DNA of 64,000 nt from Clostridia bacterium (GTDB lineage Bacteria; Bacillota; Clostridia; Acetivibrionales; DSM-27016), in NCBI GenBank assembly GCA_026414765.1, contig JAOAIJ010000021.1:1-64000 (forward strand). Direction: 5' to 3'. Position numbers and translations under genes: made by a program. Below, one piece after another: positions 1 to 64,000 of the stretch. The notes below the pieces were generated by a model. That model did not search any database, was not told the origin of the DNA, and worked only from the letters and a program-made list of their open reading frames with translations. The number at the start of each line of letters is the position of its first letter. Positions within the stretch are counted from its first letter, which is position 1.

Positions 1-370
1 TCATGTATCTCCTTCAAGGAATCTTGAAGTTGAAGTGACAAGCATTATGCATGAAATCGGAGTACCAGCTCATATTAAGGGATATCAGTATCTTAGGGAT
101 GCAATAATGATGGTTGTTAAGGATTTGGATATCATTAATTCAATAACTAAACAGTTATATCCATCAATTGCTAAGGAATACAATACTACCCCCAGTAGAG
201 TTGAGAGAGCAATAAGACATGCAATCGAAGTTGCATGGAGCAGAGGTCAGGTTGACACCATAGATGCACTTTTCGGTTATACTGTAAGTATAGGAAAAGG
301 AAAACCTACAAACTCAGAGTTTATAGCTATGGTAGCAGATAAGTTAAGACTGGAGCTAAAAGTAAGTTAA
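1..370 (+). CDS. spo0A: Sporulation master regulator Spo0A, C-terminal part
   Basis: This is the 3' end of spo0A; the gene enters from the left edge and is read in the frame starting at base 2. The visible part is the C-terminal effector domain (sigma-A-activating, DNA-binding Spo0A_C). It includes the conserved stretches [24 protein letters not shown] and [14 protein letters not shown], the last corresponding to the recognition-helix region. The phosphoacceptor receiver domain lies outside the window. The family's role is phosphorylation-dependent switching into sporulation by binding 0A boxes. A strong terminator follows directly, so the gene ends its transcript here. Identity is very secure; only the truncation limits the entry. 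Confidence 0.96.
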
Positions 371-389
371 TAGATCGAAAATAAAAAAT

Positions 390-416
390 GCATCCTAAAA
401 AGGGATGCTTTTTTTA
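390..416 (+). terminator. Rho-independent terminator of spo0A
   Basis: A 6-bp stem GCATCC/GGATGC with a 7-nt loop is followed by a run of seven T residues, 20 bases after the spo0A stop codon. Confidence 0.85.
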
Positions 417-439
417 TTTACTTTTATTATAAAAATAAA

Positions 440-475
440 AAAAAGTAGGGAAATTTTCATTCCCTGCTTTTTTTA
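440..475. terminator. Terminator between convergent genes, mainly for the MerR-like gene
   Basis: The stem AGTAGGGA/TCCCTGCT (one G-T pair) is flanked by an A-run on the left and a T-run on the right, so it can work on both strands. It lies just past the stop codon of the minus-strand MerR-like gene. Confidence 0.7.
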
Positions 476-481
476 TAATTC

Positions 482-1042
482 TTATTTAAAAAGTCTCCTA
501 AAAAAACTCTTGTGATTTCTTTCTCTCCACTTGCCCAATGAACGGTCAACCTCTGCAAAATGCTTTTCCATCTTACTTTCAAGCTTACGTGCACTATTTT
601 CTACACAAGCTCCTAGTTCCAGCTTTGTTTTAGTGATTTCCTTTGTAATGTGCTCTCTAGCAGAACTTACTTCCGCAGTTACACTGTTTGTAAGCTGCTC
701 ACGGAAGTCTTCAAAGAACTGTCTGATATCAAGGGGGCTATCTATCGGATCTATGGTTATTAGAGACATAGATCCGTCGTCTAAAACAACAGGTGGAGGT
801 TCTTCGCTTATACTTTCCGATTCGAGAATTTTTTTTATTGCCTTTATTTCAAGACCTTCGTCTCTCATTTTTTTGATTTGATACATTAGATTTGCGTGTT
901 CCGTAGTATAAAAGCGTCTTCCACGTTCATCTTTTGGAATTTTAAGATTGAATTCCTTTTCATAGTATCTTAGAGCGTGATCTGTTATGTGCAGATATTC
1001 GCTTAGTTCTGTAATGGTATAACGTTCCTTTAGTATTTCCAC
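482..1042 (-). CDS. MerR-family transcriptional regulator with coiled-coil tail
   Basis: The protein has 186 residues. Residues 8-75 form a MerR-type winged helix-turn-helix: YTITELSEYLHIT, then ALRYYEKEF, then a wing with GRRFYT. The rest (about 90-186) is charged and helical with no metal-binding cysteine cluster, so it is not a metal or redox MerR such as SoxR. The tail resembles the coiled-coil C-termini of chromosome- or division-linked MerR-like proteins in Bacilli and Clostridia. The GTG start is preceded by a G-rich Shine-Dalgarno seven bases upstream. It is transcribed alone, convergent to spo0A. Its target genes cannot be read from the sequence. Confidence 0.8.
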   Translation of the reverse strand: MEILKERYTITELSEYLHITDHALRYYEKEFNLKIPKDERGRRFYTTEHANLMYQIKKMRDEGLEIKAIKKILESESISEEPPPVVLDDGSMSLITIDPIDSPLDIRQFFEDFREQLTNSVTAEVSSAREHITKEITKTKLELGACVENSARKLESKMEKHFAEVDRSLGKWRERNHKSFFRRLFK

Positions 1043-1131
1043 AACATTTCCCCCCGGTTACTATAGTCGAGATACTCCGCGTATCATATACATAATACCA
1101 TTAGTGTAAAAAGCTGTAAATAAATGGGATA

Positions 1132-2046
1132 TTATTTTCTTAATATTTCCAACAGATTAATCATATCTGCTGGAATAGGGGCAAGGAGATCCATTTCACT
1201 TTTGAAAAAGGGGTGTATGAAACGGACCCTGTGAGAGTGAAGTGCTTGCCTGCCTATATATTCATTGAGCATTTCATAAGCAACAGGGGATAATGGAGGA
1301 TATAAGGTATCTCCAATCAGAGGATGACCGATTCCCTGACAGTGAACCCTAATCTGATGAGTTCTACCGGTTTCCAAAAGGAATTTCAATTTGGTCGCAT
1401 TGGGAAAAAGTTCAAGTGTTTCATAGTGAGTTACTGCATGATCACCTGATGGAGTGATATGCCTAAGCATTATACTGTCAGGTTTGCGACCTATGGGCAT
1501 GTTTATCGTACCTTTACAGGGATATACATTTCCATATACTACGCCAATATACTCCTTGGAAAATAGCTTGTTGTTCATCTGCCTTATAAGGGATTCCTGT
1601 ACATACTCATTTTTTGCAAAAATAATTATACCTGTTGTATCCCTATCAAGACGGCTTACAGGTCTGATCTTTTTTGAAATCCCTTTTGAACTCAAGTAGT
1701 ACATTATTGCATTGGCGATTGTTCCGGATATATGAGAGCTTGTAGGATGTACAACTATGTTTGACTGTTTGTTGAGTACTATCATGAATTCATCCTCATA
1801 GATAATATCCATATCTATTTTTTCTGGAATAATATCACTACAGTCCTCTTCGAAATCAACAAGAGCTTCAATAATATCTCCGGTTTTAACAATGGTATTT
1901 ACATATACAGGGGTTGAATTACACAAAACTTTACTGCTGTACTTGAGCCTTTTTACAAGTCTTTCTGATAAATCCAATTTGTTTTTCAATATGTATTTCA
2001 CGTTTTTTCCAGAGGATTCTTCATCCACTATGTATTTTAATATCAT
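1132..2046 (-). CDS. RluA-family pseudouridine synthase (RluD-like)
   Basis: At 304 residues it has the usual RluA-family length. An N-terminal S4-like RNA-binding region (about 15-70, with SERLVKRLKYS) is followed by the catalytic domain. The signature RPVSRLDRDTTGI holds the catalytic aspartate, and HPTSSH and GRTHQIRVHC are the other family landmarks. It isomerises uridine to pseudouridine in rRNA or tRNA; the exact site cannot be told from sequence alone. The ATG start has an AAGGTGAT ribosome site. It is a single gene on the minus strand, separated by 89 bases from the MerR-like gene. Confidence 0.92.
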   Translation of the reverse strand: MILKYIVDEESSGKNVKYILKNKLDLSERLVKRLKYSSKVLCNSTPVYVNTIVKTGDIIEALVDFEEDCSDIIPEKIDMDIIYEDEFMIVLNKQSNIVVHPTSSHISGTIANAIMYYLSSKGISKKIRPVSRLDRDTTGIIIFAKNEYVQESLIRQMNNKLFSKEYIGVVYGNVYPCKGTINMPIGRKPDSIMLRHITPSGDHAVTHYETLELFPNATKLKFLLETGRTHQIRVHCQGIGHPLIGDTLYPPLSPVAYEMLNEYIGRQALHSHRVRFIHPFFKSEMDLLAPIPADMINLLEILRK

Positions 2047-2080
2047 TTGATCACCTTTTGAATATAGTGTGTATTAAATC

Positions 2081-2290
2081 GTTGTAGGGCCGTATGGATA
2101 TACGGCCGTAAATTTACCAGAATTAAATATCAATATAACAAATGGATATTTACCTATCTAGGGCGGACGTATTGCAATACGTCCCTACATGCGCCAATAA
2201 AAAATAATTCGTCTCTGTAGGGAATGGATTGAATGGTTAAATATCCTGCCAAATAGCGGAACACCACGGGGGGCGTTCCCTACAAACAAT
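2081..2290. repeat. Cluster of three small palindromic repeat elements
   Basis: The spacer between 2047 and 2517 has no gene. It holds three inverted repeats that share the sequence TGTAGGG/CCCTACA at their edges. (1) 2088-2107, stem GGCCGTAT/ATACGGCC with a 4-nt loop. (2) 2165-2184, a perfect 20-bp palindrome beginning GGACGTATTG, followed by CCTACA. (3) 2216-2284, nine-base terminal inverted repeats TGTAGGGAA/TTCCCTACA around 51 bases. They look like dispersed short intergenic repeats. From 2290 to the gene start at 2518 I see nothing beyond an AT-rich presumed promoter region. Confidence 0.6.
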
Positions 2291-2517
2291 TATTCAATCG
2301 ATAATGACGTTAATGCACAACATATTCAAATACTACATCATCATGGACCGAAAATCAAGGCAACTTATTCAGTGTTTAAGCTTGTCAATATATTTAAATT
2401 ATCCTTAATCATTGAAATAAATCCCGTAGTTGTATAAAATATAAATAATGCTTATTTCAGAACACAATGCAATACCGCATACTAAATTGCACATTTTACT
2501 CAAAGAGAGGATTACAA

Positions 2518-3810
2518 ATGAATTTTAGAATACAGAATTATATGAAAAGTGAGTTTGGGATAAATGAAAGCATAGTCAATATCTCAAACTCCATAGAAAA
2601 GGAAATCGAAGAAGTAATAAGAGAAATTGATTACATAAAAGAGTACAATCAGATAAAAGTAATAAGGGCTATGCAGAACAACTCCTTGAGTGATTCACAT
2701 TTTTCTGGGACCACAGGATACGGTTATGATGATAGAGGAAGGGAAGTTCTTGATTCGGTATATGCAGATGTTTTCAAGGCAGAGGATGCATTGGTCAGAC
2801 ATCAGATAGTTTCGGGAACTCAAGCTTTGGCAATATGCATGTATGGAAACCTAAGACCAGGAGAAGAGCTGCTGTCTGTAACGGGAAAACCTTATGACAC
2901 ATTGGAAGAAGTTATTGGAATTAGAGGTGAGGGTGCAGGTTCACTTAAGGAATTCGGTGTATCTTACAATCAGGTAGAACTCCTTCCTGACGGTGGAATG
3001 GATTATAATGCTATAAAAGAAGCAATAAATGAAAATACCAAACTCGTCCTTATACAACGCTCAAGAGGATATGGATGGAGACCATCCATAAAGATAGATG
3101 AAATTGCAAAAGTCATAGAGTTCATTAAAGGGGTAAAAAAGGATATAGTTGTATTGGTGGATAATTGTTATGGTGAATTCGTAGAGGATAGGGAACCGAC
3201 TGAAGTTGGGGCTGATTTGGTAGCAGGCTCACTGATAAAAAATGCCGGTGGAGGTCTTGCTCCTACAGGAGGTTATGTTGCAGGAAGAGAAAGTTGTGTC
3301 AGGAAAGCGGCATATAGGCTTACAACACCAGGTTTAGGGAAAAAAGTTGGTTCTACTCTGGGACATAACAGATTGTTGTTCCAAGGGCTTTTTCTTGCGC
3401 CCCATGTAGTGGCAGAAAGCTTAAAAGGTGCAGTTTTCTGTGCTGCTTTGATGGAGAGGCTCGGATTTGAAACATCTCCGGCAACTACAGAAAAAAGGGG
3501 AGATATAATTCAAGCTATAAAGTTCAATAACCCAGACAGCCTGATTGCATTCTGTCAAGGGATTCAGAAGGGTTCACCTGTAGATGCTTTCGTTAATCCA
3601 GAGCCTTGGGACATGCCAGGATACGATAGTCCGGTTATAATGGCTGCAGGAGCTTTCATTCAGGGGTCGTCAATTGAACTCAGTGCGGATGCCCCCATAA
3701 AGCCGCCTTACGTTGCATATATGCAAGGAGGGCTAGTATATGAACACGTTAAGCTTGGTGTAATGATTGCTGTACAGAAGATGAAAGAAAAGGGAATAGT
3801 AAAGATTTAA
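2518..3810 (+). CDS. PLP-dependent lyase of the YnbB/'aluminium resistance' (methionine gamma-lyase-like) family
   Basis: A 430-residue fold-type I PLP enzyme. The motif GSLIKNAGGGLAPTGGY contains the presumed Schiff-base lysine, and VDNCYGEF carries the PLP-contacting aspartate. The N-terminal part includes FSGTTGYGYDDRGRE, typical of the family annotated as 'aluminium resistance protein' or methionine gamma-lyase family (Bacillus YnbB). The true substrate is not established; a C-S lyase activity is plausible. I place the start at 2518 because AGAGAGG lies eight bases upstream; an in-frame ATG at 2467 lacks such a site. Twenty-two bases separate it from the next gene, so the two may be co-transcribed. 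Confidence 0.85.
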   Translation: MNFRIQNYMKSEFGINESIVNISNSIEKEIEEVIREIDYIKEYNQIKVIRAMQNNSLSDSHFSGTTGYGYDDRGREVLDSVYADVFKAEDALVRHQIVSGTQALAICMYGNLRPGEELLSVTGKPYDTLEEVIGIRGEGAGSLKEFGVSYNQVELLPDGGMDYNAIKEAINENTKLVLIQRSRGYGWRPSIKIDEIAKVIEFIKGVKKDIVVLVDNCYGEFVEDREPTEVGADLVAGSLIKNAGGGLAPTGGYVAGRESCVRKAAYRLTTPGLGKKVGSTLGHNRLLFQGLFLAPHVVAESLKGAVFCAALMERLGFETSPATTEKRGDIIQAIKFNNPDSLIAFCQGIQKGSPVDAFVNPEPWDMPGYDSPVIMAAGAFIQGSSIELSADAPIKPPYVAYMQGGLVYEHVKLGVMIAVQKMKEKGIVKI

Positions 3811-3832
3811 TTGCCTTTTACGGGGTGTTTTT

Positions 3833-5125
3833 ATGGAAGAGAAACCAAATGAAAAAGTGGAAGAGAGAAGCGAAGGAAAAAATTCTAGAATAAAAATTGG
3901 TAGTTTTATCATAATAGTATTCATATTGTTGTATGTACCTTCGTTAATACACTGGTTATATGGTGAAACTATAAGTACAGATATTGTCAGAATAGGAGAG
4001 CTGGAGGATTCTGTTAATACTGACGGTTATTTCGTACGAAATGAGGAAGTACTTCAGTCACCCTTTGAGGGTACCTGTATTCCTGAGGTGGGAGAGGGAG
4101 AAAAAGTTGCTGTCAATACTAATATTGCCACAGTACTTAAGGATGATAGTGACAGCATATTGGAAGCATTAAAGAATAAGGAACTTGATATCATAAAGGC
4201 CAAACAGGAAAAAAACAAAAATACTGAAATTTTTTCTGAAGATATTGTTAAGATTGAGAACGAAATAGGTGACAAGGTAAAACTTGTAATTGAGCAAGGA
4301 AATAAGAACAGTCTTTTGAAGATTGGGCAAATAAAAGATGATATAGATGAACTGATACAAAAAAAAGCCACAATTTCAGGTGATACAGGTAGTACGGATA
4401 CTTACATAAATTCTCTGCAGAAGGAAAAGGAAAAATTGCAGTTGCAGATGAGAATGAATACAAGAAATATTGTCTCAAAGTCTTCGGGTATAATATCATA
4501 TACCACGGACGGATATGAAAACATGTTGAGATCATCAGCAATAAAGGATATTACCCCGAAATTTCTAGAGAGCATAAAAGAAGGGAAGAACATTAATTTT
4601 ACTGGCAGCAAAACTGTTGAAGCCGGAAAACCCTTTGCAAAAGTTATAAAAGATTTGGACTGCTATATATTAGCAGCATTGACTCCTTCAAAAGCTGAGC
4701 GATATAAAGTTGGTGATTCTATTGACATAAGGATAAATGAAATCAGTAAAATAATAGATAGTACAATTGAATATAAATCAGAAAAGATAGATGGCAAAAT
4801 AATACTTGCATTTAGGGTTAATCAAGGAATAAGTGAAACATCAGGGCTCAGAAAGGTTAACGTCGATATTATTTCAAAGCATTATAAAGGATATAGGGTG
4901 CCCTTGAATAGTCTGTTGAATATTGATATGAAAAACATGAAGGCTAAGGTAGTGCTGGTGAAATCAAACTATGCAACTATAAGAGATGTGAAAATCAAAG
5001 GCACAGACGAAGAATTTGCCATAGTAACCAGTCTGGACGATAAGACTAAAAATGGAATTGGGCTATATGACATATACGTTTGTAATCCGGGAAATATTCA
5101 GGAGGGGCAGATGATAATCAAATGA
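3833..5125 (+). CDS. HlyD-like membrane-anchored protein of the sepF cluster
   Basis: A 430-residue protein with a charged N-terminus (about 1-22), one membrane segment (about 23-44, starting IGSFIIIVFILLY) and a long extracytoplasmic part. Residues near 60-100 look like the first half of a biotinyl-lipoyl-like hairpin. About 100-210 are charged and helical (coiled coil), and the rest is beta-rich, as in HlyD/membrane-fusion-like proteins. No partner transporter lies beside it. It overlaps yggS by four bases (ATGA), so the two are translationally coupled and belong to the division-associated yggS-sepF-yggT-ylmH-divIVA block. An envelope function is likely; the exact role is unknown. Confidence 0.65.
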   Translation: MEEKPNEKVEERSEGKNSRIKIGSFIIIVFILLYVPSLIHWLYGETISTDIVRIGELEDSVNTDGYFVRNEEVLQSPFEGTCIPEVGEGEKVAVNTNIATVLKDDSDSILEALKNKELDIIKAKQEKNKNTEIFSEDIVKIENEIGDKVKLVIEQGNKNSLLKIGQIKDDIDELIQKKATISGDTGSTDTYINSLQKEKEKLQLQMRMNTRNIVSKSSGIISYTTDGYENMLRSSAIKDITPKFLESIKEGKNINFTGSKTVEAGKPFAKVIKDLDCYILAALTPSKAERYKVGDSIDIRINEISKIIDSTIEYKSEKIDGKIILAFRVNQGISETSGLRKVNVDIISKHYKGYRVPLNSLLNIDMKNMKAKVVLVKSNYATIRDVKIKGTDEEFAIVTSLDDKTKNGIGLYDIYVCNPGNIQEGQMIIK

Positions 5126-5838
5126 GTAATGAAAATGACTTTATTAAACACAATATTGAAGATATTCGTAAAAGAGTAGAGAAAGCAGCATTAAAAAGCG
5201 GGCGAAGCTTGAGCGACATAGAGATCATTGCTGTCAGTAAGACAGTGGAGCCTGAAAGGATAAATAAGGCTATAGAAGCTGGTTTGAAAAATTTGGGTGA
5301 AAATAGGGTTCAGGAATTATGTGAAAAATACGATATATTGAGTGAGGAGTGCAAATGGCACCTCATTGGACATTTACAAACAAACAAAGTAAAGTACATA
5401 GTTGACAAAGTGGCCTTAATTCATTCTGTTGATAGAATTGACCTTGCCCGTGAAATTGATTTGAGGGCAAAGAAAGCGGGTAAAATATTAGACATTCTTG
5501 TACAGATAAATGTTGCCGGAGAGGAATCGAAGTTTGGGCTCTCTTCAGAGGAATCTCTTGAGTTCATAAAAAATGTAAGCAAGTTTGATAATATAAGTGT
5601 AAAAGGCTTGATGACCATTGCTCCACTTGTACAAAACCAGGAAGAAGTTAGGCCGGTCTTTAGGGAATTAAGAAAAATATTTATTGACATAAAGCGGGAA
5701 AATATTGATAATATAAATATGGATTATCTTTCCATGGGAATGAGCAACGATTTTGAAGTTGCTATTGAAGAAGGCTCTAATATGGTACGTATAGGTACTG
5801 CAATTTTTGGAAGGCGGCAGTATTCTCCATCGGGATGA
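5122..5838 (+). CDS. yggS: YggS-family PLP homeostasis protein
   Basis: A 238-residue single-domain fold-type III PLP-binding protein. The PLP lysine lies in IIAVSKTVEPERI and the family signature GENRVQEL follows. WHLIGHLQTNK and LSMGMSNDFEVAI are also classic YggS/PROSC motifs. Members buffer free pyridoxal phosphate and affect amino-acid and vitamin B6 balance; no catalytic activity is established. Its start codon overlaps the stop of the HlyD-like gene. It lies 121 bases upstream of sepF, the standard order in Firmicutes. Confidence 0.95.
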   Translation: MSNENDFIKHNIEDIRKRVEKAALKSGRSLSDIEIIAVSKTVEPERINKAIEAGLKNLGENRVQELCEKYDILSEECKWHLIGHLQTNKVKYIVDKVALIHSVDRIDLAREIDLRAKKAGKILDILVQINVAGEESKFGLSSEESLEFIKNVSKFDNISVKGLMTIAPLVQNQEEVRPVFRELRKIFIDIKRENIDNINMDYLSMGMSNDFEVAIEEGSNMVRIGTAIFGRRQYSPSG

Positions 5839-5959
5839 ATCTGCAAACAGCAAAGGATTGTATTTTCTGGACCTAAAGTACTATTTTTATTATTGTTGGA
5901 AAGTTATATAATTAAAGTGGCACAATTTATTACAAAAGAAAAAATAGGAGGATTTACTT

Positions 5960-6412
5960 ATGGCAAAGCTATTTGATAAGGTTCTCAATTTTGTTGGTTG
6001 GGAAGCGGAAGAAGAAGAGGATATAGTTGAGGAACAGGAAGACTCAAAGGAAGAAATTGCTCAACCCCAGTTCTTACAGCATTCATCAAGAAAACAGCAA
6101 AACAAGGTAGTAAATATTCATTCAGCAAGTCAGCTTAAAGTTGTTATTATGCAGCCTGAAAACTTTGACGATGCTCAAGATATCTGTGATCATCTAAAAA
6201 GTAAAAAACCGGTTGTTGTTAATTTAGAAGAACTTGATAAGGAAAATGCTCAGAGGATAATTGATTTTCTCAGTGGATCAATTTATGCACTTGATGGAAA
6301 TATTCAGAAAGTTTCAGGCGGAATATTTATCATAGCTCCTAGTAATGTTGATCTTATGGGAGATTTTAAGGATGAACTGAGAAATAAGGGAGTATTTCCC
6401 TGGGCTAAATAG
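5960..6412 (+). CDS. sepF: Cell division protein SepF
   Basis: A 150-residue protein. It has an amphipathic N-terminal helix (about 1-12, MAKLFDKVLNFVGW) that binds the membrane and a variable acidic linker. The conserved C-terminal domain (about 60-148) contains KPVVVNLEELDKENAQRIIDF and a DFLSGSIYALDG-type core. SepF tethers FtsZ to the membrane and shapes the Z-ring in Gram-positive bacteria. The start is supported by AGGAGG about seven bases upstream. It is followed after 11 bases by yggT. Confidence 0.95.
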   Translation: MAKLFDKVLNFVGWEAEEEEDIVEEQEDSKEEIAQPQFLQHSSRKQQNKVVNIHSASQLKVVIMQPENFDDAQDICDHLKSKKPVVVNLEELDKENAQRIIDFLSGSIYALDGNIQKVSGGIFIIAPSNVDLMGDFKDELRNKGVFPWAK

Positions 6413-6423
6413 AGCCGGAGGTA

Positions 6424-6714
6424 ATGATGATAACTGTTTATAGAGCTATAGATTTACTTTTGATGATTATTGAGTATGCCATACTTGCAAGGGTAATAAT
6501 ATCTTGGGTACCGGTTCCTAAGGATAATCAGTTCATAAGGCTTTTATACCAAGTCACTGAGCCGGTTTTGGCGCCAATAAGAGGCTTGATTGAGAGGTCT
6601 GCCATGGGTAGAAATATGATGATAGATTTCTCACCCATAATCGCATTTATACTTATCAACATAGTCAGGAATGTAATCAGGAGAATGCTGCTCGGTGGCT
6701 ATTGGATGTTTTAG
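6424..6714 (+). CDS. YggT-family membrane protein
   Basis: A 96-residue protein with two membrane segments, about 5-25 and 68-90. Between them is the conserved loop LYQVTEPVLAPIRGLI, which defines the YggT family. The family is linked by gene order to division and envelope genes, and its biochemical role is unknown. GGAGG stands just upstream of the ATG. Its last 13 bases overlap the start of ylmH, which indicates translational coupling. Confidence 0.92.
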   Translation: MMITVYRAIDLLLMIIEYAILARVIISWVPVPKDNQFIRLLYQVTEPVLAPIRGLIERSAMGRNMMIDFSPIIAFILINIVRNVIRRMLLGGYWMF

Positions 6715-7511
6715 CTATGATCGACAAAAGTGCTATATTAAAAAGAGTTACAAAGATAGAAGATAAACTGCTGATATCAAAATTACTGGATAAGGCGGAA
6801 AAGGCTGAATATATTAATAATTCCGTGTTTTCACATTTTTTGGATCCGTATCAGAGGAGTGTAATCGAGAAAGCTTTAGCTGGGACAAAGAATTTAAACT
6901 ATGCATTTAGTGGTGGGTACAATGGGGCAGAGAGAGTTATTATTATTTTCGGCCCTAATTTTATTTTTCAGGATGACGATATAATAGATGAGCTTCCCCT
7001 TAAAGTCATAAGGGTTGAAGTGCTAAGCAGGGAAAGCTTGACTCACAGAGACTACCTTGGGGCTTTTATGTCCCTTGGTATAAAACGGGAAAAGATTGGT
7101 GATATTCTTGTAGGTGAAGAAACCTGTGACATTATTGTTTTAAGTGATATTGCAGAATACATAGCATTTAATCTGGATAGAATAGGCAAAGCCAAAATCA
7201 TGATAAGCGTAAAAGAAGTAGATAGTATAAATACACCTGATTCAAAAACCAAAGAGATCAAGGCTTCTGTTGCTTCCTTAAGGCTTGATTGTGTGGCAAG
7301 TGCAGGTTTTGGCATATCGAGAAGCAAGATTTTGGAGTTGATTAAGGCAGATAGGGTAAATCTGAACTGGGATACGGCCAATACCCCCACCAAGCAGGTT
7401 AAAGAGGGAGACACAATTTCTATAAGGGGAAAAGGCCGGTTGGTGATGGAAAGTGTAGGGAGTATTACCAGGAAAGATAGAATCAGGATTTTACTAAAGA
7501 AATATATATAG
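6702..7511 (+). CDS. ylmH: YlmH-family RNA-binding protein (S4 domain)
   Basis: A 269-residue protein with an N-terminal YlmH alpha/beta region and a C-terminal S4 domain. The S4 part begins near residue 190 (RLDCVASAGFGISRSKI) and continues with IKADRVNLNW and a GDTISIRGKGR strand. In related bacteria YlmH binds ribosomal complexes and acts in rescue of stalled translation. The start at 6702 overlaps yggT and has GGTGG seven bases upstream; ATG 6717 is an alternative. It sits between yggT and divIVA as in Bacillus subtilis. Confidence 0.9.
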   Translation: MDVLAMIDKSAILKRVTKIEDKLLISKLLDKAEKAEYINNSVFSHFLDPYQRSVIEKALAGTKNLNYAFSGGYNGAERVIIIFGPNFIFQDDDIIDELPLKVIRVEVLSRESLTHRDYLGAFMSLGIKREKIGDILVGEETCDIIVLSDIAEYIAFNLDRIGKAKIMISVKEVDSINTPDSKTKEIKASVASLRLDCVASAGFGISRSKILELIKADRVNLNWDTANTPTKQVKEGDTISIRGKGRLVMESVGSITRKDRIRILLKKYI

Positions 7512-7524
7512 AGAGGTGCCATGT

Positions 7525-7980
7525 ATGAATTACACCCCGAACGATTTGCAAAACTTGACTTTTAAAAAGGGTTTCATGGGCTATAATGAGGATGAAGTAA
7601 ATGAAGTTTTGGACAAGGTTATAGAAGATTATTCGGAATATGTAAGAGAAAATGTTGAGCTGAAGGATAGGATATCTGTTCTAAATGAAGGAATACAACA
7701 CTATAAGAATATTGAAGATTCCTTGCAAAATATTTTGATAGTTGCTCAGCAGACAAGTGAGGAGATTAAAAAGAACTCATATGAAAAGGCGGAAAATATT
7801 ATCAAGGAAGCCGAGCTAAAGGCACAGAGAATAATTGGTGAGGCAAATCAGGAAGTAATTAAAATAAAATTTGAATATGAAGAGTTGAGGAAGAAACTGC
7901 ATATCTTCAAATCAAAATCAGAAACTCTCCTGCTTTCACAATTAGAGGTATTAAAGCAGATGTTTGAGGATTATGAATAG
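7525..7980 (+). CDS. divIVA: DivIVA-family polar scaffold protein
   Basis: A 151-residue protein with the DivIVA N-terminal lipid-binding signature TFKKGFMGYNEDEVNEVLD. A coiled coil runs from about residue 30 to the end, with heptad-rich stretches such as AENIIKEAELKAQRII. DivIVA senses negatively curved membrane at septa and poles and recruits division, growth or sporulation partners. The ATG at 7525 is chosen because GAGAGGTG lies six bases upstream. An in-frame GTG three codons earlier overlaps that ribosome site and is unlikely. It is the last gene of the division-linked block. Confidence 0.93.
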   Translation: MNYTPNDLQNLTFKKGFMGYNEDEVNEVLDKVIEDYSEYVRENVELKDRISVLNEGIQHYKNIEDSLQNILIVAQQTSEEIKKNSYEKAENIIKEAELKAQRIIGEANQEVIKIKFEYEELRKKLHIFKSKSETLLLSQLEVLKQMFEDYE

Positions 7981-8005
7981 TAAGTATTGACAGTAAGCCT
8001 GACTC

Positions 8006-8035
8006 TTGACATACAAGCTTTTGTTATTATATAAT
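8006..8035 (+). promoter_or_regulatory. Sigma-A-type promoter of the ileS T-box transcript
   Basis: TTGACA at 8006-8011 and TATAAT at 8030-8035 are separated by 18 bases. Transcription would start near 8042, just upstream of the T-box leader. Confidence 0.8.
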
Positions 8036-8049
8036 TCTAGAAAAATAAA

Positions 8050-8416
8050 TATTGAATAAAAACTGCGATTGGAAAGAGTAGATGGTGGTTCTTTTTATAG
8101 AGAGCAGGCGGATGACAGGCAATGCTATTACAGATACCTGTGCATTATGGTGCAAGTCCTGCAGAGAATACCTTTGAAAATCATCCATGAGTTGCTACCT
8201 GAATAAATAAGTAAGGGATGCCGGCTAAAACCGTTAAGGAATGAAGTGATTAGACAAGCTGAAATACAGTTTGCAGACTACAGGCGATAACTAGTGATAG
8301 ATTGGATTACTATTGCGTAGCGCTTGAAATAGCTCTGTGATGTCATAATAAATCGGGTGGTACCGCGTGAGATATACCCTCTCGTCCCTATGTAAATAGA
8401 TCGAGAGGGTTTTTTA
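8050..8416 (+). promoter_or_regulatory. T-box riboswitch controlling ileS
   Basis: The leader carries the T-box sequence GGGTGGTACCGCG at 8355-8367. It is followed by a terminator with stem CCCTCTCG (8377-8384) / CGAGAGGG (8402-8409) and a seven-base T-run. Upstream are a long stem I (GCAGG/CCTGC inner helix) and a stem II/III region with GCCGGC and CCGTTAA. Uncharged tRNA binding through its CCA end would disrupt the terminator. The downstream gene predicts an isoleucine specifier. ATA at 8168-8170 and ATC at 8180-8182 are the candidates; by position after the GA of the specifier loop ATA fits better, but I could not settle this by hand. Confidence 0.93.
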
Positions 8417-8482
8417 TTGTTTGGAAAAGTATATTTTCTTAGCATAGGAATTTTATTTAAATATTAAGATGGAGGTATGGAA

Positions 8483-11400
8483 ATGTACGAAAAAGTGTCT
8501 ACTAATCTAAACTTTATAGACAGAGAGCAGGAAGTCTTAAAGTATTGGAAAGAAAATGAAATATTTAAAAAAAGCATCGAATCCAGAGAAAACGGGCCTA
8601 CTTTTACTTTTTATGACGGTCCGCCAACGGCAAATGGAAAGCCTCATATAGGTCATATTCTGACACGTGTAATAAAAGACATTATCCCAAGGTATAAGAC
8701 AATGAAGGGCTATAAAGTTTTGAGAAAAGCGGGATGGGATACTCACGGACTTCCTGTAGAGCTGGAAGTTGAGAAAGTGTTGGGCATTAGCGGAAAACCT
8801 GATATAGAAAAGTATGGCGTAGAGCCATTTATAAAAAAGTGCAAAGAAAGTGTATGGAAATACGAGACTGAGTGGAGAAAAATGAGTGATAGGGTAGGGT
8901 ACTGGGCTGATATGGATCATCCCTATGTAACATACCATAACAGTTATATAGAATCTGTCTGGTGGGCATTAAGAAAGATATGGGATCAGGACCTTTTGTA
9001 TAAGGGGCATAAGATTGTTCCATACTGCCCGCGTTGTGGTACTTCACTTTCAAGTCATGAGGTTGCTCAGGGCTATAAGGATGTAAAAGAAAAATCTATT
9101 TATGTTAAGTTTGCGATAAAAGGTAAAAAGCAGGAGTATCTGATGGCATGGACTACTACTCCATGGACTTTGCCGTCAAATGTAGCATTGACTGTAAATG
9201 CAGACTTCACATATGTAAAAGTAAAGTGTGCAGATGAGTACTATATACTGGCTGAATCTTTAGCTGAAACGGTTTTACAGGAAGAGTATACAATTGTAGA
9301 AAAGTTTAAAGGTAAAGACCTTGCCGGAGTTGAGTATGAACCGCTTTTTGACTTTGCCGAAATTAATAAAAAGGCTTTCTATGTTGTTTGCGGTGATTTT
9401 GTAACTTTAACTGACGGTACAGGAATAGTGCACACTGCTCCTGCGTTTGGTGAAGATGACGCAAGAATGGGAAGAGAGTACGACCTGCCGTTTGTTCAGC
9501 TTGTAAATGAGCAGGGGAAATTCGTTGATGCGGTAGAACCATGGAAGGGTGTATTTGCAAAGGATGCAGATTCAGAAATAATTAAAACTCTCGACATGAG
9601 GAATCTGATGTATAAATCCCTGGATTATGAGCATTCATATCCATTCTGCTGGAGATGTGATACACCGTTACTTTACTATGCTCGTGATACCTGGTTCATA
9701 AAAATGACAGAGGTAAAGGATCGTCTTGTAAAAAACAACAAGAAGATAAATTGGCTGCCTGAAAATATAAGAGACGGACGTTTTGGAAACTTTATAGAAA
9801 ATGTAGTTGATTGGGGTATAAGCCGTGAAAGGTATTGGGGGACACCATTACCTATATGGGAATGTGAATGCGGACACAGACATCTTATAGGTAGTATAAA
9901 GGAATTGAAAGAGATGGGACAGGATGTACCCGAGGATATAGAGCTTCACAAGCCATATATAGATAATGTGTATCTGACATGTCCTAAATGTAAGTCCGGG
10001 AAGATGAAGAGGGTTACAGAGGTAATCGACTGCTGGTTTGACTCAGGGGCAATGCCTTTTGCACAATGGCATTATCCTTTTGAAAATGAAGAGATATTCA
10101 AGGATAACTTCCCTGCTGATTTCATCAGTGAGGCTCTTGACCAGACCAGAGGATGGTTCTATACACTGCTGGCTATTTCAACCCTGCTTTTTGACGAGCC
10201 TGCATATAAGAATGTAATAGTTCTTGGTCTTGTTCAGGATAAGGAAGGGCAGAAGATGAGCAAGCATAAAGGAAATGTAGTTGACCCGTGGACAGTTCTG
10301 GATAAACAGGGAGCAGATGCAGTCCGCTGGTATTTCTATACCGGAAGCGCACCATGGCTGCCAAGCCGCTTTTATGAAGAGGCAGTAAGTGAAGGACAGA
10401 GGAAGTTTATGGGAACCCTCTGGAATACCTATGCATTCTATGTATTGTATGCAAATATTGATGAGTTTGACCCTACAAAATATAAATTGGAATATGATAA
10501 GTTGTCACAGATGGACAAGTGGCTTTTGTCAAAACTTAATACTTTGATAGGCTTAGTAGACAAGAACCTTGAAAATTATCGTATTACAGAATCAGCAAGA
10601 GCGATTCAGGAATTTGTCGATGAATTGAGTAACTGGTATGTACGTCGATGCAGGGAGCGTTTCTGGCAGAAGGAAATGAACCAGGATAAGATAAATGCAT
10701 ATATGACACTGAATGCTGCACTTGTTACATTGGTTAAGCTGTCTGCACCATTTGTACCTTTTATGGCAGAAGAGATATACAGGAATATTGTTAAAGGCGT
10801 CGATGCAAGTGCTCCTGAAAGCGTACATCTGTGTGATTTCCCTGTAGTGGATGAAAAGCTTATCGATAAAGAGCTTGAAAAGAATATGGAACTTGTATTG
10901 AAGCTTGTAGTGCTGGGGCGTGCCTGCAGAAACTCAGCGAATATCAAGAATCGTCAACCTATAGGGAAGATGTATGCAAAAGCTGATTTTGAATTACCGG
11001 CAGATTACAAGGAGCTCATTGCTGATGAATTGAATGTAAAAGAGATTATATTTACTGATGATGCTAGCCACTTTACTACCTATAAGTTTAAGCCGCAACT
11101 AAAAACACTCGGGCCAAGGTATGGAAAGCTTGTACCTCAGATCGGACAGAAGCTTACCGAGATAGACGGAAACGAAGCAATGAACAGGCTCAGAAGCGGA
11201 CAGAATATTTCATTTGTTTTAGAAGGAACAGAAATCGTGCTGGTTGAAACAGACTTGCTTATAGAAACTATACAGAAGCAGGGTTTTGTTACAGAAACCG
11301 AGAAGGATGTAACTGTGGTGTTAGACACAAATATTACTCCGGAGCTTCTTGAGGAGGGCTTTGTTCGTGAAATCATCAGCAAGGTTCAGACTATGAGAAA

Positions 11401-11605
11401 AGAAGCAGGCTTTGAGGTACAAGACCATATTAGGCTTTATTACAGTGAAAATGACCGCATTGCTGAGATTATAAGCAAAAACAGGGATCTGATAGCTGAA
11501 GAAGTTCTGGCGGATGAAGTCAGTGAAGGGCGTTCTGAACAAGGGTATAATAAAGACTGGAATGTAAACGGTGAGAGCGTTAACATGACTGTAATCAAAG
11601 TTTGA
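8483..11605 (+). CDS. ileS: Isoleucyl-tRNA synthetase, type 2 (eukaryote-like)
   Basis: A 1040-residue class I aminoacyl-tRNA synthetase. The HIGH motif lies in NGKPHIGHIL and the KMSKS motif in GQKMSKHKGNVVD. The editing domain (about 190-400) contains WTTTPWTLPSN and GTGIVHTAPAFGEDD. Length and the signatures THGLPVELEVEK and GYWADMDHPYVT match IleRS type 2, the eukaryote-like class often linked to low mupirocin sensitivity, not the roughly 920-residue common bacterial type. I start at ATG 8483, seven bases after GGAGG; an ATG at 8477 directly abuts that ribosome site. It is regulated by the T-box leader upstream. Confidence 0.97.
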   Translation: MYEKVSTNLNFIDREQEVLKYWKENEIFKKSIESRENGPTFTFYDGPPTANGKPHIGHILTRVIKDIIPRYKTMKGYKVLRKAGWDTHGLPVELEVEKVLGISGKPDIEKYGVEPFIKKCKESVWKYETEWRKMSDRVGYWADMDHPYVTYHNSYIESVWWALRKIWDQDLLYKGHKIVPYCPRCGTSLSSHEVAQGYKDVKEKSIYVKFAIKGKKQEYLMAWTTTPWTLPSNVALTVNADFTYVKVKCADEYYILAESLAETVLQEEYTIVEKFKGKDLAGVEYEPLFDFAEINKKAFYVVCGDFVTLTDGTGIVHTAPAFGEDDARMGREYDLPFVQLVNEQGKFVDAVEPWKGVFAKDADSEIIKTLDMRNLMYKSLDYEHSYPFCWRCDTPLLYYARDTWFIKMTEVKDRLVKNNKKINWLPENIRDGRFGNFIENVVDWGISRERYWGTPLPIWECECGHRHLIGSIKELKEMGQDVPEDIELHKPYIDNVYLTCPKCKSGKMKRVTEVIDCWFDSGAMPFAQWHYPFENEEIFKDNFPADFISEALDQTRGWFYTLLAISTLLFDEPAYKNVIVLGLVQDKEGQKMSKHKGNVVDPWTVLDKQGADAVRWYFYTGSAPWLPSRFYEEAVSEGQRKFMGTLWNTYAFYVLYANIDEFDPTKYKLEYDKLSQMDKWLLSKLNTLIGLVDKNLENYRITESARAIQEFVDELSNWYVRRCRERFWQKEMNQDKINAYMTLNAALVTLVKLSAPFVPFMAEEIYRNIVKGVDASAPESVHLCDFPVVDEKLIDKELEKNMELVLKLVVLGRACRNSANIKNRQPIGKMYAKADFELPADYKELIADELNVKEIIFTDDASHFTTYKFKPQLKTLGPRYGKLVPQIGQKLTEIDGNEAMNRLRSGQNISFVLEGTEIVLVETDLLIETIQKQGFVTETEKDVTVVLDTNITPELLEEGFVREIISKVQTMRKEAGFEVQDHIRLYYSENDRIAEIISKNRDLIAEEVLADEVSEGRSEQGYNKDWNVNGESVNMTVIKV

Positions 11606-11698
11606 ACATTCTAAGGTAACGGGTGTGAGTGGAATAAATCCTGTATATTTGCTTATTCTGCTCATTTCCTGTTTATGCGTTAACACGGAGGACATTCT

Positions 11699-12790
11699 AT
11701 GATAAAAGTAAATGTTAATCTGGGTGAGAGAAGCTACCCTATATATATTACTACTGACTATTCAGGGATAGGTAAATGTATTTCCAGCGCAAGACTTAAC
11801 GGAAAAATTGTTGTGATCACAGATACTAATGTTGCTAAGTATCAGGCAGGGGAGTGTATTGCCTCCATTGAAGCTGCGGGATATGAGGTGCAGAAGTATA
11901 TAATACAGGCTGGAGAGAAGAGTAAGAACCTCGATACGGTAAGTGATATTTACAAATATCTGTTGCAGCTAAGGCTTGACAGGGATTCTGTACTCATAGC
12001 CCTGGGCGGCGGTGTAGTAGGAGATATTACTGGTTTTGTTGCTGCAACATTTTTAAGAGGAATAAACTTCATTCAGGTGCCAACCTCTTCACTTGCACAA
12101 GCTGACAGCAGTGTAGGAGGTAAGGTGGGGGTAGATTTTGAGGGCAGTAAAAATATCATCGGAGCATTTTATCAGCCGAGATTTGTATATATAAATGTCA
12201 ACACGCTTAAGACACTGCCAAAACGTGAACTGATAGCCGGTTTCGGTGAAATTATCAAGCATGGAATTATCAGGGATTCGGATTTTTTTGACTATATAGA
12301 TTATAACACAAAGAAAATATTCAACTTCGATGAGGATATACTGCAATTTATTGCCAAAACTAACTGCAGTATAAAGGGAGCAGTAGTTGAACAGGATGAA
12401 AAGGAAAGTGGCCTGAGGGCTGTTTTAAACTTCGGACATACAATAGGGCATGCAATTGAAAGTGTGTATGACTTTGAATTGCTTCATGGTGAATGTGTAT
12501 CTCTGGGGATGGTAGGAGCTTTCAGAATGGCTCAGATGCTTGAGATGGTCACTGGTGAAACAGTGGAAAAGGTAACAAAAACATTAGCCAGAGTGGGACT
12601 ACCTGTGGAGCTTGACGGGATAGATGTAGAAAAGGTCTATAAGCAGATGTTTTTTGATAAGAAGATAAAAAATAATAAATTGTCATTTATTCTACCAAGG
12701 GGAATCGGTGAGGTCATTCAGGTAAGTATAGATGATGAAGGGCTAATAAAAAAGGCAATAAGTTCGTTGGATTCTAAAAGTAAACAGTAA
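11699..12790 (+). CDS. aroB: 3-dehydroquinate synthase
   Basis: A 363-residue enzyme of the shikimate pathway that converts DAHP to 3-dehydroquinate using NAD+ and a divalent metal. Visible landmarks are the NAD-binding LIALGGGVVGDITGFVAATF, the PTSSLAQADSSVGGK loop, GEIIKHGII and the metal-ligand histidines in NFGHTIGHAIE and LLHGECVSLGM. The ATG has GGAGG nine bases upstream. It is a single gene between ileS and the convergent mtnP; no other aro gene lies nearby. Confidence 0.97.
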   Translation: MIKVNVNLGERSYPIYITTDYSGIGKCISSARLNGKIVVITDTNVAKYQAGECIASIEAAGYEVQKYIIQAGEKSKNLDTVSDIYKYLLQLRLDRDSVLIALGGGVVGDITGFVAATFLRGINFIQVPTSSLAQADSSVGGKVGVDFEGSKNIIGAFYQPRFVYINVNTLKTLPKRELIAGFGEIIKHGIIRDSDFFDYIDYNTKKIFNFDEDILQFIAKTNCSIKGAVVEQDEKESGLRAVLNFGHTIGHAIESVYDFELLHGECVSLGMVGAFRMAQMLEMVTGETVEKVTKTLARVGLPVELDGIDVEKVYKQMFFDKKIKNNKLSFILPRGIGEVIQVSIDDEGLIKKAISSLDSKSKQ

Positions 12791-12866
12791 AGACATAGAA
12801 GGGGCTCATGTGAAATGAGCCTCTTACTATACTTACGGGAGCCAAGGTTATAGCAATTAATAATTT

Positions 12867-13652
12867 TTATACCTTGCTACAGCTGCATCCGGCACTTTCA
12901 ATATCTATTTTCTTAATAACCTCAAAGAGCATTTTCTTAACTTTATCATTATTTTCACTAAATACCTTATATACCTCTTCCTCTGTCACAGGAGGGATAT
13001 CCTCACTTCCTTCAAGACCAGCGTCAAAGTCGGTGATAAGTGCGATATTCGCATAGCATATACCCAGCTCTCTAGCGAGATAACATTCGGGATACTGGGT
13101 CATGTTGATGACCTCCCAGCCCATTTTACTGAACCAGCGGCTTTCTGCAACAGTAGAAAACCTCGGGCCTTGTATCACAACAACTGTGCCTTTTTCATGA
13201 ATTGTTATTCCTAATGATTTACCAGTATCAATTGCCAGTTTTCTCAGTTCGGGACAATAAGGATGCGCAGCACTGATATGTTTTGTTTCAGGGCCATCAT
13301 AATAGGTATCTTTGCGTCCCCAAGTCCTGTCTACGAATTGATCGCATATTACAAAGTCACCTGGTTTTATGTACGGCTGAAGACTTCCGGAAGCAGTTGG
13401 AGCTAATATCTTTTTTACTCCTAAATGTTTCATTGCATACAGATTTGCTCTGTACGGTATCATATGTGGTGGAAGGTGATGTTCTCTGCCGTGACGTGGA
13501 AGGAAAGCGATCCTTTTTCCTTCATATTCGGCAATGGCAATTTTTTCACTGGTATTTCCGTAAGGAGTTTCAATCTCAATCTCTTCAATATTATCTAAAA
13601 AAGAATAAAAACCTGAGCCGCCAAAAACTCCGATATCTGCTTTATATTCCAT
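12867..13652 (-). CDS. mtnP: S-methyl-5'-thioadenosine phosphorylase
   Basis: A 261-residue phosphorylase of the PNP/MTAP trimer family, which releases adenine from methylthioadenosine in methionine salvage. Landmarks are the N-terminal IGVFGGSGFYSF, FLPRHGREHHLPPHMIPYRA, the phosphate-site TASGSLQP, the ligand region QGPRFSTVAESRW and NMTQYPE, and the LITDFDAGLEG segment near the C-terminus. The tail SAGCSCSK has a cysteine pair. The ATG is preceded by AGGAGG. It is monocistronic on the minus strand. An inosine/guanosine-type specificity cannot be wholly excluded. Confidence 0.9.
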   Translation of the reverse strand: MEYKADIGVFGGSGFYSFLDNIEEIEIETPYGNTSEKIAIAEYEGKRIAFLPRHGREHHLPPHMIPYRANLYAMKHLGVKKILAPTASGSLQPYIKPGDFVICDQFVDRTWGRKDTYYDGPETKHISAAHPYCPELRKLAIDTGKSLGITIHEKGTVVVIQGPRFSTVAESRWFSKMGWEVINMTQYPECYLARELGICYANIALITDFDAGLEGSEDIPPVTEEEVYKVFSENNDKVKKMLFEVIKKIDIESAGCSCSKV

Positions 13653-13838
13653 ATAAAACCTCCTGTTCTTATAAATATATATCCAATTACAAGTATATTA
13701 TAATAATCAGATAGTGCAATAAAAAAATAAAAAGTTGAATATTTCCCATAGTAAAATTGTTCAAGTTAAGTTGATATGTATGCCGAATTTGTTTTCAGAA
13801 CTGAAAGCAGTGCAGTTTGGTCACAGAATGGAGGAAAT

Positions 13839-14072
13839 ATGGCAGAAGTTTTATATACTGAATTGAAGGAAGATCTTGAGAATGTTTATTCAAAGACAAG
13901 GAATCTTTTGGATTTGCTTCAATCGAAGGATTTTGGTAAAGAGAGCAGTGAAATGAAGGAGTTGATGGATACTGTAATGTTTAGGCTCGAAGATATGGAG
14001 GGTACACTTCAAAAGGATATTTATAATTGTGATTATCTCATAACAAAGTTTAAAGTACTAAACAGGGCTTAG
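13839..14072 (+). CDS. Small helical protein of unknown function
   Basis: A 77-residue acidic and probably all-helical protein starting MAEVLYTELKEDLEN, with no membrane segment. I do not recognise a family. The ATG at 13839 is preceded by GGAGG six bases upstream, whereas in-frame upstream starts lack a ribosome site. A single late cysteine is present in YNCDYLI. It lies 57 bases upstream of the DUF5665-like gene and probably begins a three-gene operon that ends with the DksA/TraR zinc-finger gene. Confidence 0.65.
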   Translation: MAEVLYTELKEDLENVYSKTRNLLDLLQSKDFGKESSEMKELMDTVMFRLEDMEGTLQKDIYNCDYLITKFKVLNRA

Positions 14073-14129
14073 AAAGTTAATATTATCAAACCCTCTACAA
14101 TTTGAGATTATAGTATCTAAGGAGGTAAC

Positions 14130-14447
14130 ATGTTCGGAAAGATAGGAATACTTAGAACAATAAATAAAAAGCTTGATCAGATTTCCTTGAATATGGAGAA
14201 ATTTAAACTAGTTGACTATGTATACTATCTTGAGAACCCCCGAAAGATGCTTTTTGCCAATTTTATAGGAGGTCTTGCACGCGGAGTAGGGATCGCTATA
14301 GGATTTACCTTGCTAGGAGCGCTGATAATATATTTTTTACAGTTGGTTGTCAAGTTGAATTTACCTGTTATAGGTGAGTTTATCAGTGAAATAGTAAGGA
14401 TAGTTCAGGATAATATGCAAAAAACAGGAGGGCGTATTAATGGATAG
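14130..14447 (+). CDS. DUF5665-like small membrane protein
   Basis: A 105-residue protein with a basic N-terminus and a conserved-looking stretch YVYYLENPRKMLFANFIGG. One long membrane segment follows (about 60-77, IAIGFTLLGALIIYFLQL). The ending helix is amphipathic (EFISEIVRIVQDNMQ). The pattern matches the clostridial DUF5665 family, of unknown function. AAGGAGG precedes the ATG. It overlaps the next gene by eight bases, so they are translationally coupled. Confidence 0.72.
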   Translation: MFGKIGILRTINKKLDQISLNMEKFKLVDYVYYLENPRKMLFANFIGGLARGVGIAIGFTLLGALIIYFLQLVVKLNLPVIGEFISEIVRIVQDNMQKTGGRING

Positions 14448-15081
14448 CAGCAATTTTCAACATTTTAAAGAGCTTCTTGAGACGCAAGGAAGAGAAATAG
14501 AGCATACAATTGAACTAATGAAGGAAAATAAAACAGGAGAGCAGGATAAGTATTCAAACAATGAGCTTTCCAGTTATGATAACCACCCTGCGGAACTTGG
14601 AAGTGAACTTTTTCTGACTGAATTGAATCTTGCACTTAGAGTTCACGAAGAACACCTGTTGAAAGACATACATGATGCTCTAGGACGGATTGATGAGGGT
14701 ACCTATGGCAGATGTGCATTCTGCGGAAACGATATTGGAACTGAGAGGCTTGAGGTAATACCATATGCACGTGTTTGTATAGAATGTGAACAAAGCAAGG
14801 CTGTTGATCCTGAGATACTGGCTAAGAACAGACCAAATGAGGAACTCATATGGGATGCTCCTTTTGGCAGAAAGTATCTAAACAGAAGGGAAGATGATGA
14901 GCATGAAGGTATGGATCAGCTTAACGATCTTATGAAATACGGCTCTGCAGACAGTCCTCAGGATCTGGGCGGATACCATGATTATGAGGAGTATTATACC
15001 AATGAAATAGATAAACAGGGTATAGTAGATGATATGGATCAGGTTTCAAATGAAGAGTATAAACGGCAATTGCCTGACTAG
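14440..15081 (+). CDS. DksA/TraR C4-type zinc-finger protein (YteA-like)
   Basis: A 213-residue protein. The central zinc finger YGRCAFCGNDIG and VCIECEQ gives the C4 (CxxC...CxxC) motif of the DksA/TraR family. It is preceded by the family's helical hairpin with HEEHLLKDIHDALGRIDEG. The long acidic C-terminal tail with WDAPFGRKYL is typical of the Bacillus YteA subgroup. That subgroup's role is not settled; DksA relatives bind RNA polymerase. The last codons lie inside a long palindrome shared with the convergent gene, so the protein ends LPD just as the opposite protein ends QPD. Confidence 0.85.
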   Translation: MDSSNFQHFKELLETQGREIEHTIELMKENKTGEQDKYSNNELSSYDNHPAELGSELFLTELNLALRVHEEHLLKDIHDALGRIDEGTYGRCAFCGNDIGTERLEVIPYARVCIECEQSKAVDPEILAKNRPNEELIWDAPFGRKYLNRREDDEHEGMDQLNDLMKYGSADSPQDLGGYHDYEEYYTNEIDKQGIVDDMDQVSNEEYKRQLPD

Positions 15082-15116
15082 ACAGAGCCATATCATATGG
15101 CTCTGTCTAGTCAGGC
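15072..15116. terminator. Perfect 45-base palindrome, likely bidirectional terminator
   Basis: Two 22-base arms pair perfectly around a single central C (15094). The palindrome spans both stop codons of the convergent genes. It has no T-run on either side, so it may act as a transcript-end stabilising hairpin or a processing site and not as a classical intrinsic terminator. Confidence 0.7.
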
Positions 15117-15850
15117 TGCATTTCTATAAGGTGCTTCCAATATCTTGCAGGCATACATCTCCTCTGGAGTTTTGGATTTATTCTGTTCTTTATTGCTATA
15201 CTTTCAAAGTATTTCTTCCACATTGCCTGATAGCTTGCTTCATCTTCACTTTTTTGGAAGCTTCCTTTAAATTCTGTGCTTTTTATTTCACAGGTGTTTT
15301 TATCATAAACAGCTGTGAGAGATCTTTTTATGTCATGAATAATCCAATTCTGGTCTGCAAAACGTTTTTCAAAATGCGGGGCTATTAGTCTCAAAATATT
15401 ATGGTCAGGTTCAATGGGTGAATAAAAAACATCTTCATAAACTTCCTGGAATCTGATCAAGCCTAGAAGTCTATGACTTTCTGCCAGTACTTTCAGACTT
15501 GTTTTATGAACTTTCAGAACTCTTTCGTCAGCAAGATGGTTGTCTACTTTACTTCCCATTTTCCATCCAAGTTTTAGATAGTCGTAGATCCAGATTCCCG
15601 AATCTTCATAGTCTGAGAGGTAGGTATAAAAAACCTTTTTGAGACTTACTGAAGAAATTTTCTGCCTGATTGAATCATAAACTTTTTTTGCTTTTTCTAT
15701 ATCAGTTTCAATATGCACATTCTGATCGATGAAATTCACCTGTGGATCATGTCGGCAAATAATCCTGTAAGGAACCTGTTTTCTATAAAATGATTCATAA
15801 ATACTAGTAAGAAGACCTTCAAAGCTGCCGTCATATATATAAATAAACAA
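15107..15850 (-). CDS. DUF4130 / TIGR03915-type putative DNA metabolism protein
   Basis: A 247-residue protein starting with the characteristic FIYIYDGSFEGLLTSIYE. It also holds DYLKLGWKMGSK, VHKTSLKVLAESHRLLGLIRF and the segment DHNILRLIAPHFEKRF. These match the family found in pairs with a radical-SAM partner and proposed to act in DNA repair or modification (uracil-DNA-glycosylase-like region). It uses a TTG start with GGAGG six bases upstream. It lies 15 bases downstream of the radical-SAM gene and is surely co-transcribed. Its biochemical activity is undetermined. Confidence 0.87.
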   Translation of the reverse strand: MFIYIYDGSFEGLLTSIYESFYRKQVPYRIICRHDPQVNFIDQNVHIETDIEKAKKVYDSIRQKISSVSLKKVFYTYLSDYEDSGIWIYDYLKLGWKMGSKVDNHLADERVLKVHKTSLKVLAESHRLLGLIRFQEVYEDVFYSPIEPDHNILRLIAPHFEKRFADQNWIIHDIKRSLTAVYDKNTCEIKSTEFKGSFQKSEDEASYQAMWKKYFESIAIKNRINPKLQRRCMPARYWKHLIEMQPD

Positions 15851-15865
15851 AGGAAACCTCCTTGA

Positions 15866-17167
15866 TTAAAGTTCACCTGATAAAACAGTTGACATTTCAT
15901 ACTGGTTCTGAAGAAACGGAAAAATAGTAAGCTGCTCATAAGATTGATTATTCAAAGGCTCGGGTGGTGTCAGAGCCAGAATACTGGTTTTTATTAATGA
16001 CTGATTCATACTGGATATGCCTAAATGTTTTCCTTTGCAGGTAATAAAATAACGTGCTCTTTTTAGTACGACACCCAGTTTTTTTAAGTTTTCAAAATCC
16101 AGGTGGCATGTACGTCGCGCAGCAATTATTCTCTTTGCTGACTTGACTCCTATTCCCGGAACACGTAGAAGCATTGAAAAATCTGCCTTGTTTATTTCTA
16201 CCGGAAAGAAATGTAGATTCCTTATCGCCCAATCGGCCTTGGGATCCAGCTCTGCCGAAAAATCAGGATTACTATCATTAAGCAGTTCGTTTGCGGAAAA
16301 ACCGTAAAACCTCAATAGCCAGTCAGCCTGATAAAGTCTGTGTTCCCTAAGCAGAGGAGGTTTTTCTATGCTAGGCAGGCTGGGATGATTGGAGACAGGA
16401 ACGTAGGCTGAATAATATACTCTTTTTAGATCAAAGCGTTTATATAGACCTTCTGAAAGTTTTAGAATATTTAGATCATTATCAGGAGTTGCACCGACAA
16501 TTAATTGTGTACTTTGCCCAGCAGGAACAAATAATGAGGAATTTTTGAAAAGCCGGTTTTCTTCTCTGGTTTCAACAATCCTGTTACTTATCAGATTCAT
16601 TGGTTTTATTATCGCATCTTTGTTTTTTTGAGGTGCAAGCAGCTTCAAACCTTGATTTGAAGGGAGTTCTATATTGACACTCATACGGTCGACATACTTG
16701 CCGGTTTCTGAGATAAGCTTGGCATCTGCACCGGGAATTGCCTTTATATGTATATATCCATTAAATTTATATTTGGTGCGGAGCAGTTTTACAGTAAGCA
16801 AAAGCAGCTCCATTGTATAGTCAGGGCTTTTAAATATAGCTGAACTCAGAAAGAGACCCTCAATATAATTCCTGCGGTAAAAGTTTATCGTCATTTCTGC
16901 AACTTCCTCAGGTGTAAATGCAGCTCTGGGAATGTCATTTGTAGATCTGTTTACGCAATAAGCACAATTATACATACAATAATTAGTGAGTAAAATTTTT
17001 AGAAGTGATATGCATCTGCCATCGGCAGACCAGCTGTGACAAATTCCGCTTTTTTTGCTATTGCCGATTCCGTCTTTTGTATTTTTTCTTGTTCCGCCGC
17101 TTGAAGAGCATGAAACATCATACTTTGCAGCATCGGATAATATTTCTAGTTTATCAATTAACTCCAT
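15866..17167 (-). CDS. Radical-SAM putative DNA modification/repair protein (TIGR03916-type)
   Basis: A 433-residue protein. The radical-SAM cluster motif CMYNCAYC (C64, C68, C71) is followed by the barrel. A helix-hairpin-helix motif lies near residues 325-350 (RVPGIGVKSAKRI), which suggests nucleic-acid binding. The N-terminal region has SCSSSGG and GICHSW, the latter with a cysteine-histidine pair typical of this family. The partner gene downstream encodes a DUF4130 protein; the pair is conserved across many bacteria. The substrate is unknown. The ATG has AGGAG upstream. Confidence 0.88.
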   Translation of the reverse strand: MELIDKLEILSDAAKYDVSCSSSGGTRKNTKDGIGNSKKSGICHSWSADGRCISLLKILLTNYCMYNCAYCVNRSTNDIPRAAFTPEEVAEMTINFYRRNYIEGLFLSSAIFKSPDYTMELLLLTVKLLRTKYKFNGYIHIKAIPGADAKLISETGKYVDRMSVNIELPSNQGLKLLAPQKNKDAIIKPMNLISNRIVETREENRLFKNSSLFVPAGQSTQLIVGATPDNDLNILKLSEGLYKRFDLKRVYYSAYVPVSNHPSLPSIEKPPLLREHRLYQADWLLRFYGFSANELLNDSNPDFSAELDPKADWAIRNLHFFPVEINKADFSMLLRVPGIGVKSAKRIIAARRTCHLDFENLKKLGVVLKRARYFITCKGKHLGISSMNQSLIKTSILALTPPEPLNNQSYEQLTIFPFLQNQYEMSTVLSGEL

Positions 17168-17304
17168 AGGTATCTCCTGTAATATTATTTAAATGGCTTA
17201 ATAAACAATGTTATTAATATTTTACCATATAAATGCGAAAAAATCAAACATATGTTCGGGATTATCGTTTAATATAGTTTGGGAAATATGCGCTGAAAAA
17301 TTTA

Positions 17305-17332
17305 TTGAAAACAATATGCAATGCTATATAAT
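17305..17332 (+). promoter_or_regulatory. Sigma-A-type promoter of the GGDEF-EAL gene
   Basis: TTGAAA at 17305-17310 and TATAAT at 17327-17332 are separated by 16 bases, about 105 bases upstream of the start codon. Confidence 0.65.
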
Positions 17333-17438
17333 TTAGTTATAATTATTATGTTAGGCAATTATTATATTTCTAATATTTTGCATATAAGTTTTCAGATTTA
17401 TACTTTTAGCTTCTATACCGGAGAACCGGAGGAATGGT

Positions 17439-20400
17439 ATGTTTAAAAAACTGGGAACCTGTCTTGTATTTATAATCCTGACTTTTTTCACATATGTCAA
17501 TGTTAGTGCAAATCCTATAGAAATCAAATACCAGGTCGAGAAGAACTATCCTCCGTTCAAGTTTGTAAATGGTAGTTACTTAACAGGGTTTGACATTGAA
17601 TTCGGGAGTCTTATTTTCAATAGTGAGGACTATAAAATAGAATACTCAACCGATATATGGGAAAATGTCTATGCCAGACTAAAAAACGGTGAAATAGATA
17701 CATGTGGCCTATTATCCATAACCAATGAACGGAAAAAGGAAATAATATATTCCGAACCTGTACTGAAAACTCATCAGGCACTTTTCACAAGTAAAGGAAG
17801 GCAGGGAATCAATCTTGATAATTTGCGTGCATTCAAGGTTATGGTAATGAAAGGCTCTTATAGTGAGAGGGTTTTAAAGGACACTTTGGGGGTGGATAAA
17901 TATATAACCTACACTGATGTGAGCATAGCGCTAGATGAGCTTGTTGAAAAGCGTGTAGATGCTATTTTTGGAAATAGGGAAGTGATTAATTTCACTTTGT
18001 TAAGTAAGGGAATAGTGGGAGAGGTTGAATGCTTAAGGACAGAGAAGTTCAATATAGACTTTGCATATGGGATAAATAAAGACAAACCAGAATTAGCTGA
18101 GTACATAAACGCCAGAATCAAATCCTTGAAAAAATCCGGAGTATTTGAGGAACTTTATCAGAAGTATTTTTTCGATCATTCCGATTATTATAAAGAGTCA
18201 TTAAAGCAAAAGTGGATAGCTGGTTTTGTAATTGTAGCAGTACTTATATTTGTGCTGGTCGTTATCATTCAGAGGTATATAGAATTCTTGAGAAAAAGGA
18301 TCAGAGGGGCAACCAGGGAGTTGTTGAAACAAAAAAACTTTCTTAATAGTATTGTTGATAATGCAAATATTATGATTGTTATCTGGGATATGGAAGGCAA
18401 TCTGATAAAATTCAACAAATTTTCTGAAGCCAGGACAGGATTTAGAGAAGAAGAAGTGCTAGGGCAAAAGTGGTTCGATGTCATAATTCCACGCGATATA
18501 TATAATGAGATGATAGATGCTTTTGAAAGAATAAAAAAGGGTGAGCTGGCTGTTAACCATGAAAACCCTATTCTTTGCAAAGATGGAAGGTTGATCGACA
18601 TTCTTTGGAATAACAGCATTCTATATGATGCCTCAGGAAATCAGGAGGTAGTGATATCAACTGGTGTAGATATCACAGATCGGAAAAAGACTGAAAGAAA
18701 GCTTATGGAAAGCTTTGAGGCGTTAGAGGCTGCGCATGAAGAACTGTCTGCTACTGAGGAGGAATTAAAGTCAAATTACTTTGAACTGCAAAAAAGCAGG
18801 GATGCATTGAGTGAAAGTGAAGAACGCTACAGGCTTGCTGTAGAAGGGTCAAATGATGCTCTCTGGGATTTTGACGTTCTGACTAACAGACTGTTCATAT
18901 CGGCGCGTGGCAAGCAGATTGCAGGTTATTCAAAGGATGAAGAGTTGGAAAATGAGATGTTTATTGAACTCATCCATCCTGATGACAAGGCAAAATACCT
19001 ACAGTATATGCGGTCGTTTTTTACCGGTAAAGAAAAAAGTGCACAGCTTGAATACAGAATAATCTCGCAGGACGGAAACACAGTATGGGTATTGAGCAGG
19101 GGTAAAGGAATATGGGATTCTTCAGGAAAACTTGTCAGAGTTGCAGGGTCCTTTATGGATATAACTATAAGGAAAGAAGCTGAGAGAGAAATCCATCAGC
19201 TTGCATATTATGATACATTGACACATCTGCCAAACAGAGTACTCCTGATAGACAGGCTTAATATGGTGCTTGCGGAATCCAAAAGAAATAAGAATATGGG
19301 TGCACTATTATATCTAGATCTGGATAATTTCAAGACGATAAACGATACTCAGGGTCATGCGTTTGGAGATGAGCTTCTTAAAAAGATTTCCGACAAATTG
19401 AAGTATTGTGTACGTGAGTATGATACAGTGGCGCGTTTGGGAGGGGATGAGTTTGTAATACTTCAGCCCAGAATAAATGCAGCCGATGATGCTGTTCGTC
19501 TTGCGGGCAGGATCATAAGCGCCATACAGGAACCATGGGTCATCAGCGGCAGAGACTACTATATTACATGCAGTATAGGGATTACTATATATCCGAATGA
19601 CGGGAAAGATGGGCCTACATTGTTGAAAAATGCCGATATGGCCATGTATACTGCTAAGGAACTTGGCCGCAACAACTATCAGTTATATGAAAAGAATATG
19701 AATGTCAGAATAATGGAAAAGCTTGTCATGGAAAATGATATGAGAAGGGCAATAGATAGGAATGAGTTTGTAGTCTTTTACCAGCCACAGATTGATATTG
19801 CTACAGGAGCAATTACAGGTGTGGAAGCATTGATACGATGGGTTCATCCTGAACACGGCATGATTCCGCCGCTAAAATTTATTCCTTTAGCAGAGGAGAC
19901 AGGTTTAGTTATAACAATAGGAGAATGGGTGCTGCGGACAGCGTGTAAACAAAACAGAAAGTGGAGAAGCGAAGGGATAGAAAATCTGAATATGGCAGTG
20001 AATCTTTCTGCGCGTCAATTCCAGCAAAAAGACCTGGTTGAAATGATAAGCAGGGTTTTGGAGGAAACCGGCATGACTCCTGAATTACTGGAGCTGGAAA
20101 TTACTGAGAGTATAGCGATGCAGGACCTGAATTACACGATGACTGTCCTGAACAGCCTGAGGGATATGGGTATAAGGGTTTCGCTAGACGATTTCGGCAC
20201 AGGTTATTCATCGCTTAATTACCTGAAAAATTTACCAATAAGCACATTGAAAATTGATAAGCATTTCGTGCAGGAGATTACCAATAATTCGAAAGAGGAA
20301 GCTATAGCAAAAGCTGTTATTTCTATGGCACACAGTATGATGCTTAGTGTAACTGCTGAAGGTGTAGAAACGGTAGACCAGTTGACATTCCTCAAAGAGC

Positions 20401-20498
20401 AGGGGTGTGACAAGGTGCAGGGGTACTTTTTCAGCAAGCCTTTGCCGGCAGAAGAACTTGAGGCATTGCTGAAACAGGATAGAATACTCCATCCGTAG
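17439..20498 (+). CDS. Periplasmic-sensor PAS-PAS-GGDEF-EAL cyclic-di-GMP enzyme
   Basis: A 1019-residue protein. Order: signal peptide (1-25), extracytoplasmic bacterial SBP_3 ligand-binding domain (about 28-245), membrane segment (about 258-282), PAS (about 300-415), coiled coil, PAS_3 (about 455-590), GGDEF (about 600-765), EAL (about 775-1015). The GGDEF site is intact (RLGGDEF near 667) and carries an RxxD inhibitory I-site five residues earlier (REYD). The EAL domain keeps VEALIRW, NLSARQF, LELEITES and DDFGTGYSSL. Both synthesis and breakdown of c-di-GMP are therefore possible. The sensor domain is of the amino-acid-binding type; its ligand is unknown. It is a stand-alone gene with its own promoter. 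Confidence 0.93.
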   Translation: MFKKLGTCLVFIILTFFTYVNVSANPIEIKYQVEKNYPPFKFVNGSYLTGFDIEFGSLIFNSEDYKIEYSTDIWENVYARLKNGEIDTCGLLSITNERKKEIIYSEPVLKTHQALFTSKGRQGINLDNLRAFKVMVMKGSYSERVLKDTLGVDKYITYTDVSIALDELVEKRVDAIFGNREVINFTLLSKGIVGEVECLRTEKFNIDFAYGINKDKPELAEYINARIKSLKKSGVFEELYQKYFFDHSDYYKESLKQKWIAGFVIVAVLIFVLVVIIQRYIEFLRKRIRGATRELLKQKNFLNSIVDNANIMIVIWDMEGNLIKFNKFSEARTGFREEEVLGQKWFDVIIPRDIYNEMIDAFERIKKGELAVNHENPILCKDGRLIDILWNNSILYDASGNQEVVISTGVDITDRKKTERKLMESFEALEAAHEELSATEEELKSNYFELQKSRDALSESEERYRLAVEGSNDALWDFDVLTNRLFISARGKQIAGYSKDEELENEMFIELIHPDDKAKYLQYMRSFFTGKEKSAQLEYRIISQDGNTVWVLSRGKGIWDSSGKLVRVAGSFMDITIRKEAEREIHQLAYYDTLTHLPNRVLLIDRLNMVLAESKRNKNMGALLYLDLDNFKTINDTQGHAFGDELLKKISDKLKYCVREYDTVARLGGDEFVILQPRINAADDAVRLAGRIISAIQEPWVISGRDYYITCSIGITIYPNDGKDGPTLLKNADMAMYTAKELGRNNYQLYEKNMNVRIMEKLVMENDMRRAIDRNEFVVFYQPQIDIATGAITGVEALIRWVHPEHGMIPPLKFIPLAEETGLVITIGEWVLRTACKQNRKWRSEGIENLNMAVNLSARQFQQKDLVEMISRVLEETGMTPELLELEITESIAMQDLNYTMTVLNSLRDMGIRVSLDDFGTGYSSLNYLKNLPISTLKIDKHFVQEITNNSKEEAIAKAVISMAHSMMLSVTAEGVETVDQLTFLKEQGCDKVQGYFFSKPLPAEELEALLKQDRILHP

Positions 20499-20543
20499 TT
20501 ATAGCTGACAAAACTTGTAGAGTTTTTATGAAAGGATATATTT

Positions 20544-20813
20544 ATGAAGGATTTTACCTATAAGACCAGGTTGGTTTGTTCAAGAGGGATAACATTTTCT
20601 GTCGAAGACGGGGTGTTAATGAGTGTTAAATTCAGTATGGGATGTCCGGGAAGCCTTCAGGGAATAGGGAGCCTTGTGGAAGGGATGGCAGTTGTTGAGG
20701 TAATTAGGCGTCTCAAAGGTATTGATTGCATGAACAAGGGTACATCATGTCCGGATCAACTGGCAAAGGCTTTGGAAGAGTATGTTGAAGCTGAAAAAAA
20801 TAAAGTATGTTGA
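20544..20813 (+). CDS. TSCPD-domain protein (TIGR03905-like)
   Basis: An 89-residue protein with cysteines in RLVCSRG, SMGCPGSLQGI, GIDCMNKG and TSCPDQLAKAL. The last motif defines the TSCPD domain, found alone in small clostridial proteins and at the C-terminus of some ribonucleotide reductases. The cysteine pattern suggests metal binding or redox chemistry; the function is unknown. It lies 45 bases after the GGDEF-EAL gene and could be co-transcribed with it. Confidence 0.85.
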   Translation: MKDFTYKTRLVCSRGITFSVEDGVLMSVKFSMGCPGSLQGIGSLVEGMAVVEVIRRLKGIDCMNKGTSCPDQLAKALEEYVEAEKNKVC

Positions 20814-20914
20814 ATTTTTACTAAAAACTTTTTAATTATTGTAGGTAAAAAGCATAAAAAGCTTACGAATACAGTATATATAGTTTTTTATGGAATAATG
20901 AACGGAGGATTAGT

Positions 20915-21748
20915 TTGATAATCGATACACATGTACATATAGGAAATGCTATAGGTAAATGCATGACAAAAGAGATGGTAATAGAATCAATGGAAAGATA
21001 TGAAATCGACTTTTCATTGGTATCGAATTTATCATCTGTAGAATATGATGGTGATTTAAATCCAATACCAATGATTTTGCAAAAAAGCCAGCTAGCTTCC
21101 TTTGAAGAAAGCATAGACTTTGCGAGAAGACATCCGGATATGATTGGAATATTGCCATGGATAAAGCCTGCAACAGAAAGACCGGATGAGGATTTCTGGC
21201 GGCTGATGGAAGAAAATTCGGACATAGTATATGGTATAAAGGTACATCCCTTCCATTCTAAGACTTATTTCGATTCTCCTAAGATGGAATCGTATATCCA
21301 ATTGGCTCAGAAATTTCATATACCGGTTTTTAGCCATACAGGGGGGTGCGAAGAAGCACATCCGATACATGTATATAATATGGCGGTAAAGTATCCGGAC
21401 GTCAATTTTGTTATGGTTCATATGGGATTAGGTACAGACAATCAGGAGGCAATAGAATTATTGGGAAAAGCCCCAAATTTATACGCAGATACAACATGGG
21501 TACCCATAAGTAGTATTATTGAAATAGTTAAGAATTTCGGGAGTGATCGAGTGTTTTTTGGTAGTGACAATCCTATAGATGGTGTAGATACCTATCACCA
21601 TAATCCAAAGGGAGAGTTATCTGTTTATCAGCAGTATTTTAATGAACTGGAACGAAAAATCGGATCGGAGCACTATCAGAACATAATGTATAAAAATGCA
21701 ATGAATGTACTAGGGGTAAAAATAAAGAATAGAGAGAGTTTGCTATAA
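20915..21748 (+). CDS. Amidohydrolase-family (TIM-barrel) metal-dependent hydrolase
   Basis: A 277-residue protein with the amidohydrolase-2 layout. The N-terminal metal motif IDTHVHIGN is followed by GIKVHPFHSK, a mid-barrel histidine in FSHTGG, MVHMGLG, and the C-terminal aspartate in RVFFGSDNPIDG. It may be a decarboxylase or hydrolase; the substrate cannot be assigned. The start is TTG at 20915 with GGAGG seven bases upstream. It is followed by a strong hairpin shared with the convergent cotJC gene. Confidence 0.82.
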   Translation: MIIDTHVHIGNAIGKCMTKEMVIESMERYEIDFSLVSNLSSVEYDGDLNPIPMILQKSQLASFEESIDFARRHPDMIGILPWIKPATERPDEDFWRLMEENSDIVYGIKVHPFHSKTYFDSPKMESYIQLAQKFHIPVFSHTGGCEEAHPIHVYNMAVKYPDVNFVMVHMGLGTDNQEAIELLGKAPNLYADTTWVPISSIIEIVKNFGSDRVFFGSDNPIDGVDTYHHNPKGELSVYQQYFNELERKIGSEHYQNIMYKNAMNVLGVKIKNRESLL

Positions 21749-21781
21749 AGACGTATTGGGCCGGAGGCCTAATACGTCTTC
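21749..21781. terminator. Bidirectional terminator between amidohydrolase and cotJC
   Basis: A 14-bp stem with outer arms AGACGTATT/AATACGTCT and inner GGCC pairs closes on a 3-base loop. It starts right after one stop codon and contains the stop codon of cotJC. T-rich sequence follows on both strands but is short. Confidence 0.75.
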
Positions 21782-22356
21782 TTAATATAAAAATTCTTTT
21801 GAGCCAGCTTTTCCTCAACAATCCTCAGAGCTTCACCAAACCGCTGGAAATGTACTACTTCTCTTTCTCTCAAAAATCTCAAAGGGTCAATTACATCAGG
21901 GTCATCAGTAAGATTAATCAGGTTTTCATAAGTAGCTCTTGCCTTTTGCTCAGCCGCAAGATCTTCATGCAAATCGGCAATAGGGTCCCCTTTTGATTGG
22001 ATATATGCTGCTGTAAATGGCACTCCGGCTGCACTTACAGGATATATTGCATGATCATGGTCTGAGTAATATGCACCCAAACCCTCTTTTTCAAGAACAT
22101 CCGCAGGGACTCCCTTTGTAAGCTGGTATACCATGGAACCGACCATTTCTAAATGGGCCATTTCTTCGGTACCTATGTCATTTAAGATAGCCTTTGCTTC
22201 CTCCGTAGGCATGCTGAATCTCTGACTGAGATATCTCAAGGAAGCTGCCAATTCTCCATCCGGCCCGCCATATTGAGTTATAATGTATTTTGCCATTTTT
22301 GGGTTGCATGTTTTTATCTTAACAGGATATTCAAGTTTTTTCTCATAAATCCACAT
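21769..22356 (-). CDS. cotJC: Spore coat protein CotJC (manganese-catalase-like)
   Basis: A 195-residue ferritin-like four-helix protein starting MWIYEKKLEYPV. The metal-ligand pattern GTEEMAHLEMV and a second helix pair (EDLAAEQKARATYENL, REREVVHFQRF) supply the glutamates and histidines of a dinuclear manganese centre. Members are spore coat components related to Mn-catalase. The start at 22356 is chosen because AAGGGGG lies seven bases upstream; an earlier in-frame ATG would overlap cotJB. It is the third gene of a cotJABC operon, in the usual order. Confidence 0.94.
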   Translation of the reverse strand: MWIYEKKLEYPVKIKTCNPKMAKYIITQYGGPDGELAASLRYLSQRFSMPTEEAKAILNDIGTEEMAHLEMVGSMVYQLTKGVPADVLEKEGLGAYYSDHDHAIYPVSAAGVPFTAAYIQSKGDPIADLHEDLAAEQKARATYENLINLTDDPDVIDPLRFLREREVVHFQRFGEALRIVEEKLAQKNFYIKKTY

Positions 22357-22358
22357 CG

Positions 22359-22613
22359 CTATATCCCCCTTTCCCAAGGCCACGGATCTTCTATCCAACG
22401 CCATTTGTTCCCTAAATTTGGTGTCATTGGAGTCAATGGTCCATACAGTCTTTCAAACTGTATTCTGAGCATGTTCGACCTCTGAACTGCACTGTTATAT
22501 ATGGCTAATGCCCTGCTATCACAAGGGTGAGTATCAAGATACAGGTGTAAGTCTATAACGGTAAAATCTGCAGCCATTACTTCTTTTAAAAGTTGTTCAC
22601 GATTCATGTCCAT
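22359..22613 (-). CDS. cotJB: Spore coat protein CotJB
   Basis: An 84-residue protein with the CotJB landmarks EVMAADFTVIDLHLYLDTHPCD and the tryptophan-rich tail WRWIEDPWPWE. It is part of the cotJABC coat operon, made in the mother cell during sporulation in related bacteria. It ends two bases before the cotJC start, and cotJA ends 12 bases before its own start. Confidence 0.93.
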   Translation of the reverse strand: MDMNREQLLKEVMAADFTVIDLHLYLDTHPCDSRALAIYNSAVQRSNMLRIQFERLYGPLTPMTPNLGNKWRWIEDPWPWERGI

Positions 22614-22625
22614 TTTCTACACCTC

Positions 22626-22850
22626 CTATGCATCAACTGTATATTCCGGATCAGTCCCGTAAGGTCTGTCAAGTTCAGGGAATATAGTCCCACTTTCAAG
22701 GCCTTTCATAGGAGGATATATACAGTTAAGGTATTGAATAGGTACATAAGCATGAGCCAGCTGTGGCATTACAGGCATTATGGGGAGAGGAATGCACTGA
22801 GGATATAATGGTTGGATATTGTTAGGTATTATAGCCGGATTGTCATTCAT
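22626..22850 (-). CDS. cotJA: Spore coat-associated protein CotJA
   Basis: A 74-residue proline-rich protein. The conserved part is LAHAYVPIQYLNCIYPPMKGLESGTIFPELDRPY, of which the core is AYVPIQ plus GTIFPEL. It is the first gene of cotJABC. CGGAGG lies six bases upstream of the ATG. The upstream region has a CATA-type -10 candidate for a mother-cell sigma factor, but the spacing to a -35 is not good. Confidence 0.9.
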   Translation of the reverse strand: MNDNPAIIPNNIQPLYPQCIPLPIMPVMPQLAHAYVPIQYLNCIYPPMKGLESGTIFPELDRPYGTDPEYTVDA

Positions 22851-22931
22851 AGTATTCCTCCGATAATAATTACTTTATTTCATAATATTCAATATTATGT
22901 TAAATGGTTCAATTATTTTCTTGCGGTATCG

Positions 22932-22960
22932 GATACACTAATTAATAGTTCTGGTATAAT
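22932..22960 (+). promoter_or_regulatory. Probable extended -10 promoter of the nitrilase-family gene
   Basis: TGGTATAAT (extended -10, TATAAT at 22955-22960) has a weak -35 (GATACA, 22932-22937) 17 bases upstream. Confidence 0.5.
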
Positions 22961-22990
22961 ATACTTAAAAAAGTTTGCATTGGTGGGATT

Positions 22991-23824
22991 ATGATGAAAG
23001 AAAGATTTAAACTTGCGGTTTGCCAGATGGAAGTCACGGAAGACAAAAAGGAAAACATAAAAAAGGCTGTTTGCTTAATAAAAGAAGCAGCTGAAAATAA
23101 AGCTGAACTTGTTGTATTACCGGAAATGTTCAACTGTCCCTATGATAACAAAATGTTTCCTATATTTGCTGAAGAATTAGATGGCGGTGAGACAGTAACT
23201 GCTTTAAAAGAGGCTGCAGCACAGGCAGGTGTTTACGTAGCAGCGGGTTCAATACCTGAATCAAGTGAAAACAAAATATATAATACCAGCATTATATTTG
23301 ACAAAAAAGGCAGTATTATCGCAAAGCACAGGAAAATGCATCTGTTTGATATTAATATACCCGGAAAGATAGTATTTAAGGAATCTGATATACTTGCACC
23401 CGGGGATGAGGTTACTGTGGTAGACACTGAACTGTGTAAATTGGGCATTGCAATATGCTACGATATGAGATTTCCTGAATTATTCAGGATTATGGCATTA
23501 AAGGGGGCGGAACTCGTTTTGGTGCCCGGTGCCTTCAATATGGTTACAGGACCGGCACACTGGGAATCTTTGATACGTATCAGGGCAGTAGACAATCAGG
23601 TTTATGTAGCGGCAGCATCACCTGCAAGAAATATAAATTCCGGCTATGTAGCTTATGGAAATTCCATGATAGCTGAGCCTTGGGGAAATATCATATCAAG
23701 AACTGATGAACGTGAGAGTATAATATACGCAGATATTGATTCGGCTCATATGGAAAAGGTGCGGAATGAACTGCCGCTACTTAAAAATCGCCGGACTGAT
23801 ATATATGAATTGAAAGAAAAATAA
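22991..23824 (+). CDS. Carbon-nitrogen hydrolase (nitrilase superfamily, omega-amidase-like)
   Basis: A 277-residue nitrilase-superfamily protein with the full Glu-Lys-Cys triad. The glutamate is in LVVLPEMFN, the lysine in KHRKMHLFDI and the cysteine in LGIAICYDMRFPEL. The arrangement and the DIDIPG-like loop (FDINIPG) match Nit2/omega-amidase relatives, which hydrolyse alpha-ketoglutaramate-type amides. The exact substrate is not fixed by sequence. Either of two adjacent ATG codons can serve as start; GGTGGG precedes both. It is a single gene between cotJ (divergent) and rpsO. Confidence 0.88.
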   Translation: MMKERFKLAVCQMEVTEDKKENIKKAVCLIKEAAENKAELVVLPEMFNCPYDNKMFPIFAEELDGGETVTALKEAAAQAGVYVAAGSIPESSENKIYNTSIIFDKKGSIIAKHRKMHLFDINIPGKIVFKESDILAPGDEVTVVDTELCKLGIAICYDMRFPELFRIMALKGAELVLVPGAFNMVTGPAHWESLIRIRAVDNQVYVAAASPARNINSGYVAYGNSMIAEPWGNIISRTDERESIIYADIDSAHMEKVRNELPLLKNRRTDIYELKEK

Positions 23825-23951
23825 ATTATTTACAATTGACAAATAGTATGCTAAAATAACTTGGTATGATTATAACCATTTGCTGGGTTATTGGAAGACT
23901 CCGACCAATTACCGGGCTAATGGCGATTTAAAATGAGGAGGATTTATTATC

Positions 23952-24215
23952 ATGTTTAAAGAACAGAAACAAGAAATTATCGGAAAGTTTAAAATTCACG
24001 AGAATGACACAGGGTCACCTGAGGTTCAGATTGCAATTCTTACAGAAAGAATCAATCATTTGAACGACCACTTGAAGGTACACAAGAAAGACCATCATTC
24101 AAGAAGAGGTCTTTTAAAGATGGTTGGACAGAGAAGAGGGCTGTTGAACTATCTTCAGAACAACGATATTGACAGATATCGTTCAATAGTTGAAAAGCTT
24201 AGCCTTAGAAAATAA
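23952..24215 (+). CDS. rpsO: 30S ribosomal protein S15
   Basis: An 87-residue S15, the normal length. Landmarks are the [19 protein letters not shown] helix, [19 protein letters not shown] and [11 protein letters not shown]. It binds 16S rRNA helices 20-22 early in 30S assembly. It begins the rpsO-pnp block, as in Bacillus and Escherichia. AGGAGG precedes the start. The 127-base leader has an imperfect hairpin that could serve S15 feedback, but this is not clear enough to annotate. Confidence 0.98.
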
Positions 24216-24216
24216 T

Positions 24217-24246
24217 AATGAGCGGAGACATCCGCTCATTATTTGT
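24217..24246 (+). terminator. Terminator downstream of rpsO
   Basis: A perfect 10-bp stem AATGAGCGGA/TCCGCTCATT with a 4-base loop is followed by ATTTGTT. The T-run is weak, so readthrough into pnp is possible. Confidence 0.7.
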
Positions 24247-24413
24247 TAATATGGTATATTAGCACGTTTCTAACAATATTGATTTTTTCAAAAATTTATT
24301 TCTATAGGTAGCTGTTATAGAAGAATTTTTTGGCTAAATATCAAAAAAGGAAATGTGCAATAATATATAAAAACAATTAAAGTTACGTAAAGATAAACAA
24401 CAGGCAGTAGAAG

Positions 24414-24494
24414 GTAGATTGTACATCAAACAGAATATCCCTAATCCTTAATCTGTGAAGTTTTGGTGTAGAATCTACATGCTACAGTCTGTAG
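24414..24494 (+). promoter_or_regulatory. Structured 5' leader of pnp (two hairpins)
   Basis: A long stem joins GTAGATT (24414-24420) with AATCTAC (24472-24478). It continues inward through nine more pairs with one single-base internal mismatch. A second hairpin, CTACAG/CTGTAG, occupies 24482-24494, just before the ribosome site. In Escherichia coli pnp is autoregulated through a double-stranded leader cut by RNase III; a similar design is possible here. The rest of the 303-base gap between rpsO and pnp is AT-rich with nothing else clear. Confidence 0.5.
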
Positions 24495-24518
24495 TTTATT
24501 ACAGAAGGAGGCATGAAA

Positions 24519-26630
24519 ATGGAAAAAATATTCAGTATGGAGTTGGCAGGAAGAAAGCTGATTGTAGAAACAGGGAAACTGGCTCAATTGGCAAATGGAT
24601 CAGCGTTAATCAGGTATGGTGATACTGTCGTTCTTTCTTCCGCTACAGCATCAGCAGCTCCAAGGGAGGGAATAGACTTCTTCCCGTTAAGTGTTGATTA
24701 TGAAGAAAGATTATATGCAGTTGGGAAAATTCCTGGGGGCTTTATCAAAAGAGAGGGTAAACCTTCAGAAAAAGCAATACTTACATCCAGGGTTATCGAT
24801 AGACCTATCAGACCCCTTTTTCCAAAGGACTTAAGAAATGATGTAGCTGTGGTAAATACAGTAATGTCAGTTGATCAGGATCATTCACCGGAAATTGCGG
24901 CAATGATTGGTGCTTCCATAGCAATATCAGTATCCGATATCCCGTTTAAAGGACCTATCGGTGGAGTAGTTTTAGGTCTGGTTGATGATGAAATTGTTAT
25001 TAACCCTACCTTGGCACAGAGGGAAGTAAGCAAGATGTATGTTACTCTTGCCGGAACAAAAGACAAAATTACCATGATCGAGGCTGGAGCCAAGGAAGTT
25101 TCGGAAGAAATAATGCTTGAGGCAATCAGGAAAGGTCATGATGAAATAAAGAAAATAGTTAATTTCATAAATGACATCGTCAGTGAAATAGGTAAACCTA
25201 AGTTTGAATATGTATCATCTGATGTTCCGGAGGAAATATTCAAGGCTGTTAAAGAGTTTTCATACCGGTCAATGAGAGAGGCTGTTCTTGCGGTAGACAA
25301 GCAGGATAGGGATGAAAAAATAAGAAAGCTGACTGAAGAAGTTCAGGCAAAATTTGAAGAACAGTATCCGGATATGAAATCTACTATATCTGATGCAATT
25401 TATAAACTTGAGAAAAAGGTAGTGAGAGAATATATTCTGGAAGAGGGCAAGAGGGTAGATGGCAGAAAGTTGGATGAAATCAGACCGTTATCTGCAGAAG
25501 TATCCTTACTGCCAAGGACTCACGGTTCAGGATTATTCCAGCGCGGGCAGACACAGGTTCTCACAACTGTAACCCTTGGTGCTATGGGGGATGTGCAGAT
25601 GCTGGACGGACTGGATGAAGAAGAGACCAAAAGGTATATGCATCATTATAATTTCCCAGGCTACAGTGTAGGTGAAGCAAAAACTTCAAGGGGACCCGGC
25701 AGAAGGGAAATAGGTCATGGTGCACTTGCTGAAAGGGCTTTAGAACCAGTTATTCCGAATGAAGTGGAATTCCCTTATGCTATAAGGCTGGTATCTGAAG
25801 TATTAATGTCAAACGGATCGACATCACAGGGGAGTGTTTGCGGAAGCACTTTAGCACTCATGGATGCCGGTGTGCCTATTAAGAATCCGGTTGCAGGTAT
25901 TTCAGCAGGATTGGTAATGGATGAAAACAATTCTGATAGGTTCGTTACTTTTATGGATATCCAGGGCATAGAAGACTTCTTTGGAGACATGGATTTCAAG
26001 GTTGCTGGTACAAAGGACGGTATTACTGCAATACAAATGGACATAAAAGTTGAAGGATTAAATGAAGAAATAATAAGACAAGCTTTTGAATTGACCAAAA
26101 AGGGCCGTTATCAAATTATTGATGATGTTATTTTGAAAGCTATAGCTGAACCAAGAAAAGAACTTTCGCCTTATGCACCAAAGATATTTACTACCAATAT
26201 TGATCCGGATAAGATCAGAGAGGTAATTGGCCCAGGCGGCAAGATGATAAATAAGATAATCGCAGAAACAGGAGTAAAGATAGATATTGAAGACGATGGA
26301 AGGGTTTTTGTTGCCACTTCCGATACGAATGCAGGCTTGAAGGCTCTAAAAATCATAGAGGGGATTGCGAAAGAAATCCAACCCGGACAGGTTTTCATGG
26401 GCAAAGTTATGCGTATAATGCCTTTTGGCGCATTTGTAGAGTTTTTACCCGGCAAGGAAGGCCTAGTTCATATTTCAAAGCTTGATAAAAAGCGTGTAGA
26501 AAAAGTTGAAGACATTGTTAAGATAGGTGACGAAATACTGGTAAAAGTGATGGAAGTTGATAAACAGGGTAGGATCAATCTTTCTCGAAAAGATGCCATG
26601 GTAGAAAGTGAAGAAGCAAATAAAGAATAA
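24519..26630 (+). CDS. pnp: Polyribonucleotide nucleotidyltransferase (PNPase)
   Basis: A 703-residue enzyme with the standard order: RNase PH-like domain 1 (about 10-215), helical linker, RNase PH-like domain 2 (about 310-540), KH domain (with [16 protein letters not shown]) and S1 domain at the end ([24 protein letters not shown]). It degrades RNA 3' to 5' with phosphate and can add tails. I start at ATG 24519, seven bases after AAGGAGG; the ATG at 24513 is too close to that site. Gene order rpsO-pnp-M16 peptidase-dpaAB is that of Bacillus subtilis. Confidence 0.98.
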
Positions 26631-26726
26631 CAAGCCATAGACGGTTAAGAGGGGGCATTTCTGAACTGGGAGCATATTACTTTTGGTTGGGAATGTCCCT
26701 TTACATCAATTCAAAACGGAGGGATT

Positions 26727-27983
26727 ATGTTTAAGAAGACAACACTGGATAATGGCATAAGAATAGTTTGTGAAAAAATCCCGCATGTCAGGTCTGTTTC
26801 TGTAGGAATATGGGTTGGAACCGGGTCCAGGACTGAGAATAAGGATAATAACGGGATATCACACTTTATTGAGCATATGCTTTTTAAAGGTACAGAGAAA
26901 AGAAGTGCTAAGGAGATCGCCGAGAGTATCGATAGCATCGGTGGGCAGCTAAATGCTTTTACAGGTAAGGAATGTACATGCTATTATGCTAAAACTCTGG
27001 ATACACACTTTGATATAGCATTTGATGTACTTTCAGACATGTTTTTCAATTCCAAATTTGAGGCAAAGGATATTGATGTTGAAAGAAGAGTAATATTGGA
27101 AGAGATAGGCATGTACGAAGATTCGCCTGAAGAACTTGTCCATGATATCCTATCGGAAACTGTGTGGGATGGAAATTCACTGGGATACCCCATACTAGGC
27201 AGGCAGCAGAGTCTGGATAATATTAATCGTGATATAATAAAACAGTATATTGAGGATAACTATATACCTTCAAATGTTGTAATCTCTGTTGCAGGAAACT
27301 ATGACGATGAAAAACTTATTGATACGGTAAAGAAATATTTCGGCAGTTGGAAACCTGGAAATAAAAAAACAACGGATTTTGAAAAGGTCAAATTTCTATC
27401 TGGCTTTAAAATAAAAGAGAAAGATACTGAACAAGCTCACGTATGTCTCGGATTTGAAGGTATAGAGCATGGAAACGATGACCTTTACACATTACTGGCG
27501 ATAAACAACATTTTCGGCGGGGGGATGAGCTCCAGGCTATTCCAGAAAATACGGGAAGAAAAAGGCCTCGCATATTCTATTTATTCGTATCCGTCTTCTT
27601 ATAAAAATACGGGACTGTTCACTATATATGCGGGTATGAACCCTGAACATATAAATACGGTTACTGAGTTAATCATACAGGAAATTAGAACTTTAAAGGA
27701 AAATGGTTTAAAGAAAGAAGATATAGATAAATCCAGAGAACAGCTAAAAGGTAACTATATTTTAGGTCTTGAGAGTACAAGCAGTAGAATGAACAGTATC
27801 GGGAAGTCAGAGTTACTTCTTGGGAAAATTCATAGTCCGGAAGAAATACTTAAGAAGATTGATAATATCAGCCTGGATAATGTAGAGACTATTATTAACA
27901 GGATCCTGGATTTGAAAAATGCCAGTTTTACACTGGTAGGCAATGTGAAAAATGATATCAAATTTCATGAATTAATAAAATAA
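26727..27983 (+). CDS. M16-family zinc peptidase (MlpA/YmxG-like)
   Basis: A 418-residue M16B peptidase. The inverted zinc motif HFIEHMLFKG (HxxEH) is followed by the second glutamate in the EEIGMYEDSPEELVHD region. The C-terminal half has GGGMSSRLFQKIREEKGLAYSIYS, the other conserved M16 segment. Members process small peptides; the Bacillus orthologue MlpA lies at the same place in the pnp-dpa block. CGGAGG is six bases upstream of the ATG. A strong terminator ends the unit. Confidence 0.94.
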   Translation: MFKKTTLDNGIRIVCEKIPHVRSVSVGIWVGTGSRTENKDNNGISHFIEHMLFKGTEKRSAKEIAESIDSIGGQLNAFTGKECTCYYAKTLDTHFDIAFDVLSDMFFNSKFEAKDIDVERRVILEEIGMYEDSPEELVHDILSETVWDGNSLGYPILGRQQSLDNINRDIIKQYIEDNYIPSNVVISVAGNYDDEKLIDTVKKYFGSWKPGNKKTTDFEKVKFLSGFKIKEKDTEQAHVCLGFEGIEHGNDDLYTLLAINNIFGGGMSSRLFQKIREEKGLAYSIYSYPSSYKNTGLFTIYAGMNPEHINTVTELIIQEIRTLKENGLKKEDIDKSREQLKGNYILGLESTSSRMNSIGKSELLLGKIHSPEEILKKIDNISLDNVETIINRILDLKNASFTLVGNVKNDIKFHELIK

Positions 27984-27994
27984 CGATTTCTTGG

Positions 27995-28036
27995 AAAGAA
28001 CAGGTGCTAATGTGCGCACCTGTTCTTTCTTTTTTA
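27995..28036 (+). terminator. Terminator of the pnp/M16 unit
   Basis: A 13-bp stem AAAGAACAGGTGC/GCACCTGTTCTTT (27995-28007 and 28016-28028) is followed by a T-rich tail. Confidence 0.9.
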
Positions 28037-28065
28037 TTGCATCGTTTTTAGGGGATAATACAAGC

Positions 28066-28093
28066 ACTCTACTGTCAAAATTCACATAAGATA
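28066..28093 (+). promoter_or_regulatory. Sigma-K-type promoter of dpaAB
   Basis: AC at 28066-28067 and CATAAGATA at 28085-28093 are separated by 17 bases. They match the sigma-K consensus AC-N17-CATANNNTA exactly. In Bacillus the spoVF (dpa) operon is a mother-cell sigma-K operon, so the match is biologically sensible. Confidence 0.62.
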
Positions 28094-28131
28094 TACTAGT
28101 TTCTATTAGGAGAGTGCGGGGGGATATGTAA

Positions 28132-29004
28132 ATGGGAAAAATGAAATTTACTGTTATCGGAGGCGACTTACGAAGTGTTAAACTAGCCAATCAATTACAG
28201 GCTGATGGTAACAGAGTTTACATATATGGGTATGACAACGCGGGTTTTGATTTGGGAATGGAAGAAAGCCAGGATCTATTACATGCTATTGAGGAATCTG
28301 ATGTGGTTATCGGACCTATACCTTGTACAAATGACAACGAAACAATAAACGCTCCCTTTAACACTGAAAAAATTTACATAAGTGATATTTTGAAAAAAAT
28401 GTCTAAAAACCAACTCTTTGTCGCAGGTAGGTTGAGTGAGAAGATACTTCATCAGTCACAAGTCTATAATGTATATTCTATTGATTTGCTGGAAAGAGAA
28501 GAGATGGCAGTATTGAATGCAATACCTACAGCTGAGGGTGCTATTCAGATTGCTATGGAAGAAATGCCGATAACTCTTCATGATTGTAATGCTATGGTAT
28601 TAGGCTTTGGAAGGATAGGAAAGATTTTAGGCAAGATGCTCCAGGGAATAGGTGCAAACGTTTTTGTAGAAGCCAGAAAATACTCAGATATAGCATGGAT
28701 AAAGAGTTATAGCTATAACCCCGTTTTTATTACTCATATTGATGATTACCTCCCTAAAATGGATGTAATATTCAATACCATACCCCACGTATTGCTCGAT
28801 ACTGATGCATTGAAAAAAATCAAACCTGAGGGGTTGATTATTGATTTGGCATCCAAACCCGGAGGTGTAGATTTTGAAGGAGCAAAATCAATGGGTTTAA
28901 AGGCAATATGGGCATTATCTTTACCTGGCAAGGTTGCACCTGTAACTGCTGCGAAGTTTATAAAAGAAACAGTATATAATATAATTGATGAGTTGGGGGT
29001 ATAG
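28132..29004 (+). CDS. dpaA: Dipicolinate synthase subunit A
   Basis: A 290-residue Rossmann-type protein. The N-terminal TVIGGDLRSVKLANQL and the second nucleotide fold MVLGFGRIGKILGKMLQGIGA are typical of SpoVFA/DpaA. With DpaB it oxidises the lysine-pathway intermediate (dihydrodipicolinate or its precursor) to dipicolinic acid, the calcium chelator of the spore core. It precedes dpaB by only three bases. A sigma-K-type promoter stands 40 bases upstream. Confidence 0.95.
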   Translation: MGKMKFTVIGGDLRSVKLANQLQADGNRVYIYGYDNAGFDLGMEESQDLLHAIEESDVVIGPIPCTNDNETINAPFNTEKIYISDILKKMSKNQLFVAGRLSEKILHQSQVYNVYSIDLLEREEMAVLNAIPTAEGAIQIAMEEMPITLHDCNAMVLGFGRIGKILGKMLQGIGANVFVEARKYSDIAWIKSYSYNPVFITHIDDYLPKMDVIFNTIPHVLLDTDALKKIKPEGLIIDLASKPGGVDFEGAKSMGLKAIWALSLPGKVAPVTAAKFIKETVYNIIDELGV

Positions 29005-29007
29005 CAA

Positions 29008-29586
29008 ATGCTATTAAACGGACTGAAAGTTGGGTTTGCGTTAACAGGCTCATTTTGTACTATTGCAAAAGTAATACCTGAGATAAAAAGAATTGTAAAC
29101 GAGGGGGCTGAAGTATATCCTATTATCTCCGAATCTGTGGATAGATTTGATACCAGGTTTGGAAAGGCTGAGGATTGGAAAATTGAATTAAGGAGTATAA
29201 CCGGCAAGGAAATTATAACAACTATAGTTGATGCCGAGCCTATCGGTCCCAAAAGTTATCTAGATATACTGGTGGTTGCGCCCTGTACCGGAAATACTGC
29301 TTCGAAGCTTGCAAATGCCATAACGGATACTACAGTAACAATGGCATGCAAAGCTCATTTGAGAAATCAAAAACCTTTGGTTCTGGCTATATCTACTAAT
29401 GATGGGCTTGGATGCAATGCAAAAAACATTGGCTCGGTTTTAAATATGAAGAATGTTTACTTTGTACCCTTTGGACAGGATGATCCTTTGAAAAAATGTA
29501 ACTCTCTGATGGCTAAAACAGAAATGATACTACCAACTGTAATTGAAGCCCTTAAAGGGAGACAGATTCAGCCTTTGCTGGTATGA
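29008..29586 (+). CDS. dpaB: Dipicolinate synthase subunit B
   Basis: A 192-residue flavoprotein-like protein of the SpoVFB/DpaB family. Landmarks are KVGFALTGSFCTIAKV near the N-terminus, DAEPIGPKSYLDILVVAPCTGNT in the middle, and LVLAISTNDGLG. It forms dipicolinate synthase with DpaA. The gene follows dpaA directly and is followed by a terminator. Confidence 0.95.
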   Translation: MLLNGLKVGFALTGSFCTIAKVIPEIKRIVNEGAEVYPIISESVDRFDTRFGKAEDWKIELRSITGKEIITTIVDAEPIGPKSYLDILVVAPCTGNTASKLANAITDTTVTMACKAHLRNQKPLVLAISTNDGLGCNAKNIGSVLNMKNVYFVPFGQDDPLKKCNSLMAKTEMILPTVIEALKGRQIQPLLV

Positions 29587-29635
29587 TGGCGGATAGTAGA
29601 TCAATCAAGAGTTGCAAATTACATAGATTTCCTTT

Positions 29636-29668
29636 ATAAAACACACTTTTGTGTGTTTTATTTTTTAT
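29636..29668 (+). terminator. Terminator of dpaAB
   Basis: The stem ATAAAACACAC/GTGTGTTTTAT closes on a 4-base loop and runs into a T-rich tail; its flanking A-run also allows action on the other strand. Between here and the pilB start (30054) the sequence is AT-rich with only one promoter candidate. Confidence 0.85.
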
Positions 29669-29814
29669 TTGATTACATATAAAGTGATTAACATAAAAAA
29701 GAATAGTAGACCTAAGTATTGACAAAGGGGAATAACTTGTAAAGTTCATTAAATCCGGATTTGTGGAAATTTATGAGAACATTTGTCGAATACTGGTATA
29801 TTTGTAAAAAATAC

Positions 29815-29843
29815 TTGAATTGATATGGATATGTGTGTAGAAT
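29815..29843 (+). promoter_or_regulatory. Candidate promoter of the pilB-pilT-pilM unit
   Basis: TTGAAT and TAGAAT are 17 bases apart. They leave a 5' leader of about 200 bases, in which I recognise no structured element. Confidence 0.4.
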
Positions 29844-30053
29844 ATTAGTACGATTCCATTGTTTATATTTCTATAAAAGTTAACAAAATACTTTATATAA
29901 AAACAAATGTACTAATAATGCTGTTGTTTATTACAATAAAGAGCTAAGTTACAAACCTAAAATTCAACTAACATTTTAAACAAAACATATATCAGATAAA
30001 CATGTTATTATCTTGCTGAATAATTCATAACTTTGTTCGTAGGGGGAGTAAAA

Positions 30054-32369
30054 GTGATAAGTATCAGCACAAAAGGTATTGATGAAATACTTCTTGAAAT
30101 GGGTAAAATAAACACTACTCAATTCAAAAGTATCTGGGAGTTGCAAAGGGAAACCAGGAGAGATATTGAAGAAATTCTGCTTGAAAATGAATATGTGTCA
30201 AAACCTGATATTCTTATTGCTAAAGCTAGACGTTTCGGAGTGGAATTTGTCGACTTAAGCGTATATGAGATAAAGGATGAGAGCATTCCCTGTAAAGTTT
30301 CCGAGAATATAGCTTCAAGATACGGATTGATTCCAATTGATGAAGAAGACGGTGTACTTACAGTAGCCATGAAGGACCCTTCAGATATATTTGCATTAGA
30401 TGATTTGCGTTTGGCAACCTTTCTGGAGATAAAACCTCTATTTGCTGATATTGAGGAAATAGAAGCTCTTATTAAGAAATTCCATACTAGAGGAACTAAA
30501 ACGATAAACGATTCTAATAATTCTGTATATACTAACGAGATTTATGGCAGTTTTGACAATAATATAACTGGTTCAAACATTCAGAACCAAATACCGGATG
30601 ATTCTGATTCAAACTTAAGTGAAACAAGCTTAATATTTAGTAAGAATAGAATCGGGGAACTGTTTGTGAATGAAGGCATTCTTCAAAAGGAGCAGCTTGA
30701 AGAAGCCTTAAGCATCCAGCAGAGTTCGGGAGAGCGTATAGGACAGATTTTTGTCAGACAAGGCTACATAACAAGAAAGATATTGTATGAGTTTCTTGCC
30801 ATGCAGCTGGACATGCCTCATATCGACCTGGACAGTATAAATATAACCGAAGATGTTGTAAAAGCTGTCAGTGAAAACATAGCCAGAAGATATACACTCG
30901 TGCCTGTAGAGATATCTGGAAACAGCTTGAAAGTAGCTATGAGTGATCCAATGAACATCTTTTCCATAGACGATCTCAGACTGGCGACAGGTATGGACAT
31001 TGTGCCGGTATTGGGAGATGAAGAGCAGATTAATTCTATACTGGATAAGTATTTTGAAAAGGCAAGGGAAATAAGAAAAACCAACGAGAGCAAGAAAAAA
31101 CTGGATGAATTTGATAAGGAATTTGAAAAGGTAAAAGAAGAAATATCTGTAGAGATTAGCAGTGAAGAAGTAGATAATGAAGAGACCCTTGATATAAATT
31201 CTGTAGAGAATGCTCCTATTGTGAAGATGGTAAACATTATTTTCAATAAAGCTGTAGCCAGTGGAGCAAGTGATATACATATTGAACCGTATGAAGACTG
31301 TGTTATGGTCCGATACAGGGTTGATGGACAATTAATGGAAACTATGAAGCATGATAGAAAAATTCTTTCTGCTCTTGTTGCCAGGGTTAAGATAATCAGC
31401 GGTTTAAATATAGCAGAAAAGAGAGTGCCGCAGGATGGAAGACTGACTCTCAAAATAGAAGGCAAACCCTATGATCTCCGTGTTTCTGTGTTGCCAACAA
31501 TATTTGGAGAAAAGATAGTTATCAGAATTGCGGACAAGGATGGTTTTAATATATCTAAAAAAGAACTGGGCTTCTTTGATGATGATCTTCAGAAGTTTGA
31601 TTCCATTCTTTCGCATCCTCACGGGATAGTATTGGTTACAGGGCCTACTGGAAGTGGTAAATCAACTACTTTATATACCGCACTGAAAGAACTGTGTAAG
31701 CCAAGTATAAATATACTTACGGTTGAAGACCCTGTTGAATGCACTGTAAGAGGGGTTAATCAGGTTCAGGTAAATGTTAAGGCAGGCATGACTTTTGCAT
31801 CAGCTCTCAGATCATTCCTGAGGCAGGACCCCGACATAATAATGGTTGGAGAAATACGTGATTCGGAAACTGCTGAGATAGCTACAAGAGCTGCTATTAC
31901 AGGTCATCTTGTTTTGAGCACATTACATACAAATGATGCTGCAAGTTCAATTACCAGGATGATAGATATGGGAATTGAATCCTTTATGATGTCTTCATCT
32001 ATTGTAGGGGTAATAGCACAGAGGCTTGTAAGAAAATTATGCCTGAAATGCAAACAGGAATATACTCCAGGTATTAATGAAGCTGAAATTCTCAATATTG
32101 AAAAAGGTGAAGATGTCAGCATATATATGCCCCAAGGCTGTCCTGCCTGCAACAATACAGGCTATAAAGGCAGAATAGCTATTTACGAGATAATGGAAAT
32201 ATCCAGCGAGATAAAAGAATTGATATCGAAAAATGTTACTTCCGATATTTTGAAAGAAACAGCGACTAAGAACGGGATGAAGACGCTAAGAATGAATTGT
32301 TCCCGGATGGTTAAAGCGGGTATAACTTCAGTAGAGGAAATGTTAAGAGTTACATATGCAAAAGAATAA
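30054..32369 (+). CDS. pilB: Type IV pilus assembly ATPase PilB with tandem MshEN-like N-domains
   Basis: A 771-residue GspE/PilB ATPase that powers pilus extension. Two N-terminal modules (about 5-155 and 195-335) each end with the same SENIARRYxLxPV...DDLRLAT segment. The second begins RIGELFVNEG...ALSIQQ, then ERIGQIFVRQG...LAMQ, which is the MshEN c-di-GMP-binding pattern; the first lacks these residues. The ATPase domain (about 400-720) has Walker A GPTGSGKST near 530 and GEIRDSETAEIA. A zinc knuckle CLKCKQ...CPACNNTGYKGR follows. The GTG start is chosen by GGGGGAG five bases upstream. It leads pilB-pilT-pilM. Confidence 0.94.
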   Translation: MISISTKGIDEILLEMGKINTTQFKSIWELQRETRRDIEEILLENEYVSKPDILIAKARRFGVEFVDLSVYEIKDESIPCKVSENIASRYGLIPIDEEDGVLTVAMKDPSDIFALDDLRLATFLEIKPLFADIEEIEALIKKFHTRGTKTINDSNNSVYTNEIYGSFDNNITGSNIQNQIPDDSDSNLSETSLIFSKNRIGELFVNEGILQKEQLEEALSIQQSSGERIGQIFVRQGYITRKILYEFLAMQLDMPHIDLDSINITEDVVKAVSENIARRYTLVPVEISGNSLKVAMSDPMNIFSIDDLRLATGMDIVPVLGDEEQINSILDKYFEKAREIRKTNESKKKLDEFDKEFEKVKEEISVEISSEEVDNEETLDINSVENAPIVKMVNIIFNKAVASGASDIHIEPYEDCVMVRYRVDGQLMETMKHDRKILSALVARVKIISGLNIAEKRVPQDGRLTLKIEGKPYDLRVSVLPTIFGEKIVIRIADKDGFNISKKELGFFDDDLQKFDSILSHPHGIVLVTGPTGSGKSTTLYTALKELCKPSINILTVEDPVECTVRGVNQVQVNVKAGMTFASALRSFLRQDPDIIMVGEIRDSETAEIATRAAITGHLVLSTLHTNDAASSITRMIDMGIESFMMSSSIVGVIAQRLVRKLCLKCKQEYTPGINEAEILNIEKGEDVSIYMPQGCPACNNTGYKGRIAIYEIMEISSEIKELISKNVTSDILKETATKNGMKTLRMNCSRMVKAGITSVEEMLRVTYAKE

Positions 32370-32386
32370 ATAGCGAGGTAGATATA

Positions 32387-33442
32387 ATGAACTTGAATCA
32401 TTTGCTCGAGAAGACTATATTGTATAAAGCTTCAGACCTTCATATATGTACAGGACTTCCACCGGTTATAAGATTACATGGTGATCTGATTTATATGGAC
32501 GAGCCAAATCTGACACCACAGGATTGCGAAAACCTGGCAAAGCAGTGCCTTACATCAAGAAGCTACGAGATTCTTGAAGATAAGGGTGAAATTGATTTAT
32601 CCTACATGTTGCCTGCAGTGGCGAGATTCAGAATTAATGTTTTCAAACAAAGAGGCACACTTGCCCTGGCAGTCAGGGTAATACCGACAGAAACACCGAA
32701 GCTGGGAGATTTGGGACTCCCGGGTATATTAAACAATCTGGCAGAAAGACAAAGGGGGCTTGTTCTTGTAACAGGTCCGACAGGTAGCGGAAAATCTACA
32801 ACATTGGCTGCAATTATTGACTATATAAACAGTAAAAGACGGTGTCATATTGTTACTATAGAAGACCCTATAGAATTTTTGCACAAGCACGAGAAAAGTG
32901 TAATCAACCAGAGGGAGGTAGGCAGTGATACAAATAACTTCGCAAACGCTTTGAGAGCGGTATTAAGGGAAGATCCAGACGTAATCCTGGTAGGAGAAAT
33001 GCGTGACAAGGAAACAATAGAAACAGCACTGACAGCTGCAGAAACCGGGCATTTGGTATTTTCAACACTTCATACTCTGGGAGCAGCAAAGACAATAGAC
33101 AGAATAATTGATGTTTTTCCGCCGCACCAGCAGCAGCAAGTCAGAAGTCAGCTTTCAACAGTGCTTCAAAGTGTTATTTCACAGCAATTGATAAAAAAAG
33201 CAGATGGAAAAGGCAGAGTTGTTGCAACAGAAGTAATGGTTTGGACTCCTGCTATTGCGAACCTTATAAGGGAAGGCCGTACGCCACAGATTAATACAAG
33301 TATTCATACGGGTTCGCAATTTGGCATGCATTCAATGGATAGTTGCATAGCAGAACTATTTAAAGCGAAACAGATAAGCTTTGAAAGTGCCAATCAATAT
33401 GCCATAGATCAGGAGAATTTTAAGAAACTGCTTGTCGGATAG
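32387..33442 (+). CDS. pilT: Twitching motility / pilus retraction ATPase PilT
   Basis: A 351-residue ATPase of the PilT subfamily. It has the short N-terminal PAS-like region with KASDLHICTGLPPVIR, Walker A GPTGSGKST (about 130-138), Walker B/Asp-box region GEMRDKETIETAL, and the HTLGAAKTIDRIIDVFP motif. The family powers pilus depolymerisation. It begins 17 bases after pilB and is followed after 42 bases by pilM. Having both pilB and pilT indicates dynamic, retractable pili. Confidence 0.95.
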   Translation: MNLNHLLEKTILYKASDLHICTGLPPVIRLHGDLIYMDEPNLTPQDCENLAKQCLTSRSYEILEDKGEIDLSYMLPAVARFRINVFKQRGTLALAVRVIPTETPKLGDLGLPGILNNLAERQRGLVLVTGPTGSGKSTTLAAIIDYINSKRRCHIVTIEDPIEFLHKHEKSVINQREVGSDTNNFANALRAVLREDPDVILVGEMRDKETIETALTAAETGHLVFSTLHTLGAAKTIDRIIDVFPPHQQQQVRSQLSTVLQSVISQQLIKKADGKGRVVATEVMVWTPAIANLIREGRTPQINTSIHTGSQFGMHSMDSCIAELFKAKQISFESANQYAIDQENFKKLLVG

Positions 33443-33484
33443 TGAGAATAATAAAGCAGATATATTTAGTAGGAGGTAAAATAA

Positions 33485-34600
33485 ATGGCTACTTTTCAAT
33501 CACTATTTGCAAATGACCTAATAACCATAGATATAGGATTCAGGTATATAAAAATAGTTCAGATAAGAAAGAAGAAGAATAACGACCTCACCATAGTAAA
33601 CTTTGGAATAGGAGATACACCCAGGGGTTGTATCAAAAATGGAGCTATAAAGGATAAGGAAAGGGTTATTGCTGAAATAAAAAGGGTAATGAGTGAGCAT
33701 AACATAAGCGCTAAGGAAGCTAAAATAGTAATGTCAGGTACAAATATCATAACAAGAATAATTATGATAGACAAAGTTCCGGCTAGTGAGATTGATACGA
33801 AGGCATGGGAGGAAATACAAGCCTACCTGCCTATAAATTTCAATGATCACTCTGTAGATTACAAGGTACTTGGTATTGTAAATGAAGGAAATGAAGAGAA
33901 AATCAAGATATTTGTTACTGCAGTAGCAAAAAAGATTATTAACAGTTATATTGAGATAATTCAAAGTCTGGGTTTAAAACCTGTTTCAGTTGATATTCCG
34001 GCTAACAGTGTTGCAAAGTTTTTTCAGAAGGACATCGAACACAAGGAGCCTGAAAACTGGGCTAGAAAGCAAAAACTTTCAAAGCTTAATTCAAAAACCT
34101 TTGCAGTGATTGACCTTGGTTCAGAAACGACAATTATCAATATATTAAAGGACAAAACACCCGAATTCAACAGAGTGCTGCTAAATGGCAGCAGTAATAT
34201 AGATGTGGCGATTTTTAAGGCCCTGAATCTTGAGCAAAACCAGATGGATAAAGCTGAGAGATATAAAAAGTCCTATGGTATAGTCAGATATAAAGATCCG
34301 AACAACGAGCTTGAATGGAGCTGCAGTGAGGCGGCAAAATCAGTAATGCTTGATGTTGTAAGAAACATAAAAATGTGTATAGAGTTTTATATGACGAAAT
34401 GTGCAGGCGAGCAGCTGAGCAAGGTCTACATAATAGGAGGGGGCTCCAAACTAAAGGGTATCAGAGAGTTTTTTGAAGACACACTTGGTATACCAGTATA
34501 TCCTATAAACAGCATATCCGTAGAAGGTGTTGAATTTACTTCTGGACTTGACACAGACAGGGTAAACTTCCTCATAAATGCTATGGGTATAGCACTTTAG
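33485..34600 (+). CDS. pilM: Type IV pilus assembly protein PilM (copy 1)
   Basis: A 371-residue actin-like protein. ATP-site segments are ITIDIGFRYIKIVQI at the N-terminus, FAVIDLGSETTIINIL (second phosphate loop) and YIIGGGSKLKGI (adenosine loop). PilM links the cytoplasmic ATPases to the membrane complex through PilN. It is 42 bases downstream of pilT. A paralogue of almost the same length is encoded at 50510-51628. After pilM the operon is broken by a new promoter and a c-di-GMP riboswitch. Confidence 0.92.
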   Translation: MATFQSLFANDLITIDIGFRYIKIVQIRKKKNNDLTIVNFGIGDTPRGCIKNGAIKDKERVIAEIKRVMSEHNISAKEAKIVMSGTNIITRIIMIDKVPASEIDTKAWEEIQAYLPINFNDHSVDYKVLGIVNEGNEEKIKIFVTAVAKKIINSYIEIIQSLGLKPVSVDIPANSVAKFFQKDIEHKEPENWARKQKLSKLNSKTFAVIDLGSETTIINILKDKTPEFNRVLLNGSSNIDVAIFKALNLEQNQMDKAERYKKSYGIVRYKDPNNELEWSCSEAAKSVMLDVVRNIKMCIEFYMTKCAGEQLSKVYIIGGGSKLKGIREFFEDTLGIPVYPINSISVEGVEFTSGLDTDRVNFLINAMGIAL

Positions 34601-34745
34601 ATATTTCTATGTAATACATGGTAAATAATGCTGTTTGCAGGTGCTTATCCTGCCAATAATATTAACCATTATCAAAATATTTGTTCAGTACAAATACCAG
34701 TAAACATAAAAGTGTATTTGCATAAAAGAAATTTGTATATATTTA

Positions 34746-34774
34746 TTGTAAGTTATTGCACAATAATGTATAAT
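34746..34774 (+). promoter_or_regulatory. Promoter upstream of the c-di-GMP riboswitch
   Basis: TTGTAA (34746-34751) and TATAAT (34769-34774) are 17 bases apart. The expected start near 34781 lies just before the aptamer, so the pilC unit has its own transcript. Confidence 0.6.
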
Positions 34775-34787
34775 AATGTTAATATGT

Positions 34788-34876
34788 ACAAAAGCATATG
34801 AAAGGGCAAAATCGGCGAAAGCTGATGACGCAAAGGTAAGGGTCTAAAACGTCAAGTCATGACAGCCTATCTCCAA
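34788..34876 (+). promoter_or_regulatory. Cyclic-di-GMP-I (GEMM) riboswitch
   Basis: The aptamer signature is present in order. AAAGGGCAAA (34801-34810) comes first, then a stem CGGC/GCTG capped by a GAAA tetraloop. Next is the nearly invariant GACGCAAAG (34827-34835), then GGGTCTAAA with a GTC/GAC stem and the receptor-side AGCC. These match class I c-di-GMP (GEMM) RNAs. The 3' side has only a short CAACA/TGTTG hairpin followed by TTTTA, so on/off polarity cannot be read. It controls pilC and the genes after it. The rest of the 359-base gap holds only the promoter and the pilC ribosome site. Confidence 0.85.
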
Positions 34877-34959
34877 CAGTGTTGTTTTATCTATAATGCT
34901 GATGTTCTAACTAAATATTTCACATAAAAAACAAAATTTCATACGGGGGTTAAGTATAG

Positions 34960-36174
34960 ATGCCTGTATATACTTACAAAGCAAAAAATGAATCAGGAAA
35001 GCTATTTGCTGGGGAAACAAAAATAGCCAGCGAATCAGACCTTATCAGCCTTCTGGTGGAAAAGGGGTATACTCCTGTAGAGATAAAGGTTAAGAATGCT
35101 TTTACTGATATTTCAACCATAAGTTTTTTAAAACCTAAAGTGAAGATAAAAGACCTGGCTGTTTTCTGCAGACAGTTCGCTATAGTGATTGAGGCAGGAG
35201 TGCCGCTATCTGCAGCATTGGAAGTAATACGGGATCAAACCCAGAATAGGACATTGAAGGAATGTATAAACGATGTTTATGAAAACATACAGAAGGGTTC
35301 ATCACTTACAAATGCTATGAAACAGCATGCGGAAATATTTCCCGAAATATTGATCAATATGGTTGAAGCAGGAGAGGTCAGTGGGCAGCTGGATAGAGTT
35401 TTTATCAGAATGGCTGACCACTATGAGAAGGAATTTAAGTTAAATCACAAAATAAAAAGTGCTATGACATATCCAGTGATAGTATGTATTGTTGCTGTAA
35501 TTCTGGTTTTTGTAATGATGACTTTCGTTTTGCCGCAGTTTACGCAGGTTTTAGTATCATTTAATGCAGAATTGCCTTTGCCGACTAAGATACTGATAAA
35601 AATAAGCAATATATTTAAGAGCTACTGGGTCATTATGCTTATATTGCTGTTTGCGATTTTCGCTTATATAAAATATTTCACAAGGACATATACAGGAAAA
35701 ATGTTTTTTAGCCGGCTGTCAATCAAATTGCCAATTATAAGAAGGGTAACAAAATATATAATTACCGCCAGGTTTACAAGAACACTCGGGACCCTTGTGG
35801 CAAGCGGAGTGCTTCTTATACAGGCTTTGGAGGTTGTGCAAAAGGTTTTGGGAAATGCTTTAGTTTCAGAAAAGATGGAAATTGTTATTGAGGAAATTAA
35901 GAAAGGGCGAGGTTTGACCAGTCCTTTGAGCAGTATGGGATATTTTCCTCCAATGCTTATATCTATGGTAAGGATCGGAGAGGAATCAGGTGAGCTTGAT
36001 TTTGCGCTGAATAAGTCGGCAGATTTTTATGACCAGGAGGTTGAAACTTCTACACAGCAGCTGACGACCTTGCTTGAGCCGATAATAATTATTTTGCTGG
36101 CTGTAGTAGTTGGATTTATCATACTAAGCATATTGTATCCAATGTTCAATGTTTATAAAGCACTTTCTGAATGA
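34960..36174 (+). CDS. pilC: Type IV pilus inner-membrane platform protein PilC
   Basis: A 404-residue GspF/PilC protein. It has two repeated GspF domains (about 65-190 and 270-395), each with the motif of type FCRQFAIVIEAGVPLSAALEV or FTRTLGTLVASGVLL. Three membrane segments lie near 170-190, 220-240 and 375-395. It is the platform that the ATPases act on. It is the first gene behind the c-di-GMP riboswitch. GGGGGT precedes the ATG. Confidence 0.95.
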   Translation: MPVYTYKAKNESGKLFAGETKIASESDLISLLVEKGYTPVEIKVKNAFTDISTISFLKPKVKIKDLAVFCRQFAIVIEAGVPLSAALEVIRDQTQNRTLKECINDVYENIQKGSSLTNAMKQHAEIFPEILINMVEAGEVSGQLDRVFIRMADHYEKEFKLNHKIKSAMTYPVIVCIVAVILVFVMMTFVLPQFTQVLVSFNAELPLPTKILIKISNIFKSYWVIMLILLFAIFAYIKYFTRTYTGKMFFSRLSIKLPIIRRVTKYIITARFTRTLGTLVASGVLLIQALEVVQKVLGNALVSEKMEIVIEEIKKGRGLTSPLSSMGYFPPMLISMVRIGEESGELDFALNKSADFYDQEVETSTQQLTTLLEPIIIILLAVVVGFIILSILYPMFNVYKALSE

Positions 36175-36249
36175 AAAGCGATAAAGGAAAGGGGGGAGAG
36201 AATGAGAAGTCTAAATTTTTATAAAAATGAAAAGGGAGGTTTTAAAGTA

Positions 36250-36717
36250 ATGGATTCTAAGAAGGTATTAAAAAGTAACAAAGGTTTTTCACTGGTAGAA
36301 TTAATGATTGTATTGGGGATACTGGCAATTATTGCTGTAATTAGTATAGTAGCCTTTGGTAATGTATTGGATAATAGTAGGCTGAAAGCGGATATGCAGC
36401 AGGCACAGAATATTGAAAAGGCAATACAGACATATATTTCCGAAACTGATGACTGGGATCTTTCCGGACTAGGAGTAGCAGATGGTGATGATACTGCTGA
36501 TGCTATAACTGCATTAGTAAACGGCGTTACACTTGATGTTGACGGAGATGGAGCAGTTGATGATCCTTGCGGACCTTATCTGGAAGATCCGGATGGTAAT
36601 GCAACTATACCTGCTCAAGGCCCAGGAAATGTCGGGTTTGCTTTAGCCGTAAATGCAGCAGATCAAACTGTTACATGCAGACCTGTAAATGCTGATCCAC
36701 TTATTGACATAACTTAA
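36250..36717 (+). CDS. pilA: Major type IV pilin (PilA-like)
   Basis: A 155-residue prepilin. A short basic leader ends KSNKG, followed by the cleavage and methylation motif G|FSLVELMIVLGILAI with glutamate at position 5 of the mature protein. The hydrophobic N-terminal helix continues to about residue 45. The globular part is acidic, with a DVDGDGAVDDPCGPYL segment (possible calcium site and half of a cysteine pair). GGGAGG lies about ten bases upstream. An in-frame ATG at 36202 also has a good ribosome site and would add 16 residues. As the first pilin after pilC it is the likely major subunit. Confidence 0.88.
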   Translation: MDSKKVLKSNKGFSLVELMIVLGILAIIAVISIVAFGNVLDNSRLKADMQQAQNIEKAIQTYISETDDWDLSGLGVADGDDTADAITALVNGVTLDVDGDGAVDDPCGPYLEDPDGNATIPAQGPGNVGFALAVNAADQTVTCRPVNADPLIDIT

Positions 36718-36724
36718 TAAACAC

Positions 36725-36755
36725 ATCCAACCCGGTTTTTTTGACCGGGTTGGAT
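36725..36755 (+). terminator. Strong intra-operon hairpin after the pilin gene
   Basis: A perfect 12-bp stem ATCCAACCCGGT/ACCGGGTTGGAT closes on seven bases. No T-run follows. It probably protects the pilin mRNA 3' end or acts as a partial terminator, giving more pilin than downstream products. Confidence 0.6.
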
Positions 36756-36772
36756 AATTGGTTTGAGGTCGT

Positions 36773-37258
36773 ATGAAAAACAATAAAAAGGGAATATCGC
36801 TCCCTGAAATCATGATATATTTTGCGTTAGTTGTTGTTGTGTCTCCTATAGTACTTTCAGTGTTTCTATCCTGTACGTCGGACTATAATACATCAACAAG
36901 ATACATACGCCAACAGGACAAAGTAATAGAAGCAACACATCTGATACGTAAGGATGTTGAATTTGCACAAGGAGTAATAGTGGACGAACCTAACAAAATT
37001 TTACACCTGACTTTTTATGATGGCACTGAAAGGTTTTGGAGGTTTGCGGGTAATGCCCTTGAGACAAGTACGGATGGGGTTATTTATACATCTGTAGTAG
37101 GTGAACTGGATACTTCAGGTATGGATAATAGTTTTAAAAGAATCGGCAATAGTCTGATTCTGAGGATACAGCCCCAAAAAACCAATATAAACAGAAGTAG
37201 AAACAGAAATATAGTTAATCCGATAATTACAGAGTTTTCTGTTAAGTATAAACAATAA
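36773..37258 (+). CDS. Minor pilin-like prepilin (PulJ/PilW type)
   Basis: A 161-residue protein with a short leader MKNNKKG and the prepilin motif G|ISLPEIMIYFALVVVV, keeping the glutamate at +5. A single cysteine lies just after the helix (FLSCTSDY). The rest is a small beta-rich domain ending in a basic segment. It is a probable minor pilin that initiates or modulates pilus assembly. It lies between the pilin hairpin and the pilN-like gene, and the ribosome site GAGGTCGT is modest, which fits a low-level product. Confidence 0.78.
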   Translation: MKNNKKGISLPEIMIYFALVVVVSPIVLSVFLSCTSDYNTSTRYIRQQDKVIEATHLIRKDVEFAQGVIVDEPNKILHLTFYDGTERFWRFAGNALETSTDGVIYTSVVGELDTSGMDNSFKRIGNSLILRIQPQKTNINRSRNRNIVNPIITEFSVKYKQ

Positions 37259-37281
37259 TGTCCTGAGGAGGTCATACTGCT

Positions 37282-37860
37282 GTGCGGGATATAAATCTTC
37301 TGCCTGAGGAAATCAGGCCTGGAAATGAAACTACTGAAAAAATCAAGGAAAAAGTCAAGGTATCCATATCGACAAAAACTATTATTATTGCAGCCTTAAC
37401 AATAGTTATCATGGTAGTCTTGATTTTGATTCCTATTATTTACATAAAAGCTGTAGATTTAAGCATAGCATCTGTAGATAGACAATTAAGCAATAAGGCA
37501 TATAAGGAAATAAAAGATATAAATGCAGAATTGATTGCTGCTAAAGCAGCTTTGGATTCCAAAAAGCAAATAATCAAGTCCGTAGACAAATACAGTTATC
37601 CGGTAAACGAAATTACTTCATCTTTAAGCAAAGTATCACCTAAGGGATTGGAAATTAACAGCGTAGAATATGATTCAAATTCTGTAATAATTACCGGGAA
37701 TGCAATGAGCAGCTTACAGGCCTCCGAATTTCTTATTAATGTTGACAGGCTGGAATTCCTAAGTGCAAATAATATGTTGGCAAATGTAACAATAGATAAA
37801 TCAAATTCCAGATGCAGGTTTGAATATACCTTCAATGTCGACAGAAAGGGTGGAAAATAG
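37282..37860 (+). CDS. PilN-like pilus assembly protein
   Basis: A 192-residue protein starting with the PilN hallmark RDINLLPEEIR, the cytoplasmic peptide that binds PilM. One membrane segment (about 32-55) and a periplasm-side coiled coil and ferredoxin-like region follow. A GTG start is used, with GGAGG upstream. It ends one base before the start of the PilO-like gene. Together PilM, PilN and PilO form the alignment complex. Confidence 0.87.
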   Translation: MRDINLLPEEIRPGNETTEKIKEKVKVSISTKTIIIAALTIVIMVVLILIPIIYIKAVDLSIASVDRQLSNKAYKEIKDINAELIAAKAALDSKKQIIKSVDKYSYPVNEITSSLSKVSPKGLEINSVEYDSNSVIITGNAMSSLQASEFLINVDRLEFLSANNMLANVTIDKSNSRCRFEYTFNVDRKGGK

Positions 37861-37861
37861 G

Positions 37862-39163
37862 ATGGCCCTTGGAAAAAGAGAAAAAATCCTGCTTGTTGTT
37901 TTAGGAATATTGATTTATGTATTGATTGCCGTTAAGTTTGTCTGGATTCCTATAATACCCAAAATATCTGAAAAGAATGACCAGCTGATAAAAATTACCA
38001 TGCAAAAACAAGCTCTTGATAATGACAGAAATAGCATAGAAAACAAGAAAAATGAGATTTCTGCCTTAAAAATAACTAATGAAAAAATCGGTTATCTATT
38101 AATGGATCAGGCCAATATTACGGATAGTATAGAGTATATAGAAAAGCTGTCTGCCCTTTTAGGCAGAGACCTTGAAGGAATAAATATACTGGCGCCCGTA
38201 GAGAGGTCATACTTTGAAAGCCTTGTTGACAGCAGTGATAAGAAAAACAGTAAGGATAAAACTGAAAAAACAAAAAAGGAAGCTGGGTTTAAGGGAACAA
38301 AATTTTATGAATTCGGAATTAGCTTTTCTACAAAACTTGATTACGCAAAAATAGTAGAACTTCTTAATTATCTTGAGTGCGGATCAAAAAAAGTACGGGT
38401 TTCATACTTCAAGATGATACCTTTTGAAGAGGAGAAAAAGGAAAAAGGAAAACAGCAAAAAAACGGCCTGCCTGATCTGGCAAAAGATATTGGCAAACAA
38501 ATAAATGATAAAGAGCTGATTAAAGAAATTGAAAGAATAATGGCAGAACTGGAGAAAAAAATAAATTCTGATAAAAAACTATTCCAGATAGATATGACAA
38601 TAAATCTGTATGCAATGAAAATAGGAACGATTGATAAATTATTTGAATACAGCAGGCATAAATTCAGTACTTATACATCTGGAAACGGGCTGCCTTATAT
38701 ACCTTCAAAAAAAGCAGCAGGTACAGCCTCATCTTTGGCAGGAAATACAGGAGGTTCTGATATTTCGATTTCACTGAATAGTTTCCTTACAGCAGGTGAT
38801 AACCTGAATATTTCAGGTATCAATAAAAGTAGTGAGTATCTGAGTGTTAAGACAAAGGAAAATAGTGATATCAGGGTTACTGTAAAAAGTTCATCTTATA
38901 GCATCGAAACAAGGGATAGCAATGGTAAACCTGTGAGAATTTCAGGGACAGTTCCTGCAAGGGATATTAACATCTCTATATCTGCTGATTTCCCTGCGGT
39001 AAAGGATAATAACAGTTTAGGTATGAACATAACTGTTGTGAATGATTCAGGAAGAAATCTGAATATTACATTGTCGGATAACTCAAGGAGAGTGAATCTG
39101 TACAATGAGAATGGATCTAACATATACTCAGGAAGCCCTATTGATAAAATATTTGTTAAGTAA
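37862..39163 (+). CDS. PilO-like pilus assembly protein with extended C-terminus
   Basis: A 433-residue protein. It has a short basic N-terminus, one membrane segment (about 10-30), a coiled coil (about 40-85) and a PilO-like core containing ISFSTKLDYAKIVELLNYLE. A lysine-rich insert follows near 190-245. The last 130 residues are serine- and asparagine-rich repeats of beta type that ordinary PilO (about 200 residues) lacks. The start at 37862 directly follows the pilN stop; translation is probably coupled. The extra domain suggests a Gram-positive-specific envelope contact. Confidence 0.72.
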   Translation: MALGKREKILLVVLGILIYVLIAVKFVWIPIIPKISEKNDQLIKITMQKQALDNDRNSIENKKNEISALKITNEKIGYLLMDQANITDSIEYIEKLSALLGRDLEGINILAPVERSYFESLVDSSDKKNSKDKTEKTKKEAGFKGTKFYEFGISFSTKLDYAKIVELLNYLECGSKKVRVSYFKMIPFEEEKKEKGKQQKNGLPDLAKDIGKQINDKELIKEIERIMAELEKKINSDKKLFQIDMTINLYAMKIGTIDKLFEYSRHKFSTYTSGNGLPYIPSKKAAGTASSLAGNTGGSDISISLNSFLTAGDNLNISGINKSSEYLSVKTKENSDIRVTVKSSSYSIETRDSNGKPVRISGTVPARDINISISADFPAVKDNNSLGMNITVVNDSGRNLNITLSDNSRRVNLYNENGSNIYSGSPIDKIFVK

Positions 39164-39175
39164 CAGGGTGATATA

Positions 39176-39691
39176 ATGTACAAACTCTATAGCAGCAAAA
39201 AAGGAATGACTCTTACTGAAGTTATGGTTTCTCTGGCGGTATTGGGAATATTATCGGTACCGCTTATGATGACATTTACAAATTCGATAATGGTTACCAA
39301 GCTCACCCAGGACCAGATTGAAGTAAATGCAATAACCAGGATAGTAAAAAAAACGGTGACCAATGCCGTAAAATATGCATATAGTCCCATAAAAACCTTT
39401 GATGCTGCTGCTAACGGTACAGCATATAATGCAACAGCCGATGGGGTTATACTTCGAGAGGATGCTACCGGCTTTAATAGTGGTGTAAATCTGATTATTA
39501 GTGATTCTGACGGAAATATATATAATAAATACGCGTTTAATGCAGAATTTGAGAGAGGTCCAAGGCCTCTTATCAATTATGACCCTGAATTTCCAAATAC
39601 CTGCCAGTATCTTGTAACAATCTTTAGAAATGATGCTAACAACAGGGTTGTAGCAAGGCTTAGGCTGGATATTAATTTGTTGGAGGATTAG
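39176..39691 (+). CDS. Minor prepilin (PilV/PulI type)
   Basis: A 171-residue prepilin. The leader MYKLYSSKKG is followed by G|MTLTEVMVSLAVLGIL with the +5 glutamate. A small extracellular domain with no cysteine pair follows. It begins 12 bases after the PilO-like gene. It is probably a minor pilin that acts with the 36773 product at the pilus tip. Confidence 0.8.
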   Translation: MYKLYSSKKGMTLTEVMVSLAVLGILSVPLMMTFTNSIMVTKLTQDQIEVNAITRIVKKTVTNAVKYAYSPIKTFDAAANGTAYNATADGVILREDATGFNSGVNLIISDSDGNIYNKYAFNAEFERGPRPLINYDPEFPNTCQYLVTIFRNDANNRVVARLRLDINLLED

Positions 39692-39737
39692 GATAATGTT
39701 TATTTTAGTTTAAGGGAATTTTATTGGGGGAGTATGA

Positions 39738-41972
39738 ATGTTTTTTGGCAAAATGAATAATAGAGGATCAACTTTGGCTACTGTACTTATCACTCTTACT
39801 GTATTGATAATACTTGGAACCGCATTAATAAATTCATCTTTATACAGCTATAAAACGAGCAAATTCCAACAGAATATAGAATTTGCACATTATGCTGCAC
39901 AATCAGGAATAGAGAAGGCATTTGATAGTATATACAGGCTCTGTGAAAATCCCGTTTTTACTAATGGTGTTCCACGACCGACAGATATGGATTTTGCCAA
40001 TAATGTAATAGAAAAGATAAAGGAGACGCTGGATACTTCATACGTTAATCCGGGTGATCCTTTCAAATATACTATCCCGGGGGGAGTAGAAATAACGGAT
40101 GAGGGTATAAACGCTGATGTCAGCATTAGCGATATAAGGCTAATAAATCAAAGCCTTGTTCCACCTGTTAATATAAAAATGAATATTACTATAGGTATAG
40201 TTGCCAATGGCTATTTTAAGAAAGGTATTTATAATTCCGGGATCAAGCCGGTGTACGCACAAAGGGAATTTGAAGTATTTCTGCCCACAGTTTTTGAGCT
40301 TAATGCTCCTATTTACAGTCTGGGTGACCTTGTAACAATGAATGGGATAAACGCATGGATTGGAGGAGATGTATATGTATGTGGCACTTCTCCGGAAGTT
40401 CCGGGTCAGGCAGAACAGTTTTATTATGGTGGGATTTATTCCAGGCTGAATTCAAGACTGACTATAAACGGTAATGTATACTGCAGGAGTCTGATAAGAA
40501 CAGGTAAGTACGATGATATAGTTGCAGGTGCGATAATTGATGATAACAGCGCCATACACATAACAAAAGATGCTATAGCGCAGAGTATACAGGCTTTTGG
40601 TAAAAATGACAGGATCGTTGTACATAACAACGCATATACTTACGATGATGTGGAAATGAATGGGGAAGATTCTATAATAGCTATAAACGGAAGCTACTTT
40701 GGCATTTCAAAAGGTATTGTACACCATGACGATTCAAGTGCTATTGTAAATAGCGCAGTAGTTCATTATCCTGGATCTGCAGCAGCAAAAAGATCTCGTA
40801 TTGTCATAAATGGTGATGTTTTGATAAACGGCGGAACTTTTAAATTTGATACTGACTTGGGCGCACAGGGACAAATTGAAGACGCTTCAATAGGATGGAG
40901 CCCTGGAACAAATCAGGCAATGTATAAGAATTTTAACTGGCTAGGAGGGACAGACTACCATAGTTGGTTAAGGGCAAACAGAAGCGATGTTACAGGTTTT
41001 GGGAACTTATTACAGATATGGCCAAAACAGACAGATATAGGTGCCTGGTTAGCTGATATAGATAACGTAAGGTCTCCAGGAGATTACAACAATATAACTG
41101 CAATTCCAACAGAAATAACGGGTTATTGCAACTATGAGATGGCAGCAAATGATGTGCTATATTTTATGGATAAATCCGACATAAGTGCTTCGGAAGTCAA
41201 GCCTCTAAATAACCTTGCAGGCTATACCATAGATAATGTCAGTGGTGTAGGAAGTAACTATTGGGACTACACTATGTGGGGAGGTTCATATGTCAATATG
41301 GTATCGGAAATGTTGGAACAAATAGGCGGACATTTGCTTCCTTTGACAGAAAAGTTTGTAAAAAGGGATTACAAATACTCACTGGGTAAAATTTTGAACA
41401 AGCCTGCTCCAGCTACTGGAAATATTACCGGTGGAGATAATCTTTTCACATTTTTACAGGGTAGGCTTAATAATATTTTTGCTCCAGGCAGTAGTTACTA
41501 TGTTGTTAACATCGATGATACAGTAGGAAATACTGAGCATAGCGAAAATTTAGGTGCAATTTTATCAGGAAAAGATATTACTAAAGATTATTTGATTATT
41601 AATAATGATCCTGAGGTAACACTTGAGATATCAAATAGCTTTAACGGTATTATTTTCAGTATGGGACGTGTATTGGTCAGAGGCGGAGCTTCGATTGATG
41701 GAGCTATAATTGCTTCTGGACGGGGATATGTAAACGGTTCCTTTAATGGATCTGCCGCTGAAAATATAGGGACAATGCCCGACATTGAGTGCAGAATTCC
41801 TAAGATCAGTGAAGATGGTACAGGAATAAACCTGATGGATAACGGCGATTTAGCCGGGATATGCTTTGAAGGTTCAGGTACAGCATCAGTATCCTTTCCT
41901 GGAAGAGTAGCACTATTTAACAGGTTTAGTTCTCAGGACACGATTTTTAATGCTTTAAGTTCCATACTTTAA
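39738..41972 (+). CDS. Large PilX-type pilus protein with beta-solenoid-like passenger
   Basis: A 744-residue protein. The N-terminus (MNNRGSTLATVLITLTVLIIL) is a PilX-type prepilin-like helix without the +5 glutamate, followed by FAHYAAQSGIEKAF, a classic PilX segment. The rest (about 190-744) is very long for a pilin. It has many short 'I.GNVY / VYVCG / AIIDDNSAIH'-type strands that resemble a beta-solenoid or polymer-like fold. Such proteins can cap pili or present an adhesive head. The ribosome site GGGGGAG lies five bases upstream of the ATG. Confidence 0.72.
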   Translation: MFFGKMNNRGSTLATVLITLTVLIILGTALINSSLYSYKTSKFQQNIEFAHYAAQSGIEKAFDSIYRLCENPVFTNGVPRPTDMDFANNVIEKIKETLDTSYVNPGDPFKYTIPGGVEITDEGINADVSISDIRLINQSLVPPVNIKMNITIGIVANGYFKKGIYNSGIKPVYAQREFEVFLPTVFELNAPIYSLGDLVTMNGINAWIGGDVYVCGTSPEVPGQAEQFYYGGIYSRLNSRLTINGNVYCRSLIRTGKYDDIVAGAIIDDNSAIHITKDAIAQSIQAFGKNDRIVVHNNAYTYDDVEMNGEDSIIAINGSYFGISKGIVHHDDSSAIVNSAVVHYPGSAAAKRSRIVINGDVLINGGTFKFDTDLGAQGQIEDASIGWSPGTNQAMYKNFNWLGGTDYHSWLRANRSDVTGFGNLLQIWPKQTDIGAWLADIDNVRSPGDYNNITAIPTEITGYCNYEMAANDVLYFMDKSDISASEVKPLNNLAGYTIDNVSGVGSNYWDYTMWGGSYVNMVSEMLEQIGGHLLPLTEKFVKRDYKYSLGKILNKPAPATGNITGGDNLFTFLQGRLNNIFAPGSSYYVVNIDDTVGNTEHSENLGAILSGKDITKDYLIINNDPEVTLEISNSFNGIIFSMGRVLVRGGASIDGAIIASGRGYVNGSFNGSAAENIGTMPDIECRIPKISEDGTGINLMDNGDLAGICFEGSGTASVSFPGRVALFNRFSSQDTIFNALSSIL

Positions 41973-41991
41973 AATCTTGAGGTGAAAATTG

Positions 41992-43260
41992 ATGACTGCA
42001 TTGTATAGAAAATTAATTGTCTTTATTTGTATTGTTTTGTTGGGTACTAATACTGCTTGTACTATGCCTTTTTCTTCAGCCGGCAAAGCTGTATCTGCAG
42101 ATAAAATCAAATCTGGAAAAAAGGAGATTTCTGCGGTGAGCAAGTTGGACACCGAAATGATAGAAAAAGTGATTTCTGATTATGTCCTTAAGCTGTATTC
42201 ACTTCCTATAGAGACAAGCACGCAGTGCAGTGTTAATGGGAATATACCATATGAATTAAGAAACTTTATGTCGTTACACACTTTGAAGCTGGCAGATTCT
42301 AATCCGGAAATAGGAATTCATATGCCAAGGTATGTGTCTTTAAATGGAGTAACTGCTATTGGGTACGAAATCCTTGCAAATGAAGGAAAAAAAGGCAGTC
42401 CTGAAGTGTTTGTGTTATGTACAGGGAAAAAAGGTGATATTGTTAGCTGCTATGTAAAGGTTGGATTAAGAGCAAAATGTATTCCTGATGACTTCTTTGA
42501 TAAGGTATTTAAACGTAATCCGCAAAGTTATGTCTATGAAAAAATGGGTTCTGTTGATGAATCTAAAGTAGATTATATAAAGGTACAGGCAAGGTATAAC
42601 GTTGAAGTGATAAAAGAGGATAAGGAATACAAGATATCAAAAATGACTGAAGCTGATTTGAAACCGGGAATAAAAAATAGGATATCTCGACATAATAATG
42701 AATTCATCATCCGCTTGCCATACCTCAGCATATCTGCTTTACCAATGGGAAATGTAAGCATAAACAGGGATGATGAGAAAGTATTCAATGAAGAAAAAAC
42801 AGTAATACAGTCATTTTTTGAGGGAATCGCACGAAGTGTTGATAATGAAAAATCAAATTTATTATACTTATCATGGACAAGCAATGATTATGCTAAATTA
42901 CTTGACTGCATAAAAAAGATTGAAGCTCTAAACGGAGAAAAGGGTAGGAAAATAAGTGACTTAATGGACATAAACAGCGAATATATGAGTAAATTTGAGT
43001 TCGAAGCTTTTCCACTTAGGTCAAATATGAGCAGCATAAAATCATTAAAAAATTTCAGGATTATGCCGCATCCCGGATACTCGGAAAAAAACAAAAAATA
43101 TATTGTAAATTTTGAAGCATCCGTAGAAAAAACTAATGGGATAAGCGGAGAAGAGCAACTATACAGATATGATTATTTTGTTACAGTCAACAGAATGGGT
43201 GATTCTGTAAAAGTAATTGAATTAAGACTCAATGAATGCTTTTGTATAAGCAGTTCTTAA
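41992..43260 (+). CDS. Secreted protein of unknown function in the pilus operon
   Basis: A 422-residue protein with a signal-peptide-like N-terminus (about 1-20, LIVFICIVLLGTNTAC). The cysteine near residue 20 could be a lipobox cysteine, although NTAC is a poor match. I recognise no domain; the remainder is alpha/beta with charged residues, so it is probably an extracytoplasmic soluble protein. The ATG at 41992 has GAGGTG seven bases upstream. It stands between the PilX-type gene and the giant repeat protein, 19 and 21 bases from each, so it is part of the pilus operon. Confidence 0.6.
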   Translation: MTALYRKLIVFICIVLLGTNTACTMPFSSAGKAVSADKIKSGKKEISAVSKLDTEMIEKVISDYVLKLYSLPIETSTQCSVNGNIPYELRNFMSLHTLKLADSNPEIGIHMPRYVSLNGVTAIGYEILANEGKKGSPEVFVLCTGKKGDIVSCYVKVGLRAKCIPDDFFDKVFKRNPQSYVYEKMGSVDESKVDYIKVQARYNVEVIKEDKEYKISKMTEADLKPGIKNRISRHNNEFIIRLPYLSISALPMGNVSINRDDEKVFNEEKTVIQSFFEGIARSVDNEKSNLLYLSWTSNDYAKLLDCIKKIEALNGEKGRKISDLMDINSEYMSKFEFEAFPLRSNMSSIKSLKNFRIMPHPGYSEKNKKYIVNFEASVEKTNGISGEEQLYRYDYFVTVNRMGDSVKVIELRLNECFCISSS

Positions 43261-43281
43261 ATATATTAAGGGGGGATTTGA

Positions 43282-46200
43282 GTGGGTAGTAGGAAAATGA
43301 AAAAGATGTTGGCGGTGATGCTGGTACTTTGTGTAATTTCGGGTATATGCATGCCCGCAAGCTTTGCAGAAGGTGTTGCAACGAGTGTAGCAAGCAATCT
43401 GCTTGGTGCAGACGTAGCTCAGATGATGTTCAACACAATGAAATCAGCATTGAAGGAAAAGGAAATATCACTGGCTGTAAAAAATCAAATCACAGCGTGG
43501 AAAACATTGGCAGATGTACCTGCTAACTTTTGGGCATATAACTATATGAGGGCTTATTATAATTATTTTAATAAGGAAAAGAGAAATGCCATTATCACCA
43601 GACAAGAATTTGCAATAGCAATGATTGGGTCAAAAAGACTTGACTATAATGCAAAAGGAAAAGTGTTTGCCAAGGATCCTTATCTTTTTAGCAGTGCCCC
43701 AATAAATTCTTTTGCCGATAAAGGCGAAGTTACTGATATATTTAAGTATTTTGTTGAATTAGCGCTTGAAAAGAATGTTCTAAATGGGGTCGAAAAAGAT
43801 GGTAAGAAGTATTTATATCCTGCAAGGGCAATAACAAAAGAAGAAGCTTTACAATTACTTGCAAATGTTTCTGCATGCAATGAGAATAATTTTATACCAA
43901 GTTCGACTAAGATAGCTGCACCAAGGATAACAGCTACGAAAAGAGATGTAAAAGTGGGTATATTGATTTTTGATAGTACTCAGTTTGCAAATAACCAGAC
44001 AGATGCAAATCCGGATTATACATTGTTTTATGCACTAGACAGAAACATCAATAAACCAATGGACTGGAATCTAATAAATCCGCATAACCCGGCAGGAACA
44101 TCAAAAAGTGATGCTAACGGGCTTGATACCAATGCAGCCGACCAGAGTGAAAGCCGTAAGGCTAAATTCAGATATTGGGAAGTAAAGCTAAGCGAACGTT
44201 CAGCAGATGAGTTGGCCAATGATTATGATGTTTTGTTTCAAACTTCTCATAAGACAATCACAATGAGTAATGCGGATAAGGAAAAAATCCAGAATTTTAT
44301 AAACAAGGGTGGACAAATGTGGTGGGAAAACTGTGACGGCTTGGTTGTAAACAACAATTTTGTCAGTTATGGGTTTGCTAATAATAATTACATAGATTCT
44401 ACTAATAGAATAAGATATGACCAGATTCCGGATGATATTAATAGTATACACCCCCTTCTGGATAACATCTACAGAGTGAACACTGATATAGTAACCTCCG
44501 GCACAAATTATTCACCAACACATACTGAAGTAACAAAGCTAGGAGATTTAAATGAATATAAAAAGCGTACCGCATACATTACAAATGTAAAAAGAACGCA
44601 AAATGAAGTAGTTGTTGTAAAAAACATAAATCCTTCAAACAAGGCACAGGACTTACCAAGTATCATATGTTCTACTTTAGGAAATGGCAGGTTGATTGTT
44701 TCTGCAAATGATATTGCCTGTGGTATTTGTGATATTGTCAATGGTGGCGGCAATGGAGTGGAAGACTACAAATTCAGCTATAATCTTATTGGCTGGATGT
44801 CCAAGGTTGCAGTTGATTTTGGTGAAATGGAAGGTAAGACATGGGAGAACATAAACCCGACTGAAATTTCACTTGTAGCAACTGTTACTAATCTTGGGGG
44901 GAAAATGAAAGACTATATGCTGACACCTGTTGTAGGTAATGGGTGGAATTTGATTCCTTCAACCTCATACATAGTAGATAACAAAACGCTGATAGAAAAT
45001 TACGGTCAAGAAGTAATTGGTTTTTCCGGATACCCCAAAATAATACGATTGGCATCAAATGAGTCTGTAAACATCACATATACACTGAAAGTCAATGGAG
45101 AAATGAAGGAAAATACAGAATATAAATTTGAAATACAAGCCAAGGCACAGGGAGACCAGAGGGATACAGATAAGTCTGAATATAAACTATCTGTTGCTAA
45201 TGTACCACTGAATCCGCCTATTTTATCATATGATCCAATCAATGAACAGGTGGATAGCAGGACAGATTATTGTTTAAAGACATATGTAGATGTAGAGATT
45301 CCTTCTCCGCTTTCAGATGACAGTATCGTATCACCTCCTATTGATACATATGAAATGTATATTGATTTATACAGGCTAAATCTTGATGGAAGCAATAAGC
45401 GGCAACTGGTACCGGAGAAGATAATAGCAGGAAACCTGAAATCACAGGCTTCCAGTATAGGTGAAAAAGATTATAAAATATTAGTAAGTGATAGCTTACT
45501 ATCGACAGAGGGATTAACCGGTGTTACCACTGAAAGTTATATTGAAGGTAGTCGGTTAAAGATAATTGCAAGAAACGTACAATTTAGCAAGTCAGGTCAA
45601 ACATTAAAGTTAAGAATAGATCTTGCAAGATTAATAAATGGGTATAAGTACGAGGTTAGTGCTTATACAAGGAGATTAAGGGATAACAAAACATCCGAGA
45701 CAAACGATGAACTTAAACCGAAAGTACGTTTCGATATTAATTATGGATATAATAATCCGGCAATATCAAAACTTGAGGAATTCAACTGGACTGTCAACAG
45801 TGTAAAAATCGAGTTGTCTTATTCTATACCTCAATATTCGGATATCTATTCATTGGGAAAAGCGGAAAGCAACAGAATTGAAGTTTATAGAACTAATGGT
45901 GAGTTGGAGACTATAGTTGATTCAACAAACTTGATCAAAGAGACAGAGGGCACGATTAATGGCACTTGGTTGACAAAGGCTTTAGATTCAAGATATAAGT
46001 ACTATGCCCGAATAATTACATCAAGCTCTGCGCTTGATCAAACAAGAAATGCGGAATTGATTGCTTTTGTTCCATTACATGACCCCAGATTTACACTGGA
46101 TGCAGGTACCACTGAAGTAGATAGTGCAGAGGATTACTGCGTAGAATCTTTTATTGATGTAAATATACCGTCGCCAATGGTTTCTAATAATGCAAGTGCT

Positions 46201-47856
46201 CCAAATGACACATATGAAATATTCTTTGACATATATGGAATGAATTTAGATGGGTCAGATATACAGACTATAAATGCTTTAACGGTAAACGATATTTCAA
46301 GTATACAGAGCCAAGCAGCGGAAATAAGCAAGAATGATAATAAAATAATAGCTAAATGTATAAATTTTGAAGGAATAGACGATGTAACACTGACGACCAG
46401 TATTGAAGGAAACAGGCTTAAGGTGACAGCATCAAATGTCCAATTTTCATCAGTGGATGAGAATTTAAAGCTTCATGTAAAACTGGCAAGGCTTATTAAT
46501 GGCAAAAAGTATGAAATTAAAGCATATATGAAAAGATTAAGTGATGAAGCAGTTACTACCTGTATCGATGCACTCAAACCAAGGGCTTCCTTTATTGTCA
46601 ATTACAAATATGAAGAACCCGGTATTACAAGAGTTCAGCATTTAGACAAAACAGATACTAGTGTGAAGTTGGCAGTAGATTACACAATTCCTGAATACTC
46701 TGATTTATATACTGCATTTAAAGCAGAAAGTAACAGGATAGAAGTGTATAAGGTAGATTCCGATGGTGCTGAAACTGTTGTGGACTCTGAAAATCTTCAA
46801 AAAAGTACTGCCGGCAGAGTTACTGGAACATGGACATCAGATACGCTTCCTTTACTTACAGCAGAATCAAATTACCACGTAAGGCTGACTGTTACAAGTA
46901 CTGCTCTTGATGAAGTTAAAAATATCAGTAATACGGTTCTACTAAATCTGAAAGCTCCTGAACTTTCGATGAGTGCTGGAAATATCGAGGTTGACTGTAC
47001 AAACGATTATTGTATAAAAACATATTTCGACGTCAGGATACCCTCACCTATAGAAGCCGGTATGATAGGTGCGGGAATGGATACATATGAATTATACATT
47101 GATTTATACAGGATGAATGCCAGTGGTGCTGATAGAAAATCTCTCAAACCAGTTATAATTAGCGATTCAGGGAGTTTGAAATCGCAGGCTGGTGAAATAA
47201 ACAAGGAAGAGTTGGAAGTGCTTGCAAAAGCCATAAGTGTGGAAGGACTAGATGGTATTGTAGTGACTAACACAGCAGATGGCAGCAAGCTAAAAATAAC
47301 ATTATCAAACGTTAGGTTTACAAATTCAACTCAGATGCTAAAAATCAGAGTCAAGTTAGGAAGACTAATAAATCTCCATAAATATGAAGTAAAAGCGTAT
47401 TTGAAAAGAGTTAGTGATGGTGCGCTTACTTCTATGAATGATGCGTTAAAGCCTAAAGTAAGCTACAATGTCAATTTCGGATATTCTTTGCCAACTATTA
47501 AAAAAGTTAGGGAAATAGAACGGTCTGGAGACAGAGTAAAGGTTCAGATACAGTTTGTAATGCCTAAATACTCTGATATATATTCTAGTTCATCTCAAAA
47601 CTCTAAGGTAGTAATATATGGCACAAATAATTCAGGAGAAACCATAGAACTTGATAGTGAAAACATTTATATAGGAAATAGCAAGATAAACAGTACATGG
47701 ATACCTGACGGAAATGGCAATATTACAGGGACTTGGATTACAGACCAATTACTCGTTAACAAGAAAGTCACTGCTGCGATTATGTTAAAGAGTACTGCCT
47801 TGGATACTGAAGGGACAAGTACTATAATACTTTACTATACTGTAGATATCAACTAG
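43282..47856 (+). CDS. Giant secreted repeat protein with SLH-like region
   Basis: A 1524-residue protein with a signal peptide (1-29, ending ASFA). Residues 70-190 resemble S-layer homology modules (DVPANFWAYNYMRAYY; RQEFAIAM; NSFADKGEV; ITKEEALQLL). Residues 225-520 look like a DUF4159/glutamine-amidotransferase-fold domain (KVGILIFDS; DYDVLFQTSH; FINKGGQMWWENCDG). From about 646 to the end are three copies of a roughly 290-residue repeat. It uses a GTG start with GGGGGG upstream. I know no protein of this exact layout. It may be a cell-wall-bound surface protein or a pilus partner. Confidence 0.7.
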   Translation: MGSRKMKKMLAVMLVLCVISGICMPASFAEGVATSVASNLLGADVAQMMFNTMKSALKEKEISLAVKNQITAWKTLADVPANFWAYNYMRAYYNYFNKEKRNAIITRQEFAIAMIGSKRLDYNAKGKVFAKDPYLFSSAPINSFADKGEVTDIFKYFVELALEKNVLNGVEKDGKKYLYPARAITKEEALQLLANVSACNENNFIPSSTKIAAPRITATKRDVKVGILIFDSTQFANNQTDANPDYTLFYALDRNINKPMDWNLINPHNPAGTSKSDANGLDTNAADQSESRKAKFRYWEVKLSERSADELANDYDVLFQTSHKTITMSNADKEKIQNFINKGGQMWWENCDGLVVNNNFVSYGFANNNYIDSTNRIRYDQIPDDINSIHPLLDNIYRVNTDIVTSGTNYSPTHTEVTKLGDLNEYKKRTAYITNVKRTQNEVVVVKNINPSNKAQDLPSIICSTLGNGRLIVSANDIACGICDIVNGGGNGVEDYKFSYNLIGWMSKVAVDFGEMEGKTWENINPTEISLVATVTNLGGKMKDYMLTPVVGNGWNLIPSTSYIVDNKTLIENYGQEVIGFSGYPKIIRLASNESVNITYTLKVNGEMKENTEYKFEIQAKAQGDQRDTDKSEYKLSVANVPLNPPILSYDPINEQVDSRTDYCLKTYVDVEIPSPLSDDSIVSPPIDTYEMYIDLYRLNLDGSNKRQLVPEKIIAGNLKSQASSIGEKDYKILVSDSLLSTEGLTGVTTESYIEGSRLKIIARNVQFSKSGQTLKLRIDLARLINGYKYEVSAYTRRLRDNKTSETNDELKPKVRFDINYGYNNPAISKLEEFNWTVNSVKIELSYSIPQYSDIYSLGKAESNRIEVYRTNGELETIVDSTNLIKETEGTINGTWLTKALDSRYKYYARIITSSSALDQTRNAELIAFVPLHDPRFTLDAGTTEVDSAEDYCVESFIDVNIPSPMVSNNASAPNDTYEIFFDIYGMNLDGSDIQTINALTVNDISSIQSQAAEISKNDNKIIAKCINFEGIDDVTLTTSIEGNRLKVTASNVQFSSVDENLKLHVKLARLINGKKYEIKAYMKRLSDEAVTTCIDALKPRASFIVNYKYEEPGITRVQHLDKTDTSVKLAVDYTIPEYSDLYTAFKAESNRIEVYKVDSDGAETVVDSENLQKSTAGRVTGTWTSDTLPLLTAESNYHVRLTVTSTALDEVKNISNTVLLNLKAPELSMSAGNIEVDCTNDYCIKTYFDVRIPSPIEAGMIGAGMDTYELYIDLYRMNASGADRKSLKPVIISDSGSLKSQAGEINKEELEVLAKAISVEGLDGIVVTNTADGSKLKITLSNVRFTNSTQMLKIRVKLGRLINLHKYEVKAYLKRVSDGALTSMNDALKPKVSYNVNFGYSLPTIKKVREIERSGDRVKVQIQFVMPKYSDIYSSSSQNSKVVIYGTNNSGETIELDSENIYIGNSKINSTWIPDGNGNITGTWITDQLLVNKKVTAAIMLKSTALDTEGTSTIILYYTVDIN
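45217..47856 (+). repeat. Three long tandem protein repeats inside the giant secreted protein
   Basis: Units begin near 45217, 46084 and 46957 (residues about 646, 935 and 1226) and are 870 bases long on average. Each starts with a 'DYC...V.IPSP' motif (DYCLKTYVDVEIPSP, DYCVESFIDVNIPSP, DYCIKTYFDVRIPSP). Each continues with DTYE and D.YRMN-like segments and ends with a 'KYSDIY / EYSDLY' motif. DNA identity between units is low while the protein pattern is kept, so the duplication is old. Confidence 0.8.
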
Positions 47857-47889
47857 GCTTATCTGAAAACAAAATCAATAAATATATAA

Positions 47890-47935
47890 GGAGGCCTGAA
47901 TCATAGGATTCATGCCTCCTAAAAGTATTTTAGGA
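47890..47935 (+). terminator. Hairpin after the giant repeat gene
   Basis: GGAGGC...TGAATC pairs with GATTCA...GCCTCC (47890-47919) with one mismatch. The tail is only moderately T-rich, so this is a partial terminator or mRNA stabiliser. Confidence 0.5.
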
Positions 47936-47972
47936 TTAATAAGTTATTATTTTATTATATTGGGGGATGTAG

Positions 47973-50336
47973 ATGAAAAAAATATTTTGCATAATTTGCT
48001 GTTTATTACTTGTACTAAATACAATTATGTTTGAGGGACGTATGGCTAAAGCTGATGAAATGCTGGTAAATCAGGCACTTCCTCTCAACTTTCAGACAAT
48101 TCCATATGATTTTAGTGATATTAATGTAACAGGTTTTTCTACTCTTGAATATGGAGATCTTGTGTGTAGTTTTGACTTAACTAACCGCTCTATTGAAAAA
48201 GAGTATCTGGTTCCTCTATACGTTATAGGAATAGATGACAAGGGTAATCTTATTGAGGTAGGATCTACTACGGTTACTATACCTAAAAGTCCTGCAAAAA
48301 GCATTTCTTATAAAGGAAGTGACAATAAAACATGTACTGTCAAAGTTCTGGATGAGACAAAGATATCTACCGTTAAGAAAGTGAAAATTAGATTAAAAGC
48401 CGGGTTCTTTATAGCCTCGATACAGACGGGTATAGTAGGCAATACAAGTGAAACCATTCAACTTTTCAGTTACGGTATAAGAAGAGATGATATACAAAAC
48501 AAAATAATAGTAACAGGTATTGTGAAGGATAATTATCCTTATCCTTTTAGCAGCGAAGTGAAGACGATTAAACAAAACGCAGGGATAGTAGCCAGTGGAT
48601 ATGATAAAAACGGTAAAATTGTAGAGGTTCAGGGAGCCTCTGATAATGTTCCGAACGGGGTTGTAAAAACCTTTGAACTGACATTCCTGGCAGGGTCTTT
48701 AATAGACCAGGTGAATGTTAGTGTTACGGGTAACTCTAATTCAACCTTCTTAAATATATACGGCAACAGGGTTGAAAATGGCAAGAATATAATAACAGGC
48801 AACATAGAGAACAATCCTTACAGTCAGTATGTTCAGATTGTAGCTAAGGGTTATTCGGGAGGGAAGGTTGTTGAAGTAGACGGGAAGACATTAACTATAG
48901 AAAAAAGTGCCAATGCCAGCTATAGATTTGAAATGGATCAACACAATAATATTGATAGAGTTGAAGTGCTGGTAAAACAGCAGAAGGAAATAGTGGGGAG
49001 TGCGGAGCTTGTTGCATACAGCACACATACTGAAAGTAATAAGATAATCGTAGATGCACTGGTATCGAGTGGATACTACAAAGATAAAAATCTAGGCATT
49101 ATAGTATCGGGATTAGATAGGGATTTTAAAGTAATAGAGACTAATACTTCCATACTTCCATTTAAGGGTAATACCATTCAGCTTCAACATGTGAAAACTA
49201 CTCTGGAAGCAGGAGATCGGATAAAACGTGTGAATGTAGAACTGGCAGGGATACTTGAAGATCAGATTTTACTCAGAAAATGTGCTTATAGGGTAGAAAA
49301 TGGTACATATCTGGTAACAAGTATTATTGAAAACGGAAATACCGTACAGCAAACTGCGGGGGTTAAGGTAACAGGTTATGATGAGGCGGGAAATGTTGTT
49401 GAAGTTACAGGATATAGTGATAATATTCCTGCCAATAGCACAAAACAATATAAATCCATACTTACCAATACCAAAGACATAAAAAAAGTTACAGCAGAGT
49501 TCGTAGGATTAGTAAAAGGTGATACTCAGGAAATTCATGCTTCCTATACTGATGCAGGCTATACTTTTGTATCAGGGATTATTTTGAATGGTAATGCTCA
49601 GCATTACGGAGGGTTTATAGCTATTGGTAAAGATAAAAATGGGAAAATAGTTGATATAGACAGCTTGTATAGATCATTAGATCAAAATACTGTAACACCA
49701 TTTTTGTTAAAGCTTAATAACTCAAAAATGAAATCACTACAGACATACATAGTTGAAGCAAACAAGTTAAGTCCAAATCTGGTGCTAAATGGCGCAGGAT
49801 TTTATAAAGAATTGGAAAATGGGCATATTAACGCTGTTATTTCTAATGGAACAACATTAAAGCAAATTGCTGGTATTGTTTCTATCGGATATGATTCCAG
49901 AGGTAAAGCGGTTGATATGAATGCTACACGACCTTATGAGATTTCTCCATTAACTGTAACAAAATTACAAAATTCCTTAAGCAATATTAAGCAAGTAGTA
50001 AGTGTAAAGAGCTTCCTCTATGGGGTCAAATGCAATACAAGTATTCTGGCATCCAGTTACTCAGTGGATCATCAAAGAAAAACTGACATATATTCCTTAT
50101 GTATTACTAATGGGGCTGCAGAACAAAAATTCAAGGTTGTATATACGACATATGACACTAAAGGCAAAAAACTGAAGGATGTCATTCAAAATGTGCAAAT
50201 ATCCAAATATGGAGCCAAAGTTGTAACTGTAAACATTAATAAATCGAATATTTCGAGAGCTTTAGTAACTGTATATGATTCTACAAACAAGAAAATAACA
50301 GGAAAGGGGATTTCTGATCTGGTGTATAAAGGATAG
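47973..50336 (+). CDS. Secreted repeat protein
   Basis: A 787-residue protein with a signal peptide (about 1-28, ending MAKA). The mature part has about six to eight units of roughly 80-90 residues. Each carries a 'G(I/V)...GYD..GK.VEV' strand pair: GIVASGYDKNGKIVEV, GVKVTGYDEAGNVVEV, GIVSIGYDSRGKAVDM, IAIGKDKNGKIVDI. The fold is probably immunoglobulin-like, related to extracytoplasmic FxLYD-type beta-domains. There is no anchoring motif at the C-terminus. It follows the giant repeat gene and precedes the second pilM, so it is likely part of the same surface system. The function is unknown. Confidence 0.7.
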   Translation: MKKIFCIICCLLLVLNTIMFEGRMAKADEMLVNQALPLNFQTIPYDFSDINVTGFSTLEYGDLVCSFDLTNRSIEKEYLVPLYVIGIDDKGNLIEVGSTTVTIPKSPAKSISYKGSDNKTCTVKVLDETKISTVKKVKIRLKAGFFIASIQTGIVGNTSETIQLFSYGIRRDDIQNKIIVTGIVKDNYPYPFSSEVKTIKQNAGIVASGYDKNGKIVEVQGASDNVPNGVVKTFELTFLAGSLIDQVNVSVTGNSNSTFLNIYGNRVENGKNIITGNIENNPYSQYVQIVAKGYSGGKVVEVDGKTLTIEKSANASYRFEMDQHNNIDRVEVLVKQQKEIVGSAELVAYSTHTESNKIIVDALVSSGYYKDKNLGIIVSGLDRDFKVIETNTSILPFKGNTIQLQHVKTTLEAGDRIKRVNVELAGILEDQILLRKCAYRVENGTYLVTSIIENGNTVQQTAGVKVTGYDEAGNVVEVTGYSDNIPANSTKQYKSILTNTKDIKKVTAEFVGLVKGDTQEIHASYTDAGYTFVSGIILNGNAQHYGGFIAIGKDKNGKIVDIDSLYRSLDQNTVTPFLLKLNNSKMKSLQTYIVEANKLSPNLVLNGAGFYKELENGHINAVISNGTTLKQIAGIVSIGYDSRGKAVDMNATRPYEISPLTVTKLQNSLSNIKQVVSVKSFLYGVKCNTSILASSYSVDHQRKTDIYSLCITNGAAEQKFKVVYTTYDTKGKKLKDVIQNVQISKYGAKVVTVNINKSNISRALVTVYDSTNKKITGKGISDLVYKG

Positions 50337-50509
50337 ATTTGCAATTACTTGGTTCAAAACAACTATAGGTAATTGGAACAAACGCGAAGCAGTTCTTAAA
50401 TACAGGCAAGAGGCAGTATGCTGATAGGTTGCAGGTGCTTGATAATGAATTTTTATAATGGCAGTATATTCCTTATAATCGATAAAATAACTTTATGTGG
50501 TGATTAGAG

Positions 50510-51628
50510 ATGGTTTTTGATTTTTTACGTCGCAAAAAATCCAATAATGAAATGATATGCATCGATATAGGCTATAAAAATATAAAAGTTGTGGAGGTTG
50601 ACGCAAATAAAAGCAATTCCAATATCCACATCAGTAACTATGGGATAACGGCGACTCCGAAGGAGTGCATAAAAAACGGAGCTATATATGATGTGTCACG
50701 TGTATTAGATATGATTAAGCAGGTTATATATCAGCAGCATATGAAGGCAAAAAATGCGAAGATAATTATGTCCGGTACTAATATAATTACCAGAATTTAC
50801 TTGATTGATAAAAAGTCAGGGGAAGAAAGCGATGATACAATTAAGAAAAGTATCCCGGGCTTTTTTCCACTGGATATTGACAACTATCAGATAGATTATA
50901 AAATACTTCAGACTGTATTAGACAGAGGGGTAGAAAAATACAAGGTGTTCCTCACAGCCGTTCCCAAAAAGATACTTCAGAGCTATGTAGAGGTGTTGAG
51001 AGGGTTGGATCTTAAGCCTCTTGCTGTTGATATACCAGCAAACAGTACTGCCAAGTTCTTTAACAGGGATATTGAGGTTACGGAGATGGAAGAATGGTAC
51101 CGCCAGAAGGTATATAAAAAGGTTGGTACTGAAGCCTTTGCGGTTTTGGATTTTGGATCTGAAACTACAATAGTCAATTTTTTAAATGATAAGATTCTTG
51201 AATTCAATAAGGTTATTCTTTGTGGCAGCAGCAATATTGACGAGCATCTGGCAAAAAATATGGATATAAGGCTTGACGAGGCTGAGTGGCTTAAAAAGAA
51301 ATATGGACTAAAAGCACCGAGGTATAATTCGCCTGAGGAGCACTATACTTCACATGAAATAATCACTGATTTCATAGAAAGACTTGTAAAACAGATAGCT
51401 AATTGTTTTATATTTTATCAGGAACACTGTTATGGAAAACCTATATCAAAGGTGTTCATTATCGGCGGTGGATCGCAATTGGCAGGATTGAGACAGTATT
51501 TATTCTCCGTTTTCAACATACCTGTATACCCTGTAGGATTGATGAACTTAAGAGGAGTTGAGCTGGAAAAGAATCTGGATCAGGAAAAACTGAATTATCT
51601 GATAAATTGTGTAGGTATTTCATTGTAA
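50510..51628 (+). CDS. Second PilM-type actin-like protein
   Basis: A 372-residue paralogue of PilM at 33485. The same landmarks occur: ICIDIGYKNIKVVEV, PKECIKNGAIYD, AKIIMSGTNIITRIYLIDK, FAVLDFGSETTIVNFL and VFIIGGGSQLAGLRQYL. The shared stretch PLAVDIPANSTAKFF / PVSVDIPANSVAKFF shows recent common ancestry. No pilN or pilO is next to it, so it probably works with the main operon's partners or with a second system elsewhere. It begins 173 bases after the secreted repeat gene. Confidence 0.85.
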   Translation: MVFDFLRRKKSNNEMICIDIGYKNIKVVEVDANKSNSNIHISNYGITATPKECIKNGAIYDVSRVLDMIKQVIYQQHMKAKNAKIIMSGTNIITRIYLIDKKSGEESDDTIKKSIPGFFPLDIDNYQIDYKILQTVLDRGVEKYKVFLTAVPKKILQSYVEVLRGLDLKPLAVDIPANSTAKFFNRDIEVTEMEEWYRQKVYKKVGTEAFAVLDFGSETTIVNFLNDKILEFNKVILCGSSNIDEHLAKNMDIRLDEAEWLKKKYGLKAPRYNSPEEHYTSHEIITDFIERLVKQIANCFIFYQEHCYGKPISKVFIIGGGSQLAGLRQYLFSVFNIPVYPVGLMNLRGVELEKNLDQEKLNYLINCVGISL

Positions 51629-51725
51629 AATTACTTTATGTGAATTACCTGGAAACGTCACAAAGCGTTTTACGGATAGCAGAAGGTTCACTCCTCTTTT
51701 ACATAATATTTTTTATATTTTACTG

Positions 51726-51753
51726 TTTACATTTTTCTGTAAGTTGGTATAAT
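51726..51753 (+). promoter_or_regulatory. Promoter of the hydrogenase maturation cluster
   Basis: TTTACA (51726-51731) and TATAAT (51748-51753) are 16 bases apart, with a TG dinucleotide at the extended -10 position. It stands 38 bases upstream of the TM1266-type gene. Confidence 0.65.
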
Positions 51754-51790
51754 TATTATTGTAGTTAGTTAAATAATTAACGAGGTTAAT

Positions 51791-52042
51791 ATGGAGACTG
51801 TGAACAGAGTTGCTGTCATAGGCATTGTTATTAGTAACCGTGAAGAGGTTGCAAGAAAAGTAAATGATATATTAAGTGATTTTGGAAGGATTATTGTAGG
51901 CAGGATGGGCATACCTTATAAAGAAAAGGAAATTTCCGTCATGTCAATAATAGTTGACGGAACTAATGACGAAATAGGAGCTTTAACCGGCAAACTGGGC
52001 AATATTAAGGGGATAAAGGTCAAAGTAGCATTGACATATTAA
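51791..52042 (+). CDS. TM1266-family iron-only hydrogenase system regulator
   Basis: An 83-residue protein of ferredoxin-like ACT/NikR-C-type fold. Landmarks are the N-terminal NRVAVIGIVISNREEVARKVNDIL, the middle IIVGRMGIPY and the C-terminal GALTGKLGNIKGIKVKVAL. This family, known from Thermotoga TM1266, is found beside hydE, hydF and hydG in clostridia. Its molecular role is not shown; 'regulator' is only a family name. It opens the hydrogenase maturation cluster behind a strong promoter. Confidence 0.88.
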   Translation: METVNRVAVIGIVISNREEVARKVNDILSDFGRIIVGRMGIPYKEKEISVMSIIVDGTNDEIGALTGKLGNIKGIKVKVALTY

Positions 52043-52175
52043 ACTGGCGTTTTTGGTTCTGATATCCGGTACGGGTTAATTAATTCAACTGGCACAACAG
52101 ATAGATTTATAAAAATAGAAACATTGTAATTGAATAATCTGAGGTTATGAGGGGAGTGTAAAGCCCGAAAACCAA

Positions 52176-52283
52176 GGAGATGACTTAATCCTGAGGGGAT
52201 GGTTAATTCCTAGCTGAGGGGAGAGAATGGCATTTGTTAAATATCGGCTCTTCCTGAAGAAAAACTTTCGGGAGGGGCTTTTT
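52176..52283 (+). promoter_or_regulatory. Attenuator leader A (unclassified) of the ECF gene
   Basis: A conserved-looking leader (CCTGAGGGGATGG, GAGGGGAGAG) ends in a terminator. The terminator pairs GCTCTTCCTGAA (52247-52258) with TTCGGGAGGGGC (52267-52278) and runs into TTTTT. The leader segment GGGAGAG (52219-52225) can pair instead with CTCTTCC (52248-52254) inside the terminator's left arm. That gives an antiterminator. A second copy of the same design precedes hydG. I do not recognise the aptamer class. Confidence 0.65.
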
Positions 52284-52308
52284 ATATTTAATAATTGGGG
52301 GTTGTATC

Positions 52309-52824
52309 ATGAACAAAAAAATCAGATTTATTACACGTACAGCAATTCTTTTAGCACTTGCTATTGTATTCCAGATGCTAGGGAGGTATATTCCGTTAGG
52401 ACCAAACAGTCAGTTTGTTGTGGGGCCTCTGATAAATGCATGCTTAATGGTTGCGGCAGCAATGGTCGGACTATCAGGAGGAGGAATTGTAGCATTACTG
52501 TCACCTTTTGGGGCAATTCTCACCGGAGCAGCAATTCCCTTGCCTTTTGCGCCATTTGTAGCATTAGGTAATTTTCTTCTTGTTCTATTGTTTTTCTTAT
52601 TTATGTATAGAAGCAAGATTTTGGGTCTGACACTTGGTGCTCTGGCAAAATCCGTATGGCTGTTTGCTGCAATTAAGATTTTCGTATGGGCTATGGACAT
52701 GAAAGGCAAGAAGGCGGAAATGCTGCTGTGGTCCTTTAGTTGGCCGCAGGCAATAACAGCTCTGGTTGGCGGAGTATTGGCGTTATTACTAATAAAAGTG
52801 TTGGATAAAAATATTCAAAAATAG
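52309..52824 (+). CDS. ECF transporter S-component-like membrane protein
   Basis: A 171-residue protein with about five to six membrane segments, from RTAILLALAIVFQML to ALVGGVLALLLIKVL. The ECF substrate-binding (S) signature is seen in the first segment and in the AMVGLSGGGIVALLSPFGAI repeat. S-components bind a vitamin or cofactor precursor and use a shared energizing module encoded elsewhere. The ligand is unknown; its place in the hydrogenase maturation cluster suggests a link to that pathway. The ATG has GGGGG nine bases upstream and follows attenuator A. Confidence 0.75.
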   Translation: MNKKIRFITRTAILLALAIVFQMLGRYIPLGPNSQFVVGPLINACLMVAAAMVGLSGGGIVALLSPFGAILTGAAIPLPFAPFVALGNFLLVLLFFLFMYRSKILGLTLGALAKSVWLFAAIKIFVWAMDMKGKKAEMLLWSFSWPQAITALVGGVLALLLIKVLDKNIQK

Positions 52825-52854
52825 AAATTTTGAACTTAAGCTTGTAAATGAATA

Positions 52855-52955
52855 CCTTGCCTGACGGGACGGAGTGAATCTTAACGGAGGGAGAGCGGAT
52901 ATGTCTTGTTTTCTGTGGCTCTTTCTGTAATTTTCAGAGGAGCCATTTTTATTTT
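52855..52955 (+). promoter_or_regulatory. Attenuator leader B (unclassified) of hydG
   Basis: The leader repeats the design of attenuator A: CCTGACGGGACGGAG, TCTTAACGGAGGGAGAG, then a terminator TGGCTCTTTCTG (52916-52927) / CAGAGGAGCCA (52935-52945) with a T-rich tail. GGGAGAGC (52889-52896) can pair with GCTCTTTC (52918-52925) in place of the terminator. Spacing between the switching segments is nearly the same as in copy A (22 and 21 bases). Confidence 0.65.
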
Positions 52956-53011
52956 GCATTATTTGACTCCTACTGTGGAGGCTGAGGTGAAATATCCAAG
53001 GGGGAGTTATT

Positions 53012-54379
53012 ATGGTTGATTACATCAATGAAGAACAGATATGCAAGTCTTTGGAGGTTGGTAAAAGTACCTCGAAGGAAGAGGTAAGGGATATACTTAA
53101 GAAAGCAGAAGAATGTAAGGGTATTGATATGGATGAAGTATCCAAGCTGCTTAATGTAACGGATATGGATTTGCTGACTGAGATTTATGAAACTGCAAGC
53201 TTTATTAAGAACAAGGTATATGGAAAAAGGGTTGTGCTCTTTGCACCGCTGTATACAAGTAATGAATGCACAAATAACTGCCTTTACTGTGGCTTTCGTA
53301 AAGACAATAAGGAACTGCACCGTAAGACACTGACTATTGAAGAAACAGTAAGCGAAGCTAAGGCTATTGAAGCCCAAGGACATAAGAGGCTATTGCTTAT
53401 TTGCGGCGAGCATCCTGGAAAAACCGGTGCAGTGCACATAAGAGAAGCAATGGAAGCTATATACAAAAACGTGGATATCCGTAGGATAAACGTTGAAGCT
53501 GCACCTATGAAAACAGAAGAATACAAAGAGCTGAAAAAAGCCGGTATCGGTACTTATGTAATCTTTCAGGAAACGTATAACAGGGAAGTTTATAAAAAAA
53601 TGCACCCTGTGGGGCTTAAAGCTGATTATGATTGGAGAATTACTGCCATAGACCGTGCATTTGAAGCCGGGATAGATGATGTAGGTGTGGGAGCCTTACT
53701 TGGGCTCTACGATTATAGGTTTGATGTACTTGGTCTGCTAATGCATGTGAAAAGTTTTGAAAAAAGATATGGTGTAGGACCTCATACCATATCCGTACCG
53801 AGAATGAGGCCTGCTTTGGGGTCAGCCCTTGAAAAAATACCCTACAGGGTCAATGACCAGGAATTTAAGAAAATAGTCGCTATTTACAGACTTGCTGTTC
53901 CTTACACAGGAATTATACTTTCTACCAGAGAAAATGCTGAAATGAGGGATGAACTTTTAAGCATAGGAGTAACTCAGATAAGTGCAGGTTCCAAAACAAG
54001 TCCTGGAGGATATGTAGCGGAAGAAGAAAAAGCGGACCAGTTCGCTGTCAGCGATCATAGAAACCTGCCTAAAATGCTGGAAAGCATATGCGAAAATGGC
54101 TATATTCCAAGCTTTTGTACTGCCTGCTACAGAAGATGCAGGACCGGGGAAGCTTTTATGGAGTACGCCAAGGAGGGGGAAATACATGAATTTTGCCAGC
54201 CTAATGCGATCCTTACATTCAAGGAAAATCTTATTGATTACGGGACTGAGTTTTTAAGAGTCAAAGGCGATAAAATTATTGATAAGGCATTAATGGAGAT
54301 AGAAGACCCCAAAATGAGAAGTGCAACTATAGAGAGGCTTAAAGAAATAGAGCTGGGAAAAAGGGATTTGTATTTTTAA
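53012..54379 (+). CDS. hydG: [FeFe]-hydrogenase maturase HydG (tyrosine lyase)
   Basis: A 455-residue radical-SAM enzyme of the ThiH/HydG family. The SAM cluster motif CTNNCLYC holds C86, C90 and C93. The HydG-specific C-terminal cluster motif CX2CX22C is complete at C369, C372 and C395 (FCTACYRRC...FCQPN). HydG cleaves tyrosine to yield the CO and CN- ligands on an Fe synthon for the H-cluster. A strong GGGGGAG precedes the ATG. It follows attenuator B and lies 82 bases upstream of hydE. Confidence 0.97.
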   Translation: MVDYINEEQICKSLEVGKSTSKEEVRDILKKAEECKGIDMDEVSKLLNVTDMDLLTEIYETASFIKNKVYGKRVVLFAPLYTSNECTNNCLYCGFRKDNKELHRKTLTIEETVSEAKAIEAQGHKRLLLICGEHPGKTGAVHIREAMEAIYKNVDIRRINVEAAPMKTEEYKELKKAGIGTYVIFQETYNREVYKKMHPVGLKADYDWRITAIDRAFEAGIDDVGVGALLGLYDYRFDVLGLLMHVKSFEKRYGVGPHTISVPRMRPALGSALEKIPYRVNDQEFKKIVAIYRLAVPYTGIILSTRENAEMRDELLSIGVTQISAGSKTSPGGYVAEEEKADQFAVSDHRNLPKMLESICENGYIPSFCTACYRRCRTGEAFMEYAKEGEIHEFCQPNAILTFKENLIDYGTEFLRVKGDKIIDKALMEIEDPKMRSATIERLKEIELGKRDLYF

Positions 54380-54461
54380 GTTTTTAAAAGACCACGGTGG
54401 TAAAAAAATCTATCAAACTGGCCGGGCAGGTTGGATTACTGAACATAAAGGGTGTGTTGAT

Positions 54462-55751
54462 TTGGAAAATAAGTACTTTCTAATACTTGCAAGGAATACA
54501 GCTCAGATGCTGATGCTTGACAAGGCTTTGAAACTGAATGGAATTGAAACCGATCTTGTGCCCGCTCCTCCGGAGTCAGGTTCTGTATGTGCTATTGCAG
54601 TAAAAATACCGGGAGAGCGTCTTGGAATTGCAAAAAAACTGATAATCGAAAACAAAATAGAAGTAAGTAATATATACGAAGATAAAAAATTCAAACTTCA
54701 GGGTTTTATAAGTAAAAAACTTGGTCAGATGATTACTGCGGACTTTCTGAGTATTCTTAAAAAAATAGAGGCAGGAGAGGAGCTTGAAAAAAGAGATGTT
54801 ATGTATCTCCTCTCTACTGAAAAGGAAAAAGAAATCCATACAATTATGAATGTGGCGGATAAGATCAGAAAAGAAATGGTCGGGGACGTTGTAGAAATAA
54901 GAGGTGCTATAGAGTTTTCGAACTACTGCAGGAAGAACTGCAACTATTGCGGATTAGCAGGCTCAAATTCCGGGGTTCAGCGATACAGAATGACAGAGGA
55001 AGAAATAATGGAAGCTGTAGATCATATTCATGGACTGGGAATGAGGACGGTTATTTTACAGTCGGGTGAAGATATGGTTTGGACGACTGAAAGGCTTATT
55101 ACACTAATAAAACAAATAAAAGAAAAAACAGGTATGAGGGTAACTTTAAGTGTAGGAGAAAAAAGTAGGGAAGAGTATACAGCCTTAAAAGAGGCCGGTG
55201 CGGATAATTTCCTTTTGAAGATAGAAACCACGAATCCAAGATTATTCAGTGAGATTCATCCTGATGATGATTTTTATTACAGGCTTCAGTGCTCTAAATG
55301 GTTAAAGGAGCTGGGGTACATAAACGGTTCGGGGAATATCATCGGTCTGCCGGGTCAGACAACAGAAGATATTGCCGGTGATATTCTTTATTTCAAAGAT
55401 ATGGGAATAAACATGATTGGTATCGGACCTTTTATACCCGCAAAGGGAAGCAGCTATGAAAAACATCCGCATGGAGACATTGAGCTGACTTTACGGGTTG
55501 TGGCAGTTACCAGGATAGTATGCAAAAAAGTATATATTCCATCAACTACGGCTCTTGCATCGTTAGATAAGGATGCACAGGTCAGGGCTTTACAGTGGGG
55601 GGCTAATACAATAATGCTAATAAATACTCCCGAGAAATACAGAGGAAGTTACAGGATATATGACAATAAGAATATGGTAGACATGGAAGCTGCCGTCTAT
55701 GCAGTAAAAAAAGCCGGGAGAAAGCTACCGGCATATCTGAAGATCAGTTGA
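54462..55751 (+). CDS. hydE: [FeFe]-hydrogenase maturase HydE with N-terminal DUF3343-like domain
   Basis: A 429-residue protein, about 80 longer than ordinary HydE (near 350). Residues 1-76 look like a DUF3343 domain (putative sulfur/selenium carrier): NTAQMLMLDKALKLNGIETDLVPAPPE, then SGSVCAIAV with a retained cysteine (C43). Residues 130-429 are HydE: radical-SAM motif CRKNCNYC (C156, C160, C163), LQSGEDMVWT, IGLPGQTTEDI, GIGPFIPAKGS. HydE builds the dithiomethylamine-bearing precursor from HydG's Fe product. The start is TTG with AAAGGGTG upstream. The fusion is in one uninterrupted frame. Confidence 0.92.
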   Translation: MENKYFLILARNTAQMLMLDKALKLNGIETDLVPAPPESGSVCAIAVKIPGERLGIAKKLIIENKIEVSNIYEDKKFKLQGFISKKLGQMITADFLSILKKIEAGEELEKRDVMYLLSTEKEKEIHTIMNVADKIRKEMVGDVVEIRGAIEFSNYCRKNCNYCGLAGSNSGVQRYRMTEEEIMEAVDHIHGLGMRTVILQSGEDMVWTTERLITLIKQIKEKTGMRVTLSVGEKSREEYTALKEAGADNFLLKIETTNPRLFSEIHPDDDFYYRLQCSKWLKELGYINGSGNIIGLPGQTTEDIAGDILYFKDMGINMIGIGPFIPAKGSSYEKHPHGDIELTLRVVAVTRIVCKKVYIPSTTALASLDKDAQVRALQWGANTIMLINTPEKYRGSYRIYDNKNMVDMEAAVYAVKKAGRKLPAYLKIS

Positions 55752-55872
55752 CGGTTATGTATTACAAACACCTGAGGGAATATATGGAGCATACTTAAAG
55801 AGGTGTGAAGAAAGGAATGCAAAGATAAATGCATAGGCTTTGAGATAGATGGCTTTTTAGAGGGGTTTAGCT

Positions 55873-57270
55873 ATGAGAATAGAGCGCGATTTATTAGGTG
55901 AGAAAAAAATACCTGGGAACTGTTACTACGGTATTCATACTGCGAGGGCAATAGAAAACTTCAATATCAGCGGAAGGCCGATTCATAAAGAACTGGTCAG
56001 GGCATTGGTTGTTGTAAAAAAGGCAGCAGCTATTACAAACGAAAATATCGGGCTTTTGGATACAAATATATCTGGAGCAATTCAAGTGGCATGTGATGAA
56101 ATACTTTCCGGACAACTAAGCGATCAGTTTGTAGTGGATTGCCTACAGGGTGGAGCGGGGACATCAGCAAATATGAATACCAATGAAGTGATTGCTAACA
56201 GAGCAATTGAATTGATGGGTGGCAGCAAAGGCGAATATGGACTGGTTCATCCCCTGGATCACGTGAACATGTCCCAGTCGACAAATGATGTTTTCCCAAC
56301 AGCTGTAAGGCTAGCTGCAATAAGACTTCTTAAGCCGGTAAGCGAGCTGTTTGCAGAATTACAAAATGCATTGCAGGAGAAGGAAGAAGAATATTCGTCA
56401 ATTTTGAAAGTCGGAAGAACTCAACTTCAGGATGCCGTTCCCATACTGCTCGGACAGGAATTCGGGGCCTGGGCTCAAGCTGTGGCAAGGGACAGATGGA
56501 GATTGTACAAAGCGGAAGAAAGACTGAGGCAGGTCAACATAGGAGGTACTGCAGTAGGTACAGGCTTGAATGCAGACAAGAAATATATATTCTGGATGAT
56601 AGAAAAGTTAAGGGATTTGACAGGCTTGGGGTTGGCTAGAGCAGAACATATGATGGATGTTACCCAGAATACTGATATTTTTGTTGAGGTTTCCGGGCTG
56701 CTGAAAACTGCTGCGGTAAACCTTTCGAAAATAGCAAGCGATATAAGACTGCTTTCATCAGGACCTAAAGCGGGTTTTGGAGAGTTGAAGCTGAGGCCTG
56801 TACAGACAGGATCTTCAATCATGCCAGGTAAGGTAAACCCTGTAATACCTGAGGCTGTTAATCAGATTGCTTTTCAGATTATGGGCAATGATGTTGCCAT
56901 TACTATAGCAGCACAAGCCGGTCAGCTGGAATTGAATGCCTTCCTGCCACTTATTGCTCATAATCTTTTTGAGATGCTGGACTTGATGAAAAACGGCCTG
57001 AGAATTTTTATAGATAAATGTATTAAAGGTATAGAAGCGGATAGAGAGCGCTGTAAGGAACAGGTTGATAATAGTCTGATTCTTGCTGCTGCACTTGTGG
57101 GACATATAGGATACGAAAAAGCTTCAGAAGTAGCTAAAAAATCCTTAGCTACAGGAAGGACGATAAAAGGAGTTTTGATAGAAGAAAACATAATGGATGA
57201 AAATTCTATTGAACGGATACTCAATGCTGTCCATATGACCAAGCCGGGAATACCGGGGATAAAGAGATAG
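55873..57270 (+). CDS. aspA: Aspartate ammonia-lyase within the hydrogenase maturation cluster
   Basis: A 465-residue class II fumarase/aspartase. The signature GSSIMPGKVNPVIPE is intact. The N-terminal KIPGNCYYGIHTARAIENF and the SQSTNDVFPTAVR segment fit aspartase better than fumarase C. It releases fumarate and ammonia from aspartate. It lies between hydE and hydF, five bases before the hydF ribosome site. Such a lyase is often found with hydE/F/G in Firmicutes; the ammonia may feed the bridging amine of the H-cluster dithiolate. Confidence 0.93.
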   Translation: MRIERDLLGEKKIPGNCYYGIHTARAIENFNISGRPIHKELVRALVVVKKAAAITNENIGLLDTNISGAIQVACDEILSGQLSDQFVVDCLQGGAGTSANMNTNEVIANRAIELMGGSKGEYGLVHPLDHVNMSQSTNDVFPTAVRLAAIRLLKPVSELFAELQNALQEKEEEYSSILKVGRTQLQDAVPILLGQEFGAWAQAVARDRWRLYKAEERLRQVNIGGTAVGTGLNADKKYIFWMIEKLRDLTGLGLARAEHMMDVTQNTDIFVEVSGLLKTAAVNLSKIASDIRLLSSGPKAGFGELKLRPVQTGSSIMPGKVNPVIPEAVNQIAFQIMGNDVAITIAAQAGQLELNAFLPLIAHNLFEMLDLMKNGLRIFIDKCIKGIEADRERCKEQVDNSLILAAALVGHIGYEKASEVAKKSLATGRTIKGVLIEENIMDENSIERILNAVHMTKPGIPGIKR

Positions 57271-57281
57271 GGGGTATGAAA

Positions 57282-58514
57282 ATGAATGCTACACCTGTGG
57301 GTAATCGCCTGCATATATCGGTTTTCGGAAGAAGAAATGCAGGGAAAAGCAGTCTGGTAAATGCTCTTACCGGGCAGGAGCTTGCAGTGGTATCAGATGT
57401 TCCGGGTACTACAACAGACCCTGTATACAAAACAATGGAGCTTCTTCCTATTGGGCCTGTGGTAATAATAGACACCGCTGGTCTGGACGATGAGGGTGAA
57501 TTAGGAAACTTAAGAGTGGAAAAAACATATGATGTGATGAGGAAAACAAATCTTGCAATGATCGTGGTAAGTGCTGTTGATGGTATTACAGGCTTTGAAG
57601 CTGATCTGATTGAGAAAATGAAGAATAAGCGTATTACGGTAATTGGCGTTATTAACAAAAGTGATTTGAGCAGGTCAGTAGAGGAAAACTTCAGTGGTTA
57701 TGCTTCAAAATATGGTATTCCTTTTATAAAGGTAAGCTCAAAAACAGGTGAAGGAATAGAAAAGCTAAAAGAAGTAATCGGACAGAGTGCAAGATTTGAT
57801 GACATACAGCTGAGTCTGGTGGGAGATCTGGTCAAACCAGGAGATTTTGTAGTTTTAGTGACACCTATTGATAAGGCAGCACCTAAAGGGAGGCTGATAC
57901 TACCTCAACAACAGACTATCAGGGATATAATAGAATCTGATGCGATAGCAGTGGTTACAAAGGAGCATGAGCTGAGAGAAACACTGGACAATCTTGCCAG
58001 GAAGCCATCTGTGGTTATTACCGACTCACAGGCTTTTATGAAAGTATCTGCAGATACACCTAAGGAGATACTGCTTACATCCTTTTCTATACTTTTTGCG
58101 AGACAAAAGGGTGAATTGATAGAAATGGTGAGGGGACTGAAGGAAATTGAAAGGTTGAAACCAGGCGGCAAAGTTCTCGTAGTTGAAGGTTGTACACATC
58201 ACAGACAGGCTGATGATATCGGTAAAGTCAAGATACCCAGATGGATAAGGCAGATAGCGGGAGGAGATATAGAATTCGAATGGGCCAGCGGCAATTACTT
58301 TCCCAAGGATATAGGAAAGTTCAATGCTATAGTACATTGTGGAGGTTGTATGCTAAACAGGCAGGAAATGCAATATAGGATAAATTATGCAAAAGATAAT
58401 AATATCGCTATTACAAACTATGGAATGTTGATAGCTTATGTACAAGGGATTCTGCAAAGAGCATTGGAACCATTTCCTGCAGCATCAATAATACTGGAAG
58501 AATTGGGTACATAA
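57282..58514 (+). CDS. hydF: [FeFe]-hydrogenase maturation GTPase HydF
   Basis: A 410-residue protein. The GTPase domain (1-170) has GRRNAGKS (16-23), a G3 DTAGLDDEGELG and a NKSD G4. The C-terminal cluster-binding domain has CTHH (C304, H306) and HCGGC (H352, C353, C356), the CxH...HCxxC iron-sulfur ligand set of HydF. HydF is the scaffold on which the di-iron subcluster is assembled and from which it is given to the hydrogenase. I start at ATG 57282, seven bases after GGGGG; the ATG at 57276 is too close to that site. Confidence 0.97.
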   Translation: MNATPVGNRLHISVFGRRNAGKSSLVNALTGQELAVVSDVPGTTTDPVYKTMELLPIGPVVIIDTAGLDDEGELGNLRVEKTYDVMRKTNLAMIVVSAVDGITGFEADLIEKMKNKRITVIGVINKSDLSRSVEENFSGYASKYGIPFIKVSSKTGEGIEKLKEVIGQSARFDDIQLSLVGDLVKPGDFVVLVTPIDKAAPKGRLILPQQQTIRDIIESDAIAVVTKEHELRETLDNLARKPSVVITDSQAFMKVSADTPKEILLTSFSILFARQKGELIEMVRGLKEIERLKPGGKVLVVEGCTHHRQADDIGKVKIPRWIRQIAGGDIEFEWASGNYFPKDIGKFNAIVHCGGCMLNRQEMQYRINYAKDNNIAITNYGMLIAYVQGILQRALEPFPAASIILEELGT

Positions 58515-58534
58515 TTTTGTAATGGAGGGACGAT

Positions 58535-59680
58535 ATGATATATCTTGACAATGCAGCAACATCATACCCTAAACCCAACAGAGTATATGAAGAAATCGAC
58601 AGATGCATGAGGGAATACTGTGCAAATCCCGGACGTGGAGGACATGCAATGTCTATAGCATCGGGAAAGGCAGTTCTTGAAGCCAGAGAAGTAATATGTA
58701 AATTTTTTAGTATTAAAAATCCTATGCAGCTGTGTTTTACAAAAAACGCCACAGAGTCTCTAAATATAGCAATCAAGAGTTGTTTGCGGGAGAATATCCA
58801 TGTCATTACCACAAGTATGGAACACAACTCCGTAATCAGGCCGCTGAAAACCCTGGAGAAAGAAAATGGCGCAGAGATCACGATAGTAAAAGGGGATGAA
58901 TATGGCGAAATAGATCCTGATGAAGTGAAGAAAAATATAAGGAAGAATACAAAGCTTATTGCACTGACACTGTCTTCCAATGTCAACGGTATAGTAATGC
59001 CTGTAAAGGAAATAGGAAAAATCGCACGTGAGAATGAAATAATCTTTTTAGTTGACGCTTCACAGGGAGCGGGTGTGTTTAACATAGATGTAGAGGATAT
59101 GAATATAGATATGCTGGCATTTCCAGGTCATAAAGGTTTGCTTGGCCCACAGGGAACAGGCGGTCTGTATGCCCGGGAAGGACTGGATCTGAAACCTATT
59201 ATGCAGGGTGGGACAGGTAGCAATTCCGAAAATATTTTTCAGCCTGAAATTATGCCGGATTTACTGGAAAGCGGTACATTGAATACTCCAGGTATTGTAG
59301 GCCTGGGCTATGGGGTAGATTTTATAAGCAGCTTTGGTCTTGATAACTTGAAAAAATATAAATATATGCTTGTAAATAGATTTTTTGAAGGTCTAAGAGA
59401 TATCAGGAGAATAAGAATCTATAGTAAAAACGATATGGAAAAGAATTCCGGCATAGTAGCTGTAAATTTTGATGACATAGATTCTTCCGAGATAAGCTAT
59501 GCATTAGATAAAGTATATGGAATAGCTACCCGTCCGGGTTTGCACTGTGCTCCTCTGGCACATCAGACTCTTGGGACAGTAAATAGCGGAATCGTACGCT
59601 TCAGCGTGGGATGTTTTAACACGATTGAAGAAATAGACATTACACTGGAAGCATTAAGAGAGATCTCGCAAAGTCTTTAA
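58535..59680 (+). CDS. Class-V aminotransferase, cysteine desulfurase-like (EF2568 type)
   Basis: A 381-residue PLP enzyme. The N-terminal YLDNAATSYPKP, the Schiff-base lysine in FPGHKGLLGPQGTGGLY and the catalytic cysteine in RPGLHCAPLAHQTLGT match the cysteine desulfurase-like family named for Enterococcus EF2568. In other genomes this family is linked to selenium metabolism genes and DUF3343 proteins. Here it is the last gene of the hydrogenase maturation cluster, 20 bases after hydF, and HydE carries a DUF3343-like domain. It is a probable sulfur (or selenium) mobilising enzyme; the partner is unproven. Confidence 0.88.
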   Translation: MIYLDNAATSYPKPNRVYEEIDRCMREYCANPGRGGHAMSIASGKAVLEAREVICKFFSIKNPMQLCFTKNATESLNIAIKSCLRENIHVITTSMEHNSVIRPLKTLEKENGAEITIVKGDEYGEIDPDEVKKNIRKNTKLIALTLSSNVNGIVMPVKEIGKIARENEIIFLVDASQGAGVFNIDVEDMNIDMLAFPGHKGLLGPQGTGGLYAREGLDLKPIMQGGTGSNSENIFQPEIMPDLLESGTLNTPGIVGLGYGVDFISSFGLDNLKKYKYMLVNRFFEGLRDIRRIRIYSKNDMEKNSGIVAVNFDDIDSSEISYALDKVYGIATRPGLHCAPLAHQTLGTVNSGIVRFSVGCFNTIEEIDITLEALREISQSL

Positions 59681-59785
59681 TTATTAAATATTTTAAATTT
59701 TAAATAAAAAATATTTAAAATAATCAGACATTGTATCACAAATATAGTATAATAGATTAAAACAATTAAAAAGGTGGAATGATTT

Positions 59786-59968
59786 ATGGGTAACGATTCA
59801 TTAAAGAAAATTATTACAGCCGCTGTATTGATAATTCTCTTCATAATAGCAGTAAAGATTCTTTTAAAGCTTATAGGCTTTATATTTGCAATACTTGTTC
59901 CTGCTGCAGTACTTGGGTTAATTGCATATTTTGTTTATAAAGCAATTTCCGGTAAAAAGTGTTGTTAG
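59786..59968 (+). CDS. Small membrane protein
   Basis: A 60-residue protein with a charged N-terminus (MGNDSLKKI) and two closely spaced hydrophobic segments (about 9-28 and 30-50), ending KKCC. The ribosome site AAGGTGG and the following terminator support a real gene. I do not recognise a family. Confidence 0.7.
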   Translation: MGNDSLKKIITAAVLIILFIIAVKILLKLIGFIFAILVPAAVLGLIAYFVYKAISGKKCC

Positions 59969-59985
59969 TTAGTGGAACATCATCA

Positions 59986-60022
59986 GGATCCTTTCCATTT
60001 GGGAGAGGGTCCTTTTATTTTG
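59986..60022 (+). terminator. Terminator after the small membrane gene
   Basis: GGATCCTTTCC pairs with GGGAGAGGGTCC (some G-T pairs), then TTTTATTTTG. The remaining 300 bases to the HD-GYP start (60322) are AT-rich with no recognisable feature. Confidence 0.8.
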
Positions 60023-60321
60023 TTTAAGAGATTCAATTATAAAATGATTTCGGGTATGTTTCAGAAATATTAAAAAAATATTTCTGAATTAGAGGAATTT
60101 GCATAATTATGTAGAATATATACAGTTGTGGTCATCAGATTTTGTTTTTCAACCATTTACGATCCTTAAAGCATTTCCAGGGATCACTTTTGTTATCTAT
60201 TCAATATTTTACAAGTTGAGTTTGTTTGTTTCAAAAGTTTAATCTTAATTTATCACCGATGAATTTTTTGATTGCTATACTTCATAACAGGACAGGATAA
60301 AACTTCTTCAAGGAGGAAGGA

Positions 60322-61857
60322 ATGAAACAGACACATTTTACACTTTACATAATTAAATACATGGCAATATTTTTACTTTTGGGAGCTATAGTATATAGTG
60401 GTGGGAGAATAGATTTCATAAGCATTACTGCCTATATATCAACTTTTTTACTGATGGCTTTCTTAGATTATGTTAATTTAAAAAAATCTAGAGCAGGAGA
60501 GAAGGCAGAAAACAGTAGCTGCATAAAAGAGGTAAGGGATAATAACATTGAGGCAGCAGCATCCAAGGAAGCTTTAGAGTTTTTGAGTGGTAACTGTGAA
60601 GATAATGGCAGCAGATTAAGCGATTTTATAGAAAAAATATCAAGCATACGCAGCGAGTTGAAAATGAAAAATGAGGAGCTCAAAGCATTAAGGGAAGCTT
60701 CAGAAATAATAACCTCCACCTTTGACGTTAAAGTAATCATTGAATACATATACAAGGTTTTTAACAGATTTTCAGGGTGTGACAGGTATTTGATATTTTT
60801 CTCTGATAAGGATAATAATCTTGTTTGCAGATATGAATTTGGCACTATACAATTGAATGAAACCGGAAATCTGGTCGACAAGGATTCTGTAATCAGAAAA
60901 TGCTTTCAGAACAGACAGACGATAATAAAAATTAACACCACCATAAACAGTAGAGGAATTACCGGTGATAAAATAGCCATACCTTTAAGCGTTTCTGGAG
61001 AAATAGTTGGTGTTATTTTTATGGAAAGTAGCGGGCCGGGAGCGTTTTCTAAGGTAAATGTAGGATTTTTGGAGAGTCTGGCAGTTTATGCAGCAATAGC
61101 AATAAAAAATGCAGAACTATTTAACAGTATTTTTGAGCAGAAACAGGAAATTGAAGCATTATATGAAGAAACTGCAGCTGTAAATGAGGAATTGAGTTCA
61201 TATGTGGATGAATTAAACAAAACCAAGGAAGAACTTAAAGTGAAGAATGAAGAATTAAGTGGATTTTACAATGAAATCCAGACCGGATATATTCAGACTG
61301 TCATGGCACTGTCAAATTCTATTGAAGCAAAGGATGCATATACCAGAGGACATTGCCAGAGAGTCATGGAGATTTCCTGTGAAATAGGAAAGAAGTTGGG
61401 ACTTAGCGATAGCGAAATACAGGATTTAAGGTATATTTCAATACTTCATGACATCGGAAAGATAGGTATCCCTGCAAATATCCTTAACAAAGAAGGCAAG
61501 CTTACAAATGAAGAGTTTGATGAAATAAAAAAACATCCCTTTATTGCATACAACATACTCAAGGATGTAGAATTCATAAGAAACGGGTTGGATGGGATAC
61601 TGCAGCACCATGAAAGATATGACGGCAAAGGATATCCATACGGGAGAAAAGGTAACGAAATATGCAAGCTGGGAAGAATATTGTGTATTGCCGACGCGTT
61701 TGACGCTATGACCAGTGACAGACCATACAGAAAGGGTATGTCTATGGAAACAGCCATAGCTGAGATTGAAAGGTGTAAAGGTTCACAGTTTGACCCACAT
61801 ATTGCGGATGTATTTATTGCTATGAGCAAGCAGATCATAGAGTCAGAAACAGAATAG
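60322..61857 (+). CDS. Membrane GAF-HD-GYP cyclic-di-GMP phosphodiesterase
   Basis: A 511-residue protein. Two membrane segments (about 10-50), a GAF-type sensor domain (about 130-275), a coiled coil (about 275-325) and an HD-GYP domain (about 325-505) follow in order. The HD pair is at H376-D377 (SILHDIGKIGIPANIL) and the GYP motif at 437-439 in HHERYDGKGYP. The downstream metal-ligand segment ADAFDAMTSDRPYR is intact. It should hydrolyse c-di-GMP to GMP or pGpG in response to a GAF ligand. AAGGAGGAAGG lies just before the ATG. It is a single gene. Confidence 0.94.
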   Translation: MKQTHFTLYIIKYMAIFLLLGAIVYSGGRIDFISITAYISTFLLMAFLDYVNLKKSRAGEKAENSSCIKEVRDNNIEAAASKEALEFLSGNCEDNGSRLSDFIEKISSIRSELKMKNEELKALREASEIITSTFDVKVIIEYIYKVFNRFSGCDRYLIFFSDKDNNLVCRYEFGTIQLNETGNLVDKDSVIRKCFQNRQTIIKINTTINSRGITGDKIAIPLSVSGEIVGVIFMESSGPGAFSKVNVGFLESLAVYAAIAIKNAELFNSIFEQKQEIEALYEETAAVNEELSSYVDELNKTKEELKVKNEELSGFYNEIQTGYIQTVMALSNSIEAKDAYTRGHCQRVMEISCEIGKKLGLSDSEIQDLRYISILHDIGKIGIPANILNKEGKLTNEEFDEIKKHPFIAYNILKDVEFIRNGLDGILQHHERYDGKGYPYGRKGNEICKLGRILCIADAFDAMTSDRPYRKGMSMETAIAEIERCKGSQFDPHIADVFIAMSKQIIESETE

Positions 61858-61892
61858 TATCAATACCTAAAATTGTATAAGTTCAGTCTACT

Positions 61893-61965
61893 AAAACCAG
61901 GTTTTAGCGAAACGAACAAGTTGTGCCGGCCGGTACAACACGCTAAAATAAGCTTGGTTTTTTTC
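61893..61965 (+). terminator. Terminator of the HD-GYP gene
   Basis: A long stem starts with AAAACCA/TGGTTTT and continues with TTTTAGCG/CGCTAAAA. A near-perfect inner palindrome GTTGTGCCGG/CCGGTACAAC caps it, and a seven-base T-run follows. Confidence 0.8.
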
Positions 61966-62110
61966 ATTTTAGCAAGTTTTGAATGAATACTGTTTAACCT
62001 AAATTATACATTGAAAATAGTTGTTTAATATGATAACTTAAAACTTGCTGACTATATATATTTGAACTATTTAGAATAACAGTTCATATTATGCCTATGG
62101 GGGTTAAAAT

Positions 62111-63574
62111 ATGCAGGAAACTAACAAATTGAAAATATTATTCGTATCAGCAGAAGTTGCACCTTTTGCAAAAACAGGCGGGCTTGCGGATGTTGCAGGT
62201 TCTTTGCCACAGGCACTTGCGGCGATGGGGAATGATGTCAGAGTTGCCATGCCGAGATATAAAAGTATTGATTGCAAAATGAGTTATGTTACTGATTTTC
62301 CGGTACAAGTCGACTACAAAAAGGAAACGTGCATAGTGAGGGAAACAGAGGTTGTTTTTGAAGATAATAATGGGAAAAAGCTTGTACCAGTCTATTTTAT
62401 TGATAACTACCATTATTATGACAGGGATGGAATCTATTGCCATTATGATGACGGAGAAAGATTTGCTTTTCTCTGCAATGCGGTAATGGAGATGCTTCCT
62501 AGGATTAATTTTCAGCCGGACATAATACATTGCAACGATTGGCATGCAGGCCCTGTCTGTATGATTTTAAATGAAAAGTATAAAAATCACTCTTTTTATA
62601 AGAATATTAAAACAGTTTATACAATACACAACCTTGAGTATCAGGGAAATTTCCCAAAGGATGTCTATAAGCTTTTCAATATGAAGGAAGATGTATTCGT
62701 ACCCGAAAAAGTTGAGTTTTATGGTATGTTCAGTTTTATGAAGGCCGGTTTGGTTTATGCTGATAAGATAAATACCGTAAGCGCGATGTATGCAAGTGAA
62801 ATTCAGACTTCCGAGTATGGAGAAAAGCTGGAAGGGCTGCTTCAGTCAAGGGCAGATGATTTATGCGGAATTGTAAATGGAATAAGTTATGACTATTTTA
62901 ATCCTTCCAAAGATCCAAGAATAGCAAAAAACTATAGTGAAGAAAACATAGAAGATAAAAAGGAAAACAAATATGCACTTCAGAAAGAATTGGGATTGCC
63001 TGTAAAAGATGTTCCTGTAATGGGTCTGATATCCAGATTGGCAGGACAAAAGGGACTAAATCTGGTTTTAGATGTAATTGATGATATTTTGGCTCTGGAT
63101 GTACAATTTGTGCTTTTAGGAGAAGGCGATCCTTATTATGAAAATGCATTTAAGGATATAATGAAAAAGTATCCTGACAAGGTGGGGGTAAGAATTGAAT
63201 TTAACGCCTCGCTTGCTCAAAGAATATATGCGGCGAGTGATATATTCCTTATGCCTTCAAAGTTTGAACCATGCGGCCTGGGACAAATAATCAGCTTCAG
63301 GTATGGAACCATTCCTGTAGTAAGAGCAGTAGGTGGACTGGCTGAAACAGTTTTAGATTATGATGCGGATAAGGAAATAGGAAATGGATTTTCATTTGCT
63401 GAGTTTACCTCAGAGAAGTTTTTCAGCACTTTAAAGCGATGTCTAAACTTATACAGTGAAAGACCGCTTGAGTGGCAGCAGTTGGTAAAAAGAGCTCTCA
63501 CATCGGATTTTTCATGGAAAAAACCATCAGTCAAATATATGGAAATTTATCGGCAGGCACTAGAAAAAGTTTGA
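62111..63574 (+). CDS. glgA: Glycogen synthase (ADP-glucose type)
   Basis: A 487-residue GT5 glycosyltransferase. The ADP-glucose-binding motif KTGGL lies in APFAKTGGLADVAGSLPQAL. HCNDWHAG and TIHNLEYQG are standard GT5 segments. The C-terminal half has GLISRLAGQKGL and the catalytic region SKFEPCGLGQIISFRYG. It elongates alpha-1,4-glucan, a carbon store often made before sporulation in clostridia. No other glg gene is in the window. It ends in a strong terminator. Confidence 0.97.
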   Translation: MQETNKLKILFVSAEVAPFAKTGGLADVAGSLPQALAAMGNDVRVAMPRYKSIDCKMSYVTDFPVQVDYKKETCIVRETEVVFEDNNGKKLVPVYFIDNYHYYDRDGIYCHYDDGERFAFLCNAVMEMLPRINFQPDIIHCNDWHAGPVCMILNEKYKNHSFYKNIKTVYTIHNLEYQGNFPKDVYKLFNMKEDVFVPEKVEFYGMFSFMKAGLVYADKINTVSAMYASEIQTSEYGEKLEGLLQSRADDLCGIVNGISYDYFNPSKDPRIAKNYSEENIEDKKENKYALQKELGLPVKDVPVMGLISRLAGQKGLNLVLDVIDDILALDVQFVLLGEGDPYYENAFKDIMKKYPDKVGVRIEFNASLAQRIYAASDIFLMPSKFEPCGLGQIISFRYGTIPVVRAVGGLAETVLDYDADKEIGNGFSFAEFTSEKFFSTLKRCLNLYSERPLEWQQLVKRALTSDFSWKKPSVKYMEIYRQALEKV

Positions 63575-63591
63575 ATAAAACAAACTATATC

Positions 63592-63622
63592 AAGCCCAGT
63601 TCAGCCAAACTGGGCTTTTTTG
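63592..63622 (+). terminator. Terminator of glgA
   Basis: The stem AAGCCCAGTT/AACTGGGCTT closes on CAGCC-A and is followed by TTTTTTGTATT. Confidence 0.9.
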
Positions 63623-63749
63623 TATTAGAAAAATTCTTTACAGATATGATAAAATACTAATAACTAAACCTACTGTACCAGTTGGTTTTTATAGCAAGTT
63701 TCGTTCAAAGGTTCTTCTTAACTAACAGATGGAAGGGTTGTGAAAAGAA

Positions 63750-64000
63750 TTGGACAATAAAAAAAAGGTCAGAGAAATAATCAAGGTGTTTGACCGGCTT
63801 TACAGTGATGCAGAATGTTCATTAGAATACAAGGATCCGCTCCAGCTTCTTATTGCAACACAATTGGCTGCTCAGTGCACTGATGCCCGTGTAAATATTG
63901 TTACCAAAACCTTATTTCAAAAGTATAAAAATGTATATGACTTTGCCAATGCTGATTTAGAAGAGCTTGAAATGGAAATAAAGTCTACCGGGTTTTATCA
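63750..64000 (+). CDS. nth: Endonuclease III, 5' part
   Basis: The gene runs off the right edge. The first 83 codons encode VREIIKVFDRLYSDAEC, then PLQLLIATQLAAQCTDARVN, the conserved start of the Nth helix-hairpin-helix DNA glycosylase/AP-lyase. The usual sequence at this site has LLSAQATD; here it is ATQLAAQCTD. The start is TTG at 63750; a GGAAGGG site is 12 bases upstream, so the start is somewhat uncertain. The catalytic lysine and the iron-sulfur cluster lie beyond the window. Confidence 0.9.
   Translation, partial: MDNKKKVREIIKVFDRLYSDAECSLEYKDPLQLLIATQLAAQCTDARVNIVTKTLFQKYKNVYDFANADLEELEMEIKSTGFY

Follow-up and report, generated by a model that had tools for sequence, protein, structure and literature searches.

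A conserved leader RNA of [FeFe]-hydrogenase maturation genes in Clostridia and a TM1266-family protein as its candidate sensor

Comparison of two leaders in the hydrogenase maturation cluster of the window (the whole stretch of 64,000 nucleotides that was analysed) with those of relatives confirmed that H-cluster maturation genes share an RNA element which is widespread, shows covariation and has no match in Rfam 15. Leader A, upstream of an ECF transporter S-component gene, and leader B, upstream of hydG, would be two copies of this one conserved cis-regulatory RNA, acting by premature termination of H-cluster maturation genes; together with a mechanism in which a TM1266-family protein reads the RNA, this interpretation is given an even chance. 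We infer that the element acts in regulation in vivo. The parts of both leaders and the surrounding genes are collected in Table 1.

Table 1. Features of leaders A and B and of the surrounding gene cluster (positions in the window).
Feature	Start	End	Strand	Basis or remark
Sigma-70-like promoter before TM1266, TTTACA-16-TATAAT, extended TG	51726	51753	+	consensus scan
TM1266-family 'iron-only hydrogenase system putative regulator', 83 aa	51791	52042	+	TIGR03959 116.9 bits, PF21699, NikR_C 23.5 bits
Leader A hairpin D1, UCU-GA-GGUU...GAGGG...CCCGA...AACC-AA-GGA	52138	52178	+	alignment with relatives; fold agrees
Leader A hairpin D2, CCU-GA-...-GA-GGG, divergent inner part	52190	52220	+	R1 match 52135-52224 (A is a seed); fold
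Leader A purine strand GGGGAGAG	52218	52225	+	3' side of D2; SD-like; antiterminator strand
Leader A candidate leader peptide MLNIGSS-stop, TTG start	52234	52257	+	UGA inside left arm of terminator
Leader A intrinsic terminator, 14 bp, then T run	52246	52279	+	terminator scan; folding
ECF transporter S-component	52309	52824	+	PF12822
Leader B hairpin D2, CCU-GA-CG-...GGA..UCU..-CG-GA-GGG	52860	52891	+	R1 match 52810-52895 (B is non-seed)
Leader B purine strand GGGAGAGC	52889	52896	+	SD-like; antiterminator strand
Leader B short ORF MSCFLWLFL-stop	52901	52930	+	offset from SD-like segment as in relatives; no Ser-Ser-stop
Leader B intrinsic terminator, T-rich to 52955	52916	52945	+	folding; missed by terminator scan
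hydG, [FeFe]-hydrogenase H-cluster radical SAM maturase	53012	54379	+	TIGR03955 514.9 bits
hydE, Se/S-carrier-like N-terminal extension	54462	55751	+	TIGR03956 308.8 bits; PF11823
Aspartate ammonia-lyase-like (aspA-like) gene	55873	57270	+	NF008909 690.7 bits
hydF, H-cluster maturation GTPase	57276	58514	+	TIGR03918 568.4 bits
Cysteine desulfurase family protein	58535	59680	+	TIGR01977 500 bits

Apart from the promoter candidate before the TM1266 gene, the consensus scan placed a single + strand site in 51600-53100, at 52281, 3' of the terminator of leader A; the number of sites was no better than in shuffles, which makes the promoter evidence weak. According to the available part of PMC11736057, aspartate ammonia-lyase can be the nitrogen source for the dithiomethylamine ligand, and aspA is often found near hyd genes, and the aspA-like gene in the hyd cluster of the window fits this role. 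The table of predicted Rex sites in the available part of PMC8457756 contains hydG and a TM1266-like gene of C. thermocellum (Clo1313_1571, 1572) as well as an energy-coupling factor transport protein.

The preliminary description had proposed that the leaders before the ECF gene and hydG share sequence blocks and that each can form either a terminator or a competing helix, of 7 bp in A and 8 bp in B, from segments at nearly equal separation. The leaders and their common blocks are indeed present in the sequence, and duplex prediction agrees with both helices. In leader A, 52219-52225 is paired with 52248-52254 (7 bp, -8.8 kcal/mol) and in leader B the strand 52889-52896 is paired with 52918-52925 (8 bp, -10.8 kcal/mol). 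The left arms of the terminators start at 52246 and 52917, respectively, which places them 28 nt from the start of the purine strand in A and B alike, and the terminators themselves fold with -19.6 (A) and -15.8 (B) kcal/mol. In its minimum free energy fold, D2 of leader B shows the pairs typical of the family (basal, CG/CG and GGA/UCU); no D1 hairpin was recognised in this leader, only the second hairpin. Whole-leader folding energies were unremarkable (z of -1.7 and -1.9 for A and -0.2 for B) and were set aside as uninformative about the element; the case therefore rests on the comparison with relatives.

The element of leader A begins at 52138, 5' of the interval described earlier (52176-52955). 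That description did not mention the upstream hairpin 52138-52178 or the repetition of the R-A/A-R module, nor did it include the leader peptide or how widely the element is distributed.

A covariance model, R1, was built from nine leaders, with leader A included and leader B excluded. In the 4.56 Mb genome to which the window belongs, R1 matched only leader A (E 1.2e-10, seed) and leader B (E 1e-4, non-seed) at E<=0.1. In relatives, the group 1 element, CCUGACGAGAcGGA..UCUUAUCGAAGGGGGA, is located at hydG loci (in named genomes) and at ECF-gene loci, and in many group 1 leaders it is preceded by an additional hairpin, UCURAG...RAGGA, which in leader A corresponds to 52138-52178. Group 2 was recognised from weak R1 matches in a consistent place, upstream of TM1266-hydG in Alkaliphilus, Tepidibacter, Thermotalea and at similar loci, and reads UCUGAc-stem-GAGGA ... 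CURA-UUGC-AA-GGAU..UCU-GA-GCAA-AA-GGURAG, followed by a terminator. Common to both groups is the architecture YCU-RA-stem-RA(n)GGA-loop-UCU-RA-stem'-RA-GGR. The inner-stem pairing GA/UC used in R1 was replaced by GGA/UCU once group 2 was known.

The first hairpin of several group 1 leaders contains the same inner module, e.g., GAUG-UA-GGA..UCU-GA-CGUC in L038, so that the leader resembles a single hairpin repeated in tandem. Only the second hairpin is present in leader B and in L034, L096 and L097. When a single-hairpin model, R3, made from the second hairpin alone, was applied to 90 TM1266 loci, two matches within 120 nt were obtained in 11 of the 55 matched loci. R3 finds neither leader A, with its divergent D2, nor leader B, which has no D1; we think that this is because group 1 is one base shorter on the 3' side.

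The structure was assessed in alignments A5 and A7, with shuffled and slid partners as controls. As the rows of A1, A2 and A4-A7 were hand-chosen for showing the motif, the pairing percentages lean towards structure: 91.1% of the cells are paired in A5 (21 rows, 21 pairs) and 92.5% in A7 (28 rows, second hairpin only; 13 of the 28 rows come from the 90 TM1266 loci, for which the search windows were centred on TM1266). In A5, 13 of the 21 pairs changed on both sides and covariation was 0.345 compared to 0.168 after shuffling, a value that 0 of 500 shuffles reached. Two U-G wobbles beside the R-A steps are U-G in 21/21 rows. In A7, covariation was 0.665 compared to 0.262 (0/500 shuffles), and each of the four pairs of the inner stem shows five or six standard pair types; the count of pairs with two-sided change, taken alone, gave no excess in this alignment (6 compared to 5.1 in shuffles, 137/500). 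Most of the covariation signal was lost when the partners were shifted against each other by one, two or three columns.

The model searches, whose E-values are rough, placed the element mainly in TM1266, ECF or hyd loci. In the order, R1 matched in 22 of 58 genomes; 24 of the 29 matches (11 of the 29 being seed leaders) have such genes in the locus, and the five matches in loci without them all have E >= 0.03. The R1 matches L098-L100, L106 and L107 were discounted. The class and phylum searches were strictly filtered, so that their counts are lower bounds: R1 matched at least 13 of 391 class genomes (E<=0.02), and R2 yielded at least 23 matches in the 391 class genomes (E<=0.05), fourteen of them in hyd/TM1266/ECF loci, with three of these fourteen (L109, L114, L116) repeating A5 seed sequences. 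Discounted in the class were the R1 matches L110-L113, by eye, and the R2 matches L126-L131, L133 and L134, of which L127 lies near a cysteine desulfurase-like frame. R2 leaders of the class precede hydF (L123, L124), hydG without an intervening TM1266 gene (L116, L118, L121, L132), TM1266-hydE, TM1266-hydF and TM1266-ECF; in L117, the element precedes an NMT1/THI5-like ABC importer with no hyd gene nearby. For the 398 phylum genomes, R2 gave at least 12 matches at E<=0.01, 9 of them in hyd/TM1266/ECF loci. By eye, L308 and L311 have the appearance of coding sequence, and L301 is an apparently real copy beside a transposase-like frame.

R3 was run on 90 TM1266 loci, which are part of the TM1266 places listed in the class genomes, and gave 75 matches (E<=5), distributed over 55 loci; about five of the matches are expected by chance from the E-value. 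The other 35 of the 90 loci had no match at this threshold. Of these matches, 69/75 are in sense orientation and <600 nt upstream of TM1266, hydE, hydG or hydF. The covariance model with the leaders of relatives thus revealed both covariation and a consistent placement in hyd clusters, as the preliminary description had anticipated for a true attenuator.

The expression platform was studied by comparing the duplexes between purine strand and terminator arm. In group 1, a leader's own duplex had a mean of -10.8 kcal/mol compared to -8.1 kcal/mol for shuffled arms (n=21). Group 2 was retested with a better terminator rule and mononucleotide shuffles, which resulted in means of -9.6 and -6.6 kcal/mol, respectively (n=15 of 16, L072 having no terminator), with 5/15 duplexes individually beating 95% of their own shuffles. 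Alternate helices are thus conserved in relatives. The further claim, that compensating changes keep the alternate helix, is weakly supported in group 1 and unsupported in group 2: when own partners were compared with swapped ones, p was ~0.02 in group 1 (21 leaders) and 0.75, with no excess of co-change, in group 2, in a comparison for which the terminator finder had misidentified the hairpin in some group 1 and some group 2 leaders. Strong covariation sits in the upstream hairpins and not in the alternate helix; the competing helix is real as complementarity, though itself not strongly covarying. In L121, L132, L136, L157 and L183, and by eye in L196, the purine strand lies directly before the hydG start codon. 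Two features by which riboswitches are recognised were thus found, a covarying leader structure before functionally related genes and an expression platform (terminator/antiterminator or SD occlusion), the latter as a prediction from sequence. Since the purine strand pairs with the terminator arm or sits at the ribosome-binding site, the folded hairpin should be the OFF state.

Scans with Rfam 15 identified a T-box and a c-di-GMP-I riboswitch elsewhere in the window, and both leaders were unmatched at the gathering threshold. A permissive scan of leaders A and B gave chance-level matches, e.g., L10_leader with 16.4 bits compared to a threshold of 44. Among 17 loci of relatives, only TPP riboswitches were found, in three Nitrospirota loci, and a permissive scan (E<=0.5) of 20 loci gave one tRNA elsewhere and BTnc201 with 29 bits (threshold 105), partly overlapping the element of L193. 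The earlier proposal of an attenuator of unrecognised class, tied to H-cluster maturation genes, is in line with these scans, in which no known class came up, and with the conserved, covarying and consistently placed leaders of relatives. A degenerate TPP riboswitch was considered because of the CCUGA...AGGGA of the leaders and because TPP elements precede hydG-like genes in Nitrospirota, and was rejected; the likeness to RF00059 is superficial, and RF00059 was unmatched in the clostridial leaders. In the three Nitrospirota loci, the TPP riboswitch precedes a HydG-like gene; in L070 this gene is followed, by eye, by ThiG-, ThiE- and ThiC-like frames, and therefore this case probably concerns thiamine synthesis.

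Tandem tungsten-cofactor riboswitches before hydrogenase genes are described in the available part of PMC9481103, and this class was not found by the Rfam scans performed here. PMC12456013 names, in its available part, only cobalamin riboswitches. Titles and abstract openings contained no such RNA element of hydrogenase genes, subscription papers being mostly outside this scope, and no target of TM1266; in the available texts, no account was found of how cells decide on the costly synthesis of the H-cluster.

In the TM1266 protein, no DNA-binding domain was recognised; it resembles the C-domain of NikR, a family for which no RNA role was found, and in the PDB it matches a single entry, 2nzc, which is annotated as a 'hypothetical protein'. 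The family is present in 236 of 391 class genomes. Nearly all motif-positive genomes have TM1266, but TM1266 is common anyway; dependence was therefore not judged from these, and TM1266-negative genomes were used for comparison. At hydG loci, R3 (E<=0.1) matched 16 of 30 loci of TM1266-positive genomes, which are the best 30 of 51 listed from 60 such genomes, compared to 2 of 35 loci of TM1266-negative genomes, which are all hydG loci found in 109 of the 154 negative genomes (Fisher p 1.9e-5). When four partial hydG genes were left out, the counts were 16/30 and 2/31. Within eight shared families, 5 of 10 TM1266-positive and 1 of 21 negative loci were matched (stratified permutation p 0.008). 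The seeds of R3 come mainly from TM1266-positive genomes, which may favour the positive side; without the four R3-seed loci (L121, L132, L136, L203) the counts were 13/27 and 1/34 (p 3e-5). No R3 match at this threshold was present in 14 of the 30 TM1266-positive hydG loci. The element tends to accompany the TM1266 gene, and this tracking favours a protein partner. TM1266 as the RNA-binding sensor of the attenuator is the favoured reading, to which about half of our confidence is assigned, and a direct metabolite riboswitch comes second.

In such a true riboswitch, the hairpins would bind a small molecule or ion directly, with TM1266 as a mere neighbour; Fe2+, an H-cluster precursor, a one-carbon or amine intermediate, or a compound imported by the ECF or ABC transporters are candidate ligands. 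The conserved unpaired purines and U-G wobbles speak for this reading, and the element precedes two unrelated importers, the ECF S-component and the NMT1-like ABC transporter, of which the latter placement fits a metabolite sensor as well as it fits TM1266. Single-hairpin and tandem forms both occur, as they do among known aptamers. Two genomes in which no TM1266 was found, G244 and G071, also keep the element; they are 93% and 97% complete and belong to genera in which other members have TM1266; a loose search for the protein gave nothing in G244 and a 30-residue match (E 0.43) in G071. Against direct binding, the element tracks TM1266 even within families, and, being very small and repetitive, the domain would resemble the binding site of an oligomer more closely than it does most aptamers. 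Overall, direct ligand binding seems a credible second choice that is probably not the correct one.

A third possibility concerns a leader peptide. In group 1, the GGGGGA purine strand is followed at a near-fixed distance by a start codon and a short ORF that ends in the terminator. A peptide with an ATG start is found in 18 of 27 group 1 leaders, which include close relatives and are not independent, and has 8, 9 or 11 residues. Before the UGA, these 18 peptides read Asn-Ser-Ser (15), Asp-Ser-Ser (2) or Gly-Ser-Ser (1), and their Ser codons are TCT TCT (7), TCT TCC (9), TCC TCC (1) or TCA TCA (1), i.e., they vary in the third position only. In L009, the peptide is kept (TCA TCA TGA) and no downstream terminator is visible by eye. 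These observations would suit a primary attenuation by the ribosome, in which a ~9-codon peptide ending in (N/D/G)-S-S-stop places or stalls the ribosome on the terminator arm and the hairpins only gate ribosome access. By eye, however, the Ser-Ser-stop ending is missing from the group 2, hydF and pre-hydG forms, all of which have the hairpin, and it is absent or changed in nine of the 27 group 1 leaders: leader B and seven others do not have it, and leader A has its peptide only if a TTG start is used. Peptide attenuation as the primary mechanism is therefore unlikely. The peptide is confined to one subgroup, in which it probably links termination to the access of the ribosome and may be an added layer.

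That constitutive intra-operon terminators and chance purine/pyrimidine complementarity explain the leaders, with no regulation at all, would agree with the unremarkable folding z-scores and with how common purine-rich SD-like strings and terminators are, and is very improbable given the compensatory covariation and the sense-strand, gene-specific placement.

With TM1266 as the reader, the switch would work as follows. The sensor would be a hairpin, often following a related one, that is interrupted by two internal loops in which purine-A steps face each other. TM1266, itself reporting a signal of metal, H-cluster or hydrogenase status, would bind these hairpins. In a stabilised sensor, the 3' purine strand (GRGGG) would be held in the basal pairs and could not pair with the left arm of the terminator, which would therefore form and keep the genes OFF. 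In the subgroup of the window, the held purine strand would also be unusable as the ribosome-binding site of the leader ORF, and where it directly precedes the hydG start codon, translation would be blocked by this fold as well. With an open sensor, either the purine strand or a translating ribosome would block the terminator and the genes would be ON.

In its widest form, this proposal can be put forward tentatively, at somewhat below an even chance: with TM1266, a new family of attenuation proteins that bind RNA might have its first member. This NikR-C-like protein, lacking a DNA-binding domain, would sense the status of the H-cluster or of a metal, clamp hairpins with R-A modules and shut off its own gene, hydG, hydE, hydF and the genes of partner importers, with one clade relaying the signal via a ~9-codon peptide ending in Asn-Ser-Ser-stop.

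The element would provide a direct handle on H-cluster control, as a defined RNA of which a single gene cluster naturally contains two copies. Across genomes, each of the three maturases is preceded by it somewhere, and a candidate sensor protein is at hand, so that what the cell measures before it assembles an [FeFe]-hydrogenase becomes testable in vitro. The same control would also extend to two orphan importers, one of the ECF type and, in one genome, one of the ABC type.

Compared with known systems, the element shares features with three types of regulatory RNA. Metabolite riboswitches (TPP, FMN, cobalamin, Moco/Wco, c-di-GMP) likewise combine a conserved 5' leader with a terminator/antiterminator or SD sequestration and also precede pathway and transporter genes; the element differs from them in its repeated R-A/A-R modules and in matching no Rfam family. 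Leader-peptide attenuators of the trp, tna and erm types have a short ORF with its stop codon in the terminator arm, as is the case here, whereas the run of regulatory codons of amino-acid attenuators is replaced by just two Ser codons before the stop, in one subgroup. Antiterminator and attenuator RNAs that are read by proteins include the ANTAR/EutV sites and those of PyrR, TRAP and RAT. The ANTAR site consists of two hairpins with hexanucleotide loops that have A1 and G4, a definition to which the element does not conform, its inner loops varying in length and sequence (A7). As in protein-read attenuators, hairpins adjoin a terminator and a possible partner is encoded alongside: the TM1266 family (TIGR03959), so far named just a putative regulator, is encoded beside the element in many loci.

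In 11 loci, two matches to R3, the covariance model built from the second hairpin of the RNA element alone, were located at most 120 nt apart (L136, L140, L142, L146, L154, L163, L167, L194, L197, L203 and L214). These paired matches are tandem copies of the second-hairpin type, as exemplified by L142, where CUGA-CGCC-GA...AA-GGCG-GAAGG follows a first copy.

A cysteine desulfurase gene repeatedly adjoins the ECF S-component gene (L006, L010, L014, L016, L017, L025 and L029-L031), in loci with or without hyd genes; the substrate of this importer may be related to sulfur or cofactor chemistry. The ABC importer of L117, whose binding protein was assigned by Pfam and whose permease and ATPase frames were assigned by weak match or by eye, would represent a second importer type, in addition to the ECF S-component, under the same predicted RNA control. 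The element copy of L117 and this importer are located away from hyd genes. No hyd gene was identified in the L301 locus, where the element copy adjoins a ParB-like and a transposase-like frame (both recognized by eye).

A second, more divergent TM1266-like paralogue is common and was observed in several genomes (e.g., G001, G028, G037 and G471); these divergent paralogues score below or near the family cut-off.

Coordinates of element copies and other RNA features
Feature	Location	Strand	Remarks
RNA element copy, L301	G740:C1 2458240-2458335	-	well-formed, with terminator-like hairpin
RNA element copy, L117	G201:C92 55872-55957	-	5' of NMT1/THI5-like ABC importer
T-box leader (RF00230)	window 8056-8392	+	Rfam scan, 100.1 bits
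c-di-GMP-I riboswitch aptamer	window 34795-34878	+	Rfam scan, 65.4 bits
TPP riboswitch	L064 3180-3298		directly 5' of HydG-like gene, Nitrospirota
TPP riboswitch	L069 314-432		directly 5' of HydG-like gene, Nitrospirota
TPP riboswitch	L070 3309-3427		directly 5' of HydG-like gene, Nitrospirota

The genes downstream of the three TPP riboswitches encode proteins with 50-52% identity to HydG. Since the HydG-like gene of L070 is followed by ThiG-, ThiE- and ThiC-like frames, identified by eye, its product may act as ThiH in this locus.
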